This document shows, one piece after another, positions 1 to 32,168 of a DNA stretch of 32,168 nt (position 1 is the first letter of the stretch; every line of letters begins with the position of its first letter). The notes beneath the pieces were generated by a model that did no database searches, was not told the DNA's origin, and saw only the letters and a list, made by a program, of their open reading frames with translations. Source of the stretch: Deltaproteobacteria bacterium (lineage in GTDB: Bacteria; Myxococcota_A; Polyangia; JAAYKL01). A program made the translations under genes and the position numbers. The stretch lies in NCBI GenBank assembly GCA_030621515.1, contig JAUXHN010000027.1, forward strand, positions 1 to 32,168, in the 5' to 3' direction.

Positions 1-761
1 AGGTTGACGAGATCGTGGCATAGCTGCCGCAGATCCGTGCCGGAAACGCCCTCCGGCCTCGAGTCCTGGCCGTTTTCATCGTCTCTGTCGTCATTTGCCT
101 GGTATGTCGGATCCGTTTCCCACGGGGGAGTGTTGATGGGCTCGACGCCCTTTGACGACAGCCACTCGGTCATGTGGGCGCGTAACCTGACGGATCTCTT
201 TCCAAACCACCGCTCCCTCTCGCCGGGATATCCCACCAGCACGTCCTTGAACCTGCGGAAGGCGCCCTTCCCGTCGATGGCGATGTTCAGCTTGTCTTTG
301 AGACTGGGCTCCTGCGCGATCTCGATGAACTCCTCCATCCAGCGGTACTGCTCGCGAGACGAGATCGGCTCGACGTAAAGGAAATTCGGATCGTTTTCCA
401 TCTCGCGCAGCTTCGCTTCGGAGTCCTCGGCGCCCCGGAAAACGCGGATCACGTCTCCGGTTATCTTGTGGAGAAAGCTGTGCAACTCCGGCGAGTTGTT
501 TTCCAGGGCACCCTCCAACTCGACCCAGTCGATTGCAACCCTGGCGATCTCCTGGTTCTCGTCCGGGCCATTCTCTCGATCGTCTTGTTCCGTAGCTTCC
601 GTATCTTCGGTAGCTTCCGTGGTGTCATCCGATTTCCATTCGTTTTCGTCGGTTTTCTGCTCGTCGTTCAAGGGAGGTTTGGTATCGCGTTCATCGAAAT
701 CGGGATCGGGATCGGATCTCTCGTTATCCAAATATGGATTATCGTTGCTTAAATCGCTCAT
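1..761 (-). CDS. UPF0158-family protein, 3' end beyond the window
   Basis: An open minus-strand frame runs from an ATG at 761 to the left edge (253 complete codons, no stop), so the C-terminus is missing. The first ~60 residues are very acidic, low-complexity and probably disordered (many D, E, T, N). The central part holds the signature I recognise as UPF0158 (PF03682): a 'PISSREQYRWMEEFIE' stretch followed by 'GKGAFRRFKDVL' and 'ERERWF'. The function of that family is unknown. Two in-frame ATGs exist (767 and 761). An AGGAG lies 8 nt before the 761 ATG but only 2 nt before the other, so 761 is preferred. The gene has the same orientation as the desulfurase upstream but is separated from it by about 170 bp containing a terminator-like hairpin and a promoter candidate. 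Family call fairly sure; role unknown. Confidence 0.75.
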   Translation of the reverse strand, partial: MSDLSNDNPYLDNERSDPDPDFDERDTKPPLNDEQKTDENEWKSDDTTEATEDTEATEQDDRENGPDENQEIARVAIDWVELEGALENNSPELHSFLHKITGDVIRVFRGAEDSEAKLREMENDPNFLYVEPISSREQYRWMEEFIEIAQEPSLKDKLNIAIDGKGAFRRFKDVLVGYPGERERWFGKRSVRLRAHMTEWLSSKGVEPINTPPWETDPTYQANDDRDDENGQDSRPEGVSGTDLRQLCHDLVN

Positions 762-819
762 GCTCATGTCTCCTGTCTATTCAATAGGTCAAGAAAGTCC
801 GTATGGTACTTCTTACCCG

Positions 820-853
820 AAAAAAAACCCGCCACCCGATTGCCCTGTGACGG
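820..853 (-). terminator. Rho-independent terminator-like hairpin ahead of the UPF0158 gene
   Basis: Read on the minus strand, CCGTCAC (853-847) pairs with GTGGCGG (835-829), seven pairs with one G-U, around an 11-nt loop. A G and a run of eight T follow (827-820). It is about 80 bp past the stop of the desulfurase and about 60 bp before the UPF0158 start. It could end the regulator-desulfurase transcript or act as an attenuator for UPF0158. Confidence 0.55.
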
Positions 854-876
854 ATCTCGCCCTAAATAACTGGTTG

Positions 877-905
877 ATATTACCCAATAATGCAATGCTT
901 GACAA
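877..905 (-). promoter_or_regulatory. Candidate sigma70 promoter for the UPF0158 gene
   Basis: On the minus strand TTGTCA (905-900) is followed after exactly 17 nt by TAATAT (882-877), both close to the sigma70 consensus. Transcription would start near 870, just before the hairpin at 853-820, giving a leader of about 110 nt that must read through a terminator-like structure. It is supported by sequence match only. Confidence 0.4.
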
Positions 906-933
906 TAGGTCAACCCGGCGAAAAGAGGCGGAG

Positions 934-2073
934 CTATCGATTTTTGATCTGGAGGAATTCCCTGATCAGGATCTGCGCAGCCGAGGCAATCTGTTCGGCA
1001 GTTGTGTATCTTCCGAGGGTCAACCGCACCGCTCCGAGGGCTTCCTCGGTGGGGATTCCCATGGCCGATAGCACCCTGGACGGAACCTCCATGCCGCCCT
1101 CGTGGCAGGCGGCGCCGGTGGAGGCCGCGATCTCGTCACACCGAGCGAGGAGCAGGCTCCCGCGAATTCCCGGAAAGACGACGTTCAGAGTGTTGGGCAG
1201 CCTCTCATCCTCGTGACCGTTGATCCGTATATCAGGAATGGCCGCCGCCAGGCGCGCCTGGAGATCATCACGCAGCTCGCGCTCCTTTTCCGCTTGTGTA
1301 ATCAGGTTCTCCTCGGCGATGGCACTGGCCTCTCCGAGGGCGGCAATCCCCGCCACGTTCTCGGTCCCCGGCTTGAGGCCTCTCTCTTGCCCGGCTCCCC
1401 TCAGAACGGGCGTGAGTTCGAGACCCGCTCTGATGAAAAGAGCGCCGACGCCCTTGGGCGCGTACAGCTTGTGCCCGGCGATGGAAAGCAGATCCACTCC
1501 AAGCTCGTCCACCTTCACTGGAACCTTGCCGAGGGATTGGGCCGCGTCCGTATGAACTGGAATCCCCCGATCTCTTGCGGCTCCCGAAATCTCGCTCACG
1601 GGCTGTAACGATCCCGTCTCGTTATTGGCGTGCATGATCGTGACCAGGTGCGCTCCACGGGAGATCTCCTCCCGCATCTCGTCGATTTCGATCCGGCAAA
1701 GGGAATCAACGGGTACGCGGGTCACCGTCCAGCCGTTTCTCTCGAGGTGTGCGCACGGCTCGTCGGTGGCCGGATGCTCGATGGTGGTGGTGACGATGCG
1801 TCCGGGCTTACTGTGGTTCCCTGCAACCCCCAGGATGGCCAGGTTGTTGGCTTCCGTTCCGCCGGAGGTGAACAGGATCTCCGAGGTGTCGCATCCGATG
1901 AGGCTCGCCACCTGAGCCCTGGCGACCTCTATCGCCTCTGCGGCGTCGTATCCGATGGGGTGACCGCTGGAGGGGTTGCCCCACTTTTTTTGCAGAAAGA
2001 CTGTCATGCGTTCGAAGACGCGCGGGTCCACGGGGGTGGTGGCGTTGTAATCCAGGTAGATGAGTTCACCCAT
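934..2073 (-). CDS. Cysteine desulfurase / selenocysteine lyase-like PLP enzyme
   Basis: A class V aminotransferase-fold enzyme expected to remove sulfur (or selenium) from cysteine (or selenocysteine), giving alanine and an enzyme-bound persulfide. Numbering from the ATG at 2073 (379 aa): 'YLDYNATTP' at the N-terminus, the 'SGGTEANN' PLP loop, cofactor-stacking His100, the 'HTDAAQ' Asp, and Schiff-base Lys202 preceded by His201 ('AGHKLYAPKG'). The mobile catalytic Cys323 lies in 'STGAACHEGG'. That 'GAACH' loop and the following 'PSRVLSAMGIP...RLTLGR' resemble selenocysteine lyase (SCLY) more than the 'SGSACTS' loop of IscS. A GTG at 2079 is an alternative start. The gene overlaps the stop of the response regulator, so the two are probably translationally coupled. 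No iscU, selD or selA neighbour is present. Sure of the fold and family; substrate uncertain. Confidence 0.9.
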   Translation of the reverse strand: MGELIYLDYNATTPVDPRVFERMTVFLQKKWGNPSSGHPIGYDAAEAIEVARAQVASLIGCDTSEILFTSGGTEANNLAILGVAGNHSKPGRIVTTTIEHPATDEPCAHLERNGWTVTRVPVDSLCRIEIDEMREEISRGAHLVTIMHANNETGSLQPVSEISGAARDRGIPVHTDAAQSLGKVPVKVDELGVDLLSIAGHKLYAPKGVGALFIRAGLELTPVLRGAGQERGLKPGTENVAGIAALGEASAIAEENLITQAEKERELRDDLQARLAAAIPDIRINGHEDERLPNTLNVVFPGIRGSLLLARCDEIAASTGAACHEGGMEVPSRVLSAMGIPTEEALGAVRLTLGRYTTAEQIASAAQILIREFLQIKNR

Positions 2074-2075
2074 GC

Positions 2076-2765
2076 TCACACCAGCTTGTAGCCCTGTCCG
2101 TATACGGTGAGGATGTGTCTTGGCTGGGCGGGATCCTCCTCGAGCTTCCGCCGCAACTTCATGATGAAGTTGTCCACGGTCCGGTTGGTCGGGTTCGCGT
2201 CCATCCCCCAGACCACATCGAGGATCTCATCCCTGGAGACAGGTTCCCCGCGTCGTTCGTCCAGAAGTTGCAGGATAGCCGTGGCATAGAAACCAAGATC
2301 GACTTGTTCCCCGCGCACGAGGGCGTTGTGGGTGTCCAGGTCAACCTGTGCGTCACCCACGGCGACCGTGGAAGAGACTCGTTGTTTGGCCGCGTCCACC
2401 CGGCGAAAGATAGTCCTCACACGAGCCAGCAGCTCGCCGAAGGAAAACGGTTTGGTGACGTAATCGTCGGCGCCCGCCTCGAGACCGCGGATGATGTCGT
2501 TTTCCTGGGATCGCGCGGAGAGGATCAGGATGGGCGCCATCTGGTCCTTTGCCCGAAGCTCCTGACAAACCTGGAAGCCGTTTTTCCCCGGGAGCATCAG
2601 ATCGAGCACGACGAGATCCGGGTTGATCTTCTCCGCCAGCTCGATGCCCTTCTCTCCGGTCTCCGCCGAGCTGACCTCGAATCCCTCAAAGGTAAACGCG
2701 TCCGTGAGTCCGAGGATCAGATCCTTCTCATCTTCGATAACCAGAATGCGGCGCTTGGTCGGCAT
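2076..2765 (-). CDS. OmpR/PhoB-family response regulator
   Basis: A 229-residue two-component response regulator. The receiver domain (about residues 5-118) has the acidic pair E11/D12, the phosphoacceptor Asp55 in 'VVLDLMLPG', and the conserved Lys105 in 'VTKPFS'. The C-terminal winged helix (about 130-229) is of the OmpR type, with 'PVSRDEILDVVWG', 'NRTVDNFIMKLRRKLE' and the terminal 'TVYGQGYKLV' wing. It should bind DNA as a phosphorylated dimer. No histidine kinase lies next to it, so it is an orphan here; the kinases at 13572-16792 are far away. It shares an overlapping end with the desulfurase, which suggests joint expression. Divergent from the TPR lipoprotein gene across 85 bp. Confidence 0.93.
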   Translation of the reverse strand: MPTKRRILVIEDEKDLILGLTDAFTFEGFEVSSAETGEKGIELAEKINPDLVVLDLMLPGKNGFQVCQELRAKDQMAPILILSARSQENDIIRGLEAGADDYVTKPFSFGELLARVRTIFRRVDAAKQRVSSTVAVGDAQVDLDTHNALVRGEQVDLGFYATAILQLLDERRGEPVSRDEILDVVWGMDANPTNRTVDNFIMKLRRKLEEDPAQPRHILTVYGQGYKLV

Positions 2766-2850
2766 GGATTGAAAGGTACCAAAGGCTAGCTTCGAGGTCT
2801 ACCCGTCTTAAGGGCATGACATTAAAACCAACTGTTGTTATGCAAGATGG

Positions 2851-3981
2851 ATGCGGATCTTCACATCTTTTGTTGTCACAGCGGTGTGTATGGCTCTCGC
2901 CGGGTGCGGCGGTGGAAGTCGAGTGCTGGACACGAAGCAGGCCACCGTGAATCTGGAGATCGGCAGGTTCGAGGGCAGAGCATACGGCTCCTACAACTCG
3001 TATGAGCACATGGTGCGAGCGGAGGTCCTCGCGAAGAGGGGAGACTTCGAAGGCGCAGCGGATGAGATGGAAGAGGCCCTGTTCTCGGATCCCGACGATT
3101 TTCTGCTGCGCACCGAGTACGCCGAAATACTGATGAATCTCGGTGAATACGGGAGGGCGAAAAGACATCTGGCCCGCGCTGTTCTCATCGAGCCGACCGC
3201 TGAAGTTGCCTGGCTCGCGCTGGCCCGGTTGTACGCCGCGATGGGAGAAGACGGAAAGGCCGTCGATGCGGCCAGACACGGTATGCGCGTGGAGCCGGGG
3301 GGTGTCGAGTCGGCCATGTGGCTTGCCGATCGCCATCGTCACGCCGGCAAGCCGAAAAAAGCCGTCGAGATGTATCGTAAAGTGCTCGTGGCCGAGCCCC
3401 TCAATCTGGGCGCCCTCAGGGCTCTGGGTGAGGTGGCCGATGAGGCGGGGGATCACGAGGAGGCGGTGGATCGACTGACATTGTACATGGAGTCGGGCGG
3501 CGACGACACATCGGCTCTTGTCAGGTTGGCGAGCGTTCACCTTGAGGAGGGGGCTACGGAGAAGGGTATCGATTTCCTGGAAGCGGCAGTCCGCATGGAC
3601 CCGAAAGACTCGGAGATTCGCCTGGAGCTGATCCGGGCGCTGAGTGGAGCGCGGCTCGCGGACAGGGTCGTGCGTCACGTGCGTTCCTTGCCGGCCCTGA
3701 GTTCTTCGGATGTGGAGGGCGTCACTCAGAGGGCTGTGTGGCTGGAGCAGGCGGGGCGGCCCTACGAGGCCAGGTCGTTGTTGGTGGCCGGAGCGGGTCG
3801 GTCCCCGCGCGATCCTCGGGCGCGGTTGGCTCTGGTCGAGATCGAGATGACCCTGGGGCGAATAGAGATCGCGAGGCTTCTGCTTGAAGGCGGCCGCGAC
3901 GTGTGGCCCGAGGATTCGATGAACCGGGTGGAGCAGCTTCTGGAAATTATCGATCGGCCGAAAACCGGAGGGGAAAAATGA
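2851..3981 (+). CDS. TPR-repeat lipoprotein
   Basis: A 376-residue protein with a lipoprotein signal peptide (short basic N-terminus, hydrophobic core, lipobox 'LAGC' with Cys19), so it is probably anchored in the outer or inner membrane facing the periplasm. From about residue 55 to 300 it shows successive ~34-residue tetratricopeptide repeats, for example 'AKRGDFEGAADEMEEALFSD', 'LGEYGRAKRHLARAV', 'AGKPKKAVEMYRKVL' and 'EEGATEKGIDFLEAAV'. TPR arrays bind protein partners, and many act as assembly factors of envelope complexes; no specific partner can be named. The start at 2851 places the signal peptide correctly although the ribosome binding site is weak. Its stop overlaps the start of the next small gene. 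Confidence 0.85.
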   Translation: MRIFTSFVVTAVCMALAGCGGGSRVLDTKQATVNLEIGRFEGRAYGSYNSYEHMVRAEVLAKRGDFEGAADEMEEALFSDPDDFLLRTEYAEILMNLGEYGRAKRHLARAVLIEPTAEVAWLALARLYAAMGEDGKAVDAARHGMRVEPGGVESAMWLADRHRHAGKPKKAVEMYRKVLVAEPLNLGALRALGEVADEAGDHEEAVDRLTLYMESGGDDTSALVRLASVHLEEGATEKGIDFLEAAVRMDPKDSEIRLELIRALSGARLADRVVRHVRSLPALSSSDVEGVTQRAVWLEQAGRPYEARSLLVAGAGRSPRDPRARLALVEIEMTLGRIEIARLLLEGGRDVWPEDSMNRVEQLLEIIDRPKTGGEK

Positions 3982-4193
3982 AGAAGTGGGAGTACAAGGT
4001 GGTGGACTCGAAAGATATCCGGCGCGACGGGCTGTTCAAGGGCAAGACCCGGGAGTCCATCGAGAAGTACCTGAACGAGCTCGGCGAGCAGGGGTGGGAG
4101 CTGGTGAACATGGACTTCCGGGAACTGGAAAGCCGATCATCCTTCAGCGGAGTCATGAAAAGGGAAGTAGGGGCGAGGCCTGCCTCGCCCTGA
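3978..4193 (+). CDS. Small DUF4177-like protein
   Basis: A 71-residue protein starting with ATG inside an ATGA overlap with the TPR gene stop, behind a strong GGAGGGG. The pattern 'KKWEYKVV' followed by an amphipathic helix and 'LNELGEQGWELVNMD' is that of DUF4177, a small single-domain family of unknown function found in many bacteria. The predicted topology is beta strand, helix, then 'GWELV' strand. The last eight residues (VGARPASP) are encoded by a GC-rich palindrome that also runs up to the stop codon, so the natural C-terminus may have been replaced. Coupling to the TPR gene suggests co-translation. Gene real; function unknown. Confidence 0.75.
   Translation: MKKWEYKVVDSKDIRRDGLFKGKTRESIEKYLNELGEQGWELVNMDFRELESRSSFSGVMKREVGARPASP
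4167..4192 (+). repeat. Short GC-rich palindrome (REP-like) at the end of the DUF4177-like gene
   Basis: GGGCGAGG at 4171-4178 and CCTCGCCC at 4183-4190 form a perfect 8-bp stem with a 4-nt loop, preceded by 'GTAG' at 4167-4170. This looks like one of the dispersed 'GTAGGGGCGA...' palindromic elements known from many environmental bacterial genomes (from memory, not searched). No T-run follows, so it is not a typical terminator. Confidence 0.5.
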
Positions 4194-4309
4194 TATCCAA
4201 TGACCGACAACCACTGAAGATCATTTGCCTTTCTGAGGTGCTTCTGGGGTGCCAGTCATCTTTTTTTAGTGCTGCTATAGGCTCCAAAACGCAAAGCACT
4301 CCATTTCAC

Positions 4310-4391
4310 TAAGAAAGAATACTTTACATTTGCCGCTCGTTAAGAAAGAATACTTTGTTAGCGGCAACAGTTAAGAAAGAATACTTTCTTT
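4310..4391 (+). promoter_or_regulatory. Three 16-bp iterons with 31-bp period upstream of fic
   Basis: TAAGAAAGAATACTTT occurs identically at 4310-4325, 4341-4356 and 4372-4387, an exact 31-bp period (about three helical turns, hence the same DNA face). The third copy extends to a perfect palindrome, AAGAAAG-AATA-CTTTCTT (4374-4391). The two 15-nt spacers carry complementary TTGCCGCT and AGCGGCAA. The array ends 11 bp before the fic start codon and overlaps any likely promoter or leader. It is most likely the binding array of a repressor, plausibly the wHTH domain of the Fic protein itself. Confidence 0.75.
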
Positions 4392-4401
4392 TGAGGGCAA
4401 C

Positions 4402-5562
4402 ATGAGGACAACCGGAAAATATAGCAAAACGATTGTCACAGGAGAGGAAGTGACAGCGTTTATCCCAGATCCTCTACCGCCGAAAAACCCTGTATTAAAT
4501 ATGGATGATGAGGCTACGGAGCTTCTTCAAAGAGCTGAGCATGCCTTGTCTCGGCTGGCTCTGGCCGGTGAAATGGTGCCGTCAATTGATTGGTTTATCT
4601 ACGGGTTCGTTCGAAAAGAGGCTGTCGTTTCTTCCCAAATAGAAGGAACACAGGCCACGCTGGTAGACTTGCTAAAATTCGAAGCAGACACAGTAGAGCC
4701 TGCCCAAAATGCAGACATCGCAGAGATATGCAACTATGTCGAGGCGCTCTCTTTCGCCCGCGCCGAACTCAATCGGGATGATGGTCTACCGCTGTCCATG
4801 CGACTGCTCAATCAAATCCATTATCGCCTCATGCAAGGAGTGCGCGGTAAAGACAAGTTGCCGGGTGAGATTCGGAGAAGTCAAAACTGGATTGGCGGCA
4901 CCCGGCCGGGAAACGCCATGTTCGTTCCACCACCGCACACAGCATTGCCGGAGCTTCTTTCTGTGTTCGAAAAATACATCCACGCCGAGGGTGAATTACA
5001 TCCCCTCGTTCGGGCGGGTCTGCTCCATGTTCAGTTTGAAACCATTCACCCCTATCTGGACGGAAATGGGCGAATCGGCCGTCTGCTCGTCACTTTGCTC
5101 CTCGAACACTGGCGTTTGCTGCCGGTTCCACTGCTGTATTTGAGTCTCTTTTTTAAACGCCACCGTGATGAATACTATCGACGACTTGCGGCGGTTCGTA
5201 CAGAAGGTGATTGGGAAGGATGGACCAGGTACTTCCTCGAAGCAGTGGCCACCATTGCTGCAGAAGCAACAACTTGTGCAAGGGACCTTTTCACTCTGAT
5301 CAGTCGGGATCGCAATCGGGTTCTTGCCACCCCCCGGACGACCATCATGACCGCCAGGCTCTTCGAGTTTTTGCCCGAACATCCGATTGTTACGATGGCA
5401 AAAGTTATGGAGTTATTGTCGACGACAAGACCTACAGCGAACAAGGCCATCCAGACGCTGCTCGATATGGGTGTACTCCAGGAAACCACCGGAAAAAAGC
5501 GGGACCGCGCATTTGGATACGTTGGATATCTGGACCTGCTCAAGGTTGGAACAGAGTTATGA
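4402..5562 (+). CDS. Fic-family AMP-transferase with C-terminal winged helix
   Basis: A 386-residue Fic protein, expected to transfer AMP from ATP to hydroxyl side chains of target proteins in the cytoplasm. The core motif HPYLDGNGRIGR (residues 216-227) is complete, including catalytic His216, the acidic residue and both Arg. An N-terminal Fic_N segment carries the inhibitory motif 'SSQIEGTQ' (Glu81 of S/TxxxE-G), so it is of the class II, self-inhibited type. 'RRSQNWIGG' and the 'PPP' flap region are also present. The last ~75 residues ('PIVTMAKVMELLSTTRPTANKAIQTLLDMGVL') form a winged helix-turn-helix. GAGGG lies 4 nt before the ATG. Codon use is visibly less GC-rich than in the flanking genes, suggesting horizontal acquisition. 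No antitoxin gene is adjacent. It converges on mvaD with an 8-bp gap. Confidence 0.93.
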   Translation: MRTTGKYSKTIVTGEEVTAFIPDPLPPKNPVLNMDDEATELLQRAEHALSRLALAGEMVPSIDWFIYGFVRKEAVVSSQIEGTQATLVDLLKFEADTVEPAQNADIAEICNYVEALSFARAELNRDDGLPLSMRLLNQIHYRLMQGVRGKDKLPGEIRRSQNWIGGTRPGNAMFVPPPHTALPELLSVFEKYIHAEGELHPLVRAGLLHVQFETIHPYLDGNGRIGRLLVTLLLEHWRLLPVPLLYLSLFFKRHRDEYYRRLAAVRTEGDWEGWTRYFLEAVATIAAEATTCARDLFTLISRDRNRVLATPRTTIMTARLFEFLPEHPIVTMAKVMELLSTTRPTANKAIQTLLDMGVLQETTGKKRDRAFGYVGYLDLLKVGTEL

Positions 5563-5570
5563 AATCGGAG

Positions 5571-6554
5571 CTAGATTATCCGTGCGCCCGAGGTGAGCTT
5601 GCAGCGGATTATGTCCGTTATTCCGGGCAATTGTGAAAGAGCGCCAATGATGGATAATTCATCGTTTGGCGAACATAATATCTTGGGTTGCGGTCCCGCG
5701 TCGCAGGTGAACCAGGCCTCGAGTCCTTTCGCCCGAAGCTCTCGAACCAGGTGCAGAGCCTCTACCGTTACCCCGTTCCAGAACAAGATCGCCGGCCGGG
5801 CGGCGAGGGCAGCTCCGTGCATGGCCAGGGCCGATCTCTCGGTAATCTCCCCGAGTTTTCCGAGATCCCTGTCATTCACCGCAGCGATCGCCTCCTCGAG
5901 GTCCACTATTGTCGATTCGATCCAGGCGGCGTAGTAAGGCGAGGTTTTCCTGGTGTGCTCCATCGCCTCGGTGGAGCCGATCTTTTTGGGACCGGGATCG
6001 GTCACTCCCGCGACCAGTCTCAGATCCCAGTCTCCCGGGCCCGCGATGGATCGGGCCGTGCTGTCGAGACCGTCCCGTTGTTTCCCTTTTTCCCACACGA
6101 CGATTCCGCCGGGGATGGATCGCGCGGCCGAGCCTGATCCCCTGCGGGCCAGGGCGCTGAGACCCGATTCGTCCAGGGACAGGCCGTACGCCTCGGCGCC
6201 GGCAACGGCGAGGGCTGCGAACCCCGATGCCGACGAGGCGAGTCCGGCCGCTGTGGGAAAGTTGTTCTCCGTGCGGACCCGGGCGTGGATGCGGGCTCCT
6301 GCCATTTCCCGGACCAGGTCCAGAAACCCGGATACTCTCCTTGAAAAGGACGAATCGGCTACCTCGCCGTCCATGAAGATCTCATCGGCCGCAAGCGAGG
6401 GATCCGTCTGAACCTCTGTCCTTGTTTCAAGAGGAGCGAGGGTCAGGGAAAGACTCCCGGCTGCCGGCAGGTTCAGATCTATATCCCGTTTTCCAAAATA
6501 TTTGACGAGGGCTACGTTGGCCGGCGCCCGCGCAATAGCGATCTTCGTGTTCAT
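5571..6554 (-). CDS. mvaD: Diphosphomevalonate decarboxylase
   Basis: A 327-residue GHMP-superfamily enzyme that phosphorylates and decarboxylates mevalonate 5-diphosphate to isopentenyl diphosphate with ATP. Family signatures are 'PANVALVKYFGKRD' near the N-terminus, 'LNLP' with 'SLSLTL', the nucleotide-binding 'NFPTAAGLASSASGFAAL' (98-115), 'RRGSGSAARSI' (138-147), and the catalytic Asp285 in 'TCDAGPQPK'. Length matches the family. Its ATG overlaps the stop of fni by 4 bp (ATGA), so it is the last gene of the isoprenoid operon. Mevalonate kinase, phosphomevalonate kinase and HMG-CoA reductase are not in the window. A closely related decarboxylase acting on mevalonate 5-phosphate cannot be excluded, but the motif set fits the classical enzyme. 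Confidence 0.93.
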   Translation of the reverse strand: MNTKIAIARAPANVALVKYFGKRDIDLNLPAAGSLSLTLAPLETRTEVQTDPSLAADEIFMDGEVADSSFSRRVSGFLDLVREMAGARIHARVRTENNFPTAAGLASSASGFAALAVAGAEAYGLSLDESGLSALARRGSGSAARSIPGGIVVWEKGKQRDGLDSTARSIAGPGDWDLRLVAGVTDPGPKKIGSTEAMEHTRKTSPYYAAWIESTIVDLEEAIAAVNDRDLGKLGEITERSALAMHGAALAARPAILFWNGVTVEALHLVRELRAKGLEAWFTCDAGPQPKILCSPNDELSIIGALSQLPGITDIIRCKLTSGARII

Positions 6555-7615
6555 CTCCCCTGCCAGCCGGTTTCGATCCAGCGGGAGAGATCGGGTCCTA
6601 GAACCCGTGGAACAGAAGAAAGCGCTGCGAGATCGGCGGCGCCGCAGCCGACCATCGCAATCTTCAGACCGAAGATCAGGTCTTCGAGATACTCTTGCAC
6701 CGAACGAATACCGCCCTTCTCAAGGGCCTGGATCAGGGGCGCGGCCACTCCGGTGAGCGCAGCGCCCATGGCGACGGCCCTGGCCATGTCGAGTCCGCTG
6801 CGGATACCGCCGGATGAGATGACCGAGAAGCCCTGATCCACCATCCACGCAGTGGAGACCGCGGTGGGAATTCCCCAGTCCCACATGATCTTTCCGACCC
6901 TCTCCTGGGCGCCATCGGCTCTGAGCGCTTCAACCCCGATCCAGGATGTTCCGCCGGCGCCCGCCACCTCCACGACCCCCACACCTGCCTTTTTCAGATC
7001 CTCTCCGTCTCGCCACGACAGGCCGCAACCCGTCTCCTTTACAAAGATCGTCAGGTCATCCCCCGCAGCATCAACGAGCGCAGCGACGGCGTCGATTATG
7101 CCCGTGAAGTCCGTGTCACCCCCCGGCTGGATCAACTCCATTATCGGGTTGAGGTGAACACCGATGCCGTCTGCGCCGATTTTTGCGATGGCCTCCAGCA
7201 CCGGTCCGGGGCCGGTTCGCACGATCTCGGTGGCGCCGATATTCCCCATCACCAGGGCGTCAGGGGCGACATCCCGCACCTGGAAATCGGCCGCGCGCGC
7301 TGGATCGCTCAACATGGGACGCATGCTGCCGAGGCAAAATCCGATTCCCAGCTCCTGTGCAGTGGCGGCCAGTTCCTTGTTGATGACAACGGCCTCCGAG
7401 CTGCCACCGGTCATCGCGCTTATCCACAGGGGTGCGGCGAGAGATTTGCCCGCGATGCTCGTGCTTGTGTCCACGTCTTGCATCCGGAGCTCCGGCAGGG
7501 CCCTTTGGATCAGCTCCAGCTGCTCGAACAAGGTGGTCTTGTTTTTATATGCGACTTCGTCTGTGGCACACAGGGAAAGGTGATCCGCCTTTCTCTTCTC
7601 GCTGGTCGACGCCAT
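6551..7615 (-). CDS. fni: Type 2 isopentenyl-diphosphate delta-isomerase
   Basis: A 354-residue FMN- and NAD(P)H-dependent TIM-barrel enzyme that interconverts isopentenyl and dimethylallyl diphosphate. Diagnostic motifs are 'RKADHL' (8-13), 'ISAMTGG' near 66-72, 'GVHLNPIMELIQPGGD' with the substrate-binding His-Leu-Asn and Gln, 'VKETGCGLS', 'VAGAGGTSW' and the FMN-phosphate 'SSGGIRSG'. It is unrelated to the metal-dependent type 1 enzyme. Only one base separates the DUF35 stop from its ATG (TGA-A-ATG), and it overlaps mvaD downstream, showing tight operon packing. Type 2 isomerases are common in archaea and in bacteria using the mevalonate route, which agrees with the context. Confidence 0.95.
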   Translation of the reverse strand: MASTSEKRKADHLSLCATDEVAYKNKTTLFEQLELIQRALPELRMQDVDTSTSIAGKSLAAPLWISAMTGGSSEAVVINKELAATAQELGIGFCLGSMRPMLSDPARAADFQVRDVAPDALVMGNIGATEIVRTGPGPVLEAIAKIGADGIGVHLNPIMELIQPGGDTDFTGIIDAVAALVDAAGDDLTIFVKETGCGLSWRDGEDLKKAGVGVVEVAGAGGTSWIGVEALRADGAQERVGKIMWDWGIPTAVSTAWMVDQGFSVISSGGIRSGLDMARAVAMGAALTGVAAPLIQALEKGGIRSVQEYLEDLIFGLKIAMVGCGAADLAALSSVPRVLGPDLSRWIETGWQGR

Positions 7616-7616
7616 T

Positions 7617-8015
7617 TCAGCCCGCCAACTCGGGTGTGAACTTGTAGGCGTAGATGATGGGGCCGTCGTCCCCGTGGGCGAGAATGCGGCGGGTGACCAT
7701 GGTTACTTTTTTACCCACCGAGACGTCTTCCCGATCCACGTCCGTTAGCATTGCGCAGATAATGGGCCCCTCCTCAAGCTCTACTAGCGCCGCGAAGTAA
7801 GGGACCTGCGACTCGAACCCGCGGGGTGCTTCGAACACCGTGGTGACCGTGAAGATGGTTCCGCGCCCGCTCAACCGGTGATCTTCCAGCTCGGTGGAGC
7901 CGCATCCGGAGCAGCGAATCCGCTCGGGAAACAAGATCGCGCCGCAAGATGTGCACCGGCTCCCGACGAGCCTGAGGTTCGATGATTGCTGTCTCCACGA
8001 ACGGGCAAAGTGCAT
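7617..8015 (-). CDS. DUF35 zinc-ribbon/OB-fold protein, acetyl-transfer scaffold
   Basis: A 132-residue protein with an N-terminal rubredoxin-like zinc ribbon (Cys21, Cys24, Cys35, Cys38 as CxxC...CxxC) and a C-terminal OB-fold ('GRGTIFTVTTV', 'PYFAALVELEEG'). In archaea, proteins of this family (DUF35, OB_aCoA_assoc) hold thiolase and HMG-CoA synthase together and provide a shared CoA-binding site, so acetoacetyl-CoA passes directly between the two enzymes. Here the gene lies directly after the thiolase and HMG-CoA synthase genes, as in archaea. A consensus AAGGAGGT lies 7 nt before the ATG, the strongest ribosome binding site in the operon, suggesting a need for ample amounts of scaffold. 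Confidence 0.92.
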   Translation of the reverse strand: MHFARSWRQQSSNLRLVGSRCTSCGAILFPERIRCSGCGSTELEDHRLSGRGTIFTVTTVFEAPRGFESQVPYFAALVELEEGPIICAMLTDVDREDVSVGKKVTMVTRRILAHGDDGPIIYAYKFTPELAG

Positions 8016-8045
8016 GAACGTACCTCCTTAAAACGGCCGGGGTCC

Positions 8046-9188
8046 TTATCCCAACACGTGCGTGACCGCCGTCGCGCCGAAACTTCCGAGACACTGGACG
8101 AGCGCCCGGTCAGCGCCGTCGATCTGGCCTTTTCCGGCGTCACCCCTCAGCTGGAGCGTCGCTTCCACCACCTGATAGAGGCCGTCGGCGCCCGGTGCGT
8201 TTCCCCTGGCCTTGAGACCGCCGAATGTCCACAGCGGCGCAGGGCCGTCGAATCGGAAGTGACCGTCCCTGGCCAGGAGTAAGGCCTCTCCGCGCTTCGC
8301 GAGGCCCACCGCCTCAATGGAAAGCGCGGCGATGAAGGAGCTGGAATCGTGCAGGTCCAGGAGCGAGAGATCCTCGATGCTCAACCCGGCGTCGCGAAGA
8401 GCCAGCATTGCGCATTGGGCCGCTGCGGGAAGCGAGAGAGAGGTTATTGGTTCCGAGATTCCCGTGGGCACCGATACGGATGCCGATCCGAGGATGTGCA
8501 CCGATGACGACGATTTTCCTGATCCCTTTCGGATCAACACCGCCGCGCCGCCGTCGCAGTTGGGCGCCAGATCGCAGACTGTGAGCGGATCGGCCACGAT
8601 CGGAGAGCGAATGTATTGATCGAATGAGAGTTCCCATGGCAGGAAGGCGAACGGGTTTTTTGCTCCGTGCAGGTGAGCCGTAGAAGCGAGATGGTAGAAT
8701 AAGCTCCTGTCAATCCCGTGTTCGGCCCCATACCGCTGCATACCGAGACCGGAAGCGACGGCCGGCCCGAACCCGAATCCGGCTTCACGCGTGGCATCCA
8801 GCCCGTTGGCGCGAACAGTTTCCAGTTCATCCGGCAGGGCGTCACTCGTCTTTTCAGCGCCTACGACCAGCACGGCTTCGTGCATCCCCGCCCCCACCAG
8901 CGCGGATGCCAACCTCAAGGCGCCGCCGCCCGAGGCCTCGTCGCAGGAAACCGAGTGGGCCTCCACCTTCCCAAGGCCGATGCTGGAAGCCGTGAACGTG
9001 CCCAGATTCTGTTGATCTCCGAGGGCGCCGCCAAGGGCGTTGCTCACGATCACCGCAGATGGGGAAACATCACCCCCGTCATCGAGGGCAGCTCCGGCGG
9101 CCTCCACCGTGAGATCCACCAGACCCCGCGTCCAGCGCTCTTTTGCGCATGTTCTTCCAATGCCGACTATTTCGATCCGGTCTCCCAT
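8046..9188 (-). CDS. Archaeal/SCP2-type acetyl-CoA acetyltransferase (thiolase)
   Basis: A 380-residue thiolase-superfamily protein, most likely condensing two acetyl-CoA to acetoacetyl-CoA for the adjacent HMG-CoA synthase. The nucleophile region is 'SVSCDEASGGGALRLA' with Cys near residue 82, followed by 'VLVVGAEKTSD'. The 'DLHDSSSF' segment matches the 'HDxF' motif of the SCP2/archaeal branch. The C-terminal 'GGLKARGNAPGADG' aligns with the family 'GGLKxRGHPxGATG', but the normally catalytic His is Asn. The last motif reads 'QCLGSFGATAVTHVL', where the family usually has 'QNxGGxGA'. These changes mean the chemistry should be checked. The gene lies 21 bp after HMG-CoA synthase and 30 bp before the DUF35 gene. 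Confidence 0.88.
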   Translation of the reverse strand: MGDRIEIVGIGRTCAKERWTRGLVDLTVEAAGAALDDGGDVSPSAVIVSNALGGALGDQQNLGTFTASSIGLGKVEAHSVSCDEASGGGALRLASALVGAGMHEAVLVVGAEKTSDALPDELETVRANGLDATREAGFGFGPAVASGLGMQRYGAEHGIDRSLFYHLASTAHLHGAKNPFAFLPWELSFDQYIRSPIVADPLTVCDLAPNCDGGAAVLIRKGSGKSSSSVHILGSASVSVPTGISEPITSLSLPAAAQCAMLALRDAGLSIEDLSLLDLHDSSSFIAALSIEAVGLAKRGEALLLARDGHFRFDGPAPLWTFGGLKARGNAPGADGLYQVVEATLQLRGDAGKGQIDGADRALVQCLGSFGATAVTHVLG

Positions 9189-9209
9189 GAATTGTCTCTT
9201 GTAAGCCTC

Positions 9210-10256
9210 TCAGTTGCGCCGCAGCTTGCCGCGGTATCTTGCGTACATCGCGTAATCCACTGATTTTGTGCGTTTGAGGTAGCGCTCTATGGGAACTCCC
9301 CTCTTGCGAACCTCAACAATTTTATCGGTGACCTCGTAGGAGAAAGCATCCGACCCGGCGCCGGACCCGTACGAGGCGAGCAGGATCCGATCTCCGGGAG
9401 AAGCGACGTCCAGCGCCTTGGCGAAGCCGAGCATAGCAGCGCCGGAATAAGTGTTACCCACCAGGTTGGTCAGGACGAAGGGTTCTACACGATTGCGGGC
9501 GAACCCGAGCTCCGCCGCCACACGCAATGGAAACTGGGAGTTGGGTTGATGGAAAACCGCGAATGTGAAATCCCCGGGACCCGCGCCGATCTCCTCCATC
9601 AGCGTCATCACCGATGAGCGGATGTGGTGAAAGTACGCGGGCTCGCCGGTAAACCGCTGACCATGGTTCGGATATTCCTGTCCCTCCCTGCGGAAGAAGT
9701 CTGTTGTGTTGGTGACGTACGACGTGGATGCCTGCAATACCGCCACGCTCTCCTGTCCGGGTCCGAGTATGAACGCAGCGCCCCCGGCGCCGGTGGTGTA
9801 TTCAAGCACATCCCCGGGCTTCGCCTGTGCCGTGTCGGCGCCGCCGCACATGGCGTATCGAGCCATGTCACTCCCCACCATGCCGATGGCCGCTTGCATG
9901 GCCTCTGTCCCCGGCTTGCAGGCGAACTCCCAATCCGCCGCGTTGGCGTGTGGCAACGCGCCTATTGCGTCGGCCACGATAGTGGAGGTAGGTTTTACCG
10001 CGTAGGGTTTCGATTCCGTTCCAAACCACACGGCACGCAGCTCATTGGGATCTATGGAGGCCATGTCCATGGCGTTACGGGCGGCCTGAATGGCAATGGT
10101 GGTGGTGTCCTCATCCGGTCCCGGGACTGCCTTGAAGGATTGACCCTCCTTCTTGCCGGAGCCTCGCCACACTCTATCCACTTCAGCCGCGTCAATCCTG
10201 TATCGGGGAATATATCCGCCGTAACCGATCACGCCGACAGCCCTCGTGGGCTTCAT
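9210..10256 (-). CDS. Archaeal-type hydroxymethylglutaryl-CoA synthase
   Basis: A 348-residue thiolase-fold enzyme that condenses acetyl-CoA with acetoacetyl-CoA to HMG-CoA, the committed carbon-building step of the mevalonate pathway. The catalytic triad is visible: Glu81 ('FGTESKPYAVKP'), Cys113 ('EFACKPGTEA') and His236 ('FHQPN'). The N-terminus 'VGVIGYGGYIPRYRI', the length near 350 and the 'GNTYSGAAMLGFAKALD' region match the archaeal subfamily, not the ~390-470-residue bacterial/eukaryotic MvaS. First gene of the operon, with GGGAGGT 6 nt before the ATG, and preceded by an 18-bp inverted repeat that may be an operator. Confidence 0.95.
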   Translation of the reverse strand: MKPTRAVGVIGYGGYIPRYRIDAAEVDRVWRGSGKKEGQSFKAVPGPDEDTTTIAIQAARNAMDMASIDPNELRAVWFGTESKPYAVKPTSTIVADAIGALPHANAADWEFACKPGTEAMQAAIGMVGSDMARYAMCGGADTAQAKPGDVLEYTTGAGGAAFILGPGQESVAVLQASTSYVTNTTDFFRREGQEYPNHGQRFTGEPAYFHHIRSSVMTLMEEIGAGPGDFTFAVFHQPNSQFPLRVAAELGFARNRVEPFVLTNLVGNTYSGAAMLGFAKALDVASPGDRILLASYGSGAGSDAFSYEVTDKIVEVRKRGVPIERYLKRTKSVDYAMYARYRGKLRRN

Positions 10257-10466
10257 GAGATACCTCCCACCGAAACACCGGGAAATAGAAAAGTGTTTCT
10301 ATGATAATTGAATAACGTAAACCAATTACAAATATAATCCTTAAATGGCAAGGCGTCCACCATTTCTTTCATCATGTTTCAGGCGATGCTGAACACAATT
10401 CATTTTTTTCTGAAACCAAACAGAAAACGAGAAATAAAAGCTTTTAATTCCCGATGGACCCTTTTT
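10257..10466. other. AT-rich upstream region of the isoprenoid operon
   Basis: No gene is seen between the HMG-CoA synthase start and the promoter at 10467. The stretch is clearly more AT-rich than its surroundings, as expected for a promoter region of the minus-strand operon, and holds the inverted repeat at 10285-10302. I could not settle on a well-spaced -35/-10 pair for the operon. Open frames here on the minus strand are low-complexity and have no coding signature. Confidence 0.5.
10285..10302. promoter_or_regulatory. Operator-like inverted repeat before HMG-CoA synthase
   Basis: ATAGAAA (10285-10291) and TTTCTAT (10296-10302) form perfect 7-bp arms around AGTG. The site is 29-46 bp upstream of the HMG-CoA synthase start codon, a usual place for a repressor or leader site, though no regulator can be named. 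Confidence 0.4.
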
Positions 10467-10495
10467 TTGACACGCGAACGCACATGTCCTACATT
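10467..10495 (+). promoter_or_regulatory. Near-consensus sigma70 promoter
   Basis: A perfect -35 TTGACA (10467-10472), a 17-nt spacer and -10 TACATT (10490-10495) predict transcription from about 10502. The first gene downstream is the 56-codon acidic ORF at 10570, giving a leader of about 70 nt. This is the best promoter match in the window. Confidence 0.65.
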
Positions 10496-10569
10496 GTGGG
10501 TGCAAGTGGGATAATTCGCAACATGAACAACAACGGGCAAAAATCTAAAGCGAAGCCAAAGAGGGCGAA

Positions 10570-10740
10570 ATGAAATTGGAAGCAACCTATCGCACATGGA
10601 AAGAATTTGAGGAGATGGAGCGTCGCAGGGTCGGAACGTTTCAACTCAGTGTGGATGATCTGGCAAGGGATCTCTATGTTGATACTTATAAAGACGATGA
10701 TGATGATGTCGAAGTTCAAGAATTGAATTTCGATGAATAA
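10570..10740 (+). CDS. Small acidic protein of 56 residues
   Basis: ATG at 10570 preceded by GAGGG at 5-nt spacing, and TAA at 10740. The protein starts 'MKLEATYRTWKEFEEMERRR', which predicts an amphipathic helix, continues 'VGTFQLSVDDLARDLYVD' and ends in a strongly acidic tail with five Asp in a row. I recognise no family. Three things argue it is real: a near-consensus promoter 75 bp upstream, a good ribosome binding site, and a strong terminator 50 bp after the stop. Codon use is less GC-rich than in the neighbours. The 'VDDLARDLY' part vaguely suggests a partner-binding segment, but nothing firmer can be said. Confidence 0.6.
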   Translation: MKLEATYRTWKEFEEMERRRVGTFQLSVDDLARDLYVDTYKDDDDDVEVQELNFDE

Positions 10741-10791
10741 ATAAAGCTTATTTAAGATCTTTGGGTCCCAAACTCTCCCGGGGCCAGGCCA

Positions 10792-10833
10792 GCCCCGATC
10801 CGGACCGCCTCTCCGGATCGGGGCAATTTTTTC
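10792..10833 (+). terminator. Strong Rho-independent terminator after the small acidic ORF
   Basis: A perfect 13-bp stem (GCCCCGATCCGGA at 10792-10804 with TCCGGATCGGGGC at 10812-10824) around a 7-nt loop is followed by AA and a T-rich tract (10827-10837). It separates the small ORF from the rpsB operon. Confidence 0.9.
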
Positions 10834-10837
10834 TTTT

Positions 10838-11086
10838 CAACCTTTGGGGCAACGCCACATCTTTGCTCTGCTTGAGTACTTGCCTGCCTGAGGCGGTCGT
10901 GTTACAGGATTCGGCCCCGGCGATGTTGTCGGGGTTAATACTCACGCCTCGTCCGCGATTGGTTTCGCGGCCGTGCTCGAGGGTGTTCGCCTGTGCATAA
11001 AGAGCAACGGCGGATTGAGCACGGGAAAAGGGGCGGCGGCGGGCGCGTGGACAAATGTCCGCAGCCCTTTCAACCCGGAGGAAAAG
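10838..11086 (+). other. Leader region of the rpsB operon
   Basis: Together with the terminator this makes about 346 bp between the small ORF and rpsB without a convincing gene. The frame upstream of rpsB stays open from 10973, but the good GGAGG at 11077-11081 points to translation from 11087. Two short 5-bp GC stems (CCCCG/CGGGG around 10915-10935 and CCGCG/CGCGG around 10950-10970) could be part of an S2 autoregulatory leader. No well-spaced promoter pair was found. Confidence 0.4.
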
Positions 11087-12097
11087 ATGACCGATACCCC
11101 CAAGGCCGACAAGGCCGAAACCACCAGTCCAGCCAAAACTGCTCCCGAGGCCGCGCCCACGCCTGCTCCCGAGGCCGCGCCCACGCCTGCTCCCGAGGCC
11201 GCGCCCGCCCCCGAGGCCGCGCCCGCCCCCGAGGCCGCGCCCGACCCCGAGGCTGCGCCCGACCCGGTTGCCGAGTCGACCGTCAAGAAAAAGGACATTG
11301 TGTCTTTGCGAGAGCTCCTGGAGGCCGGCGTTCATCTGGGCCACCATGCCAAGCGCTGGAACCCCAGGATGCAACGTTACATCTTTGGAGTTCGCAACGG
11401 CATTCACATTTTGGACCTGCGCCTCACGCAGCAGTTGTTCAACCAGGCTTACGAGTCGGTGATGAACCTCGTCGGAAAGGGCGGGCAAATCCTTTTCGTG
11501 GGCACCAAGCGACAGGCGATGGAGGTGATCACCGAGGAGGCCGAGCGCGCAGGAATGCATTCGGTCACCAATCGATGGCTTGGCGGCACACTGACAAACT
11601 TTCGCACTATAAAGAACACCATCGAGCGGATGCGCGCCATTGAGGTCATGCGCACGGACGGTACTTTCGACGCCCTGGTAAAGAAGGAGCGCCTCAAGCT
11701 CGACAAGGAGCACGCCAAGCTCATCAAGTTCGTGGGCGGGATCAAGGATATGGAACAGCTGCCCTCTGTCGTTTTTGTGGTGGATCCCAACAAGGAATCC
11801 ATCGCCGTGGCCGAGGCGAAGAAACTGGGCATCACGCTCATCGCCCTGACTGACACCAACTGTGATCCGGACGAGATCGATATCCCCATCCCCGGCAACG
11901 ACGACGCCATCCGCGCTATCAAGCTGGTGACCTCCAAGATGGCGGATGCGTGCCTCGAGGGTGTCAAGCGTCGGCGTGAGTTTTCCAAGGGCGGCGGGGC
12001 TGTGGTCAGCCAGGCCGGCAGCGGGCCGAAGATCGAAGTGGCGCGCAGGCCCAGGTCCGGCGGGGATCGCAAGCCCAGGGCGGATTCAAGGAAATAG
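11087..12097 (+). CDS. rpsB: Ribosomal protein uS2 with long Ala/Pro/Glu N-terminal extension
   Basis: 30S ribosomal subunit protein S2, 336 residues from the ATG at 11087 (GGAGG 5 nt before it). The S2 core begins near residue 66 with '[20 protein letters not shown]' and continues with '[13 protein letters not shown]', 'GIHILDL', 'FVGTKRQA', '[10 protein letters not shown]' and '[22 protein letters not shown]'. Typical bacterial S2 begins within about 5 residues of 'MKQLLEAGVHFGH', so about 60 residues are added in front, made of near-repeats of 'APEAAPTP' and 'PEAAPA'. A basic C-terminal tail of about 35 residues ('[17 protein letters not shown]') is also longer than usual. First gene of rpsB-tsf-pyrH. 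Confidence 0.95.
11141..11263 (+). repeat. Tandem 24/18-bp repeats in the rpsB extension
   Basis: Two identical 24-bp units (11141-11164, 11165-11188), a 21-bp shortened unit (11189-11209) and three nearly identical 18-bp units starting with CCCGAGGC (11210-11263) code for the Ala/Pro/Glu-rich extension of S2. All are in frame, so copy-number change would not break the gene. Confidence 0.85.
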
Positions 12098-12122
12098 AAT
12101 GACCGAGAAAGGAACGTGAGCT

Positions 12123-12779
12123 ATGGCGAAGATCAACATGGAATTAGTCAAAGAGTTGCGCGAGCGCACCGGCGCCGGTGTGGTCGACTGCAAGAACGTA
12201 TTGACCGATGTCGAGGGCGATATGGAAAAAGCCGTTGAAGAGATGCAGAAGCGGGGCATCGCAAAGGCGGCAAAGAAGACGGGACGAATCGCAGCCGAGG
12301 GCAAGATAGGAACCTATATTCACGACGGCGGACGGATTGTTACAATTGTCGAAATCAATTGCGAAACGGATTTCGTGGCACGCGGCGACGAGTTCACGCA
12401 GCTTTGCGAGGATGTGGCGATGCACGTTGCGGCCATGAACCCGTCCTATGTCAACGAGGACGAGATCTCCGAGGTGGACCTGAACAAGCAAGAGGAGATC
12501 TTCGTCGCTCAGGTGGCAGCCGAGGGCAAGCCCGAGAAGATCGTTCCCAAGATCGTTCAGGGCAAGATCGCCAAGTGGAAGAAGGAGAACTGTCTCCTTG
12601 ATCAGATTTTCGTCAAAAACTCGGAGATCACTGTGGGGCAACTCGCCACCGCCTTGACCGCCACTACCGGGGAAAAGATCACCATCCGTCGTTTTGCCCG
12701 GTACGAGGTGGGTGAGGGTATGAAAAAACGCGAACACGATATAGCCGCCGAGGTGGCCGAGCTCGCCGGTACCAACTGA
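12123..12779 (+). CDS. tsf: Translation elongation factor Ts
   Basis: A 218-residue guanine-nucleotide exchange factor for EF-Tu. The N-terminal UBA-like domain ('ELVKELRERTGAGVVDCKNVL') and the catalytic 'NCETDFVARGDEF' motif (Thr82-Asp83-Phe84-Val85, which inserts into EF-Tu) are intact. At 218 residues it is shorter than the ~280-residue E. coli form and resembles the short single-core-subdomain type of Thermus and chloroplasts, although the 'GQLATALTATTGEKITIRRFARYEVGEG' C-terminus is present. It follows rpsB by 25 bp, the usual order. Confidence 0.96.
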   Translation: MAKINMELVKELRERTGAGVVDCKNVLTDVEGDMEKAVEEMQKRGIAKAAKKTGRIAAEGKIGTYIHDGGRIVTIVEINCETDFVARGDEFTQLCEDVAMHVAAMNPSYVNEDEISEVDLNKQEEIFVAQVAAEGKPEKIVPKIVQGKIAKWKKENCLLDQIFVKNSEITVGQLATALTATTGEKITIRRFARYEVGEGMKKREHDIAAEVAELAGTN

Positions 12780-12787
12780 CAGATCCG

Positions 12788-13498
12788 ATGTCTGCAATAC
12801 CACGCGTGATTCTAAAATTGTCCGGGGAGGTCCTCGCGGGATCCGGCGGCACGGGCCTCGATCCCGAGGTTCTCGACTCGGTTGCGGCACAGATCGCACG
12901 GGCGCTCGGTGACGGAGCGCGGGTGGGTGCGGTTCTTGGAGGTGGAAACATCTTTCGTGGGATCAAGGCCGCCGCCGGGGGCATGGACCGGGTAACCGCC
13001 GACGAGATTGGCATGCTTGCCACAGTCATCAACGGGCTGGCCCTTCGAGACGCGGTGAGGAGGGCGGGCAGCTTGGCGGGGTTGTTCACCGCGCGCCCCA
13101 TGGGCCCCATCGGGCAGCTCTACACACGGGATCGGGCGCTTGAGGTCATTGATTCCGGTGGGCTGGCCGTCTTTTGCGGAGGTACCGGCAACCCGTTCTT
13201 TTCAACGGATTCCGGCGCCGCCCTGCGTTGCGCGGAACTCGGTTGCGATCTCCTGCTCAAGGGCACAAAGGTCGATGGGGTCTACGACAAGGATCCGGCA
13301 AAGCACGCGGATGCAAGCCGGTTCGATACGCTCACCATAGACGACATGGTGGAGCGCAAGCTGGGCGTGATGGACCTGACCGCTGCCACCCTGTGCCGCG
13401 AGAACAACGTGGACATCCTTGTTTACAAGATGACCGAGCCCGACGCCATCTACAACGCCGCCCTCGGCAAATCCCGGGGCACCCGCGTGACAGCCTGA
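12788..13498 (+). CDS. pyrH: UMP kinase
   Basis: A 236-residue amino-acid-kinase-family enzyme that phosphorylates UMP to UDP, usually a hexamer controlled by GTP and UTP. Seen are 'ILKLSGE' (Lys10), 'VLGGGNIFRG', 'DEIGMLATVINGLALRDA', 'CGGTGNPFFSTDSGAALRC', 'KGTKVDGVYDKDP' and 'DLTAATLC', all typical of bacterial PyrH. It is third in the operon, 8 bp after tsf, with no clear Shine-Dalgarno, so translation may depend on coupling. The gene that normally follows, frr (ribosome recycling factor), is absent; a convergent histidine kinase gene comes next. Confidence 0.96.
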   Translation: MSAIPRVILKLSGEVLAGSGGTGLDPEVLDSVAAQIARALGDGARVGAVLGGGNIFRGIKAAAGGMDRVTADEIGMLATVINGLALRDAVRRAGSLAGLFTARPMGPIGQLYTRDRALEVIDSGGLAVFCGGTGNPFFSTDSGAALRCAELGCDLLLKGTKVDGVYDKDPAKHADASRFDTLTIDDMVERKLGVMDLTAATLCRENNVDILVYKMTEPDAIYNAALGKSRGTRVTA

Positions 13499-13571
13499 GC
13501 TTCCTGCGCAGCAGAGCTATTCAAAGATATCCCAAATAGAAATACTGAAAACTGTTGATAAAAAACCCTTG

Positions 13572-15161
13572 TTAACCGGTATAGAAGGCAATGGTGAAGA
13601 CCGTACCCTTGCCGACCTCGCTTTCCACGGTGATCTCGCTTTCGTGGTTGCGCAGGATATTTCGCACAATCGAAAGGCCCAGGCCGGTCCCGTCGCCATG
13701 ATCCTTGGTAGTGAAGAACGGCTCGAAGACCTGCGATAGATCCTCTTTGGGGATGCCCTGTCCCGTATCCGCGAATCGGACCTCGATTCGATCTTCGCCG
13801 AGTGGCCTGGCCGAGATGGCGATAGTGCCGCCCTGTGGGGAGAGTGCGTGGCACGAGTTGGTGAGCAGGTTGACGAAGACCTGCTCCAGCTGCCCGTGGA
13901 TTCCATAAATCGGTTCGAGATTCTCGTCGATATCAAGAGATACGATCGCGTTGTGCTGGCCAACGAGGTGCTCGCAAAACGAGAGCGCGCGTTCAATTAG
14001 CTCACCGATCCTGATCAGTGTCGGTTCCTCGCCCGACGGCCGAGCGTAAGTCACCAGGTCCTTGGTGAACAACTGGATCCGTTCCGCCGCCTCGATAATC
14101 CGTTCCAGCTTCGCCATGTCGGCCTTGTCGATGGAGCCGCCGAGTTTCCTTGACAGATAGTTGGCGTAAACCGAGACGGAGGTGAGCGGGTTGTTAAGCT
14201 CGTGGGCCACACCGGCGGCCACCTGTCCGAGGGTGGCGAGTTTCTCTGTGTGGATGACCTGTTTCTGGAGGTTGCGGATCTCCGTGAGATCCTGGCCGGT
14301 GAAGATCACCCCCTCCACCTCGCCGAATGTAGACACGATGGAAGCGGTGTTGAAAGCGATGTGGGCCATCTCTTTTCCACCGGCCTTGGGGATCTTGACC
14401 TCGATGTTCGTGGCGGACTCGCCTCGAAGGGCGTTTATAACCATGGGGAGCAAGCGCGCGCGATCAGGTTCCGGGATGAGCGACATGAAGTCCTCGCCGA
14501 GAATAGCGTCTCGATTGAGGCCGGTCTGGTTCTCCATGGCCTGGTTGAACACGGTGATAATGCCGTCCTTGTCGCACACCAGCACGGGCGCGTTGGCCCG
14601 GTCCAATAACTTCTCGAGGTAGTTCTTGAGAAAAACAGTTTCCGAGATCAGCTTTGTGTTCCTGATCGCGGCGCCCAGCTGATGAGCCAGGGGCAGGACC
14701 ACCCTGCGATCCGCGTCCATGGACGCTGGCGCGGATTCCTCCGGGTACTCGAAGTTGAGCATCCCGTAGAACTTCTTCCGATCGCACAGAGCCACTTCGA
14801 ACCCGCTTGTGCCATCCACGAAGATAGGCTTGTACTCTTCGACCTTTTCCAGTTTCGCATTGGAGATCAGATACTCGACCTCGGTCCCGGACAGCTTGAG
14901 GCCCTCGAAGGCGCCTGCAGTGATGCGAAACCGATCCCGCCCGTTGTCGGTCAGGCGCCCGTTCGCGTAGACCAGTTGCAGGCTGGAGGCTTTTTCGTCT
15001 ATCAGCCTGATGGCGAAGCGACGTTCGGGAAGGAGCTCCTCGAAAATATCGGAGAATATCTTGACCAGTTCATCTTCCCTGAGCGTGAGGTTCAGCTCAT
15101 GCGACAGGGTGATCAATGCATCGAGGAATTTGGCGTCGCTGGGCAACCCGTCTGGGCTCAT
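13572..15161 (-). CDS. GAF-PAS sensor histidine kinase
   Basis: A 529-residue soluble histidine kinase with no membrane helix. Domains in order: GAF-like sensor (about 10-175), PAS (about 185-295), DHp with phosphoacceptor His320 in 'AAGVAHELNNPLTSV', and an HATPase with N-box 'NLLTNSCHAL' (Asn431), G1 'DTGQGIP', F-box 'FEPFFTTKD' and G2 'GTGLGLS'. All catalytic motifs are intact, of the HisKA_4-type 'HELNNPL' group common in Deltaproteobacteria. Its ATG overlaps the stop of the preceding sensor gene (ATGA), so the two proteins are made together and probably work together. No response regulator other than the REC domain of the upstream partner is near. Confidence 0.93.
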   Translation of the reverse strand: MSPDGLPSDAKFLDALITLSHELNLTLREDELVKIFSDIFEELLPERRFAIRLIDEKASSLQLVYANGRLTDNGRDRFRITAGAFEGLKLSGTEVEYLISNAKLEKVEEYKPIFVDGTSGFEVALCDRKKFYGMLNFEYPEESAPASMDADRRVVLPLAHQLGAAIRNTKLISETVFLKNYLEKLLDRANAPVLVCDKDGIITVFNQAMENQTGLNRDAILGEDFMSLIPEPDRARLLPMVINALRGESATNIEVKIPKAGGKEMAHIAFNTASIVSTFGEVEGVIFTGQDLTEIRNLQKQVIHTEKLATLGQVAAGVAHELNNPLTSVSVYANYLSRKLGGSIDKADMAKLERIIEAAERIQLFTKDLVTYARPSGEEPTLIRIGELIERALSFCEHLVGQHNAIVSLDIDENLEPIYGIHGQLEQVFVNLLTNSCHALSPQGGTIAISARPLGEDRIEVRFADTGQGIPKEDLSQVFEPFFTTKDHGDGTGLGLSIVRNILRNHESEITVESEVGKGTVFTIAFYTG

Positions 15162-16792
15162 TGCTTGTTCTCCGTGTCGGATTCGTCGTCATCTGATACC
15201 GCGTCCAGATCAATGATTCGGGCCTTTCCGACATATGTTTTGGTTGTGTATTCGGTCAGCTTTGAAAGCCTGCGGATGATCGAGGCCATGCGCTCGGATT
15301 CATTCTCTATGGTTTTGATCAGCCGCAATGGGCTGTCCTTGATGTCAGTCATCAGTCGGCGGAGCATGGTGGTACTGGCCATCACCGAGGTCAACGGCTG
15401 GTTCAGCTCGTGGGCAGCCCCTCCCGCAACCTCCATCATGGCCGATTTCTTCTCGTGCTCGATGAGGCGCGCCTGGGCGTCGATCAGCCGGCGTGCGGTG
15501 ATGCGCTCTTCGGTGACGTCGCGCATTGTGAGGAGCGCCATGCCGTCCTCTCCGAGACCGCCCGCAGAGATCGCCATTATCAGCTCGCTCTCTGCGGCGC
15601 CGAAAGTGAAGTCCACTGCCCGGCTCTGCTGATCGGGATTCAGCGTCAGGGCCTCGAGGTGCCGGCGTTCGTTGGGGGCGACCATCTCGGAGAAGAGATA
15701 TCCCCGGATGGAGGATTCGGGCATGCCCAACATGGAGGCCCCTTTGGGATTGACGAAGAGCACAACGCCGGTATCGCTGAGGACGATCATCCCGTCCACG
15801 GATCCGCGAAAGAAACCCTCGTAGGGCGCAAGAGCGCGTAACTGGGATTCGGCCTGGTTCTGAACCTGCACAACCTCCTGGGTCTTGGCCCGCAGAGATT
15901 CGAGGATCTCGTTGTTGCGCAGGGCGATGGCCGTTGCGTTTGCGACGGTCTGACAGAAGACGAGCTCCCTTTCCTGAAACGAGCTGCGCATCTTCGCGAA
16001 CCTCAAGAAGATCACGCCTATGATATCCTCGTTCCGGGCGATGGGGAAAAGGGCCACCGAGGCGACCTCCACCGAGCGAAGGCTGGGCAACACCTCCTCG
16101 TGCAGCTTGGAGTCGGTGACGTCCGACACCACGAGGGGCTGTCGCTCCTTGACGACCCGCTGGATTTCCGGGTAGCGCTTGAGATCGATCGGAAGATCCC
16201 GCACGAGGGGATCGTCGCTGGATGCGATGACCAGGCCGTAGTCGACCTCCGGTCGCACGAGAACCACGGAGCATCTTGTAACATCCAGCTCGGCGGACAG
16301 AAGCCCGGTGATGGCGAAGAGGTTGTCAAATAGCTCACCGGCGCCGACCAGTCGCGAGGTTATCTCTATCAGCGTGTTGGAATCACTTACCTTGAGAGCC
16401 AGGTCGTGCGTGGTTTCGAGTCTGCGGATCTGGGACGTTACTCTGGCTCTGAACTTCCACGGTTTGATCGCCCGGAACACCACGTCGTCGCCGCAGCTGT
16501 TCAACAGGGTGGCGGCCAGGCCGTCATCCACCTCCGTGACCAGGGTGAGGATGGCGATGCGGGAACTCGAGCCCAAACGCCGCAGTTCGCCGCACATGTC
16601 GAGGACAGTTTGCTCTCCGAGCATGATGTCCAGAAGAACCAGCCGGGTGTTCTCCTCCGACATGGACTGTATTGCCACGACGGGATCGTCGGTCCTTTGC
16701 ATGCGAAGATCTGTGGAATCCAGCGCCGCGCCCACATCGGCTGCGAGCACGTCGTCATTGGTAACGAGAAGTATCTGGGAATCGTCTTGCAT
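15158..16792 (-). CDS. REC-GAF-PAS-DHp sensor protein lacking an ATPase domain
   Basis: A 544-residue protein. An N-terminal receiver domain (1-125) has the acidic pair D13/D14, phosphoacceptor Asp55 ('LVLLDIMLGE') and Lys110 ('AIKPW'). A GAF domain (about 140-300) and a PAS domain (about 320-430, 'GFFRGSVDGMIVLSDTGVVL') follow. A DHp helix pair carries His461 in 'GGAAHELNQPLTSV'. The protein then ends with 'GKARIIDLD' and an acidic tail: there is no N-box, G1 or G2, so no ATP-binding domain. It cannot autophosphorylate alone. The complete kinase encoded directly downstream, with a 4-bp overlap, is the likely partner, phosphorylating His461 or Asp55 in trans. The frame is clean, with no sign of a frameshift at the junction. 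Confidence 0.9.
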   Translation of the reverse strand: MQDDSQILLVTNDDVLAADVGAALDSTDLRMQRTDDPVVAIQSMSEENTRLVLLDIMLGEQTVLDMCGELRRLGSSSRIAILTLVTEVDDGLAATLLNSCGDDVVFRAIKPWKFRARVTSQIRRLETTHDLALKVSDSNTLIEITSRLVGAGELFDNLFAITGLLSAELDVTRCSVVLVRPEVDYGLVIASSDDPLVRDLPIDLKRYPEIQRVVKERQPLVVSDVTDSKLHEEVLPSLRSVEVASVALFPIARNEDIIGVIFLRFAKMRSSFQERELVFCQTVANATAIALRNNEILESLRAKTQEVVQVQNQAESQLRALAPYEGFFRGSVDGMIVLSDTGVVLFVNPKGASMLGMPESSIRGYLFSEMVAPNERRHLEALTLNPDQQSRAVDFTFGAAESELIMAISAGGLGEDGMALLTMRDVTEERITARRLIDAQARLIEHEKKSAMMEVAGGAAHELNQPLTSVMASTTMLRRLMTDIKDSPLRLIKTIENESERMASIIRRLSKLTEYTTKTYVGKARIIDLDAVSDDDESDTENKQ

Positions 16793-16884
16793 GTAAACGC
16801 ATTATATCCTGCTATTTTTTTTCTAACAATGAGCGGGTGCGTGGAAATGCGGTTTGAGTCCGTTGGTTCGTGTTAGGGTGAGGC

Positions 16885-19113
16885 GTGCACAGTCGCGATC
16901 ACCGCCCCGAGATCTTCGGTCTGTCCCTCGGCGTGTACGCCACGACGGGCCAGGTGGTGCTCCTGCGAGAGGCGCTGACCGTCAGCGGGGGAAACGAGCT
17001 GTCTCTCGGCCTGTCTCTCGCCGTGTGGCTCCTCGCGGTCGGGATCGGCGCATGGATCGGAAATCGCCTCGGGAATCCAGGCTCTTTGCTCGTGGGGGCT
17101 TCCGTCGCCGCGGGTCCGGTCCTGGTGGGTTCTCTTGCCTTCTTCAGGCTTCACAGGGGTATCCTCGGACTCTTGCCCGGGGGAGATCCCTCCCTTGGCG
17201 AGATGGCCATTATTCACGGTGGGGGGTTGTTTCTGGGAGCGGCAACCGTGGGTTTCCTGTTCACCACGGCGTCGAGGACATTCCCCCGAGATTCGAAGAG
17301 TCCCGCGAGCAGGCTCTACATTGCGGAGGCGACAGGAGCGCTCGTCGCGGGGCTTGCCTTCACCTTTGTTGTGGCCGGCAACGTGGAGCATCTTACCGCC
17401 CTGGGGATAACGGCGGGCGGCCTGGCCGTGGGCACAACCTTCATGGCGGGCGGGAAGGCAAGCAGGCTTGTTGCGGTCGCATCCGCTGTCGTATTGCTCG
17501 CAGTTTCGCTCACGGGCACGTTGGCAGCCCTGGATCGCCATCTGGGAAAAATCGCTTTCGAGCAGCTTGCGGCGGGAGGGGAGATGGTCGCCGCGGCGGA
17601 CAGCAACTACGGTCGCCTGGTAATCGGCCTGCGGGAGGATCAATATCAGCTCTTTTCGGACGGTCGAATCTCCCACGTTTTCCCCGATCCCTTCGACCGG
17701 CCCGTGCCGGTCCACATCGCCCTGACCCAGCATCCTCGCCCGCGCAGGATCCTCCTTCTGGGAGGCGGAGCCCCGGATCGGCTCGAGGCTGCCCTGGCCC
17801 ATGAGCCCAAGCAAGTGGTCCTGACCTACCTCGACGAGAAGGCCCACACCCTGAGCGAGCGATTCTGGTCGGATTCGACTCGGCGTGCGGTCCGCGATCC
17901 CAGGGTTCGGGTGGTCCTGGACGATGGTCGACAGTACGTGTTCAACACACGAGAGAAGTTCGACAGCGTTATCGTGTCGAGCCCGCCGCCCCGGAGCGGC
18001 CGGGAGAACCGCTACCACACGCGGCAGTTTTTCGAGGCGGTTTCGCGGATCCTGGCAAGGGGCGGAACCATGTCTGTGATCGCGCCGGGCGGAGCGAACG
18101 TCCTGGCCGATGAGGCGGCTCGCGCTGCGGCCGTCACCCGAAGCACGGTTCGCGCGGTATTTCCCCACGTGCTGGTCGTTCCCGGGATCGAGCTGTCCAT
18201 CCACGGGACCTCGATGGACGGCGTGCTCAGCGACGATCCCGAAGTCCTGGCGCGGCGTTTCTCGAGCCGTGTGCGTGAAGGCGGCTCTTTCTTTGCCGGT
18301 CGTTTCGAGAGCATCCTCGAACCGTCCCGCGTGGCCGCAGTTTCCAGGCAGCTGGATCATTGCCCCGCCCGGGTGAACGAGGATCTGGAACCCGGCGGCT
18401 ACCTGGCAAATATTCAGCTCTGGGAGAGGGAGGTCTCGACCGGCGGTCAGACCTCCGCGTGGACATGGACGGGGCTTGCGCAGCGAACGGCCTGGATCTG
18501 GCTCGTCGTGCCCCTGCTCATCTGGGCCGTCTGGAGAGTGGTTGCGGGCAAGCGAAGATCCGCCGGGCAGGGGGACACGATCTTTTCACTGGCCACCACC
18601 GGCGCCGTGGGGATGGGTGTCGAGGTGATGGTGTTGTACGTGTTCCAGTCCGCCTCCGGGGTTCTGTACTCCGGTATCGCGGCGATCATCGCGCTGTTCA
18701 TGGCCGGGCTGGCTGTGGGAGCTCTTGTGGGCAAGCGTTTTCTCGGTTCGCGCGGTCGTTTCGCGGGGATGATCTGTGACGTGCTGGCGCTCGTCTTCCT
18801 GCTGGCCACCGGGCCGTTTCTCGTGGCTTTTCACGACTATTGGCTACCCGTGGCCGCGTGGTCCTGCGCGGCGGGGCTGGTAACCGGCGTCGCGTTCCCG
18901 GTTTTTCTCAGGGCAGCGGCCAGGGCCCATGGAGATGACGAGCGTCCGGCGGCCGGAACCATGGAGAGCGCAGATCACATCGGCGCCGCATTCGGGGCGC
19001 TCGTCACGGGTATTGTGTGGCTTCCCGTGTTCGGGCTGGTCGCCACCAGCCTAATGTTCGCCGCCCTGAAGGCCGCCTCCCTGATCGGTCAGGTTGTACA
19101 AAGGTTTAGATGA
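16885..19113 (+). CDS. Membrane-embedded spermidine-synthase-fold protein
   Basis: A 742-residue protein: about six N-terminal membrane segments (residues 5-225), a soluble SpeE-like Rossmann domain (about 235-530) and about six C-terminal membrane segments (545-735). The soluble part has 'RRILLLGGGAPDRLEAAL' (nucleotide loop), 'VVLDDGRQYV', 'EKFDSVIVSSPPP', 'YHTRQFFEAVSRILARGG' and 'VNEDLEPGGY', matching membrane-bound spermidine-synthase-like proteins. True aminopropyltransferases have an Asp-rich 'D-x-x-D-P' catalytic loop where this one has 'SSPPP', so polyamine synthesis is doubtful. A GTG start at 16885 follows a GGGTGAGG stretch. It diverges from the sensor pair over a 92-bp gap. Family clear, substrate unknown. 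Confidence 0.82.
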   Translation: MHSRDHRPEIFGLSLGVYATTGQVVLLREALTVSGGNELSLGLSLAVWLLAVGIGAWIGNRLGNPGSLLVGASVAAGPVLVGSLAFFRLHRGILGLLPGGDPSLGEMAIIHGGGLFLGAATVGFLFTTASRTFPRDSKSPASRLYIAEATGALVAGLAFTFVVAGNVEHLTALGITAGGLAVGTTFMAGGKASRLVAVASAVVLLAVSLTGTLAALDRHLGKIAFEQLAAGGEMVAAADSNYGRLVIGLREDQYQLFSDGRISHVFPDPFDRPVPVHIALTQHPRPRRILLLGGGAPDRLEAALAHEPKQVVLTYLDEKAHTLSERFWSDSTRRAVRDPRVRVVLDDGRQYVFNTREKFDSVIVSSPPPRSGRENRYHTRQFFEAVSRILARGGTMSVIAPGGANVLADEAARAAAVTRSTVRAVFPHVLVVPGIELSIHGTSMDGVLSDDPEVLARRFSSRVREGGSFFAGRFESILEPSRVAAVSRQLDHCPARVNEDLEPGGYLANIQLWEREVSTGGQTSAWTWTGLAQRTAWIWLVVPLLIWAVWRVVAGKRRSAGQGDTIFSLATTGAVGMGVEVMVLYVFQSASGVLYSGIAAIIALFMAGLAVGALVGKRFLGSRGRFAGMICDVLALVFLLATGPFLVAFHDYWLPVAAWSCAAGLVTGVAFPVFLRAAARAHGDDERPAAGTMESADHIGAAFGALVTGIVWLPVFGLVATSLMFAALKAASLIGQVVQRFR

Positions 19114-19154
19114 AGGGGGGCTGACACATGATGAAGAGGAAAACCTTATGATAG

Positions 19155-21437
19155 TTACAGAATGATAATCGTTGCCATATGGATCTCGAAGCCGGCAAGA
19201 CATGGGAACACGAGCCCTTCTAGAGCAGACTCTATGCATTCGGCCACTTCAAAGCACCACTCCTCGTCGCACTGCGCCGAGATGCCCGCCACGGTTCCGT
19301 CATCGTTGATTATGATGGAGTAGTATTCGATGAATTGGTGAAGGTTCTCATCGTCGCAGTTTTCAAATACCATTTGATCTACTAAATCTATTTCATTTTG
19401 CAGGTCGCCTTCTATTTCCACACATGTATTGACATTACAGGGATATTCTCCATCCGATAGGGCATCTACCACGTCCTGGCTCATCTGGGTGGCGAGTTCG
19501 CTCTGTGGAAACGCGGCCAGCATGTCGGAGTCAGCATAGATTTCTGCGGAGGGAACGCCAAATTGATTGAAACAGACTTCACCGTTGAAGCAGGGCACGG
19601 CCTCGTTGACCGTGTCCTTGATTTCTGCCTGTTCGGCGTAGAACTCCGTGGAGTTACATTCATCGTTCGAGTCTGAATCAGTGTCCGAATCGGTGTCCGA
19701 ATTGGTGTCCGTGTCGCTGTCGGTTGCTCCAGCGTCGCCGCCGAGGGGATCCACGTGTCGACATCCCGGCACAGAGGTGAGGAGACACAGGGAGAAAAGC
19801 GAGGCTGCCGCAGTGGTGAAGACACTCGATCCACACAAGGGCACATCGAGTAGCTTTGACAATGAGTGCTCGATACTTGTGAGTTCCCTTTCGATGAACC
19901 TGGTGCGCTGGATGTATTGGTCCAGGACGGGTTGCTCATCACCCCGAACGCTGCCCTTGCGGGCCATGGCGAGAGCCTGGCGGTAGGCCTCCACATATAG
20001 AGAATTGATAGTATTGCGCAACCTCGAGATACGGGTTTCAAAACGCCCGCAGTCCACATCAGGGTGGAGTTTTCGTGCGAGGGAGATATTCCACGCTGCG
20101 TCGTGAGCTCGCTGGGCGATGGAAAAAACACCAAACGCTTGTGTACGCAGTGCGGCAAAGATCTCGGCAAAACGCCTGACAACCGGATCGTCGATTTCGT
20201 AGTCATACCGCAGGGGGTTGCCGTGGAGGCGCCCCTCCTTTGCAATCGAGTCAAAAAGCCTGGTGCCCGCGTACACAAACATCTGAGCCGCTTCGACCAT
20301 GCCGCAGGGGATCTTCTCCATGGTGGTAATGCTCGTTTCGATGGACTTGGCGCTGGAGTAGGGGTGAACGAGCATGACGTTTGAGATGGTGGCGATGCCC
20401 AGGGCGTTGAGCTTGCGGATCGCCGCCGCCTCCCTGTCTCCAAAGACGGGTCGCCCGAATTTCTTGCCGTCCTGTGCCACACCGAGATCCACGCCCGCGT
20501 ACATCCGCACTAGCCCCATACCGGCGAGCTGGTCAGCAATGGATTCAGTGATGTGGTTTGTACGGAGTTGCCCGCCGAGCCCGAAAGAACCTACCTTTCT
20601 CTTTTTCAGACCGCGCTTCCAGCGATCGAGATAACCGAGGGCATCGGCCTCGCCGAAGGGAAGGAAGTGTTCGTCGGTGAAGCCGAAGTAGCGCACGTCC
20701 CGCTCGTGCCATAGATAGGCCATTTCATCGCAAAGATCGTCGAGATCCCTGCGGCGCACTCCTCCCACTCCACAGCGGTTCATTTCCTCTGTGGTCGCAC
20801 CCTGTCTTCGAGCCTCGTCGCGTTCGAGGTTTTGGAGGGCGGCCGGACCGCAATAGGCGCAATTGCCCTTGCACCCTCGGGCACACAGCATGAGGGCTAC
20901 CTTGTGGCCGAGCCTGTCGCAGAGCTCATCCCGGTGGGGCCAGATTTTACTGGTAGTATTGTCGAGCACCCGGGCACACTCTCCGTCTCCCTCTCTTGTA
21001 GATAGACCGGCCACGCCGCAGATTGAGCGACTCGAGGCTATTCGAGTGGCCAGATCGACCACCGGCGCTTCTCCGGCAAACCGCACGACGCTGTCCAGCC
21101 ACCCGTACCTCTCCAGCAACCACTCGCGGTTCAGGGTTGCGAATTGGCCGCCGCAAGTGATGTAGCCGTCGTATCCTCGCTTTTTGAGTAACTCTCCCAG
21201 GGCGAGCGAGAAGAACGCAGAGTTGGTCTCTGGAATCGAAAGACCCACGAGCCCAGGCCGGCTCGTCATAATGGTATTAGCTGCCAGGTGAACGTCACGA
21301 GCGTGGTTCAACCTGAGCATCTCCACGTCGAATCCGGCACTCTCGAGGGCGGCGCGCAGATATCCCATTGACAGATTTTCGCACCAGGCCGGACGCCTTC
21401 CGACCAGAATCACTTTAAAAATTTTGAGTGAGTGCAT
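19155..21437 (-). CDS. B12-type radical SAM enzyme fused to a lipoprotein-like and TonB-C-like tail
   Basis: Numbered from the ATG at 21437 (760 aa), which has AGGA 4 nt upstream; an ATG at 21464 is the alternative. Residues ~3-130 form a B12-binding-like Rossmann domain, without the canonical DxHxxG. The radical SAM cluster motif is Cys189-x3-Cys193-x2-Cys196 ('CKGNCAYC'), followed by a TIM-barrel ('YFGFTDEHFLPFGEADALGY') to ~430 and a helical segment to ~530. Then comes an uncharged hydrophobic helix ending in 'LLTSVPGC' (Cys559), the sequence 'RHVDPLGGDAGA', a Thr/Asp/Ser linker (572-591) and a Cys-rich acidic domain. Its end ('NDDGTVAGISAQC...CIESALEGLVFPC') resembles the TonB-C/AgmX-PglI fold. 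No Met lies near the helix, so a separate lipoprotein is unlikely unless a GTG is used. Substrate unknown. Confidence 0.8.
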   Translation of the reverse strand: MHSLKIFKVILVGRRPAWCENLSMGYLRAALESAGFDVEMLRLNHARDVHLAANTIMTSRPGLVGLSIPETNSAFFSLALGELLKKRGYDGYITCGGQFATLNREWLLERYGWLDSVVRFAGEAPVVDLATRIASSRSICGVAGLSTREGDGECARVLDNTTSKIWPHRDELCDRLGHKVALMLCARGCKGNCAYCGPAALQNLERDEARRQGATTEEMNRCGVGGVRRRDLDDLCDEMAYLWHERDVRYFGFTDEHFLPFGEADALGYLDRWKRGLKKRKVGSFGLGGQLRTNHITESIADQLAGMGLVRMYAGVDLGVAQDGKKFGRPVFGDREAAAIRKLNALGIATISNVMLVHPYSSAKSIETSITTMEKIPCGMVEAAQMFVYAGTRLFDSIAKEGRLHGNPLRYDYEIDDPVVRRFAEIFAALRTQAFGVFSIAQRAHDAAWNISLARKLHPDVDCGRFETRISRLRNTINSLYVEAYRQALAMARKGSVRGDEQPVLDQYIQRTRFIERELTSIEHSLSKLLDVPLCGSSVFTTAAASLFSLCLLTSVPGCRHVDPLGGDAGATDSDTDTNSDTDSDTDSDSNDECNSTEFYAEQAEIKDTVNEAVPCFNGEVCFNQFGVPSAEIYADSDMLAAFPQSELATQMSQDVVDALSDGEYPCNVNTCVEIEGDLQNEIDLVDQMVFENCDDENLHQFIEYYSIIINDDGTVAGISAQCDEEWCFEVAECIESALEGLVFPCLAGFEIHMATIIIL
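19664..19728 (-). repeat. Low-complexity Thr/Asp/Ser-coding repeat
   Basis: Degenerate 6-bp units coding alternating Thr-Asp and Ser-Asp (minus strand GAYWCN-type codons) between the hydrophobic helix and the Cys-rich domain of the radical SAM fusion. Such linkers are typical of secreted proteins in Myxococcota-like genomes. Confidence 0.7.
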
Positions 21438-21547
21438 TCGATCCTGCCTGTCTGCCTCAATCATTCATCTTCTCATAATTCCAGATGAATTAATAATGAG
21501 AACCGGGCTCGTTCTTAGTGACCTTCGGAAGCCGCATCCCAAAGTCT

Positions 21548-22531
21548 TCACGCAATTCCGGCGGACCGATACCACTCACAGGCGACTTCCAGTGTCTCGC
21601 GCAGGGGACGGTGACTGTAGCCGAGCTCTTTACGAGCCTTTTCGCAGCTGACGTTCCGGTGGTTGCGAAGGGCGCGGAGTGAGTCGGCGGTATAGAGCGG
21701 GCTCGTTCCGGTCAGCACGCTCCACAAGGTAATGAACGGTACGCCCATGCGCGCCAGCCACCAGGGAGTGACGATTCGCGGTATGGCCACCCCCGTCACC
21801 TCGCCGATCAGCACGGCGAGATCGCGTACGGATCGCCACTCGCCGCAAAGGAGATAGCTCTCGCCGGCCCGGCCTTTCTTTTCTGCGGCCAGAGCTCCTT
21901 CCACAACGTCGCGCACATCAACCCAGTTGAAACCGCCGTCCACCAGCGCGGGCAGCTCGCCTCGCATTATTCCCACCACGGCCGCACCCGCGGCGGACTG
22001 CTTGTAATCGTACGGCCCGAGGATCGCCGTGGGGTTGATGATCACCGCGTCGAGTCCGCGTTCGATGCCTGCGAAAACCTCTCGTTGTCCGTCGCTCTTG
22101 GTCCGATCGTAGATAGGGAGTCGACCGCGATCTTCTGCGGCCAGCGGCCGATGTTCATTGATCGACTCGTTCGCCGGGGATGACGACAGAGCGTGGATCG
22201 AGCTGAAATGCACCAGGCGTTTCACCCGGGCGTCGAGGCACGCCGAGACCACATTTCGCGGCCCCTCGATATTCGTTCGCGCTACGTTTCCCCCCGGATC
22301 CCCCGCAATGGTGATCCTCGCCGCGAGATGGTAGACGACGTCCATACCGTCGAAGGCCCCCCGCAGCGCCGCGGGATCGAGCACGTCCGCCCGAATGGTT
22401 TCAACGTCGAGTCCGTCCACGCCCCGGGTGTCGTCACGCACCAGCGCACGCACGGAACGCCCCTCCGCGAGCAAGGCTCGTACGAGATTGGCTCCCACGT
22501 GGCCGGCTGCACCTGTTACCGCTACCGTCAT
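21548..22531 (-). CDS. NAD(P)-dependent epimerase/dehydratase (extended SDR)
   Basis: A 327-residue extended short-chain dehydrogenase/reductase. The nucleotide motif 'VTGAAGHVGANL' (TGxxGxxG) is at the N-terminus, with 'DVLDP' and 'VVYHLAA' following, the catalytic Ser at 110/111 ('HFSSIHAL'), and Tyr141-x3-Lys145 ('YDRTK'). The overall pattern ('AIINPTAILGPYDYK', 'GGFNWVDVRDVVEGAL', 'ALRNHRNVSCEKARKELGY') is that of dihydroflavonol-4-reductase-like or hopanoid-associated (HpnA-like) epimerases. No hopanoid gene is adjacent, so the substrate is open. It is transcribed alone, upstream of the radical SAM gene in the same direction across ~110 bp. Confidence 0.88.
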   Translation of the reverse strand: MTVAVTGAAGHVGANLVRALLAEGRSVRALVRDDTRGVDGLDVETIRADVLDPAALRGAFDGMDVVYHLAARITIAGDPGGNVARTNIEGPRNVVSACLDARVKRLVHFSSIHALSSSPANESINEHRPLAAEDRGRLPIYDRTKSDGQREVFAGIERGLDAVIINPTAILGPYDYKQSAAGAAVVGIMRGELPALVDGGFNWVDVRDVVEGALAAEKKGRAGESYLLCGEWRSVRDLAVLIGEVTGVAIPRIVTPWWLARMGVPFITLWSVLTGTSPLYTADSLRALRNHRNVSCEKARKELGYSHRPLRETLEVACEWYRSAGIA

Positions 22532-22558
22532 GATCGAAAACTTATTAACACAGATGGA

Positions 22559-22586
22559 TTACAAGTTCGCCGGATTGTGATAAATT
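22559..22586 (+). promoter_or_regulatory. Candidate promoter for the lipoprotein gene
   Basis: TTACAA (22559-22564), a 16-nt spacer and TAAATT (22581-22586) lie about 58 bp before the start codon of the lipoprotein gene, in an AT-rich divergent intergenic region. Confidence 0.4.
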
Positions 22587-22643
22587 GCCGGACGATTTTG
22601 TAAAAAGAAAACGAATTCACCTTTTGAGCAAGGAGTCGTGAAA

Positions 22644-23306
22644 ATGAAACGAATCGTTCTTTTCTGCCTGACGGGGCTGGTGTGCGCGGTATTCCTCTTT
22701 GCTTGCGAGGAAGAAGAAACGACAACTTTGGTGGTGGAGCAGATCAGCGACTACCAGGCGGATCTGCCCCCGGTGCCCAAGATTCCCAAACCCAACGTGC
22801 CGGAAACATACAGCGACGGCAGCTATTCGGTTTATGGTCTTCGCAGAAATGTTTCGAAGACCATGGACACACCCGTTACCGTGACGGCGTACATCGCCAA
22901 GATATATCAGAAACCGGTGTGCCCTGAGGGGATCACCTGCCATACGCTCATGCCCCACCTCTTCTTTGCGGACGATCCCAACGAGTCGATGCACAGGCGA
23001 TACCTGCGCCTGGTGGGATACGCCCAGAGCTTCAAGGAGATGGAGGACGAGCAGGCGAACGACGAGGCGGGCAAGGAGAGGGAGCTTCCAGAAGGAGTTT
23101 ACCTCCCGCCGGTAATCTGGGATTGGCGACAGGGTCACAAGTACAAGATCACGGCAAACTTCTCCCGCCAGTCGGGCGCCGGGTTCATGGACACGGACGG
23201 ATTGCTCGAGTACGACAAGCACGAGTGCCTCGACTGCCCCACGGAAGACGACGAAGAAGAAGTCAAGAAGGAAGACGCCAAGAAGGAAGACCCCAGAAAG
23301 CAGTAA
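22644..23306 (+). CDS. Lipoprotein of unknown function with charged C-terminus
   Basis: A 220-residue predicted lipoprotein starting at the ATG at 22644 (AGGAG 8 nt upstream; the GTG at 22638 is too close). The signal peptide ends 'FLFAC' with Cys21 as lipidation site, followed by a run of Glu, which in many Gram-negatives favours outer-membrane sorting. The middle, 'TPVTVTAYIAKIYQKPVCPEG', 'CHTLMPHLFFADDP', 'RYLRLVGYAQSF' and 'HKYKITANFSRQSGAGFMDTDGLLEY', suggests an OB-like beta domain. I recall similar 'TVTGYI...PHFWIAD' proteins from Deltaproteobacteria but can name no function. The last 25 residues are Lys/Glu/Asp repeats. It converges on the epimerase gene with 3 bp between stops. Confidence 0.75.
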   Translation: MKRIVLFCLTGLVCAVFLFACEEEETTTLVVEQISDYQADLPPVPKIPKPNVPETYSDGSYSVYGLRRNVSKTMDTPVTVTAYIAKIYQKPVCPEGITCHTLMPHLFFADDPNESMHRRYLRLVGYAQSFKEMEDEQANDEAGKERELPEGVYLPPVIWDWRQGHKYKITANFSRQSGAGFMDTDGLLEYDKHECLDCPTEDDEEEVKKEDAKKEDPRKQ

Positions 23307-23309
23307 GGT

Positions 23310-24272
23310 TCAGTCCCGGTCGTTGTTCGACGTCTCGAGCCAGGTGCAGAAGGCGTCGATGCCCTCCTCCAGCTCTACCGTAGGATCGTAGTCCAGCAAT
23401 TCCCTCGCCACAGAGATATCAGCCAGGCCGTCCTTCATGTCTCCGGGTTGCGAAGACAAAAACTCGAGTTTCGGCTCAACGCCCAGTCGCTTGCCCAGAA
23501 TCGTTATCAGGTTGTTGAGACGAGTGGGTCTCGACGTTCCCAAATTGATCACTTTGAAACCCTCGCAGCGTTCCACTGAGCGGGCCATCCCATCAGTAAT
23601 GTCATCGATGAAGGTGTAGTCGCGGCTCGACCGCCCGTTGCCGAACACCTTGACCGGTTGGTTCTTGAGCATCTTTTTCGCGAATACCTGGATGGCCATT
23701 TCCGGGCGTTGACGCGGCCCGTAGACGGTGAACAACCGCAGCACGTGCATGGAGATGCCGAACAGGTGATGGTAGGTGTGGCACAGGGCCTCTCCGGCAA
23801 CCTTGGTGGCGGCGTACGGGGAGAGGGGACGCAGCATGACCTCGTCCTCCGTGAGGGCGACGTCCGAGTGCCCCGGGTAAACAACCGACGAGGAGGCGAA
23901 GATGAACCGGGGAATCTTGTACCGGCGGCAGTGCTCCAGGAGGTTCAACGTCCCTTGTATGTTGACATTCGTGTAGAGTTCGGGGTGTGTGATGGACTGT
24001 CGAACCCCTGCCCAGGCTGCCAGGTGGACAACGGCGTCGAAGGATTCCTCGAAGACCCGATCCAGAAAATCGCGATCCAGAATGTCACCGGTCATGACCG
24101 TATGTCTGCGGCTGGCCAGCGCCTTCTCGATGTTCCGGTTCTTGATCTCGGGATCGTAGAAGTTGTTGAAGTTGTCAAGGCACACGACATCGTTATCGAG
24201 TGCGATGAGCCGTTCCGCCAGATGGGAACCGATGAAACCCGCGCCGCCGGTGATGAGGACTCTCATGGGCAC
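23310..24272 (-). CDS. UDP-glucuronate 4-epimerase-like sugar-nucleotide epimerase
   Basis: A 320-residue extended SDR. It has 'ITGGAGFIGSHLAERL' (GxxGxxG), 'CLDNFNNFYDPEIKNRNI' (a hallmark of the UDP-glucuronate 4-epimerase/CapI branch), 'HLAAWAGVRQSI', the catalytic Ser-rich 'FASSSVVYPG', and Tyr153-x3-Lys157 ('YAATK'). It also has 'RLFTVYGPRQRPEMAI' and 'FGNGRSSRDYTFIDDI'. It probably converts UDP-glucuronate to UDP-galacturonate for surface polysaccharide or LPS. No other polysaccharide genes are adjacent, so it is a stand-alone gene here. The exact sugar is inferred from motif resemblance. Confidence 0.88.
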   Translation of the reverse strand: MPMRVLITGGAGFIGSHLAERLIALDNDVVCLDNFNNFYDPEIKNRNIEKALASRRHTVMTGDILDRDFLDRVFEESFDAVVHLAAWAGVRQSITHPELYTNVNIQGTLNLLEHCRRYKIPRFIFASSSVVYPGHSDVALTEDEVMLRPLSPYAATKVAGEALCHTYHHLFGISMHVLRLFTVYGPRQRPEMAIQVFAKKMLKNQPVKVFGNGRSSRDYTFIDDITDGMARSVERCEGFKVINLGTSRPTRLNNLITILGKRLGVEPKLEFLSSQPGDMKDGLADISVARELLDYDPTVELEEGIDAFCTWLETSNNDRD

Positions 24273-24316
24273 AGGCTATCAGATTTGAATGCGAACACTA
24301 TAGCTGGTCCAAAAGT

Positions 24317-24715
24317 TCAGGATATGGGTACGGCTCTCAGAGGCCCGGGGATCTCCGTGTGGCCTGGGTCGGTGATGCGGTTCTTCTCGTCGACGAGCAC
24401 GATGACGGGTTGGTATTCGGCCAGCTCGGATTCGTCGTACTCCGCGAAGGTTGCGATTATCACGAGATCGCCAGGACTGTTCTGGTGAGCGGCCGCCCCG
24501 TTGATGCATACCACCCCGGATCCCGCAAGGCCTTTCAGGGCGTATGTCTCTACCCTGGTACCTCTGGTGATATTCCAGATGTGCACATGCTCGTTGGGGA
24601 GTACGTCGGCCGCCTCGAGGAGGTTCGAGTCGATGGTCACGCTCCCCTCGTAGTCGAGATCTGCATTGGTTACGGTTGCTCGGTGTATCTTGGACTTGAA
24701 CATCGTCCGTCGCAT
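24317..24715 (-). CDS. panD: Aspartate 1-decarboxylase (proenzyme)
   Basis: A 132-residue pyruvoyl-dependent enzyme that makes beta-alanine from aspartate for pantothenate and CoA. The self-cleavage site Gly24-Ser25 lies in 'DYEGSVTID'; Ser25 becomes the pyruvoyl group. Lys9 ('[11 protein letters not shown]'), '[17 protein letters not shown]' and '[18 protein letters not shown]' are family hallmarks. AGGAG stands 5 nt before the ATG, fixing the start. A well-formed promoter lies about 80-110 bp upstream. panB and panC are not adjacent. Length is typical (126-140). Confidence 0.96.
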
Positions 24716-24795
24716 GGGATCTCCTTATGCCCTTCCGCGTGCCGTTCCGTGAGCGAATACAGCCGCTTTGGGCTCGTTGCCCCCAGCCAATCGCG

Positions 24796-24824
24796 TATAT
24801 ACAGCGTGGACGTCACGGGTGCAA
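24796..24824 (-). promoter_or_regulatory. Sigma70-type promoter for panD
   Basis: On the minus strand TTGCAC (24824-24819), a 17-nt spacer and TATATA (24801-24796), giving a leader of about 74 nt before panD. Confidence 0.6.
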
Positions 24825-24825
24825 T

Positions 24826-24839
24826 ATGATTTATATCAT
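24826..24839. promoter_or_regulatory. Palindrome between the divergent panD and acyl-CoA dehydrogenase promoters
   Basis: ATGAT-TTAT-ATCAT lies in the 21 bp between the two divergent -35 elements (24819-24824 minus and 24846-24851 plus). Its place would let one bound regulator touch both promoters. Confidence 0.35.
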
Positions 24840-24845
24840 TTAAAA

Positions 24846-24875
24846 TTGACAACACGGCAACACAGCCAATAAAGT
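24846..24875 (+). promoter_or_regulatory. Candidate promoter for the acyl-CoA dehydrogenase gene
   Basis: A perfect -35 TTGACA (24846-24851), an 18-nt spacer and TAAAGT (24870-24875), about 50 bp before the start codon. Confidence 0.5.
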
Positions 24876-24924
24876 CTGCCACTTCGAAAAACGGCCCGCG
24901 GTCCAATCACCAGGATACAGGAAA

Positions 24925-26535
24925 ATGGATTTAAAAAGACTAGAGGCAGAAGATCTGGAAATGATACTCGGCACCCTCAAGGAGTTCGCGCAGCGGGAGA
25001 TGACTCTCGAAAAGAGGTTGAAGTGGGACAAGGAAGACGTGTGCCCCGTGGATCTCGTGAGAGAGATGATGGGGCCGGACGTGGGTCTGCACCTCGTGTT
25101 CATCCCCGAGAAGTACGACGGGATGGGCGGCGGAGCCTACGATATCTACCGCCTGTGCTGTGAGTTTGCGAGGGTGGATCTGGGCATTGCCACGTCAATG
25201 CTGGCAGTGGCCCTGGGCACCGACCCCCTCCGCGTCGGCTGCACCCACGAGCAGAAGCAAAATTGGATGACCCGCATCGCCAACGAGGGGCTCCTGGTGG
25301 CTTACGGGGTGACCGAGCCCGAGGCGGGTTCCAACGTGGAGAGTCTCAAGACCAGGGCGGATCGGATCATCGATGACAATGGGAACGTGACCCACTACAG
25401 GCTCAACGGGGTGAAGCAGTTCATCTCCAACGGCGCCATCGCCGACCTGATCACCATTCTCGCAAAGGCCCCGGACGGCCCCACGTTCTTCGTGGTGGAG
25501 GCCGGCACCGAGGGGCTCAGCGCGGGCAAGCAGGAGGAGAAACACGGCATCCGCCTGTCCAACACCTCCCAGGTCATCATGGAGGACGTGGTGATCCCCG
25601 CGACGAACATCGTTGGAACGAAAGAGGGCGAGGGTATCAAGCAGTCCAACGAGGTGTTTGGATTCACCCGGCTCATGGTCGCGGCGTTCGGCCTCGGTTG
25701 CGGAGTCTCGGCCCTGGAGAAGGCAATTGTCTACTCCAAGGAGCGAAAAGCATTTGGCACGTACCTGTACGAGAAGCAGGGATACACCCACAAGCTGCTG
25801 GTTCCCGGGAGTGTGAGGCTCGCCGTGTCCAAGGCTTACATCGAGTTCGTGGCCGCTCTGCTCGACACCAGTGATGTGGACCGACAGGTGGAGGGCTCGA
25901 TAGCCAAGCTCTTTGCCACGGAGGCGGGTAACTTTACCGCAGAGTGCTCAATCCAGGCTTTTGGCGGATACGGCTACTGCGCCGAGTACGAGGTGGAGAA
26001 GATCAAGCGGGACGTCCGGATCCTCACCATTTACGAGGGTACCTCCGAGATCCAGCAGAACATCATCGGAGTGTTCCGGATGCGTCAAAACGTAAAGAGC
26101 AAGGGCGCCTTCTACAACGACATGGCCGACGAAGTAGAGGGTCTCGAGGGTGTCGGGGGCAAGGTTGTCGCCTCGGCGGCGCGGTTCCTCTCCGAGTGTT
26201 CGGTGGCGGCTTTTCGGAACAAGCTCACGCGCAAGCAGCACGGCGTGTTCGAGCTGGCTCTCGCCATGACGGACGTGGAGACTGCGGTGGCAATGTGCAG
26301 GACTGCGGCCGCGGGCGATGACGAGCTGTTGCGAGCCCAGTCGCGCATCTGGGCGGCGGAGGTGGGGTTGTCCGTTCCCACCAGGCTGCTGAAGCTGTTC
26401 GCCGGGTCGGGCCTCATCGACGACGAGAAGATGAAGGAATTCACTCAGAAGGCCGATCTCCCCGGCGCCATCGCCCTCCAGGTAGGGACCATGGACGACA
26501 TGGACCTCGTCGCAAAGATCATCACCGTCGACTGA
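24925..26535 (+). CDS. Acyl-CoA dehydrogenase
   Basis: A 536-residue flavoprotein of the acyl-CoA dehydrogenase family, expected to introduce an alpha-beta double bond in an acyl-CoA and pass electrons to ETF. Visible are 'YGVTEPEAGSNVESLKTRA' (FAD/substrate loop), 'LNGVKQFISNGAIADL', 'VFGFTRLMVAAFGLG', 'ERKAFGTYL', 'QAFGGYGYCAEYEVEKIKRD' and the base-carrying 'TIYEGTSEIQQNII' with Glu371, the position used in short/medium-chain enzymes. After about residue 385 there is an extra ~150-residue helical domain, as in the longer ACAD subfamilies, so the chain-length class is uncertain. No other beta-oxidation gene or ETF is adjacent. Confidence 0.93.
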   Translation: MDLKRLEAEDLEMILGTLKEFAQREMTLEKRLKWDKEDVCPVDLVREMMGPDVGLHLVFIPEKYDGMGGGAYDIYRLCCEFARVDLGIATSMLAVALGTDPLRVGCTHEQKQNWMTRIANEGLLVAYGVTEPEAGSNVESLKTRADRIIDDNGNVTHYRLNGVKQFISNGAIADLITILAKAPDGPTFFVVEAGTEGLSAGKQEEKHGIRLSNTSQVIMEDVVIPATNIVGTKEGEGIKQSNEVFGFTRLMVAAFGLGCGVSALEKAIVYSKERKAFGTYLYEKQGYTHKLLVPGSVRLAVSKAYIEFVAALLDTSDVDRQVEGSIAKLFATEAGNFTAECSIQAFGGYGYCAEYEVEKIKRDVRILTIYEGTSEIQQNIIGVFRMRQNVKSKGAFYNDMADEVEGLEGVGGKVVASAARFLSECSVAAFRNKLTRKQHGVFELALAMTDVETAVAMCRTAAAGDDELLRAQSRIWAAEVGLSVPTRLLKLFAGSGLIDDEKMKEFTQKADLPGAIALQVGTMDDMDLVAKIITVD

Positions 26536-26758
26536 TCCGGCTCCCTCGAAGATTTTGCCAGGTTTTGGGACCGAGGTGTGCCATCGGGTCACGGGTGTGC
26601 CGCGCGGGAGTCGTTCGGAAGATGTCCCCAACATGCGGGAATTGTTGCTCATTTTTCTGGAGCGGAGGTTTTTTCAAATAGCGGGGACAAACGGTTTAAT
26701 ATTTGCATTACCCCATTGGCAACAAACAACGTGATAACTCTTTTAATAGGAGGAAGTC

Positions 26759-27811
26759 GTGAAACTCATAGCAGCGAGCATTATTGACAAAGTAGATACC
26801 TTTCTTCACGCCGGGTACATCTCGGCGTATCCGCGACCTCTGTATGCCGAGGCGTATCCCGTCGGAGATGGCGGGGATATTCCGGTCGCCGAGATCGCCC
26901 ATCAGCTGGATCTGACCGAGGCTCTCAGGCTGGAGGGCGAGTCCCTGGCGGCAGTTGTTCCGGGCGGGGGGACCGACACGGCGCTTGCGTCCCTGGGGAA
27001 CCTGGGGTCTTCCGAGATGATGATCATCGGCGCCCTGGCAATGACGGGAGTACTGGCGCTGGTCTACCTGCTGAAAGACCGATTCGAGTGGCGCTCACTC
27101 GGGTTCGCGCAGGCGACATGCGCTCTGCTTGCAATGCTCGTGTTGCTTCCCCACTGCGACGAGGAGGGGGTAAAGCCGCTTCCCACCGATCCCCCCTGGG
27201 AAGGAGTGACCCTGCAGGACTACGCCAACCCACAAGACGCTACCGTGGCCATTCTCCACGGGATAGTGGTTCCTGCGGTGGCGAACGTCGGACAGGGTGT
27301 GGAAATACTGCCGAACGTGCAGAACGAGGTGGGATTGCCCACCAACGCCCTGACCGAGGGAATGGAGTACGCGCTCCTGACGTACGGAATCGACGGCTGG
27401 GGAAAGGAATTTCGGCTGGAAAGGAGCCCATTCAGCGATGAGGATGAGCACAAGTTTTGGAATTATACCGTCACCAGCGCGGGCCAGGACGGCGTATTCG
27501 ACAATGAAGACGATATCACGGCGAGCTTCGCCCAGTCGTACAACGAAGGTTGGGGCTGGCACCGCAACACCTTCTATCTTGTCAAGAGCGGTAACGAGGT
27601 TCAGGTGGTTTTCCACCGGTGGAACAACAAGATGTTCGAGTACATGAACGAGGATCAGGCGGTTGAACTCAGCGGGGACGGCTTGCTGGACCTGTTCCTC
27701 ACCGGGGATTTCTGGAGCGACGAAACTGTCACGGCCGTCAACGAGGCATTCGACGAGGAGGCCGACGGGCTCGACTACAATCCCATCGTGTTACAGGTCT
27801 TCGATTACTAG
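26759..27811 (+). CDS. Two-helix exported protein with pseudopilin-like C-terminal domain
   Basis: 350 residues from GTG at 26759, with AGGAGGA 4 nt upstream. Not recognised as a named family. Residues 1-80 are a non-membrane region ending in 'LEGESLAAVVPGGGTDTAL'. One transmembrane helix follows (~87-105, 'MMIIGALAMTGVLALVYLL'), then a short charged loop. A second hydrophobic stretch ends in 'VLLPHC' (Cys133) and is followed by 'DEEGVKPLPTDPP'. The rest is soluble. 'YGIDGWGKEFRLERS' and 'YTVTSAGQDGVFDNEDDI' resemble the calcium-binding end of type II secretion major pseudopilins (GspG), which read 'D.WG.P...' and 'SaG.DG..GT.DDI'. It heads a tight cassette with a CPBP protease (2-bp gap) and a radical SAM-SPASM enzyme, so it may be their substrate. 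Confidence 0.7.
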   Translation: MKLIAASIIDKVDTFLHAGYISAYPRPLYAEAYPVGDGGDIPVAEIAHQLDLTEALRLEGESLAAVVPGGGTDTALASLGNLGSSEMMIIGALAMTGVLALVYLLKDRFEWRSLGFAQATCALLAMLVLLPHCDEEGVKPLPTDPPWEGVTLQDYANPQDATVAILHGIVVPAVANVGQGVEILPNVQNEVGLPTNALTEGMEYALLTYGIDGWGKEFRLERSPFSDEDEHKFWNYTVTSAGQDGVFDNEDDITASFAQSYNEGWGWHRNTFYLVKSGNEVQVVFHRWNNKMFEYMNEDQAVELSGDGLLDLFLTGDFWSDETVTAVNEAFDEEADGLDYNPIVLQVFDY

Positions 27812-27813
27812 CA

Positions 27814-28533
27814 TTGGATCCGTTCTCAACTAGATCAAAGTCCCCCCTGTTCGGCCTGGTGGTCATGTGCGCCGTGTTCGCGGCCTACCTGGGAATCCTG
27901 CAGCTCAGCGTTTCCGGTTTTCTTTCCCCGGTCCCATATTCCGATCTGTTGTTTCCGGGCCTGTGGTTGCTGGCGGCGAGCGCCTTGCTGGTGGCCAGGT
28001 TCCGCCTGTCGTTCGTCGTTGCTCGGGGCGGCAGGCGAATCCTCGCCAGTGCGATCCTCGCGGGAAGCGTCGTCTTTGCGATGGCTCTCATGGCCGCCCT
28101 CTGGCCGGATCGCAGCGCCGGGGCCGCTGTCGATTCCCTGGTGGGCCGTATGCTGTTGGTGCTCTTCGTACCCGTGGCGGAGGAGCTCTTTTTCCGGGGG
28201 CTATTGCTGGATCGTCTCACCGGGATCCTCAGGAGCAGGATCATGGCGGCGGCCCTGACCAGCGCCCTGTTCGGCCTGGCCCATCTGGCCTCGGGGAACA
28301 CCATGGTCGTCACCATGACCGTGCTCTCGACCGTGCTTTGCGCCATAACCCTTCACACTCGGAGCCTCCTGTGGCCGGTCGCGCTCCATGTCGGCTGGAA
28401 CGCCCTCGCCGTTATTCGCGAGGCGCCTCGCGGGCACGAACGCTGGATCATCGCGGGGATCTGCGCTGTCGTAATGATTGCGCTGGTCGTTCGCGGCGCG
28501 CATACTCGCGTGAAAACCGACCAGCCGGAGTAA
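27814..28533 (+). CDS. CPBP-family intramembrane metalloprotease
   Basis: A 239-residue membrane protein with about seven hydrophobic segments. The CPBP (Abi/CaaX protease and bacteriocin-processing) signature is present: Glu123-Glu124-x3-Arg128 ('EELFFRG'), 'FGLAHLASG' with His157, and 'HVGWNAL' with His192 and Asn196, which together bind the catalytic metal in the membrane. The start is TTG at 27814, 2 bp after the preceding stop and without a clear ribosome binding site, so translation is probably coupled. Enzymes of this family process prenylated proteins, bacteriocins and membrane-anchored peptides. Next to a radical SAM maturase it could process the modified product of the upstream gene. 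Confidence 0.9.
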   Translation: MDPFSTRSKSPLFGLVVMCAVFAAYLGILQLSVSGFLSPVPYSDLLFPGLWLLAASALLVARFRLSFVVARGGRRILASAILAGSVVFAMALMAALWPDRSAGAAVDSLVGRMLLVLFVPVAEELFFRGLLLDRLTGILRSRIMAAALTSALFGLAHLASGNTMVVTMTVLSTVLCAITLHTRSLLWPVALHVGWNALAVIREAPRGHERWIIAGICAVVMIALVVRGAHTRVKTDQPE

Positions 28534-28537
28534 GATC

Positions 28538-29950
28538 TTGTCGTCGTCGAGCAATCCAGTACTTCATTACGCAAGACCCTCCCTGCACGATGTCCGTGAC
28601 GAGGCCCACCTGCTGGTCTGGGGCGGCCTGGCCACGTGGATGGTGATCGACGACGAGCTGGTCGCCCTACTCGGGCGGTTTGACGGGGCCGCCACCCTCG
28701 GGGCGGTGATCGCGAGGCACGCCGAACAGTGGAACCGCAGCGCGCAACAGGTTGCCGAAGAAGCCGAGCCCCTGTTGCAGGATCTGGTTAACCGGGGCGT
28801 TCTGACCGAAACCCCCGGTCCTCCCACGCAGATGTCCGAACCCGTCGAGATCGCCAACATCACCCTGAACCTGACGAATCGCTGCAATCTCTCGTGTCCG
28901 TTTTGTTACAACGGAGACCGGGCGGGCGAGGAGATTCCGGTGGCGAAGATCGTCTCCTTTCTGGAGGCGGGCGCACAGGTCATGTCCAGAGACGCCTCTC
29001 TAATTATTCTTGGTGGCGAGCCCACGCTCGATCCCAAAAGGTTGCTCGAGTTTCTCGACGCCGCCGGCCCTCTCTTTGTGCGTGCGCCCATGATATCCAC
29101 GAACGGTACATTGCTGGACGATGAACTGGTGGGAGAGCTGGCCGCGCGAAGGGTCGAAGTGCAGGTGTCGCTGGACAGCCACCGCCCGGACGCTCACGAC
29201 GCGAGCCGGGGCGACGGCGTGTTCGCGACGGCGGTGGAGGGAATCGCTCGACTCGTGGCCGCGGGGGTGCACACCATCGTCAGTATGGTGCTGCAAAGCT
29301 CCAATATAGAGGACATGGAGAACTATCTGAAACTCGCGACGGACCTCGGTGTGAACGAGGCGCGCTTCATTCCCTTGCGGAACGCGGGAGCTGCGGGGGA
29401 TCACGATCCGGGCGCAGCCCCCGACCGGTACGCCGCCTTCGAGAACCTGCTCGACATTCTGGCGCGCCGGCCCGAGTTTTCCCGGTTGCTCGTGAGGGAC
29501 TTCTTTTCCATATCCATGATTCAGTGCCGGTACACCACGTCCAGGGTGAGCTGCGGAATAGCGCGTCGGGTGATCTTCATCGACGCGGACGGGGAGGTCT
29601 ACCCGTGTCCCAACCACGTGACGCCCGGGTTCGCCCTGGGAAACGTGGCCGACGATTCCCTGCAGCACGTGCTGCGTGATTGCGTCCTCGCCAACGAATT
29701 GCGGGATCGCTACCGGGTAGATCGCTACACCCGCTGTCGCGACTGTCCTTTTTCGCACTGGTGCGCCGGAGATTGTCGCGGAGAGGTGATCGCCGTCACG
29801 GGCGATCCGGCGGCGCCCTCGCCTCATTGTAAGGAGCTTCGAGCCATGTACACGCGCATGTTGTGGCTCATCGCGGACGAAGATCCCCGCCTGGCCGGTC
29901 TCCCCGAACGCCCGGCGGGGAAAGCCGCGAAGGATACTTTTATGGTTTGA
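28538..29950 (+). CDS. Radical SAM-SPASM enzyme with N-terminal PqqD-like domain
   Basis: A 470-residue enzyme from a TTG start (GGAG about 8 nt upstream). Residues ~10-92 have the PqqD/RiPP-recognition-element pattern ('LATWMVIDDELVALLGRFDGAATLGAVI...LLQDLVNRGVL'). The radical SAM core has Cys116-x3-Cys120-x2-Cys123 ('CNLSCPFC'), 'GGEPTLD' and 'ISTNGTLL'. The C-terminal SPASM domain supplies Cys for auxiliary 4Fe-4S clusters: Cys330, Cys339, Cys357, Cys400, Cys403, Cys409, Cys413, Cys431 ('CRDCPFSHWCAGDC'). This architecture is that of peptide/protein-modifying maturases such as PqqE and sactionine or thioether synthases. The substrate is not obvious; the preceding two-helix protein is the best candidate. 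Spacing of 4 bp to the CPBP gene. Confidence 0.92.
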   Translation: MSSSSNPVLHYARPSLHDVRDEAHLLVWGGLATWMVIDDELVALLGRFDGAATLGAVIARHAEQWNRSAQQVAEEAEPLLQDLVNRGVLTETPGPPTQMSEPVEIANITLNLTNRCNLSCPFCYNGDRAGEEIPVAKIVSFLEAGAQVMSRDASLIILGGEPTLDPKRLLEFLDAAGPLFVRAPMISTNGTLLDDELVGELAARRVEVQVSLDSHRPDAHDASRGDGVFATAVEGIARLVAAGVHTIVSMVLQSSNIEDMENYLKLATDLGVNEARFIPLRNAGAAGDHDPGAAPDRYAAFENLLDILARRPEFSRLLVRDFFSISMIQCRYTTSRVSCGIARRVIFIDADGEVYPCPNHVTPGFALGNVADDSLQHVLRDCVLANELRDRYRVDRYTRCRDCPFSHWCAGDCRGEVIAVTGDPAAPSPHCKELRAMYTRMLWLIADEDPRLAGLPERPAGKAAKDTFMV

Positions 29951-29954
29951 AGCA

Positions 29955-29986
29955 GTCTCTTATCTCATCTTAAGATATAGTGCCTT
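29955..29986 (+). repeat. 32-nt imperfect direct repeat, left copy
   Basis: Matches 32111-32142 at 28 of 32 positions, with identical blocks GTCTCT, CTCATCTTA, GATATA and TGCCTT. It starts 5 bp after the radical SAM-SPASM stop codon and, with the right copy, brackets the repeat-protein gene and its leader. Confidence 0.65.
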
Positions 29987-30015
29987 CAGGAGGGGCAACC
30001 ATCGCCTGGCGAGGT

Positions 30016-30060
30016 GTTGCGCAACTTCTGAAGTCCGTCCCCCATTTTTCTTTTATTTTT
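30016..30060. repeat. REP/RAYT-like remnant downstream of the repeat protein
   Basis: GTTGCGCAAC (10-bp palindrome, 30016-30025) is followed by TTCTGAAGTCCGTCCCCC and a T-rich tail to 30060. On the minus strand the phrase 'GGGGGACGGACTTC' resembles the 'GGGGAC(G/A)GACT' repeats found beside REP-associated tyrosine transposases in many environmental bacteria (memory, not searched). No transposase is present. Read on the plus strand the T-rich end could also help terminate transcription. Confidence 0.35.
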
Positions 30061-30068
30061 TTCCTTCA

Positions 30069-32009
30069 CTACGGTGACGGTTCGCAGCTGCTCTTGAGAA
30101 CCGCCCGCTCGTGGTCGGTAGCCACGCCGGTCGCGATGGCGTAGACGCCGGTTACGGGATCGCCGCTCAGCGACCAAAACCACCAATCCTCGGCTGTCGC
30201 ATCTGGATCCCCGAACATGGTGAACGGCACGGGCTCCCAGCTTCCACCGACCCTTTGGATCAACACACCCGCGCCGCCAGCGACGAAGTAGTTGGTGCTG
30301 CCACTGGCGATGATGCCTTCGAGGTCGGCATCGGTTCCACTGTCTTCGGACGTCCACGCGGAGCCGTTGAATCGCTCTACACGGCCCGAGTTTCCAACTG
30401 CGACGATGTTCGAACTGGAGGTTCCAACGATGCTGTTCATCGGCTCGCCGCCCGTGACGACGGCTTCGAACTCGCCGTCGTGGTATCGAGCAATGAAACC
30501 GTCTGTTTCGTCGTAGTAGGAGAAGCCGTTTCCAACGCACCACATATCGGCGGACGTCTCCCCCCAGCACTCGCGGATCACCATCTGCAATTCGGAGTGA
30601 GCTTTGTGCCATTGACCGGACTCGTGAACGAGCAGCTCACCACGCGTCGAAGATCCGATATACTCGTCACCGGCCCAGATAGAGACTGTCACAGTGCCAG
30701 TCGCAACCGTCGAGCCGTCGCCGAGGCCCCGCAGCGATGAGATCGTGAGATCGTTGTCGATCGCTGACGAGCTCGCGTGGCTCCATGAGCTCCCGCTATA
30801 GTGGAGCAGCTTTCCGCTGAACCCGCCGACCCAGAAGTCGTTTCGCGACGCACCACCGATGGACAGCAGCTCCCCGCCCGCGCCGGTGTTGGTGATTTCC
30901 CAGAGCCCGGTGACGTCGTCGATGACCATCCCGTTGTTGCCTGACGCGAGTGCGGATTCGCCGTCGGCGCTCCACACATCGAAGACCTCCGGCGTCAACA
31001 AGCTGGTGTCGTTCCACCATTGTTCACCGTCATGCCGCGCGACACCCCCGCCCCAGACCGCGAACACCCCCTGATCCGGCTCACCCCACAGTCCGAAGAT
31101 GATGTCGGTAATCGGTGTCTCGAGCTCGACCCAGGAGCTCCCATCGTAGTGTATGACAGCGCCGTAACGGCCGCCGGCGTACACGTCAGAAGGACCATTC
31201 CCCCACAGGGTGAAGAGATCTTCTTCAATCGGCGTCGGTGTCTCCAACCACGAGTCACCGTCGAAGTGGAAGACGCGACCTTCGCCGCCCGCAACGAAGA
31301 CGTCGTCCTCGCCACTGCCCCACATAGCCCGCGGACCGGGGAAATGCCAGTCGAGGGAGTTGGTGGTCCACTCGAGCCATCCAACCCCATTGTATTTGAG
31401 GAGTCGTCTCTCGCTCGCGAGGTAGAGAGATTCCGGGGAGCTTCCCCAGATCGCATCCATCGTCTCGTCTGGAAAATGCTCCATCACGGACCATTCCGAG
31501 CCGTCGAAGACCAGGAGGTTGGTTCCCATTAACCCCGAGTATGGTTCCCATACGATCGCGTATACCGAGTCCGGGCCGAAGCCCCAGATATCGATGACCC
31601 AATCCTCCACGGGAAGTTCGACGTCGGACCACTCGTCCCCGTCGAAATGCACCATCATGACTTCCCAACCCGATGGGCATTGCTTACGCCCGCCAACATA
31701 GACGTCTTCGGCAGAGCTGCCCCAGATGGTTTCGACATCCACGTCGAAATCCAGTTCTGTTTCGATGTTCCAGCTGTTGCCATCGAACCTGGCGATCCGC
31801 CCGCCGCTTCCGCCGACGAACACGTCGGAGACGGAGGCGCCCCAAACCGCTGTCATCGGACCGTAGTCCGGCGAGTAGGCGATCATGAATTCACAGGTGA
31901 CGGGCGCCGCTGATTTCTTTCCGGGCGAACAGGTCTGGCTACTCACGGCGATGACGATTGCCACCAAGGGCAGCAACCCGCCGCAGATTACTTTGAGGCC
32001 GTTTCTCAT
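30069..32009 (-). CDS. Secreted beta-propeller-like repeat protein ('WG..DVY.GG' repeats)
   Basis: 646 residues from the ATG at 32009 (GGGGGA 4 nt upstream; a GTG at 32021 is also possible). The N-terminus is a Sec signal ('LLPLVAIVIAVSSQTC'); Cys27 could be lipidated but the lipobox is not canonical. The rest consists of about twelve ~45-residue repeats with the consensus '[A/L]WG.....DV[F/Y].GG..G.I.[R/H][F/Y]DG..W', for example 'AVWGASVSDVFVGGSGGRIARFDGNSW' split over adjacent motifs, then 'TLWGNGPSDVYAGG' and 'AVIHYDGSSWVELETP'. Such repeats fold as beta-propellers and are frequent in surface proteins of Myxococcota and relatives. Partner or ligand unknown. The gene and its leader are bracketed by a 32-nt imperfect repeat. 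Confidence 0.82.
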   Translation of the reverse strand: MRNGLKVICGGLLPLVAIVIAVSSQTCSPGKKSAAPVTCEFMIAYSPDYGPMTAVWGASVSDVFVGGSGGRIARFDGNSWNIETELDFDVDVETIWGSSAEDVYVGGRKQCPSGWEVMMVHFDGDEWSDVELPVEDWVIDIWGFGPDSVYAIVWEPYSGLMGTNLLVFDGSEWSVMEHFPDETMDAIWGSSPESLYLASERRLLKYNGVGWLEWTTNSLDWHFPGPRAMWGSGEDDVFVAGGEGRVFHFDGDSWLETPTPIEEDLFTLWGNGPSDVYAGGRYGAVIHYDGSSWVELETPITDIIFGLWGEPDQGVFAVWGGGVARHDGEQWWNDTSLLTPEVFDVWSADGESALASGNNGMVIDDVTGLWEITNTGAGGELLSIGGASRNDFWVGGFSGKLLHYSGSSWSHASSSAIDNDLTISSLRGLGDGSTVATGTVTVSIWAGDEYIGSSTRGELLVHESGQWHKAHSELQMVIRECWGETSADMWCVGNGFSYYDETDGFIARYHDGEFEAVVTGGEPMNSIVGTSSSNIVAVGNSGRVERFNGSAWTSEDSGTDADLEGIIASGSTNYFVAGGAGVLIQRVGGSWEPVPFTMFGDPDATAEDWWFWSLSGDPVTGVYAIATGVATDHERAVLKSSCEPSP

Positions 32010-32094
32010 CGCTTCCCCCACAAGGCATAGGCTCTCAGTTCATAGCTCAATCGTACTGCGCCAACGCGCATAGGCCGCTCTCTTCAGCTGCCTG

Positions 32095-32110
32095 AGCCGA
32101 AATTTCGGCT
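32095..32110. repeat. Perfect 16-bp palindrome AGCCGAAATTTCGGCT
   Basis: Directly abuts the right copy of the 32-nt repeat, about 85 bp upstream of the repeat-protein start. It could form a hairpin with an AATT loop or serve as an operator. No equivalent palindrome precedes the left copy. Confidence 0.5.
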
Positions 32111-32152
32111 GTCTCTCACCTCATCTTACGATATAATGCCTTTGAAAAGGCA
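32111..32152 (+). repeat. 32-nt imperfect direct repeat, right copy, with overlapping inverted repeat
   Basis: Positions 32111-32142 match 29955-29986 at 28 of 32 bases. Its end overlaps a further inverted repeat, TGCCTTT (32137-32143) and AAAGGCA (32146-32152), absent in full from the left copy. Confidence 0.6.
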
Positions 32153-32168
32153 CACTATCTTGTTCCGC

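Follow-up and report, generated by a model that had tools for sequence, protein, structure and literature searches.

Borosins, N-methyltransferase/precursor systems known both as fusions (types I-III) and in split form (type IV and others) (PMC8429565, PMC11395268), provide a precedent for a single family of modifying enzymes whose substrate is either part of the same polypeptide or the product of an adjacent gene. Among cobalamin-dependent radical SAM enzymes, ApyD and other peptide methyltransferases C-methylate peptides (PMC10635010); ApyD belongs to a RiPP gene cluster with a separate precursor and no export-signal fusion, and HpnR, BchE and other small-molecule B12-binding radical SAM enzymes have no exported tail. 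The nearest pair in NCBIfam is TIGR04133 (rSAM_w_lipo) with TIGR04134 (lipo_with_rSAM, 'radical SAM-associated putative lipoprotein'), in which a radical SAM enzyme is genetically paired with a lipoprotein that is its possible target; there the enzyme is SPASM-type without a B12 domain, and the two genes are separate.

The window analysed here, a 32,168-nucleotide stretch of a Myxococcota draft genome (contig JAUXHN010000027.1), carries a gene that shares with ApyD, HpnR and BchE a B12-binding and a radical SAM domain and with TIGR04133/TIGR04134 the association of a radical SAM enzyme with a lipoprotein (Table 1). If the fused part is the enzyme's substrate, the gene, which has split relatives, would also match the borosins in uniting enzyme and substrate in one polypeptide. 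It differs from the borosins in enzyme fold and chemistry, in the lipoprotein signal between its parts, and in that the substrate role, proven for borosins, is here a putative one.

Table 1. Position of the fused gene and its parts within the window, with the basis of each assignment.
Feature	Residues (aa)	Positions (nt)	Strand	Basis
Whole fused gene		19155..21464	(-)	one uninterrupted 769-aa frame; full-length homologues
B12-binding domain	20-138	21051..21407	(-)	Pfam PF02310, 9.8e-10, above cut-off
Radical SAM domain	195-376	20337..20882	(-)	Pfam PF04055, 2.6e-6
CKGNCAYC (CxxxCxxC)	198-205	20850-20873	(-)	inside radical SAM domain
Helical region C-terminal of enzyme domain	~427-540	19845..20186	(-)	AlphaFold2 model
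Hydrophobic, lipoprotein-signal-like segment	549-567	19764..19820	(-)	aligned in all fused members; length and charge comparison
Lipobox Cys568	568	19761..19763	(-)	Cys in 52/52 fused members aligned
Acidic Asp/Ser/Thr linker	569-606	19647..19760	(-)	like those in the genome's free lipoproteins; disordered in AlphaFold2 model
Cys-rich tail domain, remotely AgmX/TonB-C-like	607-769	19158..19646	(-)	24-row alignment; model

In the enzyme part a B12-binding domain is followed by a radical SAM domain with the CxxxCxxC motif, all three Cys of which are invariant in 67 of 67 aligned homologues; the Radical_SAM Pfam score of 28.1 bits lies just under the cut-off of 29.5. Fold matches of this part are the cobalamin radical SAM enzymes OxsB, TsrM, TokK, MgmA and CysS, and an AlphaFold2 model of the complete protein (mean pLDDT 83, pTM 0.81; output without an error estimate between domains) has both enzyme and tail folded. 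By domains and fold the protein is a predicted cobalamin-dependent radical SAM enzyme, with cobalamin binding and SAM cleavage as its predicted properties. ApyD is among its best NCBIfam neighbours, as are HpnR (4.5e-10) and BchE (5e-7), and every NCBIfam radical SAM score is far below cut-off (34.4 against 750 bits for ApyD, 38.7 against 650 for HpnR, 28.9 against 481 for BchE), which places the enzyme outside every family named there; no NCBIfam model names the family. TIGR04133 and TIGR04134 were matched neither by the window protein nor by its tail or the partners tested. The open part of the literature, outside which most subscription papers lie, yielded no description of the family. Within the reach of these searches, a B12-type enzyme together with a fusion through an internal lipoprotein signal appears to be new.

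The junction lies at a segment, FTTAAASLFSLCLLTSVPGC, that terminates at Cys568 (VPGC) and is followed by RHVDPLGGDAG, the Thr/Asp/Ser linker and then the tail. The first-pass annotation had read a CxxxCxxC radical SAM/B12 enzyme running in the same frame through this hydrophobic stretch into a Cys-rich tail, and that architecture is confirmed as real, in a single open frame of 769 aa; the extent it gave, 19155-21437, lies within this frame, which reaches 21464, nt 21437 being the second in-frame ATG (M10), an alternative start. In the 67-row alignment every one of the 52 fused members has a Cys in the column of Cys568 (54 by raw count, two of them chance matches in tailless proteins), and none of 583 enzyme-core Cys passes the same lipobox and hydrophobicity criteria. 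Ahead of the lipobox Cys the charge-free stretch averages 16 residues, and the net charge goes from +2.9 ahead of the segment to -4.6 past the Cys, a pattern like that of an export signal of N-in/C-out orientation. As in bacterial lipoproteins, a hydrophobic stretch that resembles a signal runs up to a lipobox Cys. The basic region ahead of the signal is weak in the window protein, however, where the signal is internal, behind about 550 residues, and V-P-G-C is atypical; in one fused member (L103) an ALA-Q site resembling that of signal peptidase I replaces the lipobox.

Homologues with the same fusion are numerous. The architecture recurs in a paralogue in the same genome (L002; 31% identity, 706-aa frame) and in a homologue in another (G003; 50% identity over aa 16-769), and a third family copy in the window's genome (L003) is tailless. 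Members occur in 29 of 96 related genomes, two of which hold ten and eleven copies, most of them with a tail of their own; among the matches listed for a phylum-wide sample (48, all with E < 1e-147, at a threshold of 1e-70), members occur in 26 of 284 genomes. The unique members whose core is complete number 101: full tails are present in 74, 22 are tailless, and the remaining five have a short tail, are cut by a contig end or are ambiguous. Homologues that always lack the tail, one of the findings that would have refuted the first-pass reading, are not what is seen. A scan of genome contigs with one protein as query gave a single match, at a contig end of a Myxococcota MAG (L093), and the plasmids searched held distant generic radical SAM proteins only; these distribution data come almost wholly from one phylum, taken to be Myxococcota on the strength of L093, the one named match, with many draft genomes. 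Tails differ completely between enzyme clades, the lipobox Cys being kept nonetheless. On the enzyme-core tree the fused or split state changes about five times, and tail type tracks enzyme clade (16 changes against 63 when shuffled). In several members (L022/L077 in G005:C192, L040 in G042:C50, L020 in G010:C333) the frame is broken in two, either by decay of the copy or by an error in the draft.

Split versions with a separate lipoprotein-like partner, for which the first-pass annotation had proposed a search, exist as well. In 17 of the 22 tailless members a partner gene lies directly before or after the enzyme, 16 of these with an apparent export signal; some partners were recognised by inspection and others with a pattern, which makes the count of 17 an approximation. 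No partner was recognised beside the enzyme in the other five (L079, L082, L084, L139, L140), and the one partner that lacks an evident signal peptide (L083:6738-7925) contains a VQEPAHY-like motif many times over. The terminal Ig/PKD-like domain of fused type-B tails recurs in separate adjacent partners (L135, 2.5e-9; L087, 2.8e-7; L132, 1.7e-7). This is a Rosetta-stone pattern, which ties the enzyme to its exported partner. A conserved RxRTxxHLxxL segment precedes the signal of the partner in one split clade, found in 7 of 8 partners against 1 of about 610 other ORFs with a pattern made from the same sequences in which it was counted. Since this segment would stay cytosolic, it may be the site at which the enzyme recognises its partner, as with a RiPP leader. 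Near another tailless enzyme of the family, at a distance of about 3 kb, lies a small exported-looking protein of NDLRYFCQGNCGSIG repeats (L078:376-789).

Many tails and partners outside the window's clade contain an acidic-proline motif of the form [CVA]-[DE]-[PMC]-x-P (for example VVDPLPPDAG, MCEMAPPP, IVCDPLPPP and VVDCVPYP, with VDPLPPD and CEMAPPP), tandemly repeated in one clade, type B. With a looser pattern the 20 type-B tails hold 86 occurrences, where shuffles give 5.2, and of the 17 split partners 15 are matched, where shuffles give 2.5. The excess is weaker in types C and D and, with the looser pattern, absent in type E, though its tails are rich in DPLPPP. Because the pattern was defined after inspecting the sequences in which it was counted, and because enzyme cores also exceed shuffles (38 against 18.6), we place weight on the type-B and partner figures only. 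In the window's clade (A) the motif is not enriched (5 of 27 against 2.7 by chance), and no candidate target motif was found there. We considered VDPLGGDAG of the window protein as a variant of VDPLPPD and rejected this, because clade A is unenriched and ordinary lipoproteins of the same genome, which read CHHTGSLNGDAGPDTDSD, share such a linker; the stretch is probably no more than the linker usual for lipoproteins in this genome.

The tail domain of the window's clade (type A; pLDDT 84 in the model) is rich in Cys, with 11 in the window protein from Cys568 onward and four invariant across the 24-row alignment in addition to that of the lipobox. The ends of family tails resemble AgmX/PglI (NF033768) and TonB/TolA C-terminal domains, and the TonB-C/AgmX-like end of the first-pass annotation is upheld for the family: NF033768 weakly matches 8 of 24 type-A tails (best E 0.005), and a tail from another clade (L127) scores 54.2 bits, above the curated cut-off of 40. 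The likeness is remote in clade A, and the window tail itself gives no match to NF033768 at all. TolA/TonB domains top its PDB fold list without significance, and a tandem duplication within the tail is at most hinted at (hhalign probability 1.5%). The type-A domain is almost exclusively fused to a family enzyme. The same genome encodes a free lipoprotein that combines an Lcl_C domain with an intact type-A tail domain (L155:4191-5363, G000:C74), and no family enzyme lies in the 9.5 kb read around it. Across 12 type-A loci only the gene itself is conserved; three of them have a DUF4215-containing protein nearby, which looks incidental. In the window, the product of the convergent neighbour (16885-19113, plus strand) has hydrophobic regions on either side of a spermidine-synthase-like domain (Pfam 3.3e-16).

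Taken together, the pattern of fusion and pairing suggests enzymes that alter their attached partner prior to its export and release. As an explanation we propose a Myxococcota family of cobalamin radical SAM enzymes, each with one dedicated exported partner that is encoded adjacently or is fused to the enzyme by way of its lipoprotein signal; partner or tail would be modified by the enzyme before export and cleavage. We put this at about an even chance. C-methylation is a common reaction of B12 radical SAM enzymes, and the modification, made in the reducing cytoplasm, might be of this kind. Sec would then export the tail, Lgt would lipidate Cys568, and LspA would cut just before this residue, so that the enzyme stays inside while the modified lipoprotein ends up outside the cytoplasm. 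To the narrower statement, that the enzyme is self-modifying, with a lipoprotein substrate attached to it behind an internal signal, modified in the cytosol and released through export processing, we give a little less than an even chance. That type-A genes have no conserved neighbour able to supply another substrate speaks for the explanation proposed above. Counted against that explanation are the free tail-domain lipoprotein without an enzyme, the weak basic region of the window signal, the missing motif in clade A, and the limit on co-translational export that follows if a folded, cofactor-bearing enzyme must act before its tail leaves. If true, the system would be a radical SAM counterpart to the borosin fusions, would connect the export route of lipoproteins with the chemistry of radical SAM enzymes, and would point to modified lipoproteins of the Myxococcota envelope as a class without a name so far.

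The first-pass annotation had offered two readings, a fused substrate released later and a membrane-tethered enzyme with an outside domain. The second is the main rival: the enzyme would stay in the cytoplasm, anchored in the inner membrane by the hydrophobic segment, with the tail as a periplasmic sensor, scaffold or partner-binding domain and a lipid or small molecule as the true substrate. Several of the best NCBIfam neighbours do act on such compounds (HpnR, ladderane-type TIGR04072, BchE), type-A genes lack conserved neighbours, and tail ends resemble envelope-spanning AgmX/TonB-type domains. However, split enzymes are untethered, with a separate and mostly signal-bearing partner; the segment is short and ends in a conserved lipobox Cys that a permanent anchor would not need; and both the repeated linker motifs and the pre-signal segments are left unexplained. 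We regard the tether as unlikely. Because fused homologues and split versions are both found, the enzyme-partner fusion system is supported and the fused substrate, released later, is the better supported of the two readings. The first-pass interpretation of a new enzyme-substrate fusion system is thereby partly supported, as to the fusion of enzyme and partner; modification of the tail stays putative, and the window's clade yielded no candidate target motif.

More doubtful still is a tail that never leaves the cytoplasm and serves the enzyme as accessory or substrate-binding domain, the signal-like segment being only a relic of gene fusion. A large folded enzyme ahead of a signal is indeed unusual for export, and the AlphaFold2 model folds both parts, but against this stand the lipobox Cys, kept in 52 of 52 fused members whose tails differ wholly between clades, the charge asymmetry, which is kept too, and the export-style acidic linkers and invariant Cys of the tails. 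An internal translation start within the enzyme gene, yielding both fused and free lipoprotein products, seems very improbable: some type-A relatives have an ATG just ahead of the hydrophobic stretch (PMRAAAA), but this ATG is unconserved and missing in the window gene, in 12 of 54 rows the stretch from 14 to 40 codons ahead of the Cys contains no start codon in frame, and ribosome-site-like sequence occurs at background frequency (14.8% against 12.4%). As a general source of tails it is therefore not supported, with neither a conserved internal start codon nor a ribosome site. An assembly, frameshift or missed-stop artefact at 19760-19850 that joined two genes, a worry in a fragmented draft of 346 contigs, is rejected with near certainty, the identical junction recurring in the paralogue and in dozens of homologues from independent genomes.

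The window's genome also holds what is likely a separate radical SAM/lipoprotein pair: a SPASM-type radical SAM protein (L167:868-2550, G000:C81) scores near TIGR04133 (377 bits, cut-off 425), and directly ahead of its gene lies a small lipoprotein with a weak TIGR04134 match (3.7e-4).
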